Source: Pseudopedobacter saltans DSM 12145 (GTDB lineage: Bacteria; Bacteroidota; Bacteroidia; Sphingobacteriales; Sphingobacteriaceae). From it: DNA of 64,000 nt. Location of the stretch: positions 2,108,001 through 2,172,000 of the forward strand of contig NC_015177.1 in the NCBI RefSeq assembly GCF_000190735.1, written 5' to 3'. A program made the position numbers and the translations under genes. Shown in pieces: positions 1-64,000 of this stretch. The notes under the pieces were generated by a model. That model had not been told where the DNA came from. It made no database searches and was given only the letters and a program-made list of their open reading frames with translations. How positions within the stretch are numbered: the stretch's first letter is position 1; each line of letters starts with the position of its first letter.

Positions 1-1119
1 ACAAAGGTCACCGGAGCTAATTTTGGAGCATTTTTTTACAAAACGACAAATTCTTCTGGCGAGGAGATGATGTTATATAATTTATCGGGAGCGTCAAAAG
101 ACATTTTTGAAAAAATGGAGATGCCACGGGAGACTTCTTTATTGCATCAGGCATTTAGCGGTAACTCGCCAATCCGGATTGATGATGTAACAAAAGATGA
201 AAGATATGGTAAGAACGCTCCTTATAATGGAATACCCGAGGGACATTTTCCTGTAAAAAGCTATTTATCTATGCCAGTAAAATTAAATTCTGGCCGCGTA
301 ATAGGAGGATTATTATTCGGGCATAAAAAAGCTGGTCAATTTACCGAAGAACACGAAAATATCGTTAGCAGTATCGCTTCTCAGGCTGCAATAGCCTTGG
401 ATAACTCGGAATTATTTGAAGAGATTAAATCACTAAATCTAAAAAAAGACGAGTTTATTGCACTTGCAAGTCACGAATTAAAAACCCCATTAACTTCAAT
501 AAAAGGGTATTTACAAATCCTGTCAAGAAGTACTCACGACAAGGAAATGAGTGATCTTTTCGTCAACAAAGCACTAATACAGGTAGGTAAACTGGAATCT
601 TTAGTATCAGACCTTTTAAATGTATCAAAAATAGAAGCCGGTAAGCTGCAATTTAATATTGAGATTCTTGACTTGCGCCAATTGGTTTTAGAGAGTATTG
701 AAAATTTCTCTTATACTTCCAGATCTCATAAAATCAATTTGGATGATATTAAATCTCCAGTGATCATAGAAGGTGATAAACAGCGTTTAGAACAGGTCAT
801 CATAAATCTTCTAAGTAATGCCGTTAAATATTCTCCCAAATCAGATAAAGTAGATGTATTCTTAAGCTCTGATGAAAATAATGCTATAGTGAGCATCAAA
901 GATACCGGGCTTGGGCTGTCCAATGAAAGCCAAAAAAATATATTCACCAGGTTTTATCGAGCCGAAGGAGTAAGCAATATCTCCGGACTCGGACTCGGCC
1001 TTTATCTCACCAAAGAAATAGTCGAACGTCATCACGGAAAAATAGAGGTTGAAAGCGAATTGGGGCAAGGAGCTGAATTCACATTTACCCTACCTCTTTT
1101 TAGAAAGAAATCCTATTAA
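1..1119 (+). CDS. GAF-domain sensor histidine kinase, 5' end cut by window edge
   Basis: The reading frame is open from base 1, so the N-terminus lies outside the window. About 372 residues are visible. Residues 1-135 look like a GAF domain, followed by a short linker. The HisKA dimerisation domain has the H-box ASHELKTP with phospho-acceptor His near visible residue 158. The HATPase domain has an N-box (NLLSNAVKYSP), a G1 box (DTGLGLS) and a G2 box (GLGLGLYLT). It should autophosphorylate and pass phosphate to a response regulator that is not in view. No transmembrane segment is seen in this part. It ends 15 bases before a convergent hydrolase gene. The signal sensed is unknown. Confidence 0.9.
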   Translation, partial: TKVTGANFGAFFYKTTNSSGEEMMLYNLSGASKDIFEKMEMPRETSLLHQAFSGNSPIRIDDVTKDERYGKNAPYNGIPEGHFPVKSYLSMPVKLNSGRVIGGLLFGHKKAGQFTEEHENIVSSIASQAAIALDNSELFEEIKSLNLKKDEFIALASHELKTPLTSIKGYLQILSRSTHDKEMSDLFVNKALIQVGKLESLVSDLLNVSKIEAGKLQFNIEILDLRQLVLESIENFSYTSRSHKINLDDIKSPVIIEGDKQRLEQVIINLLSNAVKYSPKSDKVDVFLSSDENNAIVSIKDTGLGLSNESQKNIFTRFYRAEGVSNISGLGLGLYLTKEIVERHHGKIEVESELGQGAEFTFTLPLFRKKSY

Positions 1120-1133
1120 GGTGTCGTGTAAAT

Positions 1134-2132
1134 TTAGTTTTTAACAAAGTCTAAAAGAGGAGTAATAAATCTGTTAAAGACCTCTATATGTGGCAAATGA
1201 CCGACCCCATCCAATTCCACAAGTTTAGAACCAGAAATTAACTTCTGAGTTTTTCGGCCAAGCTCGTTATAAAGCCCCATCATTGGTTGTAACTCTTTTT
1301 TCGCTCTGTCTTTTCCTATTGCAGTTCTGTCACGCGTACCAATAATCAATAAAGTTGGAGTTTTAATATATTTAAATTCATAAACTACCGGCTGAGTAAA
1401 TATCATATCCGTAGTTAATGCAGCATTCCATGCTATAACCGGATAATCAGCATGTAGTGTCCAACCTGCTAAAAGATTCAACCATGGCTCGTACTCTGCC
1501 TTCCATTTATTATCGTAATAAAATCTTAGCTGATAATTCCTATATGTATCCACTGTATTTTTAAGTTCTGCCTTATAATTTTCGTCAATAGACTGATAAG
1601 GAGCAAATAATTTGTAATCTTCTAAACCTATAGGATTTTCCAGAATCAGTTTTTTAGTAAAGTCGGGATACATCAGTGCGAAACGGGTAGCCAACATCCC
1701 TCCCATGGAATGTCCCAGAACCATGGCATCTTTAATTTGCAGTTTATCTAAAATAGATTTAGTGTTTTCCGCCAGCTGATTAAAACTGTATTGATAACTT
1801 TGAGGCTTTGTTGATTTCCCAAAACCTATCTGATCCGGAACAATTACCCTGAATCCCTCTGTTGTTAGGAATTTTATTGTCCGTTCCCAATACGCTCCAT
1901 TAAAATTCTTACCATGAAGTAATAATATATTCCTCCCGTTAGGCTTTTCAGGCTGTATGTCCATATAAGCCATCTTTAGCGGTTGATTTTGCGATATAAA
2001 CTCTAAGAAATGAACCTCATAAGGATAATTTACTGTTGATAAATCCTTGTCTAAAGGCTCTAACTTAGTTTGAGCTTTTAAAGCAATCGAGGTTGCCATA
2101 AATATTGATAGCAGAAATATTACTTTTTTCAT
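1134..2132 (-). CDS. Exported alpha/beta hydrolase
   Basis: A 332-residue alpha/beta-fold hydrolase. I place the start at 2132 because it begins a clean signal peptide (MKKVIFLLS... cut after LKAQ); an in-frame ATG at 2168 would add 12 residues before it. The oxyanion-loop HGKNFNG, the nucleophile elbow GHSMGG (Ser about residue 142), an Asp in GTRDRTA and a His in GVGHLPHIE make a complete catalytic triad. Substrate is unknown; esterases, lipases and C-C hydrolases share this layout. It lies beyond the 3' end of the heparan sulfate locus on the same strand, about 260 bases after the transporter gene, so a role in that pathway is not implied. Confidence 0.85.
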   Translation of the reverse strand: MKKVIFLLSIFMATSIALKAQTKLEPLDKDLSTVNYPYEVHFLEFISQNQPLKMAYMDIQPEKPNGRNILLLHGKNFNGAYWERTIKFLTTEGFRVIVPDQIGFGKSTKPQSYQYSFNQLAENTKSILDKLQIKDAMVLGHSMGGMLATRFALMYPDFTKKLILENPIGLEDYKLFAPYQSIDENYKAELKNTVDTYRNYQLRFYYDNKWKAEYEPWLNLLAGWTLHADYPVIAWNAALTTDMIFTQPVVYEFKYIKTPTLLIIGTRDRTAIGKDRAKKELQPMMGLYNELGRKTQKLISGSKLVELDGVGHLPHIEVFNRFITPLLDFVKN

Positions 2133-2391
2133 GAAGAACGATTTTAGCCTAAGGTACCTATAAAACAAAATCGGGACAAAAACCTATCCATAAATTTTTG
2201 CCTCAACTTGTAAAAATGACTAAAATCTTAGAGTCTGTAAACTATTACACAAATTTCAAATAGACTCCCAGGATCGTGTCAACCACATTTTGTCAGGCAA
2301 AAGCTTTCGAAGCATCTGAGAACTTCAGAGCTTGTGCTACCGCACAACGCATATGACATTTTATAGTTGATAGGATACTAGTATGGTGCGT

Positions 2392-3639
2392 TTATGATTG
2401 CTTCTTTGATAAAATCGTTTTGTTACTAATAAGCGGTTTGGCATAAAAAGCCAAATACATAATATATCCAACACTTATATAAAGAACCATTAAAGCATAT
2501 CTAAGACCTATAATATCTCCCAATGCCCCCACTAATAAAGGTAAAAGAGCACCACCAAAAATTCCTGTACATAAAATTCCTGAAAACGAACCATGATGTT
2601 GTGAAACAGAATTCAATGCCAAAGAAAAGATAATCGAGAACATTACCGATATAGTAAATCCCGAAAACATAAAAGCATAATAAGATAGCTGAGAGGAACC
2701 GAACAGAGCCACCGTTATTGCTGCCAATGTGAATAAAGCCGCTCCCTTTAAAACAATTTTAGAATCTAAAATCTTCAGCAATAGCAATCCCAGCAAACAA
2801 CCTATAGACATCAACCCCCAAAACCACGCAACGGCTTCAGCGCCTTTAGTCAAAGCATCAAAGCCATGATATTGTTTCAAAAATTCAGACATCCAGTTGG
2901 CTAAACTTTGTTCGGTACCTACATAGGCAACAATTCCTATAAAAAACAGTATTACCTTTTTGTCTTTTATCAGTTCAAAATAAGTATCTATAGTCCCCCC
3001 TTTTTCGTCTTCTTTAAGTTCAACCTTTGGTATATAAATCGACGAAATCAGGATAAATACCGCAATAAAAATTACACCAAATAACCAGTATAAAATAGTC
3101 CATTGCTGGTTATGGTTTACCAAAGAATTTAAAAAGACTATAAATCCTTTTTCCTGATTATTCACAAATTGGCTGGAAGTCAAATAAGTAAAAACGAACG
3201 GACTTACGAAAGAGCCAAGGCCGAATATCAACTGTGCCAAAACGGAATAAAAAGCATAATTATCTTCTCCTCCCACGGTCCTCATTAGGGGATTAATGAT
3301 GACCTGTAACATCGCCATGCCAATACCTATAGTAAAAAGCGAGAATAATGCCATAGCGTACACAGGATAAACAGCTATTGCCAAAGAGCCTATCAGATTC
3401 AGGCAAAAAGCAATAAGCATTGCTCTTTTCTCTCCAACTCTTTCAATAAGTGCTCCAGATGGTATCGACGCAATACCATAAGCCAGAAAGAAAGAAAAGG
3501 GCAAAAAAGCAGCCATGGTTAAACTTAACTGATAAGTTTCTATCACTATAGGCATTAAAGGTCCCATAATATTGGTTACGAAAGATATGACGAACCATAT
3601 TAATAGAATAATCAAGACTAAAAATTTACTTCTGTACAT
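2392..3639 (-). CDS. MFS sugar transporter (FucP/FHS-like)
   Basis: A 415-residue, very hydrophobic protein with about 12 membrane spans split by a charged cytoplasmic loop near the middle (KVELKEDEKGG). The N-half carries the MFS signature-like GALIERVGEKRAM. Length and pattern fit the fucose/glucose/GlcNAc proton symporter family common in Bacteroidota sugar loci. Its ATG begins one base after the stop of the ROK kinase gene, so the two are surely co-transcribed. It probably carries the monosaccharide released in the periplasm (GlcNAc, GlcN or a derivative) across the inner membrane. The substrate is inferred from context only. Confidence 0.85.
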   Translation of the reverse strand: MYRSKFLVLIILLIWFVISFVTNIMGPLMPIVIETYQLSLTMAAFLPFSFFLAYGIASIPSGALIERVGEKRAMLIAFCLNLIGSLAIAVYPVYAMALFSLFTIGIGMAMLQVIINPLMRTVGGEDNYAFYSVLAQLIFGLGSFVSPFVFTYLTSSQFVNNQEKGFIVFLNSLVNHNQQWTILYWLFGVIFIAVFILISSIYIPKVELKEDEKGGTIDTYFELIKDKKVILFFIGIVAYVGTEQSLANWMSEFLKQYHGFDALTKGAEAVAWFWGLMSIGCLLGLLLLKILDSKIVLKGAALFTLAAITVALFGSSQLSYYAFMFSGFTISVMFSIIFSLALNSVSQHHGSFSGILCTGIFGGALLPLLVGALGDIIGLRYALMVLYISVGYIMYLAFYAKPLISNKTILSKKQS

Positions 3640-3640
3640 T

Positions 3641-4579
3641 TTAAATATGTTCTAATTGGTTTTTAAGTTTAGAAAACACATTGGCAACACAGCCTAACAT
3701 ACCGGCATTATTGCCCAATTGTGCTCTTACAATTTGAGTATTCGAAATAGTTGCTGGCATAGCCAATTTTGCAACCCTGTTTCTAATTTCATTGATATAG
3801 AATTCTCCCGCCTCGGAAATGCCACCGCCAATAATTACTTTTTGGGGACTAAAAACGTTGATAAACCCTGTAATTCCGGCTGCCAAATAATCAAAGTGCA
3901 GATTCAGTGCTTTTTCTGCTTGCTCTTCTCCTGACAAGTATGACTCTACAATTCTTTTTCCGTTCACTTTCTCTCCTTTTAGATCGAAATAATCATCTAT
4001 CAGGGCAGAAGTTGAGGCATAAGCTTCCAGGCAACCCTTACTTCCACATGAACAGGTTTTTCCATTAAAATTGATGATTACATGTCCCATTTCGGCCCCC
4101 TGGTTTTGGTAACCGCCATATAATTCATTATTTACAATCAGGCTTCCACCAATACCAGTTCCTATAGTCAAGAAAACAGCATCGGTAGCATTTCTCCCGG
4201 CACCATAGTTTTTCTCACCCCACGCCATCATATTAGCATCATTATCTACAACTACCAGTAAACCTGTCGATTTGGAAATTACATCCCCTAAAGGATAATT
4301 TATAAAGCCAGGTAAATTGTCGGCACCACCTATTACAATATTATTGTTTACAATTCCGGGGAAACCTATGCCGACACCGAGAATATGATTTGCACTTTTA
4401 TTGATACATTTGCGTATAGCCGCATTAATCAATGTCACTACATCATCCGCTGTTTCAATATTCGCAAGCGGCATTAAAAAAGAATAAATAACCTTTCCTT
4501 TATAATCCACCAATCCACATTTCAGGGAAGACCCTCCAACATCAATCCCTATCGAATAAAAATCTTTCACTAAGTACAT
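3641..4579 (-). CDS. ROK-family sugar kinase
   Basis: A 312-residue ROK kinase. The phosphate-1 loop GIDVGGSSLKCGLVD is at the N-terminus, the catalytic Asp is in VVDNDANMMAWGE, and the phosphate-2 loop is GTGIGGS. The ROK zinc site reads CSCGSKGCLEAYAS and is intact. The family phosphorylates glucose, GlcNAc, ManNAc or fructose. In the Bacteroides thetaiotaomicron heparan sulfate locus a ROK kinase acts on glucosamine, so amino-sugar phosphorylation is the best guess here. It lies between the hybrid regulator gene (100-base gap) and the transporter gene (1-base gap). Confidence 0.9.
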   Translation of the reverse strand: MYLVKDFYSIGIDVGGSSLKCGLVDYKGKVIYSFLMPLANIETADDVVTLINAAIRKCINKSANHILGVGIGFPGIVNNNIVIGGADNLPGFINYPLGDVISKSTGLLVVVDNDANMMAWGEKNYGAGRNATDAVFLTIGTGIGGSLIVNNELYGGYQNQGAEMGHVIINFNGKTCSCGSKGCLEAYASTSALIDDYFDLKGEKVNGKRIVESYLSGEEQAEKALNLHFDYLAAGITGFINVFSPQKVIIGGGISEAGEFYINEIRNRVAKLAMPATISNTQIVRAQLGNNAGMLGCVANVFSKLKNQLEHI

Positions 4580-4679
4580 ATTTGAAAATCAAAAATATCA
4601 AACCTGTACTCCGGAGACTTTTAATCTTATCTAATTCTGTTTAGATTTTGATTCGTGTTGCATTTAAATCGCATAAAAA

Positions 4680-7600
4680 CTACTCACCATCGGCTTTTTT
4701 TGCCAAATATTCGGTTGGCATACAATCATAATATTGTTTAAATGCTGTAGAGAAATAAGACGGAGAATTAAACCCACACATGTAAGCTACCTGAGCAACT
4801 GTATACTGTTTGGATACCAAAAGCTCTACAGCTTTTTTAAAACGGATACGTTTAATAAAGTCTGTTGCAGATTCTCCGGTAATAGCTTTTAGTTTCAGAT
4901 ACAGGTTAGATCTGCTCATGCCAACTTCCCGGCTAAACTTATCAACCGAAAAATCAGAATCGCTAAGATGTTTCTCTATTGTAACTATGGCCTGTCTTAA
5001 AAATTCTTCATCTAAGGTGTTAAAAGCAATATTCTCCGGAACGATTTCCTTCGATTCGGAATAAAACTCTTTCAGCCTTCTTCTCGATTTTAGTATACTC
5101 TGAACTTTTGCAGTCAGCAAACTCATAGAAAAAGGCTTTGTTACGTAATCATCCGCCCCTGCTTCCAATCCTTTAATCTGATGCTGAGTTTCGTTCTTAG
5201 CAGTTAACAATATCACGGGGATATGACATGTATTGATATTCTGTTTTATCTTTTTACAAAGCTGAATACCATCAATTTCCGGCATCATCACATCCGAAAT
5301 AATCAGATCGAAACTATCGTTTTCCAGAATATCAAGTGCCTGCTTGCCATTATATGCTACAGCAACCTGATACTTATTTAAATGCGAGCTTAAAAAATCA
5401 ACTATTTCATAGTTGTCATCAACCACCAGAAGTTTTTCTTTTTGTTCCTGTCGTTGCTCTGTTTCTAAATCTCCATCCAGTTCGATATCTTCCTGATCGA
5501 CGGTATTTTCGACAACCAGACTAAACTCTTCGGCACTGTAACTATCAACTGTATCGCTGTCAACAATCGGTATATTTACGGCAAAAACAGCCCCTTCCCC
5601 TTTCTTACTATTCAACTCGATATACCCGCCATGTAATTCTACCAGCTTTTTAGTGAAAGCTAAACCTACGCCAGATCCTAAATTCATTTCCTGATTGTCG
5701 ACCTGATAAAATCTATTGAAAACGCTCTGCTGCTCATTGATATCTATTCCAATACCTGTATCGGAAACTGTAATTTGTATTTCCTGAGCATTTTTAGAGA
5801 GATTTATTTCTATAACACCTCCTTTAGGCGTGTATTTAAAGGCATTAGAAAGCAGATTAAAACAAATTTTCTCTATGGCATCCTTGTCAAATGAAATAGG
5901 TAGACGGCTTTCGGTTGATTTAAAACTATATTTAATTCCATTTTTTTCGGATAAGACAACAAAAGAGCTATACACATCATGAATAAAACTTACGATATCT
6001 CCCTTAGCTAATTTCAGTTTTCTTGTTCCCGCTTCTGTTTTTCTAAATTCCAACAGCTGATCCACGAGATTCAGTAACCGCTTTGTATTCAGTAAAATCA
6101 ACTCATGGTATTTCTTGGTAGTTCTTTCGGACAATTTATTGGCCATCAGCTCTTCTAGAGGCGCAATCATTAAAGTTAGCGGCGTTCTAAATTCATGGGA
6201 AATATTGGTAAAGAAATCGGTCTTCATTTTATTAATCGAATCCATTTTTTCTCTTTCCATCCGCTCCAGATTAAGCTTATTGGTAGTATACTCCCTTTGC
6301 AACCTTTCCATTTTCAATTGGTGTAAGGTTCTCATTCTTTCACTTACGATGGAATATGCCGCATAAATCCCACCGATACAACAGGCAGTTATAATCAGAA
6401 AAAACCAGTTGCTTTTCCACCAGGGAGGTAATATCTTAATTTTAAGCGTTCTTTCCTTACTGGATTCTCCCAAAGGCCCAACAGCTTTAACCTTAAAAAT
6501 ATAATTACCGGCTTTCAGGTTGGTATACGTCACTTTTGTAATGGCGGTAACTTCCTGCCATTCGTGGTCAAATCCTTCTAACTGATAGAGATATTTAATT
6601 TTATTTGGAGATATATAATTGAAAGTATTGAAGCTTATGGTAAACTGTTTGTGATCATGGTTTAATTTTAACGTCTCCTGTTTGTCAATATGCTGATTAA
6701 GAATATCATGGGCATCTCCTACAAAAACAGGTCTGTTTAACACTTCCATACCTGTAAAAGTGAGATCCAGCTTCATCTTCTTCGGAGTTACGTCTTTTGG
6801 ATAGAAATAGGTCAATCCGTTAATTCCTCCAAATAACAACATCCCATCAGAAGTTTTACTTACTGCCGACAGGTTAAACTGATTGTTCTGCAAACCATCT
6901 TTGATATCAAACAGTTGAAAGAGGTTTTTATCCGGATTAAACTTTAGCAGATTTCGGGATAATGATAGCCAAATGTTTCCATCGTCATCACATGTAATCC
7001 CATAAACAATTCCTTTTATGATGTTTTTTTGATCTTTATAAACAGCAAATTTTTTACTTTTATCATTATACAGATTTAGCCCATCCCTAGTTGCTACCCA
7101 TATCCTGCCTTTTTTATCTTCAACTATAGACGTTACAACATCATTACTTAATTTATCTCCCATAAAAGTTTCAAAAAGCATTTGATCCGGATATAAAATA
7201 TTTACACCATTGGTGGTTCCTATCCAAATTCTTCCTTTACTATCTTCTTCTAAAGTTGTTATTTCATCAGACGAAAGTCTGGTCCCTCTTTTGTCCAGAT
7301 AGATGTGTGAAAAGCTTTTTGTCACTTCGTTAAAGCGATCTAGCCCAGAGCGGGTCCCTACCCAAATATTGCCCTGTTTATCTCTTAATAACGCATAAAC
7401 CATATCTCCCGCAATAGAAGCTCCATCATCAGCTTTATGCCTAAAAATGAGCGTCCTTCCTGTATTGGGATCAAAATAGCTTAGTCCGGCATTGTGTGTT
7501 CCTATTAAAACGTGTCCAAAGCGATCAAATTCAATAGCTTTGATATTATTCGATGCCAGTGAGTTTACATCAGATTCGCTGTGGGAATAATACTTAATTA

Positions 7601-8786
7601 TGCCTTTTTTTCTATCCCAAAAGTTCAGGCCTTTATCATTAGTTCCAATCCATATATTTTTATTTGGATCTTCTTTTATGACATTAACGACATGATCATT
7701 CAGAGATAAATTGCCTGTATTTCTGTTTAGAAAGCTAAATCTTACATCGTCATTATGGTAATAAGATACACCCCCGTAAAAGGTTCCCATCCACATCCCA
7801 TTCTGCTTATCCCGATAAATGTATCGTACAGAGTTTTGACTTAATGTGTAGGGAACGGATGATTGATGAAAGTAATTCTGTATTGTACCATCTTGTAGAT
7901 TCATTATGGATAATCCTTTAAAAGTTCCTATCCACAAGTTGCCAAATTCATCCCGTTCTACACTCCTGACATCATTGTCTGCGATACTTTTTGAGGGCTC
8001 TCCGGCTGTATGCAGGTATTGTTTAACAGATTTTCCGACTCTGTCATATTGGAACAGCCCTTTTCCCTCTGTGCCCGCCCATACAAATTGTTTGTCAACA
8101 AAAATGTAGTTCACCTTTGATTTATTGTTTATGCCAAATCTGGATATTTTTTTAGAGACAGGGTTAAACTGGAAGACACCAATATCTGTCCCCAAAAGGA
8201 ATTGGTTATCTAGCCGTGCAATATTCCAAATGTTATTGATACCGACATTATAGGTTTGTAAATCTATTAAATGAAAACTATCTGCTTTTTTATTATAGAC
8301 ATAAAGTTCTCCGCTACTTGTAGCCAGCCATATATCGCCATTTTCAGTATGATTGATAGAAGTGACAAACCATTCTCCGGACTTTACTTTTAAGCGATAA
8401 TTCTTAAAAGATTCTGTTACGTAATCAAAAGAACTTATTCCTTTATTTCCGCCTATCCACAACACCCCTTTATGATCTATAAAAAGGCTCCGGATATACG
8501 AAGACTCAATAGATTTTTGATCTTTTTTAATTGGCCGATAGACCTGAAAAGAACCTCCGTCATATCTGTTCAATCCATCCTGCGTCCCCATCCATACAAA
8601 GCCCAGGCTATCTTGAACTATGGAATAAACCGTACTTTGCGATAATCCCTCTTCTATGGATATCGTTCTAAACTGCTTTCTGGCCTCGTACTTTAATTGC
8701 GCAAAAAGCAATGCAGAAGACATTGCACAAAATAAAAAAATTGATGTACTTACAGTTCTCTTTAAAATTTTCATTCTATTCAGCAT
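4680..8786 (-). CDS. Hybrid two-component system sensor/AraC regulator (HTCS)
   Basis: A 1368-residue one-protein signalling system. A signal sequence ends at LLFAQ. A long periplasmic region of Reg_prop propeller blades (repeated GxxWxGT-type motifs such as VWMGTQDGLNRYD) runs to about residue 690 and is followed by a Y_Y_Y domain. One membrane span comes near 810 (NWFFLIITACCIGGIYAAY). HisKA follows with phospho-His about 864 (ISHEFRTPL), then HATPase, then a receiver with phospho-Asp about 1164 (ISDVMMPE) and Lys in KPFS. A C-terminal AraC helix-turn-helix ends the protein. Such HTCS proteins bind an oligosaccharide product in the periplasm and activate their own locus. A second Met at 8774 is an equally likely start. 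Confidence 0.95.
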   Translation of the reverse strand: MLNRMKILKRTVSTSIFLFCAMSSALLFAQLKYEARKQFRTISIEEGLSQSTVYSIVQDSLGFVWMGTQDGLNRYDGGSFQVYRPIKKDQKSIESSYIRSLFIDHKGVLWIGGNKGISSFDYVTESFKNYRLKVKSGEWFVTSINHTENGDIWLATSSGELYVYNKKADSFHLIDLQTYNVGINNIWNIARLDNQFLLGTDIGVFQFNPVSKKISRFGINNKSKVNYIFVDKQFVWAGTEGKGLFQYDRVGKSVKQYLHTAGEPSKSIADNDVRSVERDEFGNLWIGTFKGLSIMNLQDGTIQNYFHQSSVPYTLSQNSVRYIYRDKQNGMWMGTFYGGVSYYHNDDVRFSFLNRNTGNLSLNDHVVNVIKEDPNKNIWIGTNDKGLNFWDRKKGIIKYYSHSESDVNSLASNNIKAIEFDRFGHVLIGTHNAGLSYFDPNTGRTLIFRHKADDGASIAGDMVYALLRDKQGNIWVGTRSGLDRFNEVTKSFSHIYLDKRGTRLSSDEITTLEEDSKGRIWIGTTNGVNILYPDQMLFETFMGDKLSNDVVTSIVEDKKGRIWVATRDGLNLYNDKSKKFAVYKDQKNIIKGIVYGITCDDDGNIWLSLSRNLLKFNPDKNLFQLFDIKDGLQNNQFNLSAVSKTSDGMLLFGGINGLTYFYPKDVTPKKMKLDLTFTGMEVLNRPVFVGDAHDILNQHIDKQETLKLNHDHKQFTISFNTFNYISPNKIKYLYQLEGFDHEWQEVTAITKVTYTNLKAGNYIFKVKAVGPLGESSKERTLKIKILPPWWKSNWFFLIITACCIGGIYAAYSIVSERMRTLHQLKMERLQREYTTNKLNLERMEREKMDSINKMKTDFFTNISHEFRTPLTLMIAPLEELMANKLSERTTKKYHELILLNTKRLLNLVDQLLEFRKTEAGTRKLKLAKGDIVSFIHDVYSSFVVLSEKNGIKYSFKSTESRLPISFDKDAIEKICFNLLSNAFKYTPKGGVIEINLSKNAQEIQITVSDTGIGIDINEQQSVFNRFYQVDNQEMNLGSGVGLAFTKKLVELHGGYIELNSKKGEGAVFAVNIPIVDSDTVDSYSAEEFSLVVENTVDQEDIELDGDLETEQRQEQKEKLLVVDDNYEIVDFLSSHLNKYQVAVAYNGKQALDILENDSFDLIISDVMMPEIDGIQLCKKIKQNINTCHIPVILLTAKNETQHQIKGLEAGADDYVTKPFSMSLLTAKVQSILKSRRRLKEFYSESKEIVPENIAFNTLDEEFLRQAIVTIEKHLSDSDFSVDKFSREVGMSRSNLYLKLKAITGESATDFIKRIRFKKAVELLVSKQYTVAQVAYMCGFNSPSYFSTAFKQYYDCMPTEYLAKKADGE

Positions 8787-8822
8787 CTATCTATAGCTTT
8801 TTGCACAATTTTATTTATTCAA

Positions 8823-11426
8823 TTAGTTTCCAATATCTTGCGAAACAACCGCCGGTAACGTGTCTATTACCTCTTGTTTTATTCCATTTTCTATCAGTAC
8901 AGAGCTTGATGCATTGTTTATCTTAACAGCTTTTCCTGCTACATTTAATGCATTATTACCGTAACTAAATGCGGCTTTCTGATCTGAAGATAAAATAGAC
9001 AAACTTGCAGCTTCTTTTGTGTCCAGGTTAGCAGAAATTGTCCATTCGCCCACTTGTATTTTCTGCACACCTTTATTTATTCCGAGGTTTTTTAGCGGTT
9101 TAAGTGCTTTATCCTGCACTTGAAGTATCATTAGAAAACGTTGTTTATTTTTGTTAGAAGAACTGATACCTGCATGCCACTGCTCACTAAACTGGATGAT
9201 ATTACCTTCATCATCCGTTTTTCCTTTCCAGTTCTTTGCTGGATAATTGTATTTATCATGTACAGAAATAGTGCTATTACTGCTTGAAAAAACAGTCGCG
9301 TTAGATTTCACAAAATCTGCTTCCAATTCGAATACTTTTGCATTTCCAATATTTGCAGCCCCTTCTTTCATTAGATATGGACTATGCATTTGAGTTGTCC
9401 ATTGAATAGGTTTTACTGCTTCTAGTTCATCATAAACCACCACATAATTACTATCCAGCTGCAAAACATGACGTCTAAACTGCTTTACTCCGGCATCTCC
9501 GTAACCGCTTTTTTTATCGGCTTTTAATCCTATTTGCGTAAATCTATCTAACCAAAATGCCGTAGTTAAATTTCCATATGCATTTGAAGCATCTCCTAAA
9601 GCATATTGAATGCGGTTTCCTGTCATAAATCTTGAAATCCATCCATATCCATCTTCTCCTAATCGCTGACTTAAACTGTCTGCTAAAATGGTACAATGTC
9701 CTCTGGACGAGCGATAATCTAATAAGTTATGTGCATCGCTAAAATTAGAATAAAATCCGGTTCCACCGTAAATCTTTTTTCCTTTATAGTTTATCGTTAA
9801 TGCATTTTGTGCAGCATGGGCATGTCCCGCAACACCATAAGGGTTAGAAGTAAAAAACACGTTTACATTACGACTAATATCATTCAGGCTGGAATGCATA
9901 GCTACTAAACCGACGTCGTTGAAATTTCTTGATTTTGGTAAATCATCTGGCTTTTTAGAAGCTAATTCCTGCTTTTCTCCTTTATAGTTCAATAACCTAA
10001 ATAGCAAAAAGTCATCATTGGCTCTAAAAAAATTAGGATATAATTTTCTAGATTCCTTTGCATACCAAACCAAATAAGGATTGTCAATTTTGGTAGATAA
10101 AGCGTCTGCAAACAAAGCCTGATTTCTTACCATATCGGATAAGTTTTCATGCATATCGCCCTGCGAAACCGAAGCGGATTTTGGTGGATAAGAATATAAA
10201 ATATAATAAGCAAGATTATGCATCCATTCTTCTTCGAAATAGTCTCTTCCGGAAATTTCTCCGAATAAAAGTGGCAGATAAATCAATGTTTTGTAATGTA
10301 CTCTGAAATAGCCATTCCCCTCATGCCATCCACCATCTGTAGAGGCCAATACCGGAAAGCGCGCATTCCAGACTTCATAAACATAGGTAAGCCACTCATT
10401 TGCTTCTGGGATATCATTCGCAACAGCTAATGCTGTAATTGAAAAATTTCGTAGAATATGCTGCCACACGTGGTTGTCGCACATTTGTAACTCAAAACGA
10501 TTGGGAAGATTTTTATAAATCATCTCTCCTCTGGTCTTTATAGCACTTTTTAATAACTGTTTGTCTTTTTCACTCAGAAAATCATATCCCAGGTCATATA
10601 GCGTTGCCAAACCTTCTACAATATTCCCGTTATTAAAATCATCTCTGCTAGCATAACCCTTTGGATCCATGTTAGCTACGTGAATCCCCTGTTTAATGGC
10701 TTCGTCTAAAAAAGATCTATCTTTAGTTAAATAATAGGCAACAGTAAGATCCTTAATTGGATTTGCGACTTTATTTCCAAAACCATGATACATAAATTCG
10801 ATCATCTGCTTTTTTTGTAGGTCATTCATTCCTGTTGTATCTCTTGGTCTGGTCGGCTTTTCTTCCGGAAGTGGTTTTCCTAGCAGTTTTCGCATAGATG
10901 CTACAAATGCCAGTGCTTCCGGATTACTTTTATTATTCGTGAAGAAACTTTCCCGATTCTTGTTTAGTGACCACAAACGTGGATGTTTTTGATTTTTCAA
11001 ATCAACTAACACTTGTTTTGACGATGGTGAACTGATGTTGCTCTTACTTTTCTCGACTACAAAACTATTTGTTGCAGACCATTGCCATTTATCATTTTGA
11101 GTAGCTTTGGATGCGTATTTCCAAAACCACTTGCCCTCTTTTATATTTTGATGCAAAGGATACACTGCCCACCGCTGCTCGTCTCCATTAATCACATTTT
11201 TAGTGAATTGAGCATCTGTAGCCATCATGATTTTATAAAAAGCATTCTTTCCTGTAATTCCCGGCCAAAGTAAACACACTGAATTGGATGGGACTTTAAC
11301 ATTATTTACAGGATATGCCCACTCCCTTACCCTGGGATGCAGCATAGGTACATTAATTTGCTTAACCGCTTGCGTATCCGGTTGAGCAAACAATAATTGT
11401 GAAGATATAATTAGGGATAATAGCAT
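8823..11426 (-). CDS. Heparinase II-type polysaccharide lyase (PL21-like, DUF4962 N-terminus)
   Basis: An 867-residue secreted protein with signal peptide MLLSLIISSQLLFAQ. The first ~130 residues look like the DUF4962 domain found in front of heparinase II enzymes. An alpha/alpha-toroid follows, then the heparinase II/III beta-sandwich. Candidate catalytic residues match the family pattern: His about 319 in CDNHVWQH, Tyr about 373 in GNGYFRVHY, and the HAHAAQN motif (His 535/537). Heparinase II cuts both heparin and heparan sulfate by beta-elimination. It is longer than the 772-residue P. heparinus HepB, mainly at the C-terminus. It begins four bases after the sulfatase stop and ends 36 bases before the regulator gene. 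Family assignment is from memory of HepB, not alignment. Confidence 0.85.
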   Translation of the reverse strand: MLLSLIISSQLLFAQPDTQAVKQINVPMLHPRVREWAYPVNNVKVPSNSVCLLWPGITGKNAFYKIMMATDAQFTKNVINGDEQRWAVYPLHQNIKEGKWFWKYASKATQNDKWQWSATNSFVVEKSKSNISSPSSKQVLVDLKNQKHPRLWSLNKNRESFFTNNKSNPEALAFVASMRKLLGKPLPEEKPTRPRDTTGMNDLQKKQMIEFMYHGFGNKVANPIKDLTVAYYLTKDRSFLDEAIKQGIHVANMDPKGYASRDDFNNGNIVEGLATLYDLGYDFLSEKDKQLLKSAIKTRGEMIYKNLPNRFELQMCDNHVWQHILRNFSITALAVANDIPEANEWLTYVYEVWNARFPVLASTDGGWHEGNGYFRVHYKTLIYLPLLFGEISGRDYFEEEWMHNLAYYILYSYPPKSASVSQGDMHENLSDMVRNQALFADALSTKIDNPYLVWYAKESRKLYPNFFRANDDFLLFRLLNYKGEKQELASKKPDDLPKSRNFNDVGLVAMHSSLNDISRNVNVFFTSNPYGVAGHAHAAQNALTINYKGKKIYGGTGFYSNFSDAHNLLDYRSSRGHCTILADSLSQRLGEDGYGWISRFMTGNRIQYALGDASNAYGNLTTAFWLDRFTQIGLKADKKSGYGDAGVKQFRRHVLQLDSNYVVVYDELEAVKPIQWTTQMHSPYLMKEGAANIGNAKVFELEADFVKSNATVFSSSNSTISVHDKYNYPAKNWKGKTDDEGNIIQFSEQWHAGISSSNKNKQRFLMILQVQDKALKPLKNLGINKGVQKIQVGEWTISANLDTKEAASLSILSSDQKAAFSYGNNALNVAGKAVKINNASSSVLIENGIKQEVIDTLPAVVSQDIGN

Positions 11427-11430
11427 AGTG

Positions 11431-12807
11431 TTAGTTATAAGGATTAAATGAATCTTTATTATTGCGAGTCCATGTTTTCATGTAAGACCGCATACTATTC
11501 AGTGTTTGTTTATACTTGGTTTGTACAGCTAAATTGTTGGTTTCTCCCGGATCGACAGTTAAATCAAAAAGCTGTTCCTTTAAGTCACCTTTATCGTAAA
11601 CGATATATTTATATTGGTGCGTGATTACCGCGCGGCCTTTAATTCCAAGCAAGCGGGTATTATCTGCAAAGTCTGTCTCGATAACCAAAGTATCTCGCAA
11701 CTTTGTTCCAGGCTGTTCTATAATCTTTTTGATGTCTAAACCGCTTTTTAAATAAGACGGCATTTTTATTCCTGCAAAAGAACAAATGGTTGGCATAATA
11801 TCTATACCGTTGCAAATCAGGTTATCGTCTGTTTTTTCTTTCCATTGCCCAATTTTAGATATGATAAAGGGAACTTTCGCCGATTCCTGATACAAAACTT
11901 GCTTTTGATTCCATTGATGAGCTGCATACCCATCTCCGTGATCACTGGTGAATATGATAATCGTATTGTCTTCTAATCCATATTTCTTTAAACCCGCCAG
12001 TACCATCCCAATATAGTTATCAACTTTTTCTACCAATTGGTTGTAAGCCCATCTGTATTGTCTCCATTTATCGGCATTCCATTCGGTTGAAGGGTAAGTT
12101 TTAGGATTTACTTTTTGCTGTTCTCTGATAATCATGGGTTCATTTGGAGCAATTCTCCAGTTAGCTGGCAATAAAGGGCATTCTTCAGGCGGTGGAGGTG
12201 TACCAATAACATCCATTTTTAACTGATCATTTCTTGCCCATTCGCATATATCATGCGGATTTAAAAAAGATGCTACCAACAGAAAAGGCTCGTTCTTATT
12301 TTCTTTCATAAAACGGGCGCAAAAAGATGGATTTGCTGCATCCAGAAAATCGCCGGCAGCTGTATTTTCTATATAATCAAATCCATGTTGAGAAATCTTG
12401 GTTACAGGAATGGGTAAATGCCATTTTCCTACATATCCGGTTTTGTAACCTGCATTTTTAAAGATTTTCCCCATTACCAATAAAGAATCCGGCCAAAGCC
12501 CATCTTTTTCTTCTACATTTCCAGTAAATCCGGTATGTATTGGTCTTTGACCGCTGAAAATAGAGATACGTGAGGGCGTACATAAAGGCTGTACGCAATA
12601 AGCTTCCGTAAATCGGGTTCCATTTTGTGCCAAAAAATCAATAGCTGGTGTTTTTAAATCTTTATTCCCTGCAATACTCATGGCGTCAGCTGTATGCTGA
12701 TCGGTCATGATTATCAAAATATTTGGCCTATCTGTTCGCTTTTGCTGCGAAAATATGCTGACAAATGGTAACAATGTTGCAACTGCAGTAATCCATATCC
12801 TTTTCAT
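11431..12807 (-). CDS. Arylsulfatase-family sulfatase (458 aa), possibly a 2-O-sulfatase
   Basis: A formylglycine-dependent sulfatase of the S1 family with a signal peptide (MKRIWITAVATLLPF...SQQ). The maturation motif CTPSR has its Cys at residue 76, flanked by the metal-binding MTDQH near the start and SDHGDG in the second half. GKWHLP carries the usual Lys/His pair. Conversion of Cys76 to formylglycine needs an anaerobic sulfatase-maturing enzyme, absent from the window. Heparan sulfate loci usually carry 2-O-, 6-O- and N-sulfatases; since the neighbours look like N- and 6-O-enzymes, 2-O specificity is a guess by elimination. A gap of 127 bases with a large RNA hairpin separates it from the upstream sulfatase. 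Confidence 0.9.
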   Translation of the reverse strand: MKRIWITAVATLLPFVSIFSQQKRTDRPNILIIMTDQHTADAMSIAGNKDLKTPAIDFLAQNGTRFTEAYCVQPLCTPSRISIFSGQRPIHTGFTGNVEEKDGLWPDSLLVMGKIFKNAGYKTGYVGKWHLPIPVTKISQHGFDYIENTAAGDFLDAANPSFCARFMKENKNEPFLLVASFLNPHDICEWARNDQLKMDVIGTPPPPEECPLLPANWRIAPNEPMIIREQQKVNPKTYPSTEWNADKWRQYRWAYNQLVEKVDNYIGMVLAGLKKYGLEDNTIIIFTSDHGDGYAAHQWNQKQVLYQESAKVPFIISKIGQWKEKTDDNLICNGIDIMPTICSFAGIKMPSYLKSGLDIKKIIEQPGTKLRDTLVIETDFADNTRLLGIKGRAVITHQYKYIVYDKGDLKEQLFDLTVDPGETNNLAVQTKYKQTLNSMRSYMKTWTRNNKDSFNPYN

Positions 12808-12934
12808 TCAATTTAATTTAGGTGTATTTATAATGGCTATTACAAACAGAATCTCCGGGCGACCTTTTTGCTATAAAAAGATAATCACGGAGATTGCTGT
12901 AAGAAACTATTGTTATAAAATGCTAATGCAATTC
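12808..12934 (-). other. Structured intergenic region within the sulfatase operon
   Basis: This is the only large gap inside the otherwise tightly packed run of genes. The outer arms 12850-12857 (AATCTCCG) and 12888-12895 (CGGAGATT) are perfectly complementary. Inside them CTTTTT (12864-12869) pairs with AAAAAG (12875-12880). Read on the coding strand the hairpin sits 40-85 bases upstream of the 458-residue sulfatase start. It is not followed by a U-run, so an RNA-processing or stability element is more likely than a terminator. Confidence 0.55.
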
Positions 12935-14431
12935 TTATTTCAGATAGTTATACATCGTATCTAAGCCAAACTCCTTGATTGCCTCTTTGCTCGGTTTAGG
13001 GGTCTTGTCTATTTCACTGAAATAATCTGTATTATCCCAAATAATTTTACCTCCGGTTTCTCTCGGATCTTTGGTTTCTTTCAGATATTTCACCATTTTT
13101 TCAGACAAGTCATCCTTTATACTTTTATATTTTGGATCGTAAGCTAGATTGTGTAGCTGATCAGGATCATTAACTACATCAAAAAGTTCTTCCGCCGGAC
13201 GTTTTGCAAAAGCCAATTGATATGCTTGTTTAGCAATTGGTTCATCTTTATGCTTTAAAATGAAGAATTTAGCAGGTCCCGGATAGTTCAGCATGTAGGG
13301 ATCGACATCTCCGTAAAGCGGAGGATCTCCTGCCGGCCATCTTGAAGGCTCATAATTTTTGATATACAAGAAATCTTTACTTCTTAATGCTCTGCCCGGA
13401 TATCCCAAACCTTCTTGTCTTACAAATGCATGTCTTTCTCTTCCTAACACCACAAATTCTCTGGAATCTTTATTTTCTGCTCCAGCCTCTACAATAGGTA
13501 ATAAACTTTTACCGGTCATATAGGTGGGTACTTCTGCTTGTGCAACTGTTAAGAACGTCGGCGCTAAATCCAATAAAGTAACCAATTCATCAGTTACTTC
13601 GTTGGTTTTAAATTTATCAGGCCACGATACAATTAAAGGTACTCTTGTTCCAAAATCATATAGATTAGCTAAACCTCTTGGCATCTGCCAGCCGTTGTCA
13701 CTACATACAATAACTATGGTATTTTCTAACTGCCCGGCATCTTTCAGCTGTTGCATAATTGTACCAACTTCCTGGTCAAACTCTTCAATAGCAGCATAAT
13801 AATCCGCGATATCTATTCTGATATCTTTAGTATCTGGCAAATAAGCCGGAACTTTAATTTTATTGATATCTACTCCTGCTTTTTCTCCGGAACCTACTTC
13901 ATAAGGACGGTGCGGGTGTAAACTATTAAACCAATAGCTCCAGGGCTCCCCTGATTTTCTATCTTTTATAAATTCCGCAAAATTGGCGTATTTATTCCCC
14001 CCCGGATTACGTTTTCTTCCATTTGCTTCAAAACTTCCTGGTCCCCAGCCTTTTCCATCATAACCCACTCTGTATCCTGCTTTCTCTAACAAATCTGGCA
14101 AAACCTCGTACTTAGTCGGTAGTATCCCCCATAGGTTTGCGCCTTCTTCTATTCTCCAGATATCCTGTCCGGTTAACATTGCTGCCCTTGCCGGAGTACA
14201 TGAAGGTGAATTGCAATAAGCATTAGTAAAACGAACTCCTTCCCTGGCTATCTTATCGATATTCGGTGTTCTTACCACACTATCTCCGTAAATCCCCACA
14301 TGGTTCCAGGATTGGTTATCAGACATTAACAAAAGAATATTCGGTCTCTCTTGTTTCTGTTCTGATTTGCAGGCAAATAGAAATGCTACCGCAGCAATAC
14401 AAAGGTTTCTGATATATGTTGTCTTATTCAT
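12935..14431 (-). CDS. Sulfatase resembling heparan N-sulfatase (sulfamidase)
   Basis: A 498-residue S1 sulfatase. The maturation motif is CTPAR with Cys at residue 78. It differs from its two neighbours in carrying a lipobox (LFAC, Cys21), so it should be a lipoprotein. The motif set MSDNQSWNH, GKGWGPG and SDNGWQMPRGLANLYD resembles N-sulfoglucosamine sulfohydrolase (human SGSH has SDNG followed by PSGRTNLY), which hints at removal of the N-sulfate from GlcNS. That assignment is inferred from motif likeness. It starts eight bases after the stop of the upstream sulfatase, so translation is probably coupled. Confidence 0.9.
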   Translation of the reverse strand: MNKTTYIRNLCIAAVAFLFACKSEQKQERPNILLLMSDNQSWNHVGIYGDSVVRTPNIDKIAREGVRFTNAYCNSPSCTPARAAMLTGQDIWRIEEGANLWGILPTKYEVLPDLLEKAGYRVGYDGKGWGPGSFEANGRKRNPGGNKYANFAEFIKDRKSGEPWSYWFNSLHPHRPYEVGSGEKAGVDINKIKVPAYLPDTKDIRIDIADYYAAIEEFDQEVGTIMQQLKDAGQLENTIVIVCSDNGWQMPRGLANLYDFGTRVPLIVSWPDKFKTNEVTDELVTLLDLAPTFLTVAQAEVPTYMTGKSLLPIVEAGAENKDSREFVVLGRERHAFVRQEGLGYPGRALRSKDFLYIKNYEPSRWPAGDPPLYGDVDPYMLNYPGPAKFFILKHKDEPIAKQAYQLAFAKRPAEELFDVVNDPDQLHNLAYDPKYKSIKDDLSEKMVKYLKETKDPRETGGKIIWDNTDYFSEIDKTPKPSKEAIKEFGLDTMYNYLK

Positions 14432-14439
14432 AATAAAAT

Positions 14440-16074
14440 TTACTCTTCTGTCGGATTAGTGTCTTTATACTGCTTTTGTAGCTTTTTCATTTTTGCATGC
14501 ATCATCTTAACTACATTTGCATAAGCAGTATTATTGTATACATTATTCATTTCTTTAGGATCTTTTTCTAAATCATACAGCTCCCATTCATCGATATCGT
14601 TGTAAAAGTGGATTAGTTTATACCGATTGGTCCTAATTCCATAATGTCTTTTTACCATGTGCCAGCTTGGATATTCGTAATAGTGATAATACACCGCGTC
14701 TCTCCATTTCGCCAGTACTTTTCCATCATTATCAATCACTGGTTTTAATGATTTCCCCTGCATATCTTTCGGAATTTTCACTCCTGCATAATCCAATAAT
14801 GTTGGGGCAAAATCTACGTTCATCGCTAATGCATCCGAAACAAGTCCTTTTTTGATTCCGTTTGGGTACCTGATCAGCAAAGGCGTCCTCAAACATTCTT
14901 CATACATCATCCTTTTATCAAAGAATCCATGTTCCCCTAAAAAGAAACCCTGATCAGACGTGTACACGATAATGGTATTGTCTAACTCCCCTTCTTTCTC
15001 CAGATAATCCATCAATCTGCCTACGTTTTCATCAACAGCAACTACACAAGCCAGGTAGTCTTTCATATATTGCTGATATTTCCACCTAGTCAGTTCATCT
15101 CCTTTAAGGTTAAGTCTTTTATACTCTTCCACGCGTTTATCATAGACTTTAGTCCAGGCAGCTTTCTCCTCCGGGGTCATTCTATCAAAAACCTGAAAAA
15201 AACGTTGATGATCTAATGTTTTATCATTAGCATGGGTAAAATCATCTTCTTTTCCATCAACAAAATTAGATTTAGGGACTTTGGACAGGGAATCCAAATC
15301 TCTGGAAGATGCCAATTTCAAATCCCAGGCATCCCACATGTCTTTCGATATATTCATTAACTGTTCTTTGGCTGCCTTTCCTCTATTGGAATAATCATCC
15401 AGTAAATTTGACGGTTCTACAAAGGTTTTGTCATCGAACATACCCAAATGACGCTGTGCCGGCAACCAGTTTCTATGAGGTGCTTTTTGCTGATAGATCA
15501 ACAAGAATGGCTTTTCTTTATCTCTTGATTCCAGATAACCTATTGCCTTATCCGTTACCACATCGGTAACATATCCTTTCTCTTGTATCTTTTTACCATT
15601 TTCAATAAACGTTGGCTGATAATATTCGCCCTGATTGGGAAGAATACTGTAATGATCAAATCCCATAGGAGTAGATCCCAAATGCCATTTTCCGATCATA
15701 GCCGTTTGATATCCCGCTTTTTTTAATAGTTGAGGATAAATAACCTGGGTACTATCAAAAACCTTATGGTTGTCTGTCAAACCATTAATATGATTATATT
15801 TTCCGGTGAGAATGGTTGCTCTGGAAGGACCACAAACCGCATTGGTTACAAAACAATTATTAAACTTGATTCCTTCTTTTGCTAAGCGATCTAAATGAGG
15901 CGTTTCTATCAGTCGGCTATCATAAGCACTCAAGGCTTGTGTAGTATGATCATCCGTCATGATAAAAACAATATTCAATTTTTTGTCCTTTTTCTGAACG
16001 GTTTGCGCTTGTGCCACCAAACCCAATGCACCGGATAACAATACGGAAGTAACTCTCTTAAAATATATATTCAT
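14440..16074 (-). CDS. Sulfatase (544 aa) resembling GlcNAc-6-O-sulfatase
   Basis: An S1-family sulfatase with signal peptide ending AQAQ. Metal ligands lie in MTDDH, the maturation motif is CGPSR with Cys at residue 81, then GKWHLG and the second metal site TSDQGFFLGEHG. The length and the long middle insertion (WDAWD...VDGKEDDFTHAND) resemble the Bacteroides N-acetylglucosamine-6-O-sulfatases of heparan sulfate loci; this subfamily call is inference. It begins one base after the stop of the PL12 lyase gene and is the first of the three sulfatases in the operon. Confidence 0.9.
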   Translation of the reverse strand: MNIYFKRVTSVLLSGALGLVAQAQTVQKKDKKLNIVFIMTDDHTTQALSAYDSRLIETPHLDRLAKEGIKFNNCFVTNAVCGPSRATILTGKYNHINGLTDNHKVFDSTQVIYPQLLKKAGYQTAMIGKWHLGSTPMGFDHYSILPNQGEYYQPTFIENGKKIQEKGYVTDVVTDKAIGYLESRDKEKPFLLIYQQKAPHRNWLPAQRHLGMFDDKTFVEPSNLLDDYSNRGKAAKEQLMNISKDMWDAWDLKLASSRDLDSLSKVPKSNFVDGKEDDFTHANDKTLDHQRFFQVFDRMTPEEKAAWTKVYDKRVEEYKRLNLKGDELTRWKYQQYMKDYLACVVAVDENVGRLMDYLEKEGELDNTIIVYTSDQGFFLGEHGFFDKRMMYEECLRTPLLIRYPNGIKKGLVSDALAMNVDFAPTLLDYAGVKIPKDMQGKSLKPVIDNDGKVLAKWRDAVYYHYYEYPSWHMVKRHYGIRTNRYKLIHFYNDIDEWELYDLEKDPKEMNNVYNNTAYANVVKMMHAKMKKLQKQYKDTNPTEE

Positions 16075-16075
16075 C

Positions 16076-18040
16076 TTAATTAGGTATGTTATAACTTAAG
16101 GTTTTAGCCTGACCATCTACACTCACTTTTACACGTACAGTTGTGTCTGTCGTTTCTAAAAATTCTGCCTCAATAATTGGCGGAACCATTGTCCCGCTAA
16201 AGGGCGCTATAACGGATAAAAATCTTACTGTATTGGGACTTTGTTTTGCTGCGCTAACAGCGAAAGCAGGCCTTTCCTGTTTCTGATTATAGGCATAAGA
16301 AACATAGCTTTCTTCTCCAACCATATTGGCCTCTTGCTGCGAAATGACTTTTATGCAAATGTTATTCTTATCGGCAAATTTTGTGGTAATGGTTTTTGTA
16401 CATTGATCTGCATTTACCTCGCCCTCTTTTAAACCATAATGAATGGCTACATTTCCTTCTGCTGATCCTATGGCTTCATCTACAAATACAAAGTACTTTT
16501 TATCAACAAATAAAACTGCTCTTCTATGTTTAAGATTGGTGTAACTTGGATTTTCATAAACCAGTATATCCAGGTCATTACTGGTGCTCCACTGCAGCTC
16601 TGTAGCATTTACCTCCAGATTTTTGTTGTCTAAGGTTAATGTATTATGTAATCTGGTTTGTCTAAAATATTCCCGCTGTGCATTGATACTGGCATCTCCG
16701 GCATAGATATAAGCGCCTGCATCCGGCGTGAAATTCCTTCCATTTACCCAAAGTTCAAACGTACCGTTATCTGGCTGGCTGTGCCATTCTGCCGGACGAC
16801 TTGCCTTTAAAATTAAGGTAGTTGAATTTGGTAACCAGCCACTTCTAAATGCATATATTCCTGCGTTGGCAAGTCTGTTAGAAGTATAAGGCGGTAAAAG
16901 ACCTTCTTGCCTGTCTGTAGCAAAGTATTTTAAAACCTGATTATCAGGATAAACAGAAGCCCAGTTTTTATAGTTACGCAATAATACGGATTTGGCACTC
17001 AACCAAGAATCTCCAAACATCGGATAGGTATAATCCGGAAAGGAGAAATTAATCACAGCCATAATCATTCTTTCCAGCCTGTTGATATAAACTGCCGGAA
17101 ACTTTCCGGATATTCCGTTTACGTCCAGCATCTGTAATGCTTTATAGAAAATCTGGACACAAGCAATATGATAATGGAAGGTTAATTCATTTTGCACTCC
17201 GTCGTCAAAAACCTGTACGGTAATTTGTTCATTCAGTTTATCGATACCACTTTGTTGCCAGGTATTGGCGCGTAGAAGCTCGGGAAAATAAGTTCCCCCG
17301 TAAACCATTCTTTGTGCCTGAAACAGTAAATGGTTACCAGCATCGCTATAATTGTTGATCAGATGATCGGCATGTTTGGAGTAGTTAAGTAAAAATGTCA
17401 CCAAAAAACTTTCATCAAAAGCTGGAGAATTGATAAAATACAGAAACAGTTTAGATTGCAGCTCCAACCGTTCGCTAATTTCTAAAGAACGCCATGCAAA
17501 TCGATCATTATCCGCAGAAAGTCCCAAAGGATTTTTCTTTACCCAATCTTTATATTGAAGCACCCATTCCTGTGCATAACGCTCATCTTTGGTATTGGCA
17601 TAGGTTAAAGCCATAGATTCCCACCATGCCATTCTGTGTAATTGCCACCTTACCTCGTTATCTTTAACAGGCCAGTACTGCCAGTTGATATCTGTTCCAT
17701 AGTCGAATGGCGGATAACCATTCATTATAAAGAAAACATGAGATAATGCGTCATTTGCCCTTTGTAAATTAGTTGCTGATAAATTTCCGGCAACAGGCTT
17801 TCCATTAACATCAGTTTCGACATCGGGATGGATGACGTTTTTTCTGTTTTTATAATAATTTAATAATGCTGTTGTTGCCTGGTTAGTGTCTCCTGCTAGA
17901 TAAAATGTTTTTACCTGTTCTAAGCCAGACCTGTTAAGGTCCAGCTTAGAAAGTAATATTGTCTTGTTATTGGTTTGAGCAACTACTACACCAAGATTAA
18001 GCATTACAGCAGCAGTTGCTATCCATAACGGTTTCATCAT
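16076..18040 (-). CDS. Heparinase III-family polysaccharide lyase (PL12), copy in the leftward operon
   Basis: A 654-residue secreted lyase (signal peptide ending VVAQ). The order of motifs follows P. heparinus heparinase III: INWQYWPVKDNEVRWQLHR, KNPLGLS, GNHLLFQAQRM (Asn), the HYH segment (Tyr), and WHSQPDNGTFELW (His). These correspond to the Asn240, Tyr294 and His424 catalytic positions I recall for that enzyme. An alpha/alpha-toroid is followed by a beta-sandwich. It would cut low-sulfated heparan sulfate by beta-elimination. It lies four bases after susD. Two adjacent Mets (18040, 18037) are possible starts. A more HepC-like paralog is encoded at 24695-26662. Confidence 0.92.
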   Translation of the reverse strand: MMKPLWIATAAVMLNLGVVVAQTNNKTILLSKLDLNRSGLEQVKTFYLAGDTNQATTALLNYYKNRKNVIHPDVETDVNGKPVAGNLSATNLQRANDALSHVFFIMNGYPPFDYGTDINWQYWPVKDNEVRWQLHRMAWWESMALTYANTKDERYAQEWVLQYKDWVKKNPLGLSADNDRFAWRSLEISERLELQSKLFLYFINSPAFDESFLVTFLLNYSKHADHLINNYSDAGNHLLFQAQRMVYGGTYFPELLRANTWQQSGIDKLNEQITVQVFDDGVQNELTFHYHIACVQIFYKALQMLDVNGISGKFPAVYINRLERMIMAVINFSFPDYTYPMFGDSWLSAKSVLLRNYKNWASVYPDNQVLKYFATDRQEGLLPPYTSNRLANAGIYAFRSGWLPNSTTLILKASRPAEWHSQPDNGTFELWVNGRNFTPDAGAYIYAGDASINAQREYFRQTRLHNTLTLDNKNLEVNATELQWSTSNDLDILVYENPSYTNLKHRRAVLFVDKKYFVFVDEAIGSAEGNVAIHYGLKEGEVNADQCTKTITTKFADKNNICIKVISQQEANMVGEESYVSYAYNQKQERPAFAVSAAKQSPNTVRFLSVIAPFSGTMVPPIIEAEFLETTDTTVRVKVSVDGQAKTLSYNIPN

Positions 18041-18044
18041 GATC

Positions 18045-19742
18045 TTAATAGTTTGGATTTTGGCCTAAACTTGTATTGATATCTCTTTCTTTTTGAGGGA
18101 TTGGATAAAGCTCATGTTTGTTATCCGTAAAAAGACCGCCGGCAATATAAGGGAAAGTACTAAAAACGGCCGTTAGCGCTGTCTGTGTATTTCTTATATT
18201 TTGCCCCAATCTGTTCCATCTGATCAAATCAAATTTCCTAAAGCCTTCGAAACAAAGTTCCAATACTCGCTCTTCGACAATTTTTTCAAAGAATTGATTT
18301 TTATTGAGTCCGGTAGCTAAATCTGCCGTGGCTGAAGCTTTAGTTAAATCTACATTATAGCCTCTTCTTCTCACCATGTTCAGATACCAATAAGCATCCC
18401 CTTCCGTATTATTTCCCGGACCATTAATTTCGTTTTCAGCTTCAGCATACATCAAAAGAACATCAGAATATCTTAATAAAACCCAATTAATATCTGTATT
18501 GTTCAAATCTTTAAATCCTGTACCTTGCCAATCTCTTCTCCATTTACCCGGTGTCCATTTTCTAATGTTAGCCAAGGTCTGTCCACTAAAAGGTTTAGTG
18601 GTATTAATTAAAGATACTTTTTGACTGCTTGCATTAATTTCGTAAGTAGCTACTGCAATATCTCTTCTGGTATCTCCATTTCCATAGTTATAATATATCA
18701 TTGGGTTTATTCTATAGAAACCATTTGCCCTACCATATGTTGCTCCCTGTGCTACAATTGGACTGTTCCATGTACCTACGTAACCACTATTTTTATTCTC
18801 GCCAGATGTGTTAAAGAATGCAACTTCAAACATACTTTCCTGCGGTTCTAGTTTCAGCTGAGCGTAGTTCTTAAATACGTCCTCATAACTAGCAGAAAGC
18901 TTATGCTGCTTAGAATCTATAATCTCTTTTGTTAATCTTCTGGCTTCTTTATAGTAATCTAAATAGTTATCAGGCCTTTCCATTTTACCATTTTGCCGTA
19001 AAGAATACCCTCCTCTACCTAAATAGACTCTGGCTAAAATGCCTTTAACAGCTCCCTTACTTACCCGTTCATCCACCTTTTTTTCTGATACTTCAGGGAT
19101 ATCTTCTATGGCTTCGCTCATATCCTTAATAATCTGATCGTAGATGATCTCTTTATCAACTCTCGGAGCTTTCATATCATCATCTGCTTTGGTAAAAGTG
19201 GTTTTAAAAGGCACATCTCCGTATAATCTGATAAGATCAAAATAGTAAAGCCCTCTTAAGAACTTAGCTTCTGCCAAACATCTTTTCAAAGCTGCTTTTT
19301 CACTTTCGGTACCGCTGGTCATTAAAGCCATTTCTGGAATTCTGGCAATAACCATATTGGCTCTGTTAACACCATTATACAATTCTCGCCATGCTTCGGT
19401 TATGTAATTATGGCTTGTAGCAAAGCTGTAATGGGCCAAAGTTCTGTTATCGTTAGAAAAGCCCGTTCCTTCCATATACCCTAAATCAGAATCAATATCA
19501 AATACCATTGACATATAGAAACCATATGTTTTCTGATTTGACATGATTTCGTAAACTCCCAATACGGCTTTTGTAGCGTCATCTACATTTTTATAATAAG
19601 TTTCTGAAGCGTACAATGAATATGGCTTTTCTTCCAGCCATTTTTTACAAGATGTGGTGGAAAAAGATGTTACCGCCAAAGCGCCTAAAATGGCAAACTT
19701 TGTTAATCTTTTTGATATAGTGATTGAATTTTTGATTTTCAT
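18045..19742 (-). CDS. SusD/RagB family glycan-binding lipoprotein
   Basis: A 565-residue outer-membrane lipoprotein. The N-terminal signal ends in a lipobox (TTSC) followed by KKWLEEKPYSLYASETYYKN, typical of SusD/RagB proteins. TPR-like helices (AEAKFLRGLYYFDLIRLYGDVP) and the closing motif FDLIRW...YPIPQKERDINTSLGQNPNY are classic for the family. It forms the lid of the SusC channel and binds the extracellular glycan, here presumably heparin or heparan sulfate oligosaccharides. It starts 18 bases after the susC stop and is the second gene of the leftward operon. Confidence 0.95.
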   Translation of the reverse strand: MKIKNSITISKRLTKFAILGALAVTSFSTTSCKKWLEEKPYSLYASETYYKNVDDATKAVLGVYEIMSNQKTYGFYMSMVFDIDSDLGYMEGTGFSNDNRTLAHYSFATSHNYITEAWRELYNGVNRANMVIARIPEMALMTSGTESEKAALKRCLAEAKFLRGLYYFDLIRLYGDVPFKTTFTKADDDMKAPRVDKEIIYDQIIKDMSEAIEDIPEVSEKKVDERVSKGAVKGILARVYLGRGGYSLRQNGKMERPDNYLDYYKEARRLTKEIIDSKQHKLSASYEDVFKNYAQLKLEPQESMFEVAFFNTSGENKNSGYVGTWNSPIVAQGATYGRANGFYRINPMIYYNYGNGDTRRDIAVATYEINASSQKVSLINTTKPFSGQTLANIRKWTPGKWRRDWQGTGFKDLNNTDINWVLLRYSDVLLMYAEAENEINGPGNNTEGDAYWYLNMVRRRGYNVDLTKASATADLATGLNKNQFFEKIVEERVLELCFEGFRKFDLIRWNRLGQNIRNTQTALTAVFSTFPYIAGGLFTDNKHELYPIPQKERDINTSLGQNPNY

Positions 19743-19760
19743 AATTACTCGTCTTAATGA

Positions 19761-22700
19761 TTAAAGAGAAAGATTTAAACCTGCTACAAATGATCTGCTT
19801 CTAGGATATGCACCAAAGTCAATTCCCGGTGTTAAACCTGTACTGTTTCTGGTACTTACTTCAGGATCATACCCAGAATAACCTGTAATGGTACCTAAGT
19901 TATACGCAGTTGCGTAGATTCTTAATCCGCTAATTTTAAGTTTCGACGTAATGTGTTTAGGTAAAGTATAACCCAGACTAATATTGTTGATTCTTAAAAA
20001 TGAACCGTCTTCTACTACGTAATCATAAAATTTAACTGCGTTATTGCTATTGTAAACCGGAACAACTTTTCCCTGATTCATAGCGGCCAAAGCTATTGGA
20101 TCTTTTTGTCTAACACCGTTGGCGTCTATAGACATCCATCTGTCGGCAAAATATCCTAATGTACTTCTGTAATCTAATTGGGTCTGGCTGCTGTAAAGTT
20201 TATTGGCATTGTACACATTATTACCATATGACCAGTTTAGAAAAACACTTAAATCAACTCCTTTAAAAGAGAATGTATTATTGATACCACCTATATTTTT
20301 TGGTGTGGCATTTCCTACTATTGTACGGTCGTCTACACTAATTTTGCCATCCTTATTATAATCTTCGAATTTTAAATATCCTGGTTGAGGAATATTATTT
20401 GAATCGAAAGGAATGCCCGCTTTTAAGGTATACGTCTGTGTTGTAGCATTGTAATCAAAATCTTCTACCTGATAAAGGCCATTCGTCCTGTAACCGTACA
20501 TTTGACCCAAAGACTCGCCTACCCTGATAACATAATCACTCTCCGTTAAAATTCCCCAGTTAGAGAAAGCATATCTTACATTCTCGCCAGACGTTAATGC
20601 CAATACTTTGTTCTTATTGAAAGCAATATTGAAGTTTGTAGTCCATTTAAAATCTCTTGCATTGATGTTAACTGTATTCAAACTCAATTCAAGTCCTTTA
20701 TTTCTTGTTGAACCGGCATTTATTAGCATATTGGAATAACCGGTAGCCATAGGGACTTCTGCGCTCAACAATAAATCATTGGTGGTATTTCTGTAAACCT
20801 CGGCAGTTACCTGAACCCTGTGATTAAGAAATGCCATATCCAAACCTAAGTTTTCTGAACGTGTGCGCTCCCATTTCAAATTTGGGTTTGGAAGTACATT
20901 AGGGAATACCGTTACATTATTTTGATCTAATAATGGATAATTTCCAGATGTTAAAAGTGCTAAAGAGGCGTAGTTGGCTATCCGATTATTTCCGGAAGTA
21001 CCAATACTAAATCTCAGTTTCAAATCAGAAAACAAATTCTGATTCTTCATAAATTCCTCTTCGATTGGTCTCCAAGCGAAAGAAGCTGCCGGGAAATAAC
21101 CATATTTATTTCCAGCGCCAAACTTTGAGGACCCATCTGCTCTTAAACTAGCCGAAACTAAATATCTACCTTTGTAATTGTAGTTAGCTCTTGTAAAAAG
21201 AGAAAACATCTTTTCATCCTGATTATTTGACTCGGCAGTAAAAGTTGTCGCTTCTCCTAAGTTGTTCAATCCTAAAGTTTCTTTCGGGAAACCGTTAGCA
21301 TTGATTCTATTATATTTAGTTAACAGGTAGTTTTGTTCCTGTCCAAGCATCATGTCAAATTTATGATCCTTCCCAAAAGTATTTGCGTAGGTTAAAGTAT
21401 TGGTGTAGCTCCAACCGCTTTTTGTTTGGTCCGCTAAAGATCCTAAAGGTCCCTGATTACGTTTCGCCGTCATAGATCTTTTGTCATAGAACAGATCCGT
21501 TTTGGCAGATGTGTTTCTATAATTTACTGCACCTTTATAGGTAACATGTTTTGTCAGCTTATAAGTCAGGCCTCCGTTCAAATAAAGGTATTTGGCTAAA
21601 ACATCTTTATTCTGAGATAGTGCATTTATAATTGGATTTTGCTGAACATTGCCAGAATTTGACGCTAATTCCGGATCTTCCTCCAGATCAATTAAATCCG
21701 AATCTTCTCCCGCCAATCCAAAGGTTGGTCTGTAAGTAAGAATATTTTGAAGCTGATTAAACGCTTGATTTCCCTCACCCGTTCCTAATCCGTAAATCTT
21801 TTGCTGCGAGTAATTGGCACTTCCGTTTAAACTTAACTTTTTACTTGCTGTATGGTTTAAGGTAAGTTTTGCTACATTTTTAGTGGCTCCGCTATTGAGC
21901 ATGATACCTTCATCTTCATTAAATGAATAGAACATACTGAATTTAGTTTCTTTATTTCCACCACTAACTCCAATTTTATGATATTGGCTATTGGCGGTTC
22001 TTCCAAAAACTTCGTCCTGCCAGTTTACACCGGCTCTGTTTCCATAATTTGACGCCAGGTTCTCAAACTTTCCGTAAGTTTTTTCAAATGAGGCTAACTT
22101 TGCTGCATCACTCATAGAACGCTCATATTGCAAAAGCGTATATTGATAAGGGTTAAGCGTTGCCAAAGTCTTCATATTCTTCTTCGCACCTACATAAGTA
22201 TCATAGGTAACTATTGTTTTTCCTGCTTTATGTTGTTTGGTAGTCACCAAAATAACACCGTTCGCTCCTCTGGCACCATAAATAGCTGTAGAGGCGGCGT
22301 CCTTTAAAACATCTATACTTTCAATATCTGTAGGATCCAAAAAGTTAAGTCCTTCTGTCTGCGGAACACCGTCTATCACATACAAAGGTTCGTTACTTTG
22401 GGTAATAGAACCGCCGCCTCTAACTTTTATAGAAATATCAGATCCCGGCGCTCCTTCCGATGCAGATACCTGTACACCGGCCAATCTTCCAGCCAATGCG
22501 CTCGCAACATCCTGCACAGGAACCTTACTCAGATCTTCTCCAGTTACGGAAGATACCGATCCGGTTAAGTCTTTCCTTTTCACAGTACCATAACCAATTA
22601 CAACAACCTCATTCATACTTTGCGTCTCTTGATTAAGCTTTACATTGATGGTTGTTTTTCCGCCTACTTTTTGCTCTACTGGCGTAAAGCCCATATATGT

Positions 22701-22910
22701 ATAAACCAAAACAGCATCTTTGCTACTAACAGTCAATTTATACTGTCCATTTACACCTGTAATAGTCCCTTTATTGGTTCCTTTTTCAGCTACGTTAACT
22801 CCGGCCAGAACATCTCCGGCTACATCAGTAACCAATCCACTCACTGTGATATTTTGAGCGTACAAAATATTGCTGTATATCACAGCGAACATTAAGAGTA
22901 TCTTTCTCAT
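19761..22910 (-). CDS. SusC/RagA TonB-dependent outer-membrane transporter
   Basis: A 1049-residue outer-membrane receptor. The signal peptide ends ILYAQ. A carboxypeptidase-regulatory-like domain (residues about 20-105) is followed by a plug beginning at MNEVVVIGYGTVKRKDLTGS, with the usual VRGGGSI and PLYVIDGVP motifs. The long beta-barrel ends in FVAGLNLSL. No STN anti-sigma-interaction domain is present, which agrees with control by the HTCS protein rather than an ECF sigma factor. It is the first gene of the leftward operon and should import oligosaccharides produced at the surface. Confidence 0.95.
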   Translation of the reverse strand: MRKILLMFAVIYSNILYAQNITVSGLVTDVAGDVLAGVNVAEKGTNKGTITGVNGQYKLTVSSKDAVLVYTYMGFTPVEQKVGGKTTINVKLNQETQSMNEVVVIGYGTVKRKDLTGSVSSVTGEDLSKVPVQDVASALAGRLAGVQVSASEGAPGSDISIKVRGGGSITQSNEPLYVIDGVPQTEGLNFLDPTDIESIDVLKDAASTAIYGARGANGVILVTTKQHKAGKTIVTYDTYVGAKKNMKTLATLNPYQYTLLQYERSMSDAAKLASFEKTYGKFENLASNYGNRAGVNWQDEVFGRTANSQYHKIGVSGGNKETKFSMFYSFNEDEGIMLNSGATKNVAKLTLNHTASKKLSLNGSANYSQQKIYGLGTGEGNQAFNQLQNILTYRPTFGLAGEDSDLIDLEEDPELASNSGNVQQNPIINALSQNKDVLAKYLYLNGGLTYKLTKHVTYKGAVNYRNTSAKTDLFYDKRSMTAKRNQGPLGSLADQTKSGWSYTNTLTYANTFGKDHKFDMMLGQEQNYLLTKYNRINANGFPKETLGLNNLGEATTFTAESNNQDEKMFSLFTRANYNYKGRYLVSASLRADGSSKFGAGNKYGYFPAASFAWRPIEEEFMKNQNLFSDLKLRFSIGTSGNNRIANYASLALLTSGNYPLLDQNNVTVFPNVLPNPNLKWERTRSENLGLDMAFLNHRVQVTAEVYRNTTNDLLLSAEVPMATGYSNMLINAGSTRNKGLELSLNTVNINARDFKWTTNFNIAFNKNKVLALTSGENVRYAFSNWGILTESDYVIRVGESLGQMYGYRTNGLYQVEDFDYNATTQTYTLKAGIPFDSNNIPQPGYLKFEDYNKDGKISVDDRTIVGNATPKNIGGINNTFSFKGVDLSVFLNWSYGNNVYNANKLYSSQTQLDYRSTLGYFADRWMSIDANGVRQKDPIALAAMNQGKVVPVYNSNNAVKFYDYVVEDGSFLRINNISLGYTLPKHITSKLKISGLRIYATAYNLGTITGYSGYDPEVSTRNSTGLTPGIDFGAYPRSRSFVAGLNLSL

Positions 22911-23491
22911 ACAATTCTTGATTTAAATTTTTAATTGATTAGAACGAATTTACCAGCACCATTAAAAAGAGGCTTTTAAAATCGTCTAAAAAGCTTTCGG
23001 TTTTGGCTAACAATCGCTATAAGCCCTCTTTATAGCGCTATAAATATCTATTTCACTTAATAAGTATGTTCTTTTTGTTAAATAGTGTGTGTGTATGGAT
23101 CGCCTTAAATATTCCTTAAAGAATACCAGGCATTCCGGTTCCTAAAATAAAGAAAACTTTAAATTCTAAAACTCAAATTGATTCGTCTGATTACTCCTTT
23201 ATTCGCTTGATAAAAGAAGAAGTACCATTATATTATAAATAAGAGGAATCTGTACGATATGATATCGATCAAAATAGTATGAGTAATATATTGTGTAAAT
23301 AATAAGGCGTCACGTCAATAATATGCAGCTAAATAAAATATTATATAAAACACAAAGGGAATTATTTAATCAAACGAAGAATATTGACCCTTTCAATCAT
23401 ATTCATCAAAATCAAAATCAATTTGGATAAAATCGAAATACAAAGCAAATAAGCCTTTCTACTTTCATGGTTGATTAAAAACTGAAATTAT
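22911..23491. promoter_or_regulatory. Divergent control region of the heparan sulfate locus
   Basis: 581 bases without a gene lie between the susC start (leftward) and the GH88 start (rightward). The segment must hold both promoters. The clearest element is the TATAGCG repeat cluster at 23015-23042. The half next to GH88 is extremely AT-rich and contains ATCAAAATCAAAATCAAT-type repeats near 23405-23425. No clear TTTG/TAnnTTTG pair was found for GH88. Confidence 0.6.
23015..23042. promoter_or_regulatory. TATAGCG repeat cluster, candidate HTCS operator
   Basis: CGCTATA at 23015-23021 and TATAGCG at 23031-23037 form an inverted repeat with a 9-base spacer. The right copy is itself half of a perfect 12-base palindrome, TATAGCGCTATA at 23031-23042. 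Thus three copies of a 6-7-base element lie about 105-130 bases upstream of susC, a distance suited to an activator. Assignment to the HTCS AraC domain is inference. Confidence 0.45.
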
Positions 23492-24688
23492 ATGAGAAAA
23501 ATTGCTAGCGTATTGATTTGTTGTATAGCATTAGCTATGTCAGGAAATCAACTTCATGCGCAGGAAGATTTAAGTTGGTTAAAAAACGCAAAGAAAAGTA
23601 TTGTTCATCAATTAAAAAAAGCATCAGAAACCTACAAACCAGGCATGAATCCAAGATCTGTATATCCTAACGGATCTGTAAGACTGGCTCCGCAGGAAGA
23701 TTGGACCACTGGTTTTTTCCCTGGATCGCTTTGGTATGGTTACGAAATTTCTGGAGATAAGCAGTTAGGTGCAAGTGCTAGAAAATTTACTTTAGCTATG
23801 GATTCGCTAAAAAACTTTACGCACACTCACGATCTTGGCTTTATGATATATTGTTCTTTTGGTAACGGATATAGAATTACAAAAGACAAGGCTTATTTAC
23901 CTACATTAGAAAAAGGAGCTGCTAATCTTTATAAAAGATATAATAAAACTGTTGGTGCCATCAGATCTTGGGATTTTGGTCATTGGCAGTTTCCTGTTAT
24001 CATAGATAATTTAATGAATTTAGACTATCTATACTGGGCAGGAAAAAACTTTAAAAAAGCAGAATATGTAGATGCATCTAGCCAGCATGCCTTGACAACA
24101 TTAAAGAATCATTTCAGACCGGATAATAGTTCATACCATGTTATTAGTTACGATACCCTATCTGGCAGAGCGATACAAAAAGAAACGCACCAAGGCTTAA
24201 CTCATGAATCATCTTGGGCAAGAGGCCAGGCTTGGGGGCTTTATGGCTATACTATGGCTTATAAAGAAACTAACAATAAAGTTTTTTTAGACCATGCTAT
24301 CCTTATTGCTAAATATATTATGGAGCATCCCAATGTAGATAAAGACAAAATTCCTTATTGGGACTATAGCATCCATAATGGAGGCGAAAGAGCACCTAGA
24401 GATGCATCTGCCGCAGCTGTTATAGCTTCTGCATTAATAGATTTAAGCAAATACACTAAAAACAATAGCTACTTTACCTATGCAGAAGATATTCTTAAAT
24501 CTTTATCTTCTGATGCTTACCTTGCAAAACAAGACTCAAACGGATTTTTTATATTGAAGCATAGTGTTGGTGCCTTCCTATACAATTCAGAGATAGACAC
24601 TCCATTAAACTATGCCGATTATTATTATTTAGAGGCTTTATTAAGATATGCCGCTTCTAAAAATATAGATTTGAAGAAATTAAACTAA
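23492..24688 (+). CDS. Unsaturated glucuronyl hydrolase (GH88)
   Basis: A 398-residue secreted enzyme (signal peptide ending LHAQ). It hydrolyses the delta-4,5-unsaturated uronic acid left at the non-reducing end by the lyases, giving a free amino sugar. The alpha/alpha-barrel motifs of the family are visible: DWTTGFFPGSLWYG, HTHDLGFM with catalytic Asp about 114, IIDNLMNLDYLYW with Asp about 172, ESSWARGQAWGLYGY, and a C-terminal APRDASAAAV. It opens the rightward arm and is followed after six bases by a heparinase III gene, an arrangement that links cleavage and disaccharide hydrolysis. Confidence 0.93.
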   Translation: MRKIASVLICCIALAMSGNQLHAQEDLSWLKNAKKSIVHQLKKASETYKPGMNPRSVYPNGSVRLAPQEDWTTGFFPGSLWYGYEISGDKQLGASARKFTLAMDSLKNFTHTHDLGFMIYCSFGNGYRITKDKAYLPTLEKGAANLYKRYNKTVGAIRSWDFGHWQFPVIIDNLMNLDYLYWAGKNFKKAEYVDASSQHALTTLKNHFRPDNSSYHVISYDTLSGRAIQKETHQGLTHESSWARGQAWGLYGYTMAYKETNNKVFLDHAILIAKYIMEHPNVDKDKIPYWDYSIHNGGERAPRDASAAAVIASALIDLSKYTKNNSYFTYAEDILKSLSSDAYLAKQDSNGFFILKHSVGAFLYNSEIDTPLNYADYYYLEALLRYAASKNIDLKKLN

Positions 24689-24694
24689 ACATCA

Positions 24695-26662
24695 ATGAAA
24701 ATCAAATCACTCCTCATAATTCTTTTACTCTTTCCTATTCTAAGTATAGGGAAAGGTAAATCGTCCTTATCCGGTGCAGACTTTAACAATCTGAATCTGG
24801 ATTATCCGGGGCTTGAAAAAGTAAAAAGTCTGGTAGCAAACAAAAAATATGATGATGCTGCCAAAACATTGTTAGCTTATTATAAACAAAGAAGCATCAA
24901 ACATCCCGATTATAACATTCAGGATAGAGCCAAATTTTTCGGTAAACCGATATCAAAAGACAATCAGGAAAAAGCTGATAAAGGCTTAGAACATTTATTT
25001 TTTGTACATAAAGGATATGGGTTTATAGATTACGGAAAAGATATAAATTGGCAGCACTGGCCAATTAAAGACAATGAAATTCGCTGGCAATTGCATAGAA
25101 CATACTGGTGGGTTCCTATGGGATTAGCTTACTGGTCTTCTGGCGATGAAAAATATGCCAAAGAATGGACTTTCCAATATCTTGACTGGATTAAAAAGAA
25201 TCCGCTGGGTTTATCTAAAGAGAATGACCGATTCGCTTGGAGAGCCCTTGAAGTGGCTACCCGAGTTCAGGATCAAACAGCTATGTTTAATATGTTCATC
25301 AGCTCTCCTTATTTCACTCCGGAGTTTTTAATGGCCTTTTTGAACAATTATAATAAACACGCAGATTATATCCTTAACAACTATTCGGACAAAGGAAATC
25401 ACTTATTGTTTGAAGCGCAACGAATGATTTATGCAGGTGCGTTCTTTCCCGAGTTTAAAGATGCTCCCGCCTGGAGAAAAAGTGGTATAGAGATACTAAA
25501 TACAGAAATCAAAAAGCAGATTTATGCAGACGGTATGCAATTTGAATTATCTCCAAATTACCACACCGCAGCTATTAATATCTTCCTGAAAGCTTTAAGG
25601 ATGACACAATTGGCAAATTTAGACAATGAATTCCCTCAGTCATTCAAAAACACCATAGAAGAAATGATTATGGCACAGGTAAACTTTTCGTTTCCGGATT
25701 ATACTTATCCCATGTTTAGTGATGCTAAATTGGAAACAAAGGAATCTATGCTAAAAAACTATAAAGATTGGCTTAAAGTTTTCCCAAGCAATAAAGTAAT
25801 ACAATACTACGCTACAGAAGGAAAAAAGGGAGAGACACCAAAATTCCTTTCTCACGCATTAAAAAATGGCGGTTTTTATACCTTCAGAAACAGTTGGAAA
25901 GATACTGCAACAGTAATGGTATTAAAGGCAAGTCCTCCCGCTTTTTGGCATAGCCAGCCAGATAACGGAACATTTGACCTTTGGGTAAAAGGGAGAAACT
26001 TTATGCCAGACGCTGGTGCTTACGTTTATGGCGGCGACGAGGAAATACTCAAACTTAGAAATTGGTATAGACAAACCAGAGTTCATAAAACATTAACTCT
26101 TAATAACGAAAATATTGACACTTGTGATGCTAAACTAGTCAGATGGGAAACATCAGATACTTTAGATTTACTGGTTTACAAAAACCCCAGTTATAAAGGT
26201 TTAGATCACTACAGAACAGTTGTATTTGTTAATAAAAAGTACTTTATCATTTTCGATAGTGCTGTAGGAACAACTACCGGAAACGTAGGTATTCACTTCC
26301 AATTAAAAGAGGATAATGAGCCGCTGTACAATATGAAAGAGAATAGTGTTGCTACAACTTACAAAGATGGTAATAACCTGATCATTAGAAATTTTAATAT
26401 AGGTCAGGCCAAATTTGTCAAAGAAGAAGGTAAAGTATCTTATTCTTACAGACAAGAAGCTGCAAGACCAGCTTTTGCTTTTGAACAGGATAAAAAGGAT
26501 ACAAAAGACATCAACTTTACTACAATTCTATATCCATTTAATGGAAATCAGGCACCAAAGCTTGATTTTAAAGAAGAAATTGGTAATAATCCGCAAGAAG
26601 GTAAAATTAATTTCTCTTTATTCATTGATGGAAAAAAACAGACTATTAAGCATCAGTTTTAA
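24695..26662 (+). CDS. hepC: Heparinase III, heparan-sulfate lyase (PL12)
   Basis: A 655-residue secreted lyase, nearly the length of P. heparinus HepC (659). It shares many segments with it as I remember that protein: the LDYPGLEKV start, YDDAAKTLLAYY, GYGFIDYGKDINWQHWP, GNHLLFEAQRM (catalytic Asn), FELSPNYHTAAI (Tyr), WHSQPDNGTFDLW (His), and RNWYRQTRVHKTLTL. It should cleave low-sulfated heparan sulfate by beta-elimination. It closes the rightward arm and is followed by a strong terminator. It is more HepC-like than the paralog at 16076-18040, so the two copies may differ in sulfation preference. Confidence 0.93.
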   Translation: MKIKSLLIILLLFPILSIGKGKSSLSGADFNNLNLDYPGLEKVKSLVANKKYDDAAKTLLAYYKQRSIKHPDYNIQDRAKFFGKPISKDNQEKADKGLEHLFFVHKGYGFIDYGKDINWQHWPIKDNEIRWQLHRTYWWVPMGLAYWSSGDEKYAKEWTFQYLDWIKKNPLGLSKENDRFAWRALEVATRVQDQTAMFNMFISSPYFTPEFLMAFLNNYNKHADYILNNYSDKGNHLLFEAQRMIYAGAFFPEFKDAPAWRKSGIEILNTEIKKQIYADGMQFELSPNYHTAAINIFLKALRMTQLANLDNEFPQSFKNTIEEMIMAQVNFSFPDYTYPMFSDAKLETKESMLKNYKDWLKVFPSNKVIQYYATEGKKGETPKFLSHALKNGGFYTFRNSWKDTATVMVLKASPPAFWHSQPDNGTFDLWVKGRNFMPDAGAYVYGGDEEILKLRNWYRQTRVHKTLTLNNENIDTCDAKLVRWETSDTLDLLVYKNPSYKGLDHYRTVVFVNKKYFIIFDSAVGTTTGNVGIHFQLKEDNEPLYNMKENSVATTYKDGNNLIIRNFNIGQAKFVKEEGKVSYSYRQEAARPAFAFEQDKKDTKDINFTTILYPFNGNQAPKLDFKEEIGNNPQEGKINFSLFIDGKKQTIKHQF

Positions 26663-26687
26663 TATTTATTTGGTTTAGTTTTGGGAT

Positions 26688-26722
26688 ATCCCTGTCGCTA
26701 TTATCGGTGACAGGGATTTTTT
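26688..26722 (+). terminator. Rho-independent terminator after heparinase III
   Basis: ATCCCTGTC (26688-26696) pairs perfectly with GACAGGGAT (26709-26717), and six T follow to 26722. It lies 26 bases past the stop codon. Confidence 0.85.
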
Positions 26723-26886
26723 ATAATATGATGTCCATCTTAACCGCCGACTATATTATTTAAGCCTCATTAAAGAGAGTGATCCTATAGACCATTAATA
26801 AAAAACAGTTTCCCGATCTCTCTTTTAGACACAATAGCAGGAATTCCAATTTTAAAGTTCATACTTTATTTGTATCTTTATGGGTA

Positions 26887-26922
26887 AGTGTCCGTTCCTA
26901 AATCCACTTTACAAGTTTGGAC
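26887..26922 (+). repeat. IS3 left terminal inverted repeat
   Basis: 36 bases starting AGTGTCC and ending TTTGGAC, matching the right end in 28 of 36 positions after reverse complementing. Confidence 0.85.
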
Positions 26923-26945
26923 AAAATCCTAACTTTAAAAGAACA

Positions 26946-27302
26946 ATGGAAAAACCAAGAAAAGGAAAGAGCAAAGGTCGTACTCCTTTATTCGAAGACA
27001 GTTTTAAAATTGCAGTTGCCCGAGAATATATTTTGGGTGACTATAGCGCCAGTCAGGTTGGCAAGAAATACAATTTAAATTCAGACAATGTATTTTACTT
27101 TGTAAAGTGGTACAATAAGCATCATCCTGACCCAGCCCCAGAGACAAGTTCTCCTGCGGAATTAACGCCCTCAAACACCGCTAAGCTTGAAGAGGAATTA
27201 GCGTTGGCAAAACTTAAGATCACCGCATTAGAAATGCTCATTCGTAATGCCGAACGGGAAATGGGGGTAGATATTGTAAAAAAGCCTGGTACCAAACAGT
27301 AG
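26946..27302 (+). CDS. IS3 transposase OrfA (helix-turn-helix)
   Basis: 118 residues from the ATG at 26946. An upstream in-frame ATG at 26880 lies outside the element and would read through its terminal repeat, so it is rejected. The N-half holds a helix-turn-helix (FKIAVAREYILGDYSASQVGKKYNLN) that binds the IS ends. The C-half is a leucine-rich coiled coil (AKLEEELALAKLKITALEMLI) used for dimerisation. Near the 3' end the heptamer A AAA AAG allows a -1 shift into orfB to make the full transposase. Confidence 0.9.
   Translation: MEKPRKGKSKGRTPLFEDSFKIAVAREYILGDYSASQVGKKYNLNSDNVFYFVKWYNKHHPDPAPETSSPAELTPSNTAKLEEELALAKLKITALEMLIRNAEREMGVDIVKKPGTKQ
27278..27284 (+). other. Programmed -1 frameshift site (A6G)
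   Basis: AAAAAAG lies in the canonical X-XXY-YYZ phase relative to orfA (codons AAA AAG at 27279-27284). After slippage reading continues GCC TGG TAC CAA ACA and enters the orfB ATG at 27308 in frame without a stop. This is the usual IS3 arrangement. Confidence 0.8.
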
Positions 27303-27307
27303 GACAA

Positions 27308-28159
27308 ATGAAAGAAATATATCATGAAATTTCCCTAACAACAATTTGTGCTTTGTTTGGTAAAAGTCGTCAAGGTTGGTATCAGCTAGCTGAAAATAAG
27401 GGACAGAAACAACTACAAAGAACTTTAGTGATAGAACAGGTTCGACAAATAAAAAGTGAATTGCCCCACATCGGCGGCCTTAAGATGCACTCCATGCTGC
27501 AAAAATTCCTATCTGCTCATCAGATTTCGATGGGAAGAGATGCTTTTTTCTGCTTATTAAAGGAAAATAATTTGCTGGTTAAGCCCCGGAGATTATATGC
27601 CAGAACGACCAATTCCTTTCATCATTTTAAGAAATGGCCGGATCTGGTGCAAAGACGTAAAGCTATAATGGCAGAAGAAATATGGGTGAGCGATATTACC
27701 TATTTAAAAACAAAAAAAGGTTTTATCTATCTTAGTTTGATTACAGATGCTTATTCAAGAAAAATTGTAGGTTATAACTTAAGTCGAAACTTAAAAGCAG
27801 AAGGATGCATAAAAGCATTTCAGATGGCGTTAAAATCAAGATTATACCCAAAAAGACCTCTTATTCATCACTCTGACAGGGGAATTCAATACTGCTGTGA
27901 CGATTATGTCCAATTATTGATCAGCCAAAATGTACAAATTAGCATGACGCAAAATGGAAGCCCTTATGATAATGCTATCGCAGAGCGGGTGAATGGTATT
28001 TTAAAACAAGAATTTAATCTATACCAATCTTTTGACTCATACCAAAAAGCTAAAGATGCAGTAGAAAACGCAATTATCAGTTATAACCAGATCAGACCCC
28101 ACTTCTCTTGCCAGCTTCAAACACCACAAGCAAAACATGCATCAAGTAATGCATGGTAA
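27308..28159 (+). CDS. IS3 transposase OrfB (DDE integrase core)
   Basis: 283 residues. An N-terminal HTH_21-like segment (HIGGLKMHSMLQKFL) is followed by the rve integrase core with an intact catalytic triad: Asp in WVSDITYLK, Asp in HHSDRGIQY and Glu in NAIAERVNGILKQEF. The frame is undamaged, so the element may still be mobile. It is expected to be made mostly as an OrfAB fusion through the A6G site 24 bases upstream of its ATG. Confidence 0.93.
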   Translation: MKEIYHEISLTTICALFGKSRQGWYQLAENKGQKQLQRTLVIEQVRQIKSELPHIGGLKMHSMLQKFLSAHQISMGRDAFFCLLKENNLLVKPRRLYARTTNSFHHFKKWPDLVQRRKAIMAEEIWVSDITYLKTKKGFIYLSLITDAYSRKIVGYNLSRNLKAEGCIKAFQMALKSRLYPKRPLIHHSDRGIQYCCDDYVQLLISQNVQISMTQNGSPYDNAIAERVNGILKQEFNLYQSFDSYQKAKDAVENAIISYNQIRPHFSCQLQTPQAKHASSNAW

Positions 28160-28240
28160 AGTGAAATCAGGAAAATAAAATTTAGTGTAAAGTAATATCG
28201 GGAAAATAATATAAATTGTAAACCAAAATTAGTAATTACC

Positions 28241-28276
28241 GTCCAAATTTGTCAAGTAAATCTAGTATAGGACACT
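28241..28276 (-). repeat. IS3 right terminal inverted repeat
   Basis: 36 bases starting GTCCAAA and ending GGACACT, the partner of the left end at 26887-26922. Confidence 0.85.
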
Positions 28277-29188
28277 ATACTCCTCCTTTACATTAGATAT
28301 CAACTGTCTTTAGAATAAAACGAAGTATCTTCTAAGAATTAACAAATAAAAAGAACCTCCAACAGAAAATTTAGTAAAAAAAACCACCCTTTCCCATACA
28401 AATAATTGATTCTAGATACTCCTCATATTAATTATATAAAGACTAAAAGCAAAATGCACAAAGTATCAAAGGTTCCAAAGGAATTCGGATATCGTTTCAG
28501 AACTAAAAGATAAAACACGGCACTTAACCAGATATGGTAATTTAATGTACCTTCTCTCGGCTGGATCTTTTTAAACTAAACAAAATAAATATTTCGCTTA
28601 AGTTGCTCCAAATACTTTCTTACAAATTTACGATGACAAAAATAGGGAGAGTCATTACGAGCCCGCAAAGCAATCTTTATCAGAAAAAGCTAATAAACAC
28701 TAATGATCAGTACATCATTAATTAAACTCAGGTTAATAGACTTATATAAAACAAATAAATTGGCTCTTTTGTGTCCTGTTTAGATTGCCAAACAAGCCCC
28801 CTGCGCCCAAAACACTCATAAACCAGCTTTTTACATTTCGGTTGACTTGTTTTGGATATTATTCTGGTATAAACACAGGTCATTCTTGAGTGTTTCTGCT
28901 GTGTTCCTTTTTATAGCTGGTATTAAGCAGGTGTGAGAATCCTACCGAGTAATTTAAATAACATGCTCACTTAATTCTGTTACACCTGGCTCTGCAAACT
29001 ATCCTTAGAGACACTTCGTTTAACTCTAAGGATTAATATAAAAAAGAATCTCTGACTCCCCTAAACTCCCCCTCTTTAATTCCATTCAACAAAATCTAAA
29101 CAGTTTTAACCAATATCGAAATAGCTTTTTTCATTCTCTGATTACTTTTAATCAAACAACTAATTATATCAATTAATCAAAATCAATT
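28277..29188. other. 912-base non-coding stretch between the IS and the T9SS gene pair
   Basis: AT-rich DNA without a credible gene on either strand; frames are short and lack ribosome sites. The last ~60 bases, rich in AATCAA repeats, probably hold the leader of the gene at 29189. No tRNA-like fold, phage remnant or further IS end was recognised. It may hold decayed sequence that the insertion cut off from its neighbours. Confidence 0.5.
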
Positions 29189-30868
29189 ATGAAAAAAAGA
29201 CTTTTACTTTCTTTGGCCTTGCTGGCTACAACAAACTTTACTTTTGCACAGTTTACTCCGGATAAGTTAGTAGTTGTTAAGACTACGCCTACTTCCAACT
29301 CTAATGTTGGCAATGTTTCTTTATTACAAATGAATTTAGATGGAAGTCCCGTGATTGGAGCTGAAGAAACATCTATTCCAACATTCTATATTGGCTTGAC
29401 AGCAAGCACAGTAAATAATGGTATCCTGCGCTTAAGTTCAGACAAAAAATTTTTGACTATGTATGGTCATACAACATTTCCTTCTACTGGCAATTTAGCT
29501 AGCACCACAGATGCAAGAGTAGTCACATTTATAGATGAATTCCAAAGTATAAAAGCACTCCCTACGCCAGTGGTAATACATTCAGGCACTCAGGTTAGAT
29601 CTTGTGTCGCCTACAAAAAGCAAGAGAACATTTATAATATATATTTAAGTGGAGGGAGCACCTCTGCTACTGCAGCATTACAATATGCTGAACTAAATCT
29701 TAGTAACAACACCATTACCAACCCAATTAGAATAGGTGAATACACTGATCCCTCAACAAATAAAATTTCAGGTTTAAATTCTGGTAGCGTGAATATTTTT
29801 AACAATCAGCTTTATGCTGCTACAGGATTAACAGGTGCCACTAATTATCTATTCACAAAAGTAGGCACAGGAATACCTACAGAAGTAACGACAATTAATG
29901 ATCTTAGCGAAACTATCCCGCTAAATACTTTAAAAATACCCGGAGATTTTATTTTCTTTGGTAAAGATTTATTATATATTGCTGATGAATCAGAAGCAAA
30001 ATCCCCTCCCACATTTACTGGAGCTATTTATAAATACTACTCTTTAGACAATGGAGACACTTGGAAATCAGCTGGCAGCATCACATCTCCAATATCAGAT
30101 GATTTAGGTTTCAGAGGTATTGCAGGAAGATTAGAAAACGGCAAAGTCACTTTGTATGCTGTCACCTCGAAATCAAAAGGCAACAGTATTGTTAAAATTG
30201 TCGATGAGACTTCAAAAACTCAAACTATTTCCAATTCTACTGCCGGAATTACAGTGAATATTTTAAGCACTGCTTCTTCTACTGTTGGTTACCGCGGAAT
30301 CAGCTTCACGCCCAATTCTACCATTACCTTACCTGTTTCCTTAAACAGTTTTACAGCAAAAACAGTAAACGGAAACATTGTCATAAACTGGTCTACAGCA
30401 TCAGAGCAAAACAATAAATATTTCGAAATATTACGTTCTACAGATGGCGTTTCGTTTACAAAAATTGGCCAAGTAGCCGGAAAAAACAACTCCAGCTCCT
30501 TGAACCAATACAGCTTCACCGACAACACACCAATTTCGGGTACAAACTACTACCAATTAAAACAAGTAGATATCAACGGAGAATCAGAAACATTTGGTCC
30601 TGTTTCTGCCAAAATAGGCTTTGAAAACAAAAATAATATTAGCGTAATAGATAACGAAGGAAGTATAACGTTTGTAATTACAGCAGATAAAAACACCAAC
30701 TCCAAACTAACAGTAACAGATATCACTGGAAGAACACACTTCTCAAAACAGGTGCAACTGACTCCAGGAAACAATACAATAGCATTGGATAAAAACCTTA
30801 CCAGTGGAATTTATATAGCCAAAATAGTAGGCACTGGTATTTCAATTACTCAGAAATTCAAAAAATAG
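29189..30868 (+). CDS. Secreted protein with type IX secretion C-terminal domain, function unknown
   Basis: 559 residues. Signal peptide MKKRLLLSLALLATTNFTFAQ. Residues about 25-385 form a beta-rich, possibly propeller-like region (repeats such as PGDFIFFGKDLLYIADESE and FRGIAGRLENGKVTLYAVTSKSKGNSIVKIVDE). A fibronectin-like module follows (LNSFTAKTVNGNIVINWSTA ... YYQLKQVDINGESETFGPV). The final ~75 residues are a type A T9SS sorting domain ending SGIYIAKIVGTGISITQKFKK, so the protein should be secreted and anchored at the surface. It is a tandem paralog of the next gene. I do not recognise the N-terminal domain and give no function. Confidence 0.85.
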   Translation: MKKRLLLSLALLATTNFTFAQFTPDKLVVVKTTPTSNSNVGNVSLLQMNLDGSPVIGAEETSIPTFYIGLTASTVNNGILRLSSDKKFLTMYGHTTFPSTGNLASTTDARVVTFIDEFQSIKALPTPVVIHSGTQVRSCVAYKKQENIYNIYLSGGSTSATAALQYAELNLSNNTITNPIRIGEYTDPSTNKISGLNSGSVNIFNNQLYAATGLTGATNYLFTKVGTGIPTEVTTINDLSETIPLNTLKIPGDFIFFGKDLLYIADESEAKSPPTFTGAIYKYYSLDNGDTWKSAGSITSPISDDLGFRGIAGRLENGKVTLYAVTSKSKGNSIVKIVDETSKTQTISNSTAGITVNILSTASSTVGYRGISFTPNSTITLPVSLNSFTAKTVNGNIVINWSTASEQNNKYFEILRSTDGVSFTKIGQVAGKNNSSSLNQYSFTDNTPISGTNYYQLKQVDINGESETFGPVSAKIGFENKNNISVIDNEGSITFVITADKNTNSKLTVTDITGRTHFSKQVQLTPGNNTIALDKNLTSGIYIAKIVGTGISITQKFKK

Positions 30869-30894
30869 CTTTAACACACCCCTTAATCTAAACA

Positions 30895-30938
30895 AAGGCC
30901 GGTTAAGAATAAACCCTTACATCGGCCTTATATATTTT
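30895..30938 (+). terminator. Hairpin between the two T9SS paralogs
   Basis: AAGGCCG (30895-30901) pairs with CGGCCTT (30923-30929), followed by ATATATTTT. The loop has extra partial pairing (GTTAAG with CTTAC). It would terminate or attenuate the first gene 15 bases before the second ATG. Confidence 0.6.
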
Positions 30939-30943
30939 CCAAT

Positions 30944-32551
30944 ATGAAAAAACAATTTGTCTTAGCACTGCTCTCCGCCATTGTTTTAAATAGCTATGCA
31001 CAATTTTCTCCCAACAATTTAATAGTTAGCGAAATAGCAAACAACAATAAAGGAGGCTCCACATTAAATCTATCCATATATGATTTAACAGGAAATCTTA
31101 TAGAATCAAAAGCCCTAGGCAACCAAAACTTCTTTGTAAACGGCACAGCTATAAACGAAGGCCTGTTAACACTATCTACTGATAATAAATTACTCACATT
31201 ATACGGTTATAGCAAAATAACAAGCAATACCGGTGGGCCCGCCAAAGACGATGCTTCAACAACAAACCGTACATTGGCTATTATCAATCAGAATAAAGAA
31301 GAAACCTTCATTAACTTCAATAACACGCATAGCACACAGGCAGCCAAATCAGCCTTAGCTTTTCCATTAGAAAACACCGATTATGGAATTTATTTAGCCG
31401 GTGCAGGAACCGGTACAGCAACAGGAGTGCAATATGTAAGCTACAACCCACAACAGAAGACTACAACAGTGCCAGTTTCCTTGACTAAAGTAAATACACG
31501 ATCCATAAAGGCTTTTAATAATCAATTATATATCAGTTCCTCTTTCGATCCTTCCGGTGGCCCTACACGTCTGTTAAAAGTAGGTAACGGTATACCAAAC
31601 ACAAAAGATCAAACAGCTCTAAATCTGCCTGGAGATGCGATTACTAGCCTAGAAGCACCAGCTGATTTTGTCATGTTCGGAGATGATCTCTTATATATTG
31701 CAGAAGAAAATACCAGTACCGGTGGTATTAAAAAACTTTATTATAATGGCTCCGAATGGATATTATTAGGAATTATTGATTCTGGAGTTGCAAATGATTT
31801 CGGGTTTAAGGCACTAACCGGTAGATTAGAAGATGGAAAAAGGACCTTATATGCTATTACAACAAATAATCTAGGTAATAGCATCGTCAAGATAATTGAC
31901 GAAACAACAAAAGCAGAGAATGTTGAACGTTGTAAAGTAGGTGTACAAGTAAATGTTCTAGCTAGATCTTCGGCCACCACCGGCTTCAGAGGTATTGCCT
32001 TTACGCCACAAAGTGAAGTGAAACTACCTGTGGGCTTAATTTCATTTTCAGCTAAGAATAATCACATTGGTATAATCATCAATTGGAGCACTGCTTTTGA
32101 AAACAACGCTTCTCATTTTACCATTTTAAGATCTTCGGACGGCTCTGCTTTTACTGAAATAGGAAGCATACCTGCAAAAGGTATTGCCGGCTCTTATCAG
32201 TTTCTGGACAAAAATATTCTTAGCGGCACCTATTACTATCAATTAAAACAAATAGATTTAAATGGACGTAATGAATTATTTGGCCCTGTGAAAGCTGCAA
32301 TAGATATCAATAGAAACGAAATAGCAGTTTCGCATCGGGACGGAAAACTCAATATTTCCTCTTTCGTTTTTCTAGCAAATACTAAAATAGAAATTGTGGA
32401 TATGAGCGGTAAAGTTTTGTTTAGCAACACAGCTAACATTCAGCCCGGAATAAACAGCTTTCCTTTAAGTTTAAAACAAAATGGTCTTCTATATAATGTT
32501 AGATTAAACCATAAAGACACTACAATAGCTAAAAAAATCCTTATTGAATAA
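30944..32551 (+). CDS. Second T9SS-type secreted paralog, function unknown
   Basis: 535 residues with signal peptide MKKQFVLALLSAIVLNSYAQ. It shares the whole layout of the preceding gene: the start FSPNNLIVSEIANN, an unusual N-terminal beta domain with PADFVMFGDDLLYIAEE and KALTGRLEDGKRTLYAITTNNLGNSIVKIIDE, a fibronectin-like module (INWSTAFENNASHFTILRSSDGSAFTEIG), and a C-terminal sorting-like domain. The sorting domain is less canonical (NGLLYNVRLNHKDTTIAKKILIE in place of the GIY motif). It evidently arose by duplication and then diverged. It is separated from its partner by a hairpin and 75 bases. Confidence 0.85.
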   Translation: MKKQFVLALLSAIVLNSYAQFSPNNLIVSEIANNNKGGSTLNLSIYDLTGNLIESKALGNQNFFVNGTAINEGLLTLSTDNKLLTLYGYSKITSNTGGPAKDDASTTNRTLAIINQNKEETFINFNNTHSTQAAKSALAFPLENTDYGIYLAGAGTGTATGVQYVSYNPQQKTTTVPVSLTKVNTRSIKAFNNQLYISSSFDPSGGPTRLLKVGNGIPNTKDQTALNLPGDAITSLEAPADFVMFGDDLLYIAEENTSTGGIKKLYYNGSEWILLGIIDSGVANDFGFKALTGRLEDGKRTLYAITTNNLGNSIVKIIDETTKAENVERCKVGVQVNVLARSSATTGFRGIAFTPQSEVKLPVGLISFSAKNNHIGIIINWSTAFENNASHFTILRSSDGSAFTEIGSIPAKGIAGSYQFLDKNILSGTYYYQLKQIDLNGRNELFGPVKAAIDINRNEIAVSHRDGKLNISSFVFLANTKIEIVDMSGKVLFSNTANIQPGINSFPLSLKQNGLLYNVRLNHKDTTIAKKILIE

Positions 32552-32579
32552 GGATAAAGGACTAACAGTAGTCAAAATA

Positions 32580-32613
32580 AAAACGGCGTCAATTAGAACA
32601 ATGACGCCGTTTT
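32580..32613. terminator. Bidirectional terminator
   Basis: A perfect 12-base stem, AAAACGGCGTCA (32580-32591) with TGACGCCGTTTT (32602-32613), has a 10-base loop and A/T tails on each side. It lies between converging genes (29 bases after the rightward stop, 20 before the leftward stop). Confidence 0.9.
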
Positions 32614-32632
32614 AAATATCATTTGAGAGGTA

Positions 32633-33493
32633 CTACTTTCCACTTAAAAAACGTTCCTGATGGAATTTCACCAAATCATCTATTGGCGAACGGACAATAT
32701 TCCCCAGCTTCATTCCATACTCTGTTGCCACTTCCTCCAATATATCTTTAAAATTATACGCTACCGAACCAATGCAATTAAAAGAGTATTCCTTATAATT
32801 TGCATATCTGCTTACCAGATTCTTAAAGAACTCCTCAAAAGAAGACTTCACAAGATTTCTCGTATATTCTTTATTTGACTGAACTTCGTAGACAAATTTG
32901 CTAAAGCTGGCACAAAACCTATTAGGTAAAGGTTTTATATAAACATTATCTAAAATCTCGTCTTCGGTTAGTTTAAAAGTATCCCAAAACTCCTTCCTCA
33001 CCTCCGCAGGCATATAACCTCTTATATAATCTCCTAAAAGTTTTTTACCGATATGGCAACCGCTCCCCTCATCACCTAAAATATAAGCCAACGAATCTAT
33101 ATGTTCAACAATATCATTCCCATCATAAATACAAGTATTGGTACCAGTCCCTAAAATTGCAGCAAAACCTTTTTCATTTTTAAGTAAAGCCCTCGCGGCG
33201 GCTAAAAGATCATGTCCAATATCAATTTTAGCATTCACAAAGATCATTTTAAAAGCATCAGAAATTACCTTAGCTTTCTCTTCGTTATGAACACCTGCAC
33301 CATAATAGTTTACCTCTTCAATTTGTTCCAAAGGGAGATCCTTAGGCAAACTTCTCTTTAGAGAATTGTATATATAAGTAGTATCAGAAAAGTAAGGGTT
33401 ATATCCTTCAGTATTGAAAAGCGTCTTATTCTCATTTTTGTCGATAAGGCACCAGCTCGTTTTCGTCGAGCCACCGTCCGCTATAAGTATCAT
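32633..33493 (-). CDS. BadF/BadG-family sugar kinase (N-acetylglucosamine kinase-like)
   Basis: 286 residues of the ASKHA fold. The phosphate-1 loop ADGGSTKTSW is intact. The second half has the phosphate-2 loop GTGTN (AILGTGTNTCIYDG) and the adenosine region DEGSGCHIGKKLLGDYIRG. Bacteroidota members are usually annotated as N-acetylglucosamine kinases; the substrate is not shown by sequence. It would fit use of the amino sugar released from heparan sulfate, but it is about 6 kb from that locus and has its own terminator. It serves as the intact comparison for the degraded paralog at 42163-43014. Confidence 0.85.
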   Translation of the reverse strand: MILIADGGSTKTSWCLIDKNENKTLFNTEGYNPYFSDTTYIYNSLKRSLPKDLPLEQIEEVNYYGAGVHNEEKAKVISDAFKMIFVNAKIDIGHDLLAAARALLKNEKGFAAILGTGTNTCIYDGNDIVEHIDSLAYILGDEGSGCHIGKKLLGDYIRGYMPAEVRKEFWDTFKLTEDEILDNVYIKPLPNRFCASFSKFVYEVQSNKEYTRNLVKSSFEEFFKNLVSRYANYKEYSFNCIGSVAYNFKDILEEVATEYGMKLGNIVRSPIDDLVKFHQERFLSGK

Positions 33494-33690
33494 ATATTAA
33501 ATTATAATAATCAGTTTTTAAAGATATGCATATTATCTTATTGTACAAAGTACACTAAGTATATTTCTATCACACAAATTAAACAAAAATCTGATTTACA
33601 ATATATTAATTTACAAATCAACTTACCGAATGATCTCTTCAATAACTAATAGCTGCAATACTCACCTAATCTCACTACTTACTACTAAAG

Positions 33691-34738
<1,048 letters not shown>

Positions 34739-34742
34739 CCTG

Positions 34743-34771
34743 CAAAGATAAGGAATTACCTCTATTACAAA
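34743..34771 (-). promoter_or_regulatory. Promoter of the CobW-family gene
   Basis: On the minus strand a TTTG (34771-34768) is followed after 17 bases by TATCTTTG (34750-34743), matching the Bacteroidota TTTG / TAnnTTTG pattern. The -7 box ends only four bases before the ATG, so transcription should begin at or next to the start codon. Confidence 0.55.
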
Positions 34772-34864
34772 TTTCATCTATGTATCAGAAAACATTCGTT
34801 TCTGATACTTTGTTCCTGAAGAAAGTTATTCAGAGACTTTTAAACTTTTACTTAGCTTTTTACA

Positions 34865-35929
34865 ATGAATCGATTACAACAAAAACTGGAAAAGATTGGT
34901 ACCGATGCAAAGTCCACAGCGAAATCCGTAGGATTAAGATATATTGATAACTTTAACAAAGGATATAAGCGGCTTAAAAAAGAATATTCATTCTACTATA
35001 CCGACACAGAAGGAAAAGTAGTAAAAGATAAAGAGTTACTGGAGCGCTTTAAAAAGCTGGTTATTCCTCCGGCCTATGAAGATGTATGGATATCCCCAGC
35101 GGAAAACACTCATCTCTTGTTTACTGGTATAGACGCAAAAGGCAGAAAACAATACCGCTACCATCCCGAATGGAATCAAATCAGGAATCAGGCAAAGTTC
35201 TACAGATTAAAAAGATTTGCTAATGCCCTTCCAAATATCAGAAAGCGGATAGAACAGGACTTAAAAAGGAAAGGGCTGCCCTTAGAAAAAGTATTGGCAT
35301 TGGTAGTAAAGCTCATGGAATTAACAAATATCCGCATAGGCAACGAAAGTTATAGTAAGCTATACGGCTCTTTTGGCTTAACCACATTAAAAGACAGACA
35401 TGTTAAATTTAACGGCAATAAAGAAGTTAAATTTAGTTTTAAGGGCAAAAAAGGCATTTATCATGAAATCTCATTACAAGACAGATCAATAGCTAAACTA
35501 ATAAAAAACTGCCAGGATATTCCGGGAAAAGAGTTATTTCAGTACTATGATGAAGATGGAAACCATCACAGCATAGACTCGGGAGATGTAAATAGCTACA
35601 TTAAGGAAATTTCCGGTGAGGATTTTACAGCTAAGGATTTCAGAACCTGGTTTGGGAGCGTACATGCCATTTGTGCTTTTCGCGATATGGGCTCCTGGGA
35701 AAAACAAACCGAATTAAAAAGCAATATTGTACAAGCTATAGACTATGTAGCACAAAAACTAGGAAACACCAGAACGGTATGCAAAAAGTATTATGTCCAT
35801 CCAACGGTAATATCTTCTTATGAAAACGGTCGTATACATCTCTACAAAACCCGAAATACATCTTCGGGTTGTTTTACAGATTACGAAAAATTGCTGATCA
35901 AAATACTTGATAAAGAAGATATCGGATAA
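34865..35929 (+). CDS. DNA topoisomerase IB (poxvirus-like)
   Basis: 354 residues. The N-terminal DNA-binding part (KEYSFYYTDTEGKVV ... IPPAYEDVWISP) is followed by the catalytic domain. Active-site residues are visible: Arg in TNIRIGNESYSKLYG, Lys in the beta-hairpin region, Arg in FTAKDFRTWFGSVHA, and the nucleophile Tyr in HPTVISSYENG. It relaxes supercoils by a 3'-phosphotyrosine intermediate. It is transcribed divergently from the CobW-family gene and ends 32 bases before riboflavin synthase. Confidence 0.93.
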   Translation: MNRLQQKLEKIGTDAKSTAKSVGLRYIDNFNKGYKRLKKEYSFYYTDTEGKVVKDKELLERFKKLVIPPAYEDVWISPAENTHLLFTGIDAKGRKQYRYHPEWNQIRNQAKFYRLKRFANALPNIRKRIEQDLKRKGLPLEKVLALVVKLMELTNIRIGNESYSKLYGSFGLTTLKDRHVKFNGNKEVKFSFKGKKGIYHEISLQDRSIAKLIKNCQDIPGKELFQYYDEDGNHHSIDSGDVNSYIKEISGEDFTAKDFRTWFGSVHAICAFRDMGSWEKQTELKSNIVQAIDYVAQKLGNTRTVCKKYYVHPTVISSYENGRIHLYKTRNTSSGCFTDYEKLLIKILDKEDIG

Positions 35930-35948
35930 TTCATATCGCTATTTTATT

Positions 35949-35956
35949 TAACTTTG
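35949..35956 (+). promoter_or_regulatory. -7 box of the riboflavin synthase gene
   Basis: TAACTTTG matches TAnnTTTG and ends five bases before the ATG at 35962. No good -33 TTTG was found at the expected distance. If used, the mRNA would be leaderless. Confidence 0.4.
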
Positions 35957-35961
35957 CCCCT

Positions 35962-36546
35962 ATGTTTACAGGCATTATTGAAACACTGGGGAAAGTCGTT
36001 AAAATAGAAAAAGATCAGGGTAACCTTCATTTAACTATTCGATCCGATATTAGCAACGAATTAAAGATAGACCAATCTGTTGCACACAATGGCGTATGCC
36101 TGACAGTAGTTTCTTTAGCCGATGGACAGCATACAGTAACTGCTATACACGAAACGCTTTTAAAAACCAATTTAAGTGAATTGCAGGAGGGAAATACCAT
36201 TAATCTCGAACGTTGCATGTTGATGAATGGCAGATTGGATGGACATATAGTTCAGGGCCATGTCGATCAAACGGCTAAATGCGTTGGTTTGCAAGAACAA
36301 AACGGCAGCTGGTTATTTACATTCCAATACGATACAGACAAAGGCAATGTAACTGTAGAAAAAGGTTCTGTTTGTGTTAATGGTATCAGTTTAACTGTAG
36401 TCAATTCGCAGGACGATCGTTTTTCCGTTGCAATCATCCCATATACTTATGAGCATACTAATCTGCATGAAGTTAAGGTGGGAAGCACCGTAAACTTAGA
36501 ATTTGATATAATTGGTAAATATGTTGCCCGTTTAATGCAACGCTAA
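35962..36546 (+). CDS. ribE: Riboflavin synthase alpha chain
   Basis: 194 residues made of two lumazine-binding repeats. The first begins with the invariant MFTGIIETLGKV and holds HNGVCLTVV. The second holds VEKGSVCVNGISLTVV. GHIVQGHVD marks the junction. It joins two molecules of 6,7-dimethyl-8-ribityllumazine to give riboflavin and a pyrimidine. Length is standard. No FMN riboswitch fits in the 32-base gap upstream. A ccmB gene follows after nine bases. Confidence 0.95.
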   Translation: MFTGIIETLGKVVKIEKDQGNLHLTIRSDISNELKIDQSVAHNGVCLTVVSLADGQHTVTAIHETLLKTNLSELQEGNTINLERCMLMNGRLDGHIVQGHVDQTAKCVGLQEQNGSWLFTFQYDTDKGNVTVEKGSVCVNGISLTVVNSQDDRFSVAIIPYTYEHTNLHEVKVGSTVNLEFDIIGKYVARLMQR

Positions 36547-36555
36547 AAGCAGACA

Positions 36556-37215
36556 ATGAGCTTCGTAAAGCAGGTAAAATCACTTCTATATAAAGAAATA
36601 CTATTAGAATGGCGTTCAAAATATGCATTTAATGGCATATTGCTATATGTCCTTTCCACAGTTTTTGTGTGTTACCTATCGTTTAGAACAACCCCTCCGT
36701 TGGTTTGGAATGCACTGTTCTGGATAATTTTACTCTTTACCGCTATTAATGCGATAGCAAAAAGTTTTATGCAGGAAAGCAAAGGCAAACTGTTATATTA
36801 CTACACAATTGCCAGCCCGCATGCCATCATCGTTTCAAAAATCATCTATAATATCATTTTAATGGTATTAATGGCTTTTATTGCGCTCATTACCTACAGT
36901 ATCGTCTTTACCAACGAAATTGGGGATATTTGGCTATATCTTCTGGCTGTATTGCTGGGTTCTATAAGTTTTTCTACAGTATTCACCATGATATCTGCCA
37001 TTGCATCCAAAGCAGGAAACAACGGAACATTAATGGCAATTTTAAGTTTCCCTGTTATTATCCCTGTATTGATGCTAATTATAAAACTCTCCAAAAATGC
37101 TATGGATGGGCTTGATCAAAGTGTCTCATACGATGAAATTGGCGTTCTTTGTATTATAAACGTTATTGTTGTAGTTATATCGTTAATACTTTTCCCTTAT
37201 CTGTGGAGAGATTAG
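36556..37215 (+). CDS. ccmB: Heme exporter membrane protein CcmB
   Basis: 219 residues with six predicted membrane spans. The start KSLLYKEILLEWRSKYAFNGILLYVLSTVFV matches CcmB, the membrane partner of the CcmA ATPase in cytochrome c maturation (system I). CcmA itself is not encoded nearby. The gene follows ribE after nine bases and precedes ccmC by 178 bases. Confidence 0.9.
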   Translation: MSFVKQVKSLLYKEILLEWRSKYAFNGILLYVLSTVFVCYLSFRTTPPLVWNALFWIILLFTAINAIAKSFMQESKGKLLYYYTIASPHAIIVSKIIYNIILMVLMAFIALITYSIVFTNEIGDIWLYLLAVLLGSISFSTVFTMISAIASKAGNNGTLMAILSFPVIIPVLMLIIKLSKNAMDGLDQSVSYDEIGVLCIINVIVVVISLILFPYLWRD

Positions 37216-37358
37216 TCTTTGGTTTACTGATAGATATTAGATTTTAATTATCCATTTTCAACTCCCTGTTCCTTACTTTCTATTCTCCCACTTTCTGCTC
37301 CCTGTACCAAAAACATCATTTTTACCACCAAACTACAATTAAATAATAATTCTTTACT

Positions 37359-37366
37359 TACATTTG
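37359..37366 (+). promoter_or_regulatory. -7 box upstream of ccmC
   Basis: TACATTTG matches TAnnTTTG 27 bases before the ATG at 37394. No convincing -33 element was found. Confidence 0.4.
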
Positions 37367-37393
37367 TCGAGCTTAATCCAAAACTCAAAAACT

Positions 37394-38059
37394 ATGCGAA
37401 GTAATTGGTGGAAAATCATAGCATTTTTACTCGTAATATACTCAATCATCGGCGGTTTATTATTTGAAGTTCCACATTTACCTATCCTTAACGAAAGTAT
37501 CAGAAATCTTTACTTTCACGTTCCAATGTGGTTCTCCATGATATTACTTTACCTCATATCGGTGATTTACAGTGTCAAATATTTAGGAAGCGCCAATGAA
37601 AACCATGACCTGATTGCTGTAGAAAGTGTAAATACAGGAATTATATTTGGAATTTTCGGACTGTGCACCGGAATGGTTTGGGCAAATTTTACCTGGGGTG
37701 CACCCTGGCCAAATGATCCTAAATTAAACGGTTCAGCAATTGCAACATTGATGTATTTAGCTTATATCGTATTAAGAGGATCTCTGGACGAAGAGCAAAA
37801 AAGAGCTAAAATCTCTGCAATCTACAACATATTCGCCTTCCCTATTATGGTGGTTTTGATATTTATATTACCACGTATGACAGATTCATTACATCCGGGA
37901 AATGGTGGAAACCCTGGATTTGGCGCTTATGACCTGGATTCCAGAATGCGTACGGTGTTCTACCCGGCAGTTATCGGCTGGCTTTTAACAGCTACCTGGA
38001 TAATGACATTGAGATATCGGGTTAGAAAAATCGAAAATAAGAACAATCAAATTGACTAA
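37394..38059 (+). CDS. ccmC: Heme transporter/handling protein CcmC
   Basis: 221 residues from the ATG at 37394; a TTG at 37364 would add ten residues but overlaps a likely -7 box. Six membrane spans are predicted. The Trp-rich periplasmic motif is present as TWGAPWPNDPKLNGS, and conserved His residues flank it (YFHVPMW before, SLHPGNGG after). It loads heme onto the CcmE chaperone. It overlaps no gene but is followed after ten bases by the small CcmD-like protein. Confidence 0.92.
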   Translation: MRSNWWKIIAFLLVIYSIIGGLLFEVPHLPILNESIRNLYFHVPMWFSMILLYLISVIYSVKYLGSANENHDLIAVESVNTGIIFGIFGLCTGMVWANFTWGAPWPNDPKLNGSAIATLMYLAYIVLRGSLDEEQKRAKISAIYNIFAFPIMVVLIFILPRMTDSLHPGNGGNPGFGAYDLDSRMRTVFYPAVIGWLLTATWIMTLRYRVRKIENKNNQID

Positions 38060-38069
38060 AAAGAAGAAC

Positions 38070-38273
38070 ATGAAAAAGATATTCACTATACTTTTTGCTT
38101 TATTATTTTCCATAAATGCTTTCGCAAATGAAAACGTAGAGATGGCCGATGCATTAAGAAGTTCAGGTAAAATATACGTTGTAGTCGCAGTAATTACAGT
38201 ACTTTTCATTGGTTTGTTTTCCTATCTCTTTTCATTGGACAGGAAAATATCCAAAATAGAAAAAGATAAATAA
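38070..38273 (+). CDS. CcmD-like small membrane protein
   Basis: 67 residues from the ATG at 38070, preceded by an AAGAAGAA ribosome site. An N-terminal signal-like segment ends at AFANE. A single membrane span (IYVVVAVITVLFIGLFSYLFSL) is followed by a short basic tail. Size, topology and position right after ccmC fit CcmD, which helps release heme-loaded CcmE. Sequence conservation in this family is low, so the call rests on context. Confidence 0.75.
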   Translation: MKKIFTILFALLFSINAFANENVEMADALRSSGKIYVVVAVITVLFIGLFSYLFSLDRKISKIEKDK

Positions 38274-38323
38274 AAAGCTCGTTACAAAACAAACAAAAAG
38301 CTTTCCTACTTGCTATAAAAATA

Positions 38324-38355
38324 ATGGTTCTATAAAGATTATTTTATAGAGCCAT
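38324..38355. terminator. Long hairpin between ccmD and the glutamate dehydrogenase gene
   Basis: ATGGTTCTATAAA (38324-38336) pairs with TTTATAGAGCCAT (38343-38355) through 13 positions, one of them a G-U pair, around a 6-base loop. There is no clear T-run after it. It ends 21 bases before the next ATG, so it could end the ccm transcript or act in the dehydrogenase leader. Confidence 0.55.
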
Positions 38356-38376
38356 ATTATACCAAACTATAATTTT

Positions 38377-39807
38377 ATGGCAGGAATAAACCAACAACAG
38401 GATTTTCATTTCTTTGATGATGTTTGTCGCTTTGTAGACAAAGCAGCACAATTTACAGATCACGACAAAGGTCTACTCTCCCAGATAAAAGCATGTAACA
38501 GTGTTTACAGATTCCAGTTTCCTATCAGAAGAGGAAATAGTTTCGAAATTATACATGCTTGGCGTGTAGAACATTCTCATCATATGATGCCTACTAAAGG
38601 TGGAATCCGCTATAGCGATATGGTGAACGAAGACGAAGTAATGGCATTAGCCGCCTTAATGACCTACAAATGTGCCATTGTAAACGTACCTTTTGGAGGA
38701 GGAAAAGGAGGTATAAAGATCAATACTAAGAACTATACAACTGCAGAGCTAGAAAATATCACCAGACGCTATACTGTAGAACTCATTAAGAAGAATTTTA
38801 TAGGACCAGGAATAGATGTACCTGCACCGGATTACGGATCAGGAGAACGCGAGATGGCCTGGATTGCTGATACCTACATGATGATGAATCCGGGTTCCTT
38901 AGATGCATTGGGATGCGTTACAGGTAAGCCAATAGCCTTACATGGAGTACATGGCCGCAAAGAAGCTACCGGAAGAGGCGTTGCATTCGCCACAAGAGAA
39001 TGTGTTTCAATTGCTGAAGATATGAAAAAGCTTGGCCTGTCGACAGGACTCGAAGACAAGAAAATTATTGTACAAGGACTAGGTAATGTTGGCTACAATG
39101 CAGCTAAGTACCTTATTGAGTTTGGTGCCACTATTGTTGGCATTTGTGAATACGAAGGAGCTATTTACAATGAGAATGGGCTGGATTTAGACGAAATCGT
39201 TTCACACAGAAAAAGTACCGGTTCGATTCTTGGCTACAGTAAAGCAAAAAAAGAATTTAGGAATTCGGGAGAAGGATTAGAACAGGAATGTGATATCCTG
39301 ATTCCTGCAGCTTTAGAAAATCAGATCACATCAGACAATATCTCCAGAATAAAAGCCAAAATTATCATCGAAGGTGCAAATGGACCAACCACACCTGATG
39401 CCGCAGCAGCATTTATCGAGGCCGGTGGTATTATCGTTCCGGATATGTATGCCAACGCTGGCGGAGTAACTGTCTCCTATTTCGAATGGCTAAAGAATCT
39501 TTCCCATGTTTCCTTTGGAAGAATGGACAGACGTTATGCAGAAAATGCCAATAAGAACATCCTTAACACCATAGAGAGCGCAACAGGTCTTTCCTTGTCT
39601 GCAGCACAAAGAGCTATTATCGCTAAAGGAGCTTCCGAGTTAGAATTAGTAAACTCGGGATTGGAAGATACAATGGTACACTCTTATCATGAAATCCGCG
39701 AAAAGATGGTTTCCAACAATAAGATCCCCGATTTAAGAACAGCGGCATTCGTATTGGCTCTCGACAAAATCGCGACCTCTTACATCAATATGGGTATTTG
39801 GCCGTAG
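38377..39807 (+). CDS. Glutamate dehydrogenase (Glu/Leu/Phe/Val family)
   Basis: 476 residues. Substrate-binding and catalytic motifs are clear: [25 protein letters not shown] with the catalytic Lys, [15 protein letters not shown] with Asp, and the Rossmann GLGNVG of the cofactor domain. [11 protein letters not shown] and [16 protein letters not shown] are also diagnostic. It interconverts glutamate and 2-oxoglutarate plus ammonia. Preference for NAD or NADP cannot be read safely; the acidic ICEYEGA at the end of the second strand would favour NAD. It is slightly longer than hexameric bacterial enzymes. Confidence 0.93.
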
Positions 39808-39872
39808 AAGCATTGTATAAGTATGTTAATCACATCGAATGCTTCACAGATGTATTAACAAGTATAACAGAG

Positions 39873-40247
39873 ATGAATATTATAGGGTATTTCGAAATAC
39901 AGTCATCAGAATCTCAAAGGGAAGTTAGGTTTTATAATAATGTGTTTGGGTGGATATTTACAAGAGACCACAACATTCCCATTGAATATTACCGAATATC
40001 AACCGGCTCTATCCATGGCGGTCTTTTAAAAAGGGCGACTCCGACACCTCCGCTGTCGTCGGAGACCAACGCTTTTACCTGTTCCATTCAGGTCGAAAAT
40101 TTCGACCAAACAGCCAAATTAATTATACATAACGGAGGAAAGGTTGCTATGCCTAAATTTGCGATTGCAAAAAAGTGCTTTCAAGGCTATTTCACAGATC
40201 AGGACAACAACATTTTCGGAATTTTCGAGGTTGATGAGAACGCTTAA
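39873..40247 (+). CDS. VOC-family (glyoxalase-like) protein
   Basis: 124 residues from the ATG at 39873. A TTG-started frame from 39798 would overlap the dehydrogenase gene and is rejected. Pattern of the vicinal-oxygen-chelate fold: YFEIQSSESQREVRFYNNVFGWIF at the start and the C-terminal YFTDQDNNIFGIFEVDE. Function is unknown; many relatives are antibiotic-resistance or dioxygenase-like proteins, but no metal-ligand set is certain here. It ends before a bidirectional terminator. Confidence 0.8.
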   Translation: MNIIGYFEIQSSESQREVRFYNNVFGWIFTRDHNIPIEYYRISTGSIHGGLLKRATPTPPLSSETNAFTCSIQVENFDQTAKLIIHNGGKVAMPKFAIAKKCFQGYFTDQDNNIFGIFEVDENA

Positions 40248-40290
40248 TATTAAAAGTTAGCTATTCGATACTTAATCCTATATAATAAAA

Positions 40291-40321
40291 GGGCGTAAAG
40301 TCTGAATATTTCTTTACGCCC
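40291..40321. terminator. Bidirectional terminator
   Basis: GGGCGTAAAG (40291-40300) pairs perfectly with CTTTACGCCC (40312-40321), with A4 before and a C/T-rich run after. It separates converging genes ending at 40247 and 40349. Confidence 0.85.
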
Positions 40322-40348
40322 CTTCCTTATAAAAAGTCAACTGATATG

Positions 40349-41044
40349 TTAGTCCTTGGAAAAAGACAGCTCGTTTTGGAAATACTTACTATATTTCCTT
40401 CTATCAAATTTATATAATTTTGCCGCCCTGTAAGAAACTCCCTTTTGCTTTTCATCAAGCTCTTTCAAAATATCATAACCCAGAATTTTCTTTCTGAAAT
40501 TCCGTTTGTCTAATTTCTTATTCAGGATGATTTCATAAAGATTCTGCAATTGAGTAAGCGTAAACTTCTCAGGTAATAATTCAAAAGCAAGTGGCTGATA
40601 ACTTATTTTGCTCTTTACACGTTCAAATCCCTTTTCGAAAATACTTTTATGGTCAAAAGCAAGCTCAGGTAATTCTTTAATTGAAACCCAGGAAGCATTT
40701 TTTGCATATGCCGTAACCGGTCTTAATTCTTTGGGATTCGTCAATCTGATCATAGCAAAATAAGCAACAGTAATAATCCTTCCTTTTGGATGTCTTCCTA
40801 AATCTCCAAAAGTATAGAACTGTTCCATGTAAATTCCTTTAAGACCAGTTAGCTCATAAAGCACCCTTTCTGCAGCTGTATCAATGCTTTCATCATTATT
40901 CACCATATTCCCTGGCAAAGCAAACCAGTCCCCATATGGATCCTGATTCCTCTCGATCAATAAGATCTTCAGTTCTCCTTCATCAAAAGCAAAAATCACA
41001 CAGTCGACAGAAAAAATCGAATTTAAATGTGGTAAATACGTCAA
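40349..41044 (-). CDS. Nudix-related transcriptional regulator (NrtR/AraR type)
   Basis: 231 residues. The N-terminal Nudix-like domain (about 1-140) has a degraded Nudix box: GNMVNNDESIDTAAERVLYELTGL lacks two of the metal-binding Glu (REUxEE is RVLYEL here). The C-terminal winged helix reads FTLTQLQNLYEIILNKKLDKRNFRKKIL, the form found in NrtR and AraR regulators. It is therefore more likely a DNA-binding sensor of a sugar or nucleotide than an enzyme. It has no ATG in a suitable place; the start appears to be TTG at 41044, with ATT or ATC just upstream as other options. It is divergent from the pfkA operon, which it may control. Confidence 0.82.
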   Translation of the reverse strand: MTYLPHLNSIFSVDCVIFAFDEGELKILLIERNQDPYGDWFALPGNMVNNDESIDTAAERVLYELTGLKGIYMEQFYTFGDLGRHPKGRIITVAYFAMIRLTNPKELRPVTAYAKNASWVSIKELPELAFDHKSIFEKGFERVKSKISYQPLAFELLPEKFTLTQLQNLYEIILNKKLDKRNFRKKILGYDILKELDEKQKGVSYRAAKLYKFDRRKYSKYFQNELSFSKD

Positions 41045-41120
41045 AATGATAAAATATTAAGTTTGTTAACCAATCAACACCTTACAAAGGTTAAAAAAAA
41101 TTCTCAAAAAATACTACTTA

Positions 41121-41135
41121 GTGTAAAAAATACAC
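41121..41135. promoter_or_regulatory. Inverted repeat GTGTA-N5-TACAC, candidate operator
   Basis: A perfect inverted repeat lies in the 137-base divergent region between the Nudix-type regulator and pfkA, 47 bases before the pfkA ATG. Its size suits a dimeric winged-helix regulator. The link to the neighbouring regulator is inference. Confidence 0.4.
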
Positions 41136-41181
41136 GTATATTAGTAAACCCAAAACAAAACAAATTTTTCTCTATAATTTG

Positions 41182-42162
41182 ATGTCTAAAATAAAAAAAA
41201 TAGCAGTATTTACCTCAGGAGGCGACGCACCAGGCATGAATGCTTGTATAAGAGCTGTTGTGAGAACAGGAATACATTTCGGTTGCGAAATGGTAGGAAT
41301 AAAACAAGGTTATCAGGGTATGATAGACAAGAATTTTATTCCTATGAATAGATATTCTGTTAGCAACATCATGCAATTGGGTGGAACTATCCTTAAAACT
41401 GCTCGTTGTTTAGAGTTTAAGACCGAAGAAGGGCAACAAAAAGCTTATAACAATTTAAAAGAAGCCGGTATAGATGCTTTGGTTGCAATTGGCGGTGACG
41501 GAACTTTTACAGGAGCAGAAAGATTATCTAAGAAATTCGACATTCCCGTAATCTGTGTACCAGGAACAATTGACAACGATTTATACGGAACCGATTTTAC
41601 TTTAGGTTTTGATACAGCCACAAATACAGTAATTGAGGCTATTGACAAAATCAGAGATACAGCAGAATCGCATGACAGATTATTCTTTATTGAAGTAATG
41701 GGCAGAGATGCTGGCTGTATCGCACTTAGAGCCGGAATTGCTGGTGGCGCAGAAGCTATTTTATTACCCGAGAAAGCTACCGCTATAGATGATTTGATTA
41801 CCACATTGGAAGATGGTGCAAAAAATTCCAAATCATCAAGTATAGTTATCATAGCCGAAGGTGATAAAAATGGCGGTGCATATAATGTAGCACAAAAAGT
41901 AAAAGAAAAAATTAGCTACTTCGACACAAAAGTTACTATCTTAGGCCACTTACAAAGAGGCGGCAGCCCAAGTAGTTTTGATAGGATTTTGGGAAGTAGA
42001 ATGGGCTTTGCAGCTGTTAAAGCAATTCTTGCCGGAGAAACTCGTAAAATGGTCGGTCTAAAAGGAAACAATATCAGTTTCACTGACTTAGAAGAATCTA
42101 TTACGAGACATGACTTTAAACTGGAAGATGACTTAATGGAAATGTCAACCATATTAGCGTAA
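41182..42162 (+). CDS. pfkA: ATP-dependent 6-phosphofructokinase
   Basis: 326 residues from the ATG at 41182 (the preceding TTG is ignored). The N-terminus has FTSGGDAPGMNA. The nucleotide motif is AIGGDGTFTGAERL; Gly after GGD favours ATP over pyrophosphate. The catalytic motif is PGTIDNDLYGTDFTLGFDTA, and EVMGRDAGCIAL binds fructose 6-phosphate. It commits hexose phosphate to glycolysis. Its stop codon is directly followed by the ATG of the BadF-like gene (no gap), then gap, which shows a glycolytic operon. Confidence 0.95.
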   Translation: MSKIKKIAVFTSGGDAPGMNACIRAVVRTGIHFGCEMVGIKQGYQGMIDKNFIPMNRYSVSNIMQLGGTILKTARCLEFKTEEGQQKAYNNLKEAGIDALVAIGGDGTFTGAERLSKKFDIPVICVPGTIDNDLYGTDFTLGFDTATNTVIEAIDKIRDTAESHDRLFFIEVMGRDAGCIALRAGIAGGAEAILLPEKATAIDDLITTLEDGAKNSKSSSIVIIAEGDKNGGAYNVAQKVKEKISYFDTKVTILGHLQRGGSPSSFDRILGSRMGFAAVKAILAGETRKMVGLKGNNISFTDLEESITRHDFKLEDDLMEMSTILA

Positions 42163-43014
42163 ATGATAGCTGTTGTTTATAGTGGATCGAGGTTTGCACA
42201 TTGGAAAATTGCAGACAAGGACAAAGAAGTTATAGACATTCGAACACAGGGAATAAATCCGTTCTTTAATGACGAGAAGTATATTCTTAATCTTTTAAAC
42301 AAGAACATTAAATTTATTCATAACGCCGAAAAAGTTAAGAAAATATACTTCTTTGGTGCCGGAGCAACTTCTAAAGCTAGAAATAGCATTATCCATGATG
42401 CCTTTTCTAAATTTTTCAGATACAGTAAAATTTTTGTTTATCACGATCTGGAAGCTGCAGCCAAAGCCACTTGCGATGACAACCCGGGAATAGTTTGCAT
42501 TATGGGAAGCGGATCTAATGCCGCTTATTTTGACGGAAAGAAAATTACCGAAAATAATTATGGCCTTGGATATGCCATAGCCGATGAAGGATCTGCAAAT
42601 TGGTTGGGTAAAATACTAATTAAACAGTATTTAACAAATACATTACCCGCTGATTTTCGGAAGATCTTCAATAAAAAATATGATTTAGACAAAAGATCTG
42701 TATTAGATAAGGTATATAAACAAGCTCATCCTAATCTTTTTCTTAGTTCTTTTGTAGATTTGCTGTTAGAAAATAAAAGTCATGCATTCGTGAAGGATTT
42801 TGTAAAGAAAGGATTTTCGATTTTTATGGAAACTTACCTGGTTCCTTTACGAGAACAATACGGAGAGCAGTTACCTATACATTTTGTAGGAACTGTATCT
42901 GCAAATTTTGAAGATTACTTAATAGAAGTGGCTCAAGAAAAAAAAATAGAGATCAAATCTGTTTTAAAAGAGCCCATTTATAACTTATTGAATTATTACG
43001 CAAATAAAAATTAA
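42163..43014 (+). CDS. BadF/BadG-like ASKHA protein with degraded phosphate-1 loop
   Basis: 283 residues, clearly paralogous to the kinase at 32633-33493 in length and order of motifs. The second half keeps the phosphate-2-like GSGSN (CIMGSGSNAAYFDG) and DEGSANWLGK. The first loop is changed: where the paralog has ADGGSTKTSW this protein has VYSGSRFAHW, so the Asp that binds metal-phosphate and the Lys are gone. Catalysis as a kinase is doubtful; a sugar- or nucleotide-sensing role is possible. It is locked between pfkA (0 bases) and gap (6 bases), which suggests a job in glycolysis. I do not know of a tested function. Confidence 0.8.
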   Translation: MIAVVYSGSRFAHWKIADKDKEVIDIRTQGINPFFNDEKYILNLLNKNIKFIHNAEKVKKIYFFGAGATSKARNSIIHDAFSKFFRYSKIFVYHDLEAAAKATCDDNPGIVCIMGSGSNAAYFDGKKITENNYGLGYAIADEGSANWLGKILIKQYLTNTLPADFRKIFNKKYDLDKRSVLDKVYKQAHPNLFLSSFVDLLLENKSHAFVKDFVKKGFSIFMETYLVPLREQYGEQLPIHFVGTVSANFEDYLIEVAQEKKIEIKSVLKEPIYNLLNYYANKN

Positions 43015-44016
<1,002 letters not shown>

Positions 44017-44037
44017 TCATTACCTACTTAATAAACA

Positions 44038-44070
44038 AAAAAAGGCAGTTCTTACTGCCTTTTTTGTTTT
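44038..44070 (+). terminator. Rho-independent terminator of the pfkA-gap operon
   Basis: AAAAAAGGCAG (44038-44048) pairs with CTGCCTTTTTT (44055-44065) around a 6-base loop, 21 bases after the gap stop codon. Confidence 0.92.
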
Positions 44071-44486
44071 CTTTTGCTTCTGAAACACTTATAAATCAAC
44101 AAATAAAGCCCTCGATTATCCTTTCTTTAAAATAGTTCTTATTTATTTCACATTTACGGAAAATTTAAGTTGATTTTTTAAAAACAAAAACTACTTTTGC
44201 CATCGGAAAATCTATACTGCCGTATAAAAAGTAGTATTTGAAATTCTGCTCGATAAAAAAGGCTCACTTAAAACCATAAACTACTCATACATTGATGTTT
44301 ATAAAAGCGAGTAAAAAACAATAAAAACAATAAAACTGATGTTTTATTGTTAATTTTACCAAAGTATTGAATAAATATTAAAAATTCGATATATATTCGA
44401 GTGAGATTATTTTAAATTTAGAAGACATAGCCATATTTAAGAGCAAGAGATGCAATCTGGCTTTTAAGTGAGATAAAACGCATATA
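44071..44486. other. Non-coding region upstream of asnA
   Basis: 416 AT-rich bases without a gene. It contains a direct repeat ATTCGA-TATAT-ATTCGA near 44384-44400 and must hold the asnA promoter, but no clear TTTG/TAnnTTTG pair was recognised. Confidence 0.45.
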
Positions 44487-45494
44487 ATGAATTTTCAAAA
44501 AATGTTAAAGACAGAAGTTGCCATTACGCTTGTAAAAGAGACGCTAAAGACTCAACTTATAAGTCAATTGAATCTTATACCTGTCTCGTCCCCGATAGCT
44601 GTATTAGATGGTACTGGAATTAACGATGATTTAAATGGAACAGAACGTCCGGTATCATTTCCAGTAAAAGCTTTAGGTGAAAAGAAAGCGGTTGTTGTTC
44701 ACTCTTTAGCAAAATGGAAGCGCTTAAGACTTAAACAACTTGAGGTTGATTTAAATTATGGCATTCTAACAGATATGAAAGCCCTGAGACCTGATGAAGA
44801 TTACACACATATTCATTCTATATATGTTGATCAATGGGATTGGGAAAAAAGAATAGAGCCTTCTCAGAGAACACTTGAATACTTAAAAGAAACTGTTTCT
44901 AAGATATATGAAGCACTAAAATTTACTGAGAAATTTGTTGAGGCTCATTATCCGGATATCAAAGCTATATTGCCGGAGAATATTAAATTTATCTCTTCAC
45001 AGGCACTTTTAGACTTATACCCTAACCTGACTCCAAAAGAAAGAGAAAATGCCATAACAAAAGAACATGGTGCCGTTTTCTTGTATGGTATAGGTGGAAA
45101 ATTAAGTAATGGCGAGCCACATGACGGCAGAGCACCAGACTACGACGACTGGAGTACATTAAATAGTGAAGGAACCAATGGTTTAAATGGAGATATTCTG
45201 GTTTGGCATCCGATTTTAAACTGCGCTTTTGAGCTATCTTCTATGGGTATCAGAGTTGATAAAGCTGCATTAACCAAACAGTTGGAATTAAGAGAAAGCG
45301 AAGACAGAGCAAAACTTTCATTCCATAAAATGTTACTTAACGGCGAATTACCAGAATGTATAGGTGGTGGAATTGGCCAATCAAGAGTTTGCATGTTTAT
45401 GCTTAAGAAATCTCATATAGGCGAAGTACAGGTCAGCATCTGGGCAGATGATGAAATTGAAAGATTATCAGCAAAAGGAATCGAACTTCTATAA
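44487..45494 (+). CDS. asnA: Aspartate-ammonia ligase (AsnA)
   Basis: 335 residues. It makes asparagine from aspartate, ammonia and ATP through an aspartyl-AMP intermediate. The fold is that of class II aminoacyl-tRNA synthetases. Family segments seen are SSPIAVLDGTGINDDLNGTERPVSF, AKWKRLRL, GILTDMKALRPDE, HSIYVDQWDWE, and the motif-3-like GGGIGQSRVCMFML. Length equals that of the E. coli enzyme within a few residues. It is a single gene flanked by terminators. Confidence 0.96.
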   Translation: MNFQKMLKTEVAITLVKETLKTQLISQLNLIPVSSPIAVLDGTGINDDLNGTERPVSFPVKALGEKKAVVVHSLAKWKRLRLKQLEVDLNYGILTDMKALRPDEDYTHIHSIYVDQWDWEKRIEPSQRTLEYLKETVSKIYEALKFTEKFVEAHYPDIKAILPENIKFISSQALLDLYPNLTPKERENAITKEHGAVFLYGIGGKLSNGEPHDGRAPDYDDWSTLNSEGTNGLNGDILVWHPILNCAFELSSMGIRVDKAALTKQLELRESEDRAKLSFHKMLLNGELPECIGGGIGQSRVCMFMLKKSHIGEVQVSIWADDEIERLSAKGIELL

Positions 45495-45514
45495 GCGGAT
45501 TTCGAGATATTACA

Positions 45515-45545
45515 AAAAAAGGGAAACTTAGCGTTTCCCTTTTTT
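45515..45545. terminator. Bidirectional terminator shared by asnA and dprA
   Basis: AAAAAAGGGAAAC (45515-45527) pairs perfectly with GTTTCCCTTTTTT (45533-45545), 13 base pairs with a 5-base loop. The right arm overlaps the dprA stop codon at 45544-45546. Confidence 0.9.
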
Positions 45546-46629
45546 AGTTTACCTTATAAATTTTCCCGGGTAAAGAAACAATAACCGACTTCATTTCCAA
45601 ACCAAGTAAAGCGACCGCCAATTTACTCTGCTGCATATTTAAACTAACCTGCAGATCATCAATAGCTATCTGATCATGGGCTTTTATAACTTCAAACACA
45701 ATCAATTCATCTTTATTTAAATCATGTATCAGCTTCAGCTGCTTTTCAGTTTTAAGTTCCTGCTTTTTCCATCCCATGATATACTCCAAATCTTCTACAC
45801 CAGTTAATAAATGCGCTCTATTGGTCTTTATCAGAAAGTTGCAACCTTCGGAATACTCGTCGTCTAAACGCCCGGGAACAGCAAATACATCTTTATTATA
45901 AGAGTTAGCTATTTCAGCGGTAATTAATGCTCCGCCAGTTTTTGTTGCCTCAACTACAATTACAGCATCAGCCATGCCAGCAATTATTCTATTTCTTTTT
46001 GGAAAGTTTCCCCTGTCAACAAATGATTTAGGATAATATTCTGTCAACAGACCTCCATCAGAAAGCATCTGTTCAGCTACATTTCTATGCGCTGCGGGAT
46101 AAATCAGATCTAACCCGTGTCCTAACACCCCTATTGTTGTAATGTCATTATGCAATGCAGCTCTATGCGCAAAAACATCAATACCATATGCCAGGCCACT
46201 AACAATCATTACGTTTTGAGCCTTCAAATTTGAAATAAGTTCATCACAAAATTGCTTACCATAAGTGGTTCCGTTTCGCGTTCCAACAACAGAAACAACC
46301 TTCTGTTTATTTAAGTCAGCATTTCCTTTAAAAAACAATAGTACCGGGGCATCTGCGCAATTGATCAAACGCTTCGGATATTCCTTATCTGTAATAAAAA
46401 GTGGTTTTATTTTATATTTTTCTACAAATGCAAGTTCTTCCTCTGCCCTTGCAAAAGATTCTTTTTCAAGTATTGCACTTATAATCTTAGATTTTGTTCC
46501 GAGAATAGCTTCCAGATCAGTTTTTGAAGATTTGAATATGGCTTCTGCACTTTCAATATGATTAAGGAGATGTCGAATAGTAAGATTACCCAGACCCTTG
46601 GTCAGGCCTAATGCAATTTCGTAAAACAT
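45544..46629 (-). CDS. dprA: DNA-processing protein DprA
   Basis: 361 residues. An N-terminal helix-hairpin-helix-like region (LTKGLGNLTIRHLLNHI) is followed by the Rossmann-type DprA core with VVSVVGTRNGTTYGKQFC, VSGLAYGIDVFAHRAAL, GVLGHGLDLIYPAAHR and FPKRNRIIAGMADAVIVVEA. The C-terminal winged helix is present. DprA loads RecA on incoming single-stranded DNA during natural transformation. It is the last gene of a leftward run, 43 bases after rsmG. Confidence 0.94.
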   Translation of the reverse strand: MFYEIALGLTKGLGNLTIRHLLNHIESAEAIFKSSKTDLEAILGTKSKIISAILEKESFARAEEELAFVEKYKIKPLFITDKEYPKRLINCADAPVLLFFKGNADLNKQKVVSVVGTRNGTTYGKQFCDELISNLKAQNVMIVSGLAYGIDVFAHRAALHNDITTIGVLGHGLDLIYPAAHRNVAEQMLSDGGLLTEYYPKSFVDRGNFPKRNRIIAGMADAVIVVEATKTGGALITAEIANSYNKDVFAVPGRLDDEYSEGCNFLIKTNRAHLLTGVEDLEYIMGWKKQELKTEKQLKLIHDLNKDELIVFEVIKAHDQIAIDDLQVSLNMQQSKLAVALLGLEMKSVIVSLPGKIYKVN

Positions 46630-46672
46630 ATGGTTTATAATTGGTTATTATTGGTATTTTCAGGTACCTGCA

Positions 46673-47305
46673 CTACTGCACAGGTACATAAACTACATAT
46701 TTAGTCTCGAAAAACTCTTCTTCAAAAAGATCTTTCAAAGGATACAAAGCAATATTTTTCAGCTTAGATTCTTTCAGCTCTTGTTCTAAATCTCCGCCTT
46801 TTAAATATAACACTCCATTTTTCAAGCTGGATATAGAATCCTTTTTAAACTTATCTCTAATCCAAGGATAAAAATCCTTAAGCTGTGTAACAGCTCTGGA
46901 AACAACAAAATCAAACTTCTCATCGATTTGTTCAGCTCTGCTATGAGTTGCTTTCAAATTTTTCAAACCGATCCCTTTGGCAACCTCGCTTACAACCTTT
47001 ATCTTTTTCCCTATAGAATCTACCAGGTGGAATTTTGTTTCGGGAAATAATATAGCTAAAGGGATTCCCGGAAACCCTCCCCCCGTCCCCACGTCCAACA
47101 CGGATTGTCCTGGTTTAAATTCACATACCTTGGCAATAGCCAAAGAGTGCAGTATATGCCTTTCATATAACAGGTCTATATCTTTTCTGCTGATGACATT
47201 AATTTGCGAATTCCATAGAAAATACAAATCAAACAACTTATCAATCTGTTCCTTTTGCTTACTATTTAATTTTGGGAAATATTTGTATATAATCTCAGAA
47301 CTCAT
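46673..47305 (-). CDS. rsmG: 16S rRNA (guanine527-N7)-methyltransferase RsmG
   Basis: 210 residues. The SAM-binding motif is SVLDVGTGGGFPGIPLAILFP, followed by the acidic HLVDS. The N-terminal helices (FDLYFLWNSQINVISRKDIDLLYERHILHSLAI) are diagnostic. It methylates G527 of 16S rRNA. Its start codon overlaps the end of the sigma factor gene by 11 bases, so the two are translationally coupled. Confidence 0.95.
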   Translation of the reverse strand: MSSEIIYKYFPKLNSKQKEQIDKLFDLYFLWNSQINVISRKDIDLLYERHILHSLAIAKVCEFKPGQSVLDVGTGGGFPGIPLAILFPETKFHLVDSIGKKIKVVSEVAKGIGLKNLKATHSRAEQIDEKFDFVVSRAVTQLKDFYPWIRDKFKKDSISSLKNGVLYLKGGDLEQELKESKLKNIALYPLKDLFEEEFFETKYVVYVPVQ

Positions 47306-47906
47306 TTCCGGTCTTTTTTTGCTTATTTAAAATGTTAGACAAGAGATCTCTTGCCCTGAAAAGTTGCGCTTTCACAGTACCTAAAGGAAGCATCAGCTGT
47401 TCTGCTATCTCTTCATATGATAGTTCATCGAAATATCTTAACACAACCAATGTGCGATACCTGTCCGGCAATCTGTTTACTATATCTTTCAATAGTTCAC
47501 CTTGTTGCTTTTTAATAGAAGACTCTTCAGGGTTCATGTCGTTGCTTTGAATCGAGAACATATATTCCTCACCCTCGTCATTCAGCACACTATCTATTGA
47601 TGTAGTTACAATTCTCTTTTTTCTGATAAAATCGATACTCCCATTTGTGGCAATACGAAATAACCAGGTACTAAACGCAAAGTCGGCTTTGTATTTATCC
47701 AGGTTTTCGAATGCTTTGGCAAAGGTCGAAACCGTTAAATCCATCGCATCATCTTTATTATTTACCATTTTCAAAACCATAAAGTAGATAGAATCCTTAT
47801 AGCGATGCATTAATTCTGCATAAGCCCTTTGATTTCCACTTCTTGCACTTTGAACAAGGTTATAGTCATTTCGAGCGTTTTCTGAAAAATTAGGATTTAT
47901 TTCCAT
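47295..47906 (-). CDS. ECF-type RNA polymerase sigma factor
   Basis: 203 residues. Region 2 holds YAELMHRYKDSIYFMVLKMVNNKDDAMDLTVSTFAKAFENLDKYKADFAFSTWLFRIATN. Region 4 holds LPDRYRTLVVLRYFDELSYEEIAEQLMLPLGTVKAQLFRARDLL. No anti-sigma gene or SusC/FecR partner lies next to it. Instead it overlaps the glycosyltransferase gene upstream (10 bases) and rsmG downstream (11 bases). It resembles the stand-alone Bacteroidota sigma factors whose regulator, if any, is unknown. Confidence 0.92.
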   Translation of the reverse strand: MEINPNFSENARNDYNLVQSARSGNQRAYAELMHRYKDSIYFMVLKMVNNKDDAMDLTVSTFAKAFENLDKYKADFAFSTWLFRIATNGSIDFIRKKRIVTTSIDSVLNDEGEEYMFSIQSNDMNPEESSIKKQQGELLKDIVNRLPDRYRTLVVLRYFDELSYEEIAEQLMLPLGTVKAQLFRARDLLSNILNKQKKTGNEF

Positions 47907-49018
47907 GATACTTTTTTCCTGAAAAGTCGTCTAAAGCTAATAAACATTAAAAACAGATAATAAAATAAATCTAAAAACAACAAACTCCAAACCAGATCTT
48001 TGCAACGTAAAATAGTTAAAGATTTTTTATAAACTAAAGTTTGCAATAAAAATCTTATAAAGAAAATCCCCAATACGTAAGGCCACTGTATCTTAAAACT
48101 CAAACATACAACTAAAAATATATAAAAACCTATGGCCGATGTTCCTTGTAAACTCAATTGAAATTTATGTGCCTTTTTATATGCTGTACCGGCACCAAAA
48201 TGTCTGATCTTTTGTATCCAATAGCTTTTCCAGGTGGTTTTTGGTGCACTATAAATATGAGACTGCTCTCGGATTTCTATTGCAGTATTATAACTACTAG
48301 CGTTTTGATTAACAAACAAGTCATCATCACCGGAAGGAATATGCATATGAGAAGCAAAGCCTTTATTCTTAAAAAAAAGGGACTTTTTATAAGAAAGATT
48401 ACGTCCAACTCCCATATATGGCATTCCGTTAAGTGCAAAAGAGAAGTAATTCAAGGCAGTTTGAAATGTTTCATAACGTATCAGCCAGTTCAGTAATCCC
48501 TTTTTCTTTTCGTACGGAGAATAACCCAATACAATTTCCGTATCTGGATTTCTATAACTTGAGCACATAGTGGATAGCCATTCTTCAGATACTGGTTTAC
48601 AATCCGCATCGGTAAAAACCAATATTTCATTTGAAGCAGCTTTAATCCCTAAAGTCATTGCAAACTTTTTACCTGTCTTATATAAAGCATGTTCCTCTTT
48701 AGTAACAACTTTTAGATTAGCATACTGCGCTTTAAAATCACGAAGAACCTCCTCAGAATTATCAAAAGAACAATCATTAACTACTACAACTTCAAAATCG
48801 ATCCCCCTTTGCTGAAAAATCAAAGGCAGGTTTTCTTGCAGATTTTTAGATTCGTTTCTAGCGCAAATCACAACTGAAACTTTAAAGTCGTGATTTATCT
48901 TTTCCTGTTCCGGAACATATAAATTAAGCTTTCTTTGAACTATCAAAAGATAGTAAAGCTGAATCAGAAAAAATAGAAGTAAAAAGGCAAGTAAAGAGTA
49001 TTCTAAATATGCTTCCAA
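47897..49018 (-). CDS. Membrane-anchored family 2 glycosyltransferase
   Basis: 373 residues. One N-terminal membrane span (LLAFLLLFFLIQLYYLLIV) is followed by a GT-A domain: VSVVICARNESKNL, VVVVNDCSFDNS, the metal-binding FTDADCKP, and IPSGDDDLFVNQ with a likely catalytic Asp. WIQKIRHFGAG resembles the QxxRW-type acceptor motif. Two or three membrane spans near the C-terminus are typical of processive or polyprenol-linked enzymes. The sugar and acceptor are unknown. It heads the operon with the sigma factor, rsmG and probably dprA. Confidence 0.88.
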   Translation of the reverse strand: MEAYLEYSLLAFLLLFFLIQLYYLLIVQRKLNLYVPEQEKINHDFKVSVVICARNESKNLQENLPLIFQQRGIDFEVVVVNDCSFDNSEEVLRDFKAQYANLKVVTKEEHALYKTGKKFAMTLGIKAASNEILVFTDADCKPVSEEWLSTMCSSYRNPDTEIVLGYSPYEKKKGLLNWLIRYETFQTALNYFSFALNGMPYMGVGRNLSYKKSLFFKNKGFASHMHIPSGDDDLFVNQNASSYNTAIEIREQSHIYSAPKTTWKSYWIQKIRHFGAGTAYKKAHKFQLSLQGTSAIGFYIFLVVCLSFKIQWPYVLGIFFIRFLLQTLVYKKSLTILRCKDLVWSLLFLDLFYYLFLMFISFRRLFRKKVSWK

Positions 49019-49227
49019 TTAAGTTTTATTTTAAGCTTGCAAATTTCTCAATTTAAACCAAAAAACAAATTTTAGTAGCTTAAAAAACACAACATACGTC
49101 AAAAATCGAAATAAAAAGATACAATTAACTCAATCAATTTCCTTTATTAAGGAGTGGGAAGATGAAGCAAAAAACCCTTAACGGATTTAAAAAACTAAAC
49201 GAATATCTAAATTAAGGGCAATTAAAA

Positions 49228-50088
49228 TTATGTATTTACACTTTCTCCTCCGTTAGGATGCAATACCTGACCGGAAATATATGATGCTCCTTGCGACGCA
49301 AGAAAAACGTAGCATGAAGCTACCTCGTTTGGCTGCCCTACCCGACCCATAGGAGAATCAGAGCCAAATTTGGATACCTTTTCTTTATCAAATGTCGCGG
49401 GAATCAACGGTGTCCAGATAGGGCCCGGCGCCACAGCATTTACCCGAATACCTTTTTTCATCAGAGACATAGACAATGAGCGCGTGAACGCAACTATTGC
49501 TCCCTTGGTTGCCGAGTAATCTAAAAGTTCAGGACTGCCTCTGTAAGCTGTCACCGACGCGGTATTAATAATACTTGAACCTTTTTTCAAATATTTCAGC
49601 GCTGCACTGACCATATAAAACTGGGAGAAGATATTTACGTCAAAAGTTCTTTTCAATTGTTCAGCAGAAATATCGGTAATTTCTTTCTGCGGAAATTGCA
49701 AAGCCGCATTATTAATTAATATATCAACGGTCCCAAACTTTTCAACCGTTTTTTCAACGATCTCCTGACAATGCTTTTCCATTCCCACGTCTCCCGGTAT
49801 AACCAAACACAGAGAACCTTCTTTTTCGACCAACTCTTTTGTTCTTTTCGCATCTTCATGTTCATTCAAATAAGCAATAGCAATATTAGCTCCTTCATGA
49901 GCAAAAGCTACGGATATTGCTCTGCCGATACCGCTGTCTCCACCTGTTATCAACACCGTTTTTCCTTTAAAAAAATCTTTAGAGTCCCTTACCTTGTATT
50001 CTGGTTCAGGATTCATTAAATACTCTTTACCTGGTTGTTGAGTCTGCTTTTGCTCTGGCTGCTTTACTTTTTTCTCATCTTTTTTCAT
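49228..50088 (-). CDS. SDR-family oxidoreductase (YghA/glucose-dehydrogenase-like)
   Basis: 286 residues from the ATG at 50088; in-frame ATGs at 50118 and 50124 would add 10-12 residues and cannot be excluded. A charged Gln/Lys-rich N-tail precedes the Rossmann fold: VLITGGDSGIGRA (cofactor), NNAAL, Ser in NTASVTAYRGS and the catalytic YSATKGA. The C-terminal PGPIWTPLIPATF and SYISGQVLHPNGG match the YghA-type subgroup. The substrate is not known. Confidence 0.88.
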   Translation of the reverse strand: MKKDEKKVKQPEQKQTQQPGKEYLMNPEPEYKVRDSKDFFKGKTVLITGGDSGIGRAISVAFAHEGANIAIAYLNEHEDAKRTKELVEKEGSLCLVIPGDVGMEKHCQEIVEKTVEKFGTVDILINNAALQFPQKEITDISAEQLKRTFDVNIFSQFYMVSAALKYLKKGSSIINTASVTAYRGSPELLDYSATKGAIVAFTRSLSMSLMKKGIRVNAVAPGPIWTPLIPATFDKEKVSKFGSDSPMGRVGQPNEVASCYVFLASQGASYISGQVLHPNGGESVNT

Positions 50089-50208
50089 AGTTTTAGATAT
50101 TTCTCTAATATTATCCATTACCATACCAAAACCAGTTCTATAGAAGTTCCAAAGGTTTCTTTACAAAGAAAGGAAGGTCACCTTAACTGTTTGTGCAGTA
50201 AATTTTAC

Positions 50209-50216
50209 TATTTTTG
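50209..50216 (+). promoter_or_regulatory. -7 box upstream of tgt
   Basis: TATTTTTG matches TAnnTTTG. A TTTG lies 15 bases upstream (50190-50193), a little close for a -33 element. It would give a leader of about 15 bases before the ATG at 50237. Confidence 0.4.
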
Positions 50217-50236
50217 CGCTCCTTATATTGAATTTG

Positions 50237-51367
50237 ATGAAGTTTAAACTATCTGCACAGGATAAATTTTCGAAAGCAAGAGCCGGTGAAATAGAAACAG
50301 ATCACGGAACGATACAAACACCTATTTTCATGCCTGTTGGCACAGCCGGAACTGTAAAAGCTGTCCACCAGAGAGAACTTAGAGACGATATCAAAGCCCA
50401 GATTATTTTAGGTAACACTTATCACCTTTACCTGAGACCAGGACTGGATGTCATTAAAAAAGCAGGTGGTCTTCATAAATTCAATGGCTGGGAAAAGCCA
50501 ATCCTAACAGATAGCGGTGGTTATCAGGTTTATTCTCTAACGGAAGTAAGAAAAATCAAGGAAGAAGGTGTGACTTTTAAATCACATATAGACGGCTCTA
50601 AGCATCTTTTTACGCCGGAAAACGTAATGGATATCCAGCGAACGATTGGAGCCGATATTATAATGGCTTTTGACGAGTGTACGCCCTACCCATGTGATTA
50701 TAATTATGCCAGAAAATCACTGGACATGACACACAGATGGCTAAAAAGATGTATAGACAGATTTGATTCTACTAAACCAAAATACGGATATTCTCAAACC
50801 TTATTCCCTATCGTACAGGGCTCTGTATATAAATATTTAAGAAAAAAATCGGCGGAATTCATTGCAGAACAAAACAGAGAAGGAAATGCTATTGGCGGAT
50901 TGTCTGTAGGCGAGCCTGCAGAAGAAATGTATGCCATGACTGAAGTGGTTTGTGAGATCTTACCTACCGAAAAGCCGAGATATTTGATGGGTGTAGGTAC
51001 TCCAATAAATATTCTCGAAAATATAGCTTTGGGAATTGATATGTTCGATTGTGTTATGCCTACCAGAAATGCCCGAAATGGAATGTTATTCACCAGAAAT
51101 GGCATTATCAATATCAAAAACGAAAAGTGGAAGGATGACTTCTCTCCAATAGATCCGGACAGTGATTTGTATTCTGATTTAGTATACTCTAAAGCATATT
51201 TGAGGCATCTGATACATTCTAAAGAAATTTTAGGAGCACAAATTGCTTCATTACATAACTTACATTTTTATCTTTGGTTAGTAAAAGAAGCCAGAGAAAA
51301 AATTATATCTGGAGAATTTTACGAGTGGAAAAATAAAATGGTCAAAGTTCTGGGACAAAGGCTTTAA
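50237..51367 (+). CDS. tgt: tRNA-guanine transglycosylase (queuine/preQ1), Bacteroidota type
   Basis: 376 residues from the ATG at 50237 (a TTG at 50228 is ignored). It swaps guanine 34 for preQ1 in GUN-anticodon tRNAs. Seen are LTDSGGYQVYSL with Asp, FDECTPYP, GGLSVGEP for base binding, and the nucleophile Asp in MFDCVMPTRNARNG. The zinc motif of the E. coli enzyme (CxCxxC, then His) is changed: IDPDSDLYSDLVYSKAYLRHL has no Cys, while the His in SLHNLHFY remains. I believe related Bacteroidota proteins share this, but that needs checking. Its stop overlaps the next ATG. Confidence 0.93.
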   Translation: MKFKLSAQDKFSKARAGEIETDHGTIQTPIFMPVGTAGTVKAVHQRELRDDIKAQIILGNTYHLYLRPGLDVIKKAGGLHKFNGWEKPILTDSGGYQVYSLTEVRKIKEEGVTFKSHIDGSKHLFTPENVMDIQRTIGADIIMAFDECTPYPCDYNYARKSLDMTHRWLKRCIDRFDSTKPKYGYSQTLFPIVQGSVYKYLRKKSAEFIAEQNREGNAIGGLSVGEPAEEMYAMTEVVCEILPTEKPRYLMGVGTPINILENIALGIDMFDCVMPTRNARNGMLFTRNGIINIKNEKWKDDFSPIDPDSDLYSDLVYSKAYLRHLIHSKEILGAQIASLHNLHFYLWLVKEAREKIISGEFYEWKNKMVKVLGQRL

Positions 51368-52461
51368 TGAAATTTCTAGACAAATACATCAAACTGATTG
51401 ATTGGTATATCATAAGGAAATACCTTGGTACATTTGTATTTACAATGGCCATCTTCACGTTAATTTCTGTTGTTTTTGATATATCGGAAAAACTGGATGA
51501 CTTTTTGAAAAGCCGGGCCACATTCAGTCAGGTGGTGTTTGAATATTATGCAGGATTTATTCCATTTTACCTGAATTTTCTAAATCCGCTAATTAATTTT
51601 ATTTCAGTTATTTTTTTCACTGCAAAAATGGCCGATCAAACTGAAATTGTTCCCATTTTAACCAGCGGAGCCAGTTTCAACAGATTTTTAAGACCATATT
51701 TTGTAGCGGCTACAGTCATTTTCATCTTCAACATAGGTTTCAATCTTTTCGTAATACCCGAGACCAATAGATTGATGATCAATTTCGAGAATACTTATAC
51801 AAAAATCAAAGATACTTCAAGAAACAACGTCCACTTACAATTGGATTCCAACACGTATATATATATGGAATCCTTTGATAATCTTAGGAATTCCGGCTAT
51901 AAATTTTCTCTCGAAAAATTTGATAAAAAGGATCTTAAAGAGAAATTAATGGCCGACAGGATATCCTGGGATTCAGTGAGCCACAAATGGAAAATTGAAA
52001 ACTATACGATCAGATATGTTGACGGGTTGAAGGAGAAAATGGAAAATGGAACGGTGAAAGATACCACTCTTGACATGAAACCTATTGACTTCGATATCAG
52101 GGATAATATATATTCTGCAATGAATTTTTGGGAACTAAATGAAAAAATCGAGAAAGAAAAAATCAGAGGTTCAGGTGTTATGGTGAATTTGGAATTAGAA
52201 AAATATAAACGCTGGACTTATCCTTTTTCAACCTATGTTCTCACCTTAATCGGAGTAGCTTTATCTTCCAGAAAGGTTAGAGGCGGTGTTGGTTTACCAT
52301 TAGGTTTAGGTATACTATTAAGCTTTGTTTACATCTTATTTATCCAGTTTGCGAATGTATTTGCTTTAAAGGGTGGTTTACCTCCAATTATAGCGGTATT
52401 GATTCCAAATATGTTATTTGGCGCATTGGGCGTTTATCTCGCTATTAAAGCACCTAAATAG
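51367..52461 (+). CDS. LptF/LptG-family lipopolysaccharide export permease
   Basis: 364 residues of the YjgP/YjgQ family. Three N-terminal membrane spans (after IIRKYLGTFVFTMAIFTLISVVFDISEK) precede a periplasmic beta-jellyroll of about 160 residues. Three C-terminal spans follow, with ALSSRKVRGGVGLPLGLGILLSFVYILF. It forms part of the LptB2FG machine that lifts LPS out of the inner membrane. Its ATG overlaps the tgt stop by one base (TAATG), so translation is coupled. Confidence 0.93.
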   Translation: MKFLDKYIKLIDWYIIRKYLGTFVFTMAIFTLISVVFDISEKLDDFLKSRATFSQVVFEYYAGFIPFYLNFLNPLINFISVIFFTAKMADQTEIVPILTSGASFNRFLRPYFVAATVIFIFNIGFNLFVIPETNRLMINFENTYTKIKDTSRNNVHLQLDSNTYIYMESFDNLRNSGYKFSLEKFDKKDLKEKLMADRISWDSVSHKWKIENYTIRYVDGLKEKMENGTVKDTTLDMKPIDFDIRDNIYSAMNFWELNEKIEKEKIRGSGVMVNLELEKYKRWTYPFSTYVLTLIGVALSSRKVRGGVGLPLGLGILLSFVYILFIQFANVFALKGGLPPIIAVLIPNMLFGALGVYLAIKAPK

Positions 52462-52636
52462 CTTGTTGGTTGATTGGCCCTGGCGTATATTTGTAATAGC
52501 TACCGTAGCTCCGTTGATCTTTTTCAGTCTACGCTCTTTACTCTTTGATCATTAGCCTTAATACCTCACTCATGACCTAATGTATCAATTTCAATAGGAT
52601 TAATTTATTACAAGGGGTTTACCCTAATTTTACATC

Positions 52637-53524
52637 ATGAAATTGAAAATAAGCAACGATCTGATCTTACATTTCACGGTAATGATCTGGGGATTTACAG
52701 CTATTCTTGGCGCACTAATCTCCATCGGAGAAACCCATTTGGTTTGGTACCGGGTCTTGCTTGCAGCACTCTCTCTGTACATTTACTTCAAGATAAAAAA
52801 GGTAAACTTTAAAGTTTCCCGCCAAAGCTTTTTAAAGATTTTTGCGACGGGTGGAATTGTCGGATTACACTGGATTCTATTTTTCGGGTCTATTAAGGCT
52901 TCTACGGTATCCGTTGGAATTGTATGCCTTTCTTCCCTAACTTTATTTACAGCCATCCTGGAGCCTTTATTTAAAGCCAAATCCATTTCTTTCATGGAAA
53001 TTTTGGTCGGAATTTTAATAATTTTCGGAATTTACACCATTTTTAAGTTCGAAACACAATATAAAACCGGAATTATAATGGGGATTTCAAGCGCGTTTTG
53101 CGCCAGTATTTTTTCCATAATTAACTCCAAGTTAATCAAAAACAACAGCGCTCCGGTCATTACATTTTACGAAATGTTAGGTGCCTTTTTCTGGATATCA
53201 GTTTATCTTATCATCACTCGCGGTTTTAATAATGAAATAATCCCAAACACTAAGGACATTATTTATTTATTAATTCTAAGCACCATTTGTACCTCCTTTG
53301 CATACGTATTAGGTGTACATGTAATGAAAGAACTTAGCGCTTTTAAAGTCGCATTAGTAACTAATCTGGAACCTATTTATTCTATCATCTTAGCATTAAT
53401 TATATTCGGCCAGAGCGAAGCCATGACAAGCGGATTTTATATCGGAGCGATTATTATTTTGACTTCTGTATTTATGTATCCCATAATAAAAACCAGGTAT
53501 ACAAAACGGCAAATAAATCCTTAA
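52637..53524 (+). CDS. DMT-superfamily (EamA) transporter
   Basis: 295 residues with ten predicted membrane spans in two EamA repeats. The first begins LILHFTVMIWGFTAILGALISIGE and the second near TGIIMGISSAFCASIFSIIN. Short basic C-tail (KTRYTKRQINP). Family members export amino acids or other metabolites; the substrate cannot be named. A TAATTTTA box ends four bases before the ATG. Confidence 0.88.
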   Translation: MKLKISNDLILHFTVMIWGFTAILGALISIGETHLVWYRVLLAALSLYIYFKIKKVNFKVSRQSFLKIFATGGIVGLHWILFFGSIKASTVSVGIVCLSSLTLFTAILEPLFKAKSISFMEILVGILIIFGIYTIFKFETQYKTGIIMGISSAFCASIFSIINSKLIKNNSAPVITFYEMLGAFFWISVYLIITRGFNNEIIPNTKDIIYLLILSTICTSFAYVLGVHVMKELSAFKVALVTNLEPIYSIILALIIFGQSEAMTSGFYIGAIIILTSVFMYPIIKTRYTKRQINP

Positions 53525-54464
53525 AAAACATCCCGGTACAGTAGTAGCCTAATAGCGTATTTCTTCTGTTCCCTAGAGACATTTCACTATCTCTTTTTAA
53601 CTCATTTATCAGCTATAAACGCAAGGCAAATATAGCACATATATAGGCCCAGCCAATACCGGTTCATCGTAATAATCAAGGCTACTCTTCGTTATCTATT
53701 CTCATAAGAAGCGAACTATTCAAACTAGTAATTAGCTACCTGAACAGCCTGCGTATTCAGAAGATCTTCGAGTGATCTATTTGAATAAAAAAAAGAAAAG
53801 CAGAACATTCCCAACGACAAACATCAATTCAACCCAGCCAAATCTTTAGATAAAACTCCTTAGAAAAACACCTCTCCGATAAAGCTAAAAAGACGCCCGA
53901 ATCATTCGACACTTATTTAAAACTAACAGCACAAATCAAAATAGTCTCTACAATAGATTAGGACTTAATACAACTGGTCATCGCTACGGACATCACAAGA
54001 TTTAATTTCATAAAACACAATACAAATTTTACACTAAGAACTTTTAAAAACTCAAAAATAATCACTTAAAATATTCTAAAATAATCACACGAAGGATAGC
54101 TAAACACATAAAAAAAAGGCGTCTAAATTCTAAAATTATTTTGTCGGAGATCATGCGAACCTAACATTCATTAGAATTGAAAGAGTATACAAAACGCCAA
54201 TTTCAATTAAAAAAAATCAAGAAATACGCTTCACTAAGTGTAATATACTTTCCAAAATAAAAAGACTATATTGCAATTAGAAAAACGACACTAAAGAGCA
54301 CAATAAACGTCATTAAAACAAAAAAAACATCAAGAAATCATAAAAAAAACAAAACAAATAATAACCTAATAATCAGTGTACTAAAAAAAGAAAATAAAGT
54401 ATAAATTCAACAAAAAAACCAACCCAAAAACTTAAATTACTAATATTTTTAGCTAAACAAAATA
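53525..54464. other. 940-base non-coding stretch
   Basis: No credible gene on either strand. The right two-thirds are extremely A-rich on the plus strand (many A6-A8 runs), ending just before the ATG at 54465. I see no RNA gene, IS end or CRISPR pattern. It presumably holds the promoter of the following 2.8-kb gene and perhaps remnants of a lost gene. Confidence 0.5.
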
Positions 54465-57311
54465 ATGCATCTTTATAAAATAATAATATCATTAAAAATC
54501 AGTTACTTATTACTAATTATATCAACAACAACTTCACATAATGTTTTTGCGCAGTTTTTCAATGGAAGCCAAAACCACCCTAGTGTAAAGTTCAAGCAAA
54601 TAACACAACCAGGTTATCAAATCATCTTTCCTCAGGATGCAACTGAACAAGCACAAAAAGTAGCCAATGTATTAGAACATGCAATCAAAGATGTCAGCAA
54701 AAGTTTAGGTCACTCCCCTCGCCCCATTAGTATCATTTTACAGATACAAACCACCGAAGCTAACGGCTTTGTGCAGATGGCTCCAAGGAGAATGGAATTA
54801 TACACTATCCCATCACAGGAGTTCGACTTTCAAGACTGGCTAAGTAGTTTGGTTATACACGAACTCAGACACGTAGTTCAATATGACAAGTTGGTTCCAA
54901 ATCTAGGAGCTCCTCTTTTTGAAGAACTGAAACTTGCTCTTTTTGGAGTCAATTTACCGGCTTGGTTTTTCGAAGGGGATGCCACAATCACCGAGACATT
55001 ATTGACTGAAGCAGGAAGGGGAAGACAACCAATTTTTGATCAAAGTTTGAGAACCAACCTTCTTTCCAACAGAAAATATTCCTACTCAAAAAACTACCTG
55101 GGCTCATTAAAAAATATCACGCCCAATTACTACACCCTGGGATACTATATGACTGCCAAGTTGAGATATGATTATGGAAAAGACATTCTTAACAGCACAC
55201 TTTCAAGAATAGGAAAATTCCCTTTAAGACCATACAACTTTAGTCGCTCTTTAAAGCGAAACGGAGCATACACTACTACTCAACTTTACACCCAAACCAT
55301 GCAGTATTTGGATTCAGTTTGGACTGTAGAAAAACATAAAAGAATACCCCAAAAATATAACCCTCTAAATCCTGTATCTTTAAGACAACCGAGCAACTAT
55401 TTACTCCCTCTAGAAATAAGCAAAGACAGTATCTTATTTTTAAAAACATCTCTTTCAGAACCTAATCATATTGGAATATTACATGACAATATAGAGCAAA
55501 AAATAACAAGCATTGGCCCTCAGTTAGAGAATAATTTTTCTTATGCAAACGGTAAAATCACGTGGGATGAATATCGGCAGGATGAACGTTACGGCAAAAG
55601 AACATACAACGAGATCAATATATATAATTTACACACTAAGAAACACTCAACACTAACAAAAAGGAGCAAAAGCTTCTCTCCCGCTCTCTCTAAAGACGGG
55701 AAAAATATAGCTTTTGTAAGTGTTGACGATTCCGGAGATTTTAACCTTAAAGAAATTAGTCTCGATCAGAAAATCACCGAGCGAGCTTTTCCAAAATTTG
55801 AAGGATATATACTGCAAACTCCAAGCTATAGCAAGGATGGGAAAAAAGTTGTTGTAACGGGTGTAAACGAAAAGGGTAAAACAATTTTAATTTATGACAA
55901 AGACAAACAGCTTTGGACAAAATTATTCGAAGAAGAAAGGCAACTTATTTCCCGCCCGATTTTTGCACTAAATGGAATTTTATACAAAGCTCATTATACC
56001 GGTGTAGAGAATATCTTTTATTTCGATCTGGAGAAGAAAAAAAAATATCAAATCAGCAATTCTGAATTTGGGGCTACAAATGCAAGTTTAGTAAACTCGG
56101 AAGACGAGATTTTATTTAACGATTACCAGGCAGATGGTTACAACATCGTAAAAGCTATTTTAAAGCCTTATAAAGAAATTTCAGCACCAGACACAACCCA
56201 ATACAACCCTATCTTTTTAGATCGGCTTAAAACACAGGAAAACACTCAAAACGTATTCGAGAATATCCAATACAAGACTTATCCGATAAAAAAATATTCA
56301 GAGCTTGCACATCTTTTCTATTTCCATAGCTTAACTCCAATTGCAGAGAATCTGGACAATGATGCCCGCATAGGCTTTAATCTGGTTTCCGACAACAAGC
56401 TCAATACCCTTTCTTCTTCTATAGGTTATGCTTACAACTCAAGCATCGGCTCTAATGAATTTTTCTCTAAAATCAGCTACAAAAAATATTACCCCATATT
56501 TTCTGTGGATTATACAAATGAAGAAAATCTTTCCTATGCCAGACTCCCTGTACAGGGAGGATACAAACCCGTTCCGTTTACATGGCGAGAAAGCAGAACA
56601 AATTTCGAAGTATATGTACCATTTTTCAAAAACTGGCTCAATAAAGGTTTTTCAACCGGATTACGAATAGGTACTAGTTATATCCAAAAATCAGATCCTT
56701 CTATAAGACTTATAGGTTACAAAAAAACATTGTTATTTCCTATGCAGTATCAACTTTCCCTTTCTTACAGTACCACTAAAGCAGCTAGAGATTTGGCCCC
56801 TAAATTTGGTATCAGCATTTTGGCGAATTATCAAAATTACCCTTTCGATAATAAAGTGAATGGCGAATTCATTTATCTAAAATCAGCAATCTTTCTTCCG
56901 GGAATGTACACCAATCATAGCTTTCAATTGCGATACAGCCAACAACATTCCTCAGGAACCTTTGTTTATAACACAAGTATACCCAGAGCCAGAGGGTATA
57001 GCCACTTCTCTCCCATTGCAAAACTTGAAAACACGATGTTGCTAGATTATAAGCTTCCAATCGCTTATCCCGACTGGGAGCTAGGTCCAATCGCTTATAT
57101 CAAAAGGCTAAGAGGCGGCCTCTTTTCAGACTTTGAAAACTTCAACGCAGACAAAGCTTTTAAAAGTTATGGACTTTCATTTGGTGCGGACATGAATTTA
57201 TTGCGATATTACCTCCCAAATTTCGCATTAGATACAAGATTTATCATTCCAGCACAAAAAAATACATCAAAAAATGCGATATTCGAAATAGGTTTAACCT
57301 TCAACTATTAA
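54465..57311 (+). CDS. Putative zinc peptidase / beta-propeller / outer-membrane barrel fusion protein
   Basis: 948 residues. A signal peptide ends HNVFAQ. Residues about 40-290 look like an MA-clan zinc peptidase: LVIHELRHVVQYD gives the HExxH site (His132, His136) and WFFEGDATITET offers Glu170 as third ligand. Residues about 300-580 hold TolB/PD40-like blades (FSPALSKDGKNIAFVSVDDSGDFNL, PSYSKDGKKVVVTGVNEKGKT). From about 640 the sequence is rich in alternating polar/aromatic strands and ends in EIGLTFNY, typical of an outer-membrane barrel. The three-part layout suggests an outer-membrane protein that presents a peptidase-like domain. The function is unknown. The LapA-like gene follows after two bases. 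Confidence 0.8.
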   Translation: MHLYKIIISLKISYLLLIISTTTSHNVFAQFFNGSQNHPSVKFKQITQPGYQIIFPQDATEQAQKVANVLEHAIKDVSKSLGHSPRPISIILQIQTTEANGFVQMAPRRMELYTIPSQEFDFQDWLSSLVIHELRHVVQYDKLVPNLGAPLFEELKLALFGVNLPAWFFEGDATITETLLTEAGRGRQPIFDQSLRTNLLSNRKYSYSKNYLGSLKNITPNYYTLGYYMTAKLRYDYGKDILNSTLSRIGKFPLRPYNFSRSLKRNGAYTTTQLYTQTMQYLDSVWTVEKHKRIPQKYNPLNPVSLRQPSNYLLPLEISKDSILFLKTSLSEPNHIGILHDNIEQKITSIGPQLENNFSYANGKITWDEYRQDERYGKRTYNEINIYNLHTKKHSTLTKRSKSFSPALSKDGKNIAFVSVDDSGDFNLKEISLDQKITERAFPKFEGYILQTPSYSKDGKKVVVTGVNEKGKTILIYDKDKQLWTKLFEEERQLISRPIFALNGILYKAHYTGVENIFYFDLEKKKKYQISNSEFGATNASLVNSEDEILFNDYQADGYNIVKAILKPYKEISAPDTTQYNPIFLDRLKTQENTQNVFENIQYKTYPIKKYSELAHLFYFHSLTPIAENLDNDARIGFNLVSDNKLNTLSSSIGYAYNSSIGSNEFFSKISYKKYYPIFSVDYTNEENLSYARLPVQGGYKPVPFTWRESRTNFEVYVPFFKNWLNKGFSTGLRIGTSYIQKSDPSIRLIGYKKTLLFPMQYQLSLSYSTTKAARDLAPKFGISILANYQNYPFDNKVNGEFIYLKSAIFLPGMYTNHSFQLRYSQQHSSGTFVYNTSIPRARGYSHFSPIAKLENTMLLDYKLPIAYPDWELGPIAYIKRLRGGLFSDFENFNADKAFKSYGLSFGADMNLLRYYLPNFALDTRFIIPAQKNTSKNAIFEIGLTFNY

Positions 57312-57313
57312 GG

Positions 57314-57613
57314 ATGAGTTTTAAGACAATATTTATTATCGTAGTGACCGTACTCGTCACAGTGATCTTAATGCAAAATCAGGACGAGGTTCTTTTTAAA
57401 GTTTTATGGAAAGAATTATATGTGTCTAAGCTTATAATGATGCTTTCACTAACTTTCGCAGGTTTCATTATTGGATTGATACTTGGCAGACCAAAAAGTA
57501 AAAATGAACCCAGGCAAATTCCTCTGGAAATAAACAATAACAATGAGGAAAGTGCCAACTTTAGCGAAAACAAACACACCTTAAGTGAAGAAGATAGAGA
57601 TTATATCAGTTAA
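57314..57613 (+). CDS. LapA-family small inner-membrane protein
   Basis: 99 residues. Two membrane spans (FKTIFIIVVTVLVTVILM and LIMMLSLTFAGFIIGLILG) flank a short loop with NQDEVLFKVLW, the layout of the LapA/DUF1049 family. The polar tail is rich in Asn and Glu. In E. coli LapA works with LapB in LPS assembly; the role here is not established. The ATG lies two bases past the stop of the preceding gene (TAAGGATG), so the two are co-translated. Confidence 0.8.
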   Translation: MSFKTIFIIVVTVLVTVILMQNQDEVLFKVLWKELYVSKLIMMLSLTFAGFIIGLILGRPKSKNEPRQIPLEINNNNEESANFSENKHTLSEEDRDYIS

Positions 57614-57664
57614 AGATAAATCTCGCTGACGTTATTGATTAAAGATTAACCCAAAATACCGTTT

Positions 57665-58408
57665 ATGTTAAAGGAAGAACGCCAGAATTACATCATCAGA
57701 CAGATTAATCTTCACAACAAGGTTCTATCGTCAGATTTAAGCGTACAACTAAATGTATCTGAAGACACAATCAGAAGAGACCTGAATGAACTTGCCGAAG
57801 CGGGAAAGATTTTAAAAGTACATGGTGGCGCACTTTCGAAATCTTTTCAGTATCCGTTTCAGGAGAATAACACATACGCAAAAGATTCAAAAAAAGAAAT
57901 CGCCAGAAAAGCCCTACGCTTAATTAAAAACGATATGATTTTATTGGTTAGCGGAGGCACGACAATGATTGAATTAGCCAGAATGCTTCCGGATACACTT
58001 AAATGTACAATTTTCACCATAAGCCCGTTGGTTGCGTTGGAATTAGCAGAAAAACCTTCTATTAATGTTATTTTATTGGGCGGACAATTGTCTAAAAGTG
58101 CACATATCAACACCGGATCGCTAACAATTAGTCAGCTTTCAGATATAAAGGTTGATCTCTGTATTCAGGGAGCAAATAGTATTTCTATAGAAGATGGTTT
58201 AACAGATTCAGACTGGGAAGTAGTACAAATTAAAAAAGCTATGCTAAAATCGGCAGTAAAAACCGTTATTATTTGTATTGCGGAGAAGTTAAACTCTTCA
58301 CAAAAACTTCGTGTGTGCCAATTGAATGCTATAGATTATTTAGTTACTGATTTGAGCCCTAACGATCCCCTGTTAAGTCATTACAATACTCACTTGCAAA
58401 TAATCTAG
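57665..58408 (+). CDS. DeoR-family transcriptional regulator
   Basis: 247 residues. The N-terminal DeoR helix-turn-helix reads SSDLSVQLNVSEDTIRRDLNELAEAGKILKVHGGALS. The DeoRC sensor domain has MILLVSGGTTMIELARMLP and LLGGQLSKSAHINTGSLT, a sugar-phosphate-isomerase-like fold. It probably represses a sugar-use gene in response to a phosphorylated sugar. No catabolic gene lies next to it, so the target is unknown. Confidence 0.92.
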   Translation: MLKEERQNYIIRQINLHNKVLSSDLSVQLNVSEDTIRRDLNELAEAGKILKVHGGALSKSFQYPFQENNTYAKDSKKEIARKALRLIKNDMILLVSGGTTMIELARMLPDTLKCTIFTISPLVALELAEKPSINVILLGGQLSKSAHINTGSLTISQLSDIKVDLCIQGANSISIEDGLTDSDWEVVQIKKAMLKSAVKTVIICIAEKLNSSQKLRVCQLNAIDYLVTDLSPNDPLLSHYNTHLQII

Positions 58409-58507
58409 TACCATCTTAGAAATAAAAACCGGTTCCTAAAAGTTTTTTAAGCACTAATAAGTTTGAATGAATAAGAACATTTATTTTCGACCTAACGATA
58501 AATAATT

Positions 58508-59035
58508 ATGGAATATTGTGCTTTTCTTAGAGGTGTAAATGTAAAAGGGACTAACATGAAAATGGCAGACGTTTGTCGTGTTTTCGAAGATACCGGAATG
58601 GACAAAGTCAGTTCTGTCCTGGCGAGTGGAAATATTATTTTCTCTTCAGGAGACAACACAGACAATCTGAAATCTATTTTAGAAAAAGCAATGTCTTCCC
58701 GTTTTAATTATGATGCCTCTTTATTTATCCTAAGCGAACTACAAATAGCAGAACTTATTAAAAACAATCCGTACGAACAATCAAACGATCTGCATATTTA
58801 TATTTTTATTGGGAATAGAGGAGTCGAAGAAATTTTATTGAAAGAATTTCAGCAATCTTTAAAAACAGAACTGGAGAGGGGAAAAATTGTAAAAAATGCA
58901 TTTTATTGGCAAGTTCCAAAAGGAAACACCTTAGACTCTACGTTTGGTAAGGTTTTAGGAAAAAAAAGCTTAAAAGATCAATTTACATCCAGAAACATAA
59001 ATACGATCGAAAAAATACTAAAGAAAATGAGTTAG
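58508..59035 (+). CDS. DUF1697-family protein
   Basis: 175 residues. The start YCAFLRGVNVKGTNMKMADVCRVFEDTGMDKVSSVLASGNIIFSS is diagnostic for DUF1697. The C-terminal NTLDSTFGKVLGKKSLKDQFTSRNINTIEKI is also typical. No biochemical function is established. Its stop codon is inside a 22-base-pair hairpin shared with the converging aldo/keto reductase gene. Confidence 0.9.
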   Translation: MEYCAFLRGVNVKGTNMKMADVCRVFEDTGMDKVSSVLASGNIIFSSGDNTDNLKSILEKAMSSRFNYDASLFILSELQIAELIKNNPYEQSNDLHIYIFIGNRGVEEILLKEFQQSLKTELERGKIVKNAFYWQVPKGNTLDSTFGKVLGKKSLKDQFTSRNINTIEKILKKMS

Positions 59036-59064
59036 AAGCAAATTCTAACCCATTTTCTTTAGTA
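59016..59064. terminator. Very long bidirectional hairpin over a stop codon
   Basis: 59016-59037 pairs with 59043-59064 over 22 positions with a single mismatch and a 5-base loop (GCAAA). The left arm contains the TAG of the DUF1697 gene (59033-59035); the right arm ends four bases before the end of the converging reductase gene. Confidence 0.85.
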
Positions 59065-59067
59065 CTG

Positions 59068-60015
59068 CTAATAAACACTGGCTTGATTTAGCTTTTCTAT
59101 ATCCTGAGAATCTAAATTTAAAGAAGCAGCAGATAGAATACTATTCAACTGATCCTTTGTTGTAGCACTTACAATCGGCGCCGTTATAGACGGTCTTTTT
59201 AATAACCATGCCATAGATACCGCAGCCGGAGCACTATTATGTTTCGCAGCAACCTCATCTAAGGCAGTCAGGATCCTTTTCCCTCTTTCATTAAAATACT
59301 TAGCCATTCCTTCTCCTCTCACACTTTTAACCAAATCTTCTTCAGTTCTGTATTTGCCGGTTAAAAAGCCGGATTCTAAAGAAGAATAATTAATTACTCC
59401 CAGATTATTATCCAAACATAATTGCTCTAATTCCTTTTCGAAGCCTTCTCTTGCATATAGGTTATAATGAGGTTGAAATGTCTGATACCTTGGCAAACCT
59501 TTGTCCGATACTTCTAAAGATTCTTTCAGCCTTTCTGCCGAAAGATTAGATGCTCCTATGGCTCTTACTTTTCCTTCTTTAATTAATTTATCATAAGCAG
59601 ATAATGTTTCCTCAACAGGCGTTTCCAGTACATCCCAATGTGTTTGATAAAGGTCTATATAATCGGTTTGAAGGCGTTTCAACGATCCTTCTACAGTTTT
59701 TAAAATGTAATCTTTGGTTATATTTTTCCCATGTTCACGATTTTCCGATCCGACTTTCGTGGCTATTTTCACTTTTTCTCTATTTCCTCTGGACTTGACC
59801 CAGTTCCCTATAATAGTTTCAGATTCACCGCCAACATTTCCATTAGCCCAATAAGAATAGGTATCAGCGGTATCAATAAAATCAAACCCCGAATCAAGAA
59901 ATATGTCTAACAATTCGAATGAGCGGCTTTCATTAATAGTCCAACCAAAAACATTGCCTCCAAAAGTTATTGGAGATACGAAAATCCCGGATTTCCCAAG
60001 TTCTCTTTTTTCCAT
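59068..60015 (-). CDS. Aldo/keto reductase
   Basis: 315 residues of the (beta/alpha)8 AKR family. Catalytic residues are Asp in FIDTADTYSYWANG with Tyr, Lys in KVKIATKVGSENREHGK, and His in YIDLYQTHWD. IGASNLSAERL and the C-terminal SMAWLLKRPSITAPIVSATTKDQL complete the pattern. It reduces an unknown carbonyl with NADPH. A minus-strand TTTG (60051-60048), 20-base spacer and TAATTTTA (60027-60020) lie four bases before its ATG. Confidence 0.93.
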   Translation of the reverse strand: MEKRELGKSGIFVSPITFGGNVFGWTINESRSFELLDIFLDSGFDFIDTADTYSYWANGNVGGESETIIGNWVKSRGNREKVKIATKVGSENREHGKNITKDYILKTVEGSLKRLQTDYIDLYQTHWDVLETPVEETLSAYDKLIKEGKVRAIGASNLSAERLKESLEVSDKGLPRYQTFQPHYNLYAREGFEKELEQLCLDNNLGVINYSSLESGFLTGKYRTEEDLVKSVRGEGMAKYFNERGKRILTALDEVAAKHNSAPAAVSMAWLLKRPSITAPIVSATTKDQLNSILSAASLNLDSQDIEKLNQASVY

Positions 60016-60019
60016 AGTC

Positions 60020-60051
60020 TAAAATTAAGTCGTTGAGCTACAATATACAAA
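60020..60051 (-). promoter_or_regulatory. Promoter of the aldo/keto reductase gene
   Basis: TTTG (60051-60048), 20 bases, then TAATTTTA (60027-60020), one mismatch to TAnnTTTG. The box ends four bases before the ATG. Confidence 0.4.
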
Positions 60052-60170
60052 GAAACTAACGAACCTCAAAAGCAAAAAGAAGTCGTTTCAAAACAAAAAT
60101 TCACAGCTAAGTGTGGTCAACTGTATTTCTGTTCTCGGAAGAAAGTCAAAAGTGAACGGCTTATAACAAA

Positions 60171-60216
60171 AAACTTGCCTGCCATATATACAATAAGTAA
60201 ACAGACAGGCAAGTTT
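60171..60216 (-). terminator. Terminator of the right-edge susCD operon
   Basis: AAACTTGCCTG (60171-60181) pairs perfectly with CAGGCAAGTTT (60206-60216). Read leftwards, the stem is followed by a T-rich run. It lies 53 bases past the end of the small lipoprotein gene. Confidence 0.8.
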
Positions 60217-60268
60217 AAATCATGACGATGCATCAATTTAGAGATTATCTCTTCGAGTTAAAACCAGC

Positions 60269-60718
60269 TTATTTTACTGCTAGTGCTAAAACTGATTTTT
60301 TAACCAAAGTATTTTTATTAACTACCGTAACTTCCATATTTATTGCTGTACCAACGGCAACATTAGGTACTGTATAATTAAAAATTAATGAATCTGTTTT
60401 AGATTTTACAGAGTAAGCGGATTGATAAGGTTTCGTTTCCACCAGCTGATAAGTTCCTCCGGTACCAACCATAGAACGCAGTTCAATTTTGTCGATCGGT
60501 TCATCCGACCAATATCTTAAATCCAGTTTGATAGTTTGTCCCGTTGGCACCTTATTGTCAGCCTGAGCGGGTGTTACCGAAAAAGCTGCTATTACAGGAA
60601 CTTTCCCTATAACAGTGACATTATCTTTCAACCATTGATCAGCATCTTTTTCGCATGCTTGCAAAAACGTGGCTCCTATCAAAATTAAAAGCATATATTT
60701 TAAATTGAATAATTTCAT
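60269..60718 (-). CDS. Small lipoprotein downstream of SusD, function unknown
   Basis: 149 residues from the ATG at 60718; an earlier in-frame start at 60745 would overlap susD and weaken the signal. The lipobox is LQAC (Cys about 21). The rest is one beta-rich domain (VPVIAAFSVTPAQADNKVPTGQTIKLDLRYWSDEPIDKIELR) like a PKD or Ig module. It follows susD by 11 bases. By position it could be a surface glycan- or peptide-binding accessory protein, but no sequence motif proves that. Confidence 0.75.
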   Translation of the reverse strand: MKLFNLKYMLLILIGATFLQACEKDADQWLKDNVTVIGKVPVIAAFSVTPAQADNKVPTGQTIKLDLRYWSDEPIDKIELRSMVGTGGTYQLVETKPYQSAYSVKSKTDSLIFNYTVPNVAVGTAINMEVTVVNKNTLVKKSVLALAVK

Positions 60719-60729
60719 AACACTATAAT

Positions 60730-62184
60730 TTACTGAAACAACCATATTTTCACTGCCTGACTGGCTACTTTCGGAACATTAGGATTTCTTCCCGGCTCAT
60801 TATCTGCATAATTCCCCCGCTGAACCCATTCTGTACCTAATAAATTCTTAAATGGTTTCGTCAATCCTATATAAACATTGGTATCGTACTGGTATCTTCT
60901 CATATCCGTCCATGTTTCCATTTGCAAGAACAAAGCAATGTATTTTTGCATCATGATATCAGCCAAAGTAAAATTATTAGCTCCCTTAGCTATCAAAGGG
61001 CTGCTAGTATATGTACTAATATTCCCTGCACTGACACCAAACTTCAGCATGCTGCTTCTTATTCCTTCCAGATAGGCTTCGTAAGCAAGTTGCTTATCTG
61101 TTGCAAACAATGCTTCGGCTTTAATAAACTGAATCTCAGAATAGGTAATAATTGGAACCGGAGAAGTCATTTTACCATAGTAGGTATTCGCGGTAATATC
61201 AGTATTGGCCAGGTTAGCTCCCTGTTCGTTATCCTGAGTTCCTACCGGTCTGCCGATATAAACAGCTGCACCGCCGTTATCAACCAGAATTGGCAATCTT
61301 GGATCCACAAGTCCAGGATATCTTGTACCGTTCATCAAATCAATAATGTATTTAGATGGCCTGGCATATCTGGAAGCTGGGGTGGCAATGGACAGGTTGG
61401 TATACCACGGATGATTCCTTTCAGAAGTATAAGACAATTGTAAATCCTCAGCTCCGGTATCTTTGTTAAATCCATTCTTGGCATCTGCAACTGCCAATGC
61501 AGCGTTTGCCACATTTTTCTTGGAAAGATGGATATAATAACGAGCTCTGGCAGAATAAGCAGCCCTAAGCCATTTCGGAATATCTCCTTTATAAATCAAA
61601 TCGGTTGTTCCTACTCTCGAAGCAGCCAAATCTGGTAATGGCTTTGATAAATCAGTAATCGCATTATCAAGCAACCCTTTAATAGTGACATTATAAAGTT
61701 GTTCCTGTGAATCATATTTAGGGCTCAAATTTGCGGCCTGGCTAAAAGCCTCGGAATAAGGAATATCACCCCAAATGTCGGAACACTGCATCAGTGTTAA
61801 AGCTGTCAACAACTTACCAATACCCGCGTAATGGGGCAAGTTTGCCTGTTCTGCTCTATCTATCATATCTTTTAGAGTGGGTAACGCCCTTAGATAAGCA
61901 GATTCCCATATATTATCAAACCCATAGGGGTTATAAGAATCTATGTTTGCCGCTTGTCCTGAATTACCTGCAAGATATTGCGGATAAAAGTTACCATATT
62001 GGCCTGCATTCCAAAAAGAAGTTGCCGTTTGTTGAATGGCAGAAGGAAGCAAGCCTGCAACCGTAACCTGAGACCCTTTTAACTTCTCAGGATCATCGTT
62101 AATATCCAATTGCTTGTTACAGGATACCAGCAAGCAGATTCCTCCTAAGGCAAGCATAATGGTGTTAAATTTCATCTTTTTCAT
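60730..62184 (-). CDS. SusD/RagB-family lipoprotein (SusD-like_2 type)
   Basis: 484 residues. Lipobox LVSC (Cys22) is followed by NKQLDINDDPEK, a start typical of the SusD-like_2 branch. Other family segments are DNIWESAYLRALPTLKDMIDRAE and the closing GTEWVQRGNYADNEPGRNPNVPKVASQAVKIWLFQ. Met at 62175 is an alternative start. It pairs with the susC gene 11 bases upstream. The ligand is not predictable: no enzyme gene accompanies this pair in the window. Confidence 0.93.
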   Translation of the reverse strand: MKKMKFNTIMLALGGICLLVSCNKQLDINDDPEKLKGSQVTVAGLLPSAIQQTATSFWNAGQYGNFYPQYLAGNSGQAANIDSYNPYGFDNIWESAYLRALPTLKDMIDRAEQANLPHYAGIGKLLTALTLMQCSDIWGDIPYSEAFSQAANLSPKYDSQEQLYNVTIKGLLDNAITDLSKPLPDLAASRVGTTDLIYKGDIPKWLRAAYSARARYYIHLSKKNVANAALAVADAKNGFNKDTGAEDLQLSYTSERNHPWYTNLSIATPASRYARPSKYIIDLMNGTRYPGLVDPRLPILVDNGGAAVYIGRPVGTQDNEQGANLANTDITANTYYGKMTSPVPIITYSEIQFIKAEALFATDKQLAYEAYLEGIRSSMLKFGVSAGNISTYTSSPLIAKGANNFTLADIMMQKYIALFLQMETWTDMRRYQYDTNVYIGLTKPFKNLLGTEWVQRGNYADNEPGRNPNVPKVASQAVKIWLFQ

Positions 62185-62195
62185 AATCTAAAACC

Positions 62196-64000
62196 TTAGA
62201 ATGTAACATTTAGTCCAAAATAAATATTCCTTGTAGCCGGTATACCTGTTCCTACATAACCTACCGCATTTGATGCAGATCCGTAAGTACTGGATTCCGG
62301 ATCAAAACCTACAAAAGGCGTTGTAAGCCATAAATTATTGGCCGTAACAGAAACAGAAGCAGATTTAACAAAACCACTTTTTGGCAAAGCAGATTTTGGC
62401 AATCTATATCCCAAAGCTACATTCTGAAGCCTTATCCAGGAACCATCTTGGAAACCGTTATTTTCCGAAGCCAACCTATATTGGAAAGCGTTATTATAAA
62501 AATTTTGGTCTATATTAACTTGTATATCATTGGGAACATATTGTGGCGCCTGCGCTGTTCCTGTATTTTTCACACCTTTAAATACTACAATAGTATTACG
62601 CATTTCCGTTTCAGCTCCAATTCCGGTAATGTAACGCTGCCATTTTACAATATCATTAACGTAACCACCTTTTCTGAAGCTGAATTGAAAGGAGAAATCA
62701 AAATTTTTGTAAGATAATGAAGATCCTAACCCACCAATCCAATCAGGGAAGGCGTTACCTATAAGGTAATTGTCCGATAGTGGTTGCGGAACAATGGGAT
62801 ATCCGTCAGGGCCAATTAGAAGCTCTCCGTTATATTTTCCGGATGGATCATCCTTAACCCTTATATAAGGCCAACCATACCAATCTCCGGGTCTGCCTCC
62901 TTTTTTAATAATTTGTTTATTCCATGGACTTTCGGGATTGAAAGTAATTTCATTTACTCCTTCTGGCATCGAAAGCACTCTGCCTTTTGTTTGAGACCAA
63001 TTTAGGTTCACATCTAAACTAAAATCCGTGGTTTTAACCAAGTTCGCATTAAGAAGCATTTCTAAAGAATTATTTCTGATTTCGCCGGCATTTGTTACCC
63101 ACAAATCAAAACCACTTGCATAACTTACCGGAACAGGAACAATCTGATCCACACTATTCGTAATCGCATAGTTTACATCCAACATAATCCGGTCTTTCAG
63201 GAATCTTAATTCTGTTCCAAATTCTAGTCCTTTTGTGCGCTCAGGTCTTAAAGTCTCTGAACCGAAAGTAGTTACTCTCGTGATACCACTTACACCTGCA
63301 AAGGCTGGCAAGGTATTATAATAAATACCTATTTGGTAGGGATCAGCGTCTTTCCCCACCTCAGCGTAAGACGCCCTTAGCTTTCCAAACGACAAAAAAG
63401 AATCATTATCCAGCTTTAACGCGTCGCTGAAAACATAACTTAAACTGGCGGATGGATAAAAGAATGAACGATTATCTTTTGGAAGCGTAGAGGACCAGTC
63501 ATTTCTGGCGGTTAAATCCAAAAATAGCTGATTTTTATAGTTAAGCTTTAAATCTCCAAATACCCCAATGATATATCTTTCCGGCCGGATAGAAGTTGTA
63601 GTATAAACTACATAATTATTTATACTTCGAAGATTAGCCACTACGGCCTGTGAACCTGAAGTCACTAAATTACTGCGCTTTATATCGGTGATAGACTGTC
63701 CTACCAATAAAGTTGCCGAGAAATCATCTGTAAATTGCTTGGTTCCTCTCGCTAAAAAATTCGAATTGATTTCTGTGTAACCTATTCTCTGTTCAGTCAT
63801 AGAGCCTTGTCTGGATACCAAAAGCCCAACCTCATTAAAAGATTGTCTAAAATCAGAGTAATTATCAATCCCTATCTTATAATTGAAGTTCAGCCAGCTA
63901 TTAGGCGAATAATCTACGCCGGCCGTTCCAATAATCCTGTTTACATTATCGGTTAAGAAAGAGTTATGTGCAAAATAAAAGGGGTTATCTATCGCTGTGT
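62196..64000 (-). CDS. SusC/RagA TonB-dependent transporter, N-terminal part beyond the window
   Basis: The frame is open to the right edge, giving about 600 C-terminal residues; the ORF does not really begin at the TTG at 63821, because frame and sequence (NVNRIIGTAGVDYSPNSW) continue without a stop to base 64000. The visible part is beta-barrel only: LFLDLTARNDWSSTLPKDNRSFFYPSASLSYVFSD, LRASYAEVGKDADPY, and the C-terminus GIPATRNIYFGLNVTF. It forms an outer-membrane uptake pair with the SusD encoded next. Signal peptide and plug are outside the window. Confidence 0.93.
   Translation of the reverse strand, partial: TAIDNPFYFAHNSFLTDNVNRIIGTAGVDYSPNSWLNFNYKIGIDNYSDFRQSFNEVGLLVSRQGSMTEQRIGYTEINSNFLARGTKQFTDDFSATLLVGQSITDIKRSNLVTSGSQAVVANLRSINNYVVYTTTSIRPERYIIGVFGDLKLNYKNQLFLDLTARNDWSSTLPKDNRSFFYPSASLSYVFSDALKLDNDSFLSFGKLRASYAEVGKDADPYQIGIYYNTLPAFAGVSGITRVTTFGSETLRPERTKGLEFGTELRFLKDRIMLDVNYAITNSVDQIVPVPVSYASGFDLWVTNAGEIRNNSLEMLLNANLVKTTDFSLDVNLNWSQTKGRVLSMPEGVNEITFNPESPWNKQIIKKGGRPGDWYGWPYIRVKDDPSGKYNGELLIGPDGYPIVPQPLSDNYLIGNAFPDWIGGLGSSLSYKNFDFSFQFSFRKGGYVNDIVKWQRYITGIGAETEMRNTIVVFKGVKNTGTAQAPQYVPNDIQVNIDQNFYNNAFQYRLASENNGFQDGSWIRLQNVALGYRLPKSALPKSGFVKSASVSVTANNLWLTTPFVGFDPESSTYGSASNAVGYVGTGIPATRNIYFGLNVTF

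Follow-up and report, generated by a model that had tools for sequence, protein, structure and literature searches.

Within the window, a 64,000-nucleotide stretch of the genome of the soil bacterium Pseudopedobacter saltans DSM 12145, a kinase-like gene lies between two glycolytic genes, pfkA and gap, and its product lacks the phosphate loop of the kinases that it resembles. What might such a protein do in a glycolytic operon? The product of this open reading frame (42163-43014) is called PK here, and its residues are given in MurK numbering. The first-pass annotation of this DNA suggested a pseudokinase that senses a glycolytic sugar phosphate or controls PfkA; no paper on PK appeared among the open-access PMC papers listed. 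The features considered are as follows.

32633..33493, minus strand: intact paralogue used for comparison in the first-pass annotation; clade B, grouping with MurK (alignment and trees)
40349..41044, minus strand: divergent NrtR/AraR-type Nudix transcription factor (winged helix and Nudix domains)
41179..42162, plus strand: pfkA, ATP-dependent 6-phosphofructokinase, ATG at 41182 (open reading frame and profile matches)
42163..43014, plus strand: PK, 283-aa pseudokinase with the MurK/NAGK (BadF/BcrAD-like) sugar kinase fold (homology, loop counts and model)
42178..42195, plus strand: lost phosphate-1 loop of PK, residues 6-11, YSGSRF (kinase form DSGSTK/DGGSTK; orthologue counts)
42445..42447, plus strand: retained codon of the catalytic and sugar-clamp Asp95 (138/138 orthologues)
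42505..42519, plus strand: phosphate-2 loop GSGSN, residues 115-119, with Thr116 changed to Ser and the sugar-binding Asn119 kept (orthologue counts)
42553..42600, plus strand: residues 131-146, NNYGLGYAIADEGSAN, with PK-specific conserved Asn131, Asn132, Tyr/Phe133 and Asn146 around the sugar ligand Asp141 (orthologue counts)
43021..44016, plus strand: gap, type I glyceraldehyde-3-phosphate dehydrogenase (open reading frame and profile matches)

The tight packing described at first holds, as do the frame and coordinates of PK. The pfkA stop codon (42160-42162) is followed with a gap of 0 bases by the PK ATG at 42163, and the PK stop codon (43012-43014) lies 6 bases from the gap ATG at 43021. 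Across Sphingobacteriaceae, 139 PK loci were collected, comprising the window copy, 135 from other family genomes and three Sphingobacterium contigs; a single-protein search of genome contigs gave three loci only. In 137 of the 139, pfkA is upstream (spacing -4 to 125 bases, median 3), and gap is downstream in all 139 (1 to 205 bases, median 6). The frameshifted copy of genome G108 (L032) was excluded, and merging one identical sequence left 138 distinct orthologues. The fetched loci were read and the remaining genomes were judged by score. On the best scores among the matches listed (1.1e-81 or better for presence, 3.7e-64 or worse for absence), PK is present in 178 of 201 sampled family genomes, counting the G108 copy, and absent in 23. 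Four PK-less genomes gave zero matches at E 1e-20, three of them being 60-85% complete.

The P. saltans genome (4,635,236 bases, one contig) encodes three further PK homologues at 31-33% identity. The PK N-terminus, MIAVVYSGSRFAHW, pairs gap-free with MILIADGGSTKTSW of the paralogue at 32633-33493, and 92 of 283 positions (33%) are identical between the two. This paralogue is indeed intact, as first described; it is not the nearest relative, being a MurK-like clade B kinase, and the intact clade A, with its own copy in this genome (G000:C1:2986317-2987153), is closer to PK in trees. In the same part of the window, 29189-30868 and 30944-32551 form a tandem pair whose products, 559 and 535 aa long, are similar and look secreted. 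The C-terminal parts of both resemble a type IX secretion sorting domain.

A sugar kinase fold and its ATP site

An AlphaFold2 model of PK from 72 aligned sequences has a mean pLDDT of 92.9 and a pTM of 0.89, with the weakest block at residues 131-140 (mean 65). Its best structural matches by VIA-align are K1058 (Z 35.2), PG1100 (Z 35.0) and MurK (Z 34.8), in a list that is a rescoring of Foldseek matches, so that families missing from it may still match. The model superimposes on 8oqw (MurK) over 274 residues at 1.7 A, and on 8oqk with Z 35.2; along with matches to 8oqw by phmmer (E 2.2e-46) and to 1zbs by Foldseek (E 1.2e-28), this places PK among proteins of the MurK/NAGK type by homology and fold. 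MurK and K1058 of Tannerella forsythia (8oqw, 8ow9, 8oqk, 8ow7) and the structural-genomics entries 1zbs and 1zxo have the full-length fold in common with PK, at 30-32% identity, and share with it the sugar-contact residues and the catalytic Asp. Kinase activity has been measured for both MurK and K1058 (PMC10465942, sections 8 and 9).

Profile models place PK less clearly. Its score against Pfam PF01869 (BcrAD_BadFG) is 18.4 bits, below the gathering cut-off of 31.5, but the intact paralogue (28.2), a clade A kinase (27.7) and an outside kinase (23.6) also fall below, and the profile discriminates little. Similarly, PK reaches 28.5 bits against a curated cut-off of 370 for NCBIfam NF046058 (NagK_SO3507), and the three intact relatives tested are also below it. 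ROK-family repressors, such as Lmo0178 (5f7r), have an actin-like fold in common with PK (Z 16.1), and the ROK family includes both sugar kinases and sugar-operon repressors, as passages of PMC4856308 and PMC2742894 describe. Unlike these repressors, PK has no N-terminal DNA-binding domain and no Pfam match to a ROK profile at E up to 1. No extra DNA-binding domain was seen within its 283 aa, and the model aligns end to end with single-fold kinases.

The DxGxT phosphate-1 loop of MurK/NAGK-type kinases, present in MurK, is absent from PK. The first-pass annotation had seen the loss of its Asp and Lys in the window copy and proposed aligning orthologues; across Sphingobacteriaceae the loss is fixed, with Asp6, Thr10 or Lys11 in none of the 138 distinct orthologues and a restored loop in 0/139 loci. 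PK is thus no lone broken gene, and the first description, correct as it was, understated the case. Position 6 is Tyr in 116 and Phe in 22; position 10 is Arg in 86, Lys in 23, Asn in 20, His in 5, Tyr in 3 and Asp in 1; and position 11 is Tyr in 48, Phe in 30, Asn in 26, Thr in 14, His in 11 and other residues in 9. The GSGSN phosphate-2 loop, said at first to remain, does so in its Asn119 (131/138) and not as a whole. All 89 intact relatives have Thr116, as MurK does; of the 138 PK sequences, 137 have Ser at this position and one has Gly. An aromatic residue (Phe or Tyr) at the adenine-stacking position 244, which along with Thr116 marks MurK/NAGK-type kinases, occurs in 11/138 PK sequences as against 83/89 intact relatives, and is Ala in the window copy. 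Gly145 is kept in 22/138, with Ala, Ser or Thr in the other 116, and the Ala195 position is Ser or Thr in 123.

Column entropy in PK minus that in the 89 intact relatives is +0.44 for ATP contacts and -0.32 for all columns, the latter drop being expected of one family. Among column sets drawn at random, a fraction of 0.00015 show as much relaxation as the ATP set, and a permutation of ATP against sugar labels yields p 0.012; the ATP set includes Asp6, which is absent from the contact list of the MurK paper, and p is 0.014 without it. PK and the intact kinases have the same consensus residue at 9 of 11 sugar contacts and 6 of 18 ATP positions. By its residues, the ATP-binding half of PK is lost and the adenine pocket eroded, and PK would be unable to phosphorylate a sugar.

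The sugar site and selection

The ligand contacts of MurK and the role of its D95 (PMC10465942, section 8) served as the reference for the sugar side. The catalytic Asp95, in the motif YHDLEAA, is kept in 138/138 PK orthologues, as are Gly67 and Asp141, while Asn32 is kept in 137, Ser9 in 135 and Asn119 in 131; PK therefore retains the set of Asp95, Asn32, Gly67, Asn119 and Asp141 that MurK/NAGK-type kinases carry. The 11 listed sugar contacts differ in entropy from intact relatives by -0.21, near the all-column background of -0.32. They are merely not relaxed, and an earlier idea that they are tighter in PK was dropped.

Other parts of the pocket are looser. Seven further sugar-pocket residues are relaxed in PK (entropy +0.28), and the contrast between ATP and sugar positions weakens to p 0.032 when they are added to the sugar set. 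Phe35, one of these seven, is F in 88, L in 23 and I in 14 PK sequences, and the listed contact at position 34 is Y in 62, F in 48 and C in 19. Since these residues of the N-acetyl pocket are loose, the ligand of PK may not be GlcNAc or MurNAc; it may be a different one, or PK may bind sugar weakly. A basic residue (R or K) occupies position 10, where a phosphate could sit, in 109/138, and Asn, His, Tyr or Asp does so otherwise. On these counts the sugar site appears largely intact, and PK probably binds a sugar.

PK is not decaying, because its median dN/dS is 0.050. This is about twice the values of its neighbours, pfkA (0.025) and gap (0.026), from 30 non-overlapping pairs tried, of which those with dS under 2 were used (20 for PK, 20 for pfkA and 28 for gap). 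The frame is open over 280-285 aa in 139 of 140 loci, the 140th being that of G108, where the frame slips by one base at a T run, in a single-contig genome that is also missing clade A; sequencing error is possible there. A decaying pseudogene riding in a highly expressed operon could explain this frameshift and the seven loci of genera g22, g5 and g8 in which no PK lies between pfkA and gap. Such a reading is contradicted by the selection test, as well as by the open frames and the near-invariant polar sugar contacts, and can be given almost no credence.

Origin of PK and the intact clade A kinase

PK forms one clade, with support of 100/100, in both kinase trees, which are unrooted and include 36 and 12 PK rows after thinning. 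Next to it stand clade A and kinases from other families of Bacteroidia; clade A (query L246), with the f22 and f48 kinases, provides its nearest intact relatives. In the first seventeen outside loci examined, position 6 is Asp or Glu and the next residues are SGSTK. For gene order outside the family, 80 genomes were picked for good kinase scores, 72 of them with pfkA at E 1e-60 or better. An intact-loop kinase lies on the same strand within 1.8 kb of pfkA in 15 of these 72 outside Bacteroidia genomes, a proportion that describes a selected sample and not a class-wide rate. Six of the kinases are directly behind pfkA (up to 125 bases), two have gap between and seven have about 1.65-1.72 kb between; all 15 carry DSGSTK. 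In the other selected genomes, kinase and pfkA are 10 kb or more apart on one contig in six and on different contigs in 51, from listed coordinates of mostly draft assemblies. The intervening open reading frame was read in three of the seven spaced cases (L221, L224 and L227, from other families), and we take these three to resemble non-phosphorylating glyceraldehyde-3-phosphate dehydrogenases. One that was tested is an aldehyde dehydrogenase by Pfam, with 0 of 25 NCBIfam models listed reaching the cut-off.

Because intact kinases sit beside pfkA well outside the family, the simplest view of PK is as a descendant whose ATP site was lost in place, and the outside loops likely show the direction of change. 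The first-pass annotation had held that orthologues with a restored loop at this place would speak against it; the family holds none, and the intact loops beside pfkA, being outside it, are not counted as a refutation. In the order of duplication and loss that we infer from these sequences, a sugar kinase able to sit in the pfkA operon in other Bacteroidia would have given rise to two descendants in Sphingobacteriaceae. The intact clade A would have come to be encoded elsewhere in the genome, and PK would have stayed between pfkA and gap, losing the Mg-ATP site and keeping the core of the sugar site.

Clade A co-occurs with PK and, unlike it, keeps Asp6 (41/41), Thr116, Gly145 and Tyr/Phe244. 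On the best scores among the matches listed (7.9e-93 or better for presence, 6.6e-74 or worse for absence), it is present in 172 of the 201 family genomes, all of which have PK, and absent in 29. All 23 PK-less genomes are also without it, and six genomes have a PK gene without clade A: G140 (99% complete), G108 (PK frameshifted), and G008, G009, G085 and G129 (71-92% complete). An rpoB tree of 63 family and four outside genomes (quick search, SH-aLRT only; without G085, G009, G049, G070, G080, G023, G043 and G079) has the PK-less genera g11, g24, g5 and g8 branching first, so that these may never have had the pair. The later PK absences are g22, g6 and G056, which with the break in G108 make four secondary losses. 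In g6 and G056 a pfkA copy only was found, at 57-60% identity, with no gap gene seen beside it. A sign test of co-loss gives p 0.25, and co-loss was rejected as statistical proof of a pair, the independent events being too few. Among PK-less genomes, g11 and g23 keep an outside-type kinase, and g5, g6, g8, g22 and genome G056 have clade B only.

The clade A copy of the window genome itself (L002:1492-2340:-) is eroding, with the loop DGGSAVT and changes at positions 10, 11, 140, 195 and 241; the residues usual at 140, 195 and 241 are kept by 41, 40 and 38 of the 41 other clade A sequences. This counts against a reading of PK and clade A as a pair. The gene 5 bases before this copy looks like that of a response regulator. 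Some of the eight clade A loci that were read have an adjacent gene that we take to be response-regulator-like and one that we take to be outer-membrane efflux-like.

Possible roles of a probably non-phosphorylating protein

A non-phosphorylating, sugar-binding switch, the regulatory member of a kinase pair that arose by duplication, has in our judgement a little better than an even chance of being what PK is. Behind this reading stand the conserved loss, the retained polar sugar residues, purifying selection, the operon position and the single clade, all of them apparent in the sequences. In MurK it is the sugar, not ATP, whose binding brings the two domains together and makes the dimer interface tighter. 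By closing in the same way, PK would signal the presence of a hexose or amino sugar, or its 6-phosphate, to a partner, while being made in step with PfkA and GAPDH. Active clade A, in a regulatory heterodimer, would be the likeliest single partner, followed by a PK homodimer acting on PfkA, GAPDH or the Nudix regulator; the choice of partner is tentative.

An obligate heterodimer of PK and clade A, in which PK is the sugar-sensing, non-catalytic protomer and expression of the glycolytic genes determines the allosteric state of a (hexos)amine kinase whose gene lies elsewhere, is a speculative form of this idea and one that we would expect to prove wrong sooner than right. According to PMC10465942 (section 7), sugar drives closure of MurK and a gain of interface. 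Asp37 (134/138), Asn131 (133/138) and Asn132 (135/138) are near-invariant in PK and variable in kinases, and they fall in segments that this paper names as interface. The same contrast between PK and kinases is seen at Tyr225 (130/138) and Pro228 (132/138), which the model places close to where the helix preceding the last loop ends. Clade A has invariants of its own in or beside the 70-73 loop: Pro70, Asp71 and Glu74, each in 41/41. These residues would fit a remodelled dimer, whether homo- or heterodimeric. If the heterodimer is real, it would be a bacterial sugar-kinase and pseudokinase pair whose regulatory subunit is embedded in a glycolytic operon.

Three other accounts of PK bear on the same evidence. 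One, going back to the first-pass annotation, makes PK a dedicated regulator of PfkA that would bind a sugar or sugar phosphate of glycolysis and act on the enzyme through direct contact. The near-constant order and tight spacing of pfkA, PK and gap would agree with this, as would the R or K at position 10 in 109/138 sequences. PK and gap nevertheless persist without a linked pfkA in G067 (L139) and in the 76% complete G008 (L087), whose pfkA copies elsewhere are 62% and 55% identical to that of the window, and pfkA and gap stand together without PK in seven loci of g5, g8 and g22. At the positions that we take to form the effector site of E. coli-type PfkA, R54 is mostly changed in every group, and K211 is changed also in the PK-less g5, g8 and g22; no PK-specific change was seen between linked and PK-less genera at the effector, F6P or ATP positions examined. 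What survives of the original proposal is a pseudokinase that is fixed, selected and linked to pfkA and gap. Control of PfkA has so far found no backing, and although a direct role is possible, we regard a dedicated regulator as unlikely. The L139 copy of PK has a still more altered loop, YSDSDG.

PK might instead act as a co-sensor with the divergent Nudix regulator, tuning expression of the operon, which this regulator probably controls. A homologue adjoins the operon in 136/139 PK loci, mostly with only its first part within the fetched flank; among solved structures the regulator is closest to AraR (5bs6, E 2.6e-57), described in PMC4666351 as an NrtR-family regulator of arabinose use. The regulator, however, also adjoins pfkA and gap in six of seven PK-less loci examined, and PK remains in L087, L139 and L112, where no regulator match was seen. 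To our knowledge, regulators of the AraR type need no partner. Taken together, this makes a co-sensor quite improbable. Much the same holds for a PK that is still an enzyme, whether as a kinase whose site for the nucleotide or phosphate donor has diverged or as a catalyst of a different sugar reaction. Strong selection and the near-invariant Asp95 and polar sugar contacts speak for it, and Asp95 is double-edged for the switch, since a genuine kinase would also need it. Against it, Asp6, Thr10, Lys11 and Thr116 are lost in 138/138, Gly145 is left in 22 and the aromatic 244 in 11, and no consistent replacement for the donor site is seen, with position 10 being R, K, N, H, Y or D. Continued catalysis is a decidedly doubtful explanation.

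A comparison for the switch comes from yeast. The kinase fold of Gal3 is unrelated to that of PK, and Gal3 still binds ATP, whereas PK seems to have lost its ATP site. The likeness lies in a duplicated sugar kinase split into one enzyme and one regulator (PMC3048525): Gal3 is a galactokinase paralogue that acts as a co-inducer, and PK would be the corresponding regulator.

The family provides a natural experiment, in which a sugar kinase of a glycolytic operon lost its ATP site apparently once, for most of the family, with the core of the sugar site under strong selection despite that loss. If PK is a switch, a sugar-sensing protein belongs to the glycolysis of Sphingobacteriaceae, and it would be wrong to enter it as a kinase in metabolic models; automatic annotation may well call PK a kinase or an ATPase. 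The switch reading predicts sugar binding without ATP binding, and it names specific residues and candidate partners.

The gene downstream of PK varies in kind within genus g14, part of which (L043, L045-L047, L141-L148, L151-L156 and L158) has a PK-adjacent gap of another type. This gap has 74-77% identity to that of the window, compared with 88-89% in L140, L149, L150 and L157, as if it had been replaced in place. An obligate pair of PK and GAPDH was considered and set aside: gap adjoins PK in 139/139 loci, yet PK stays beside the differing g14 type.
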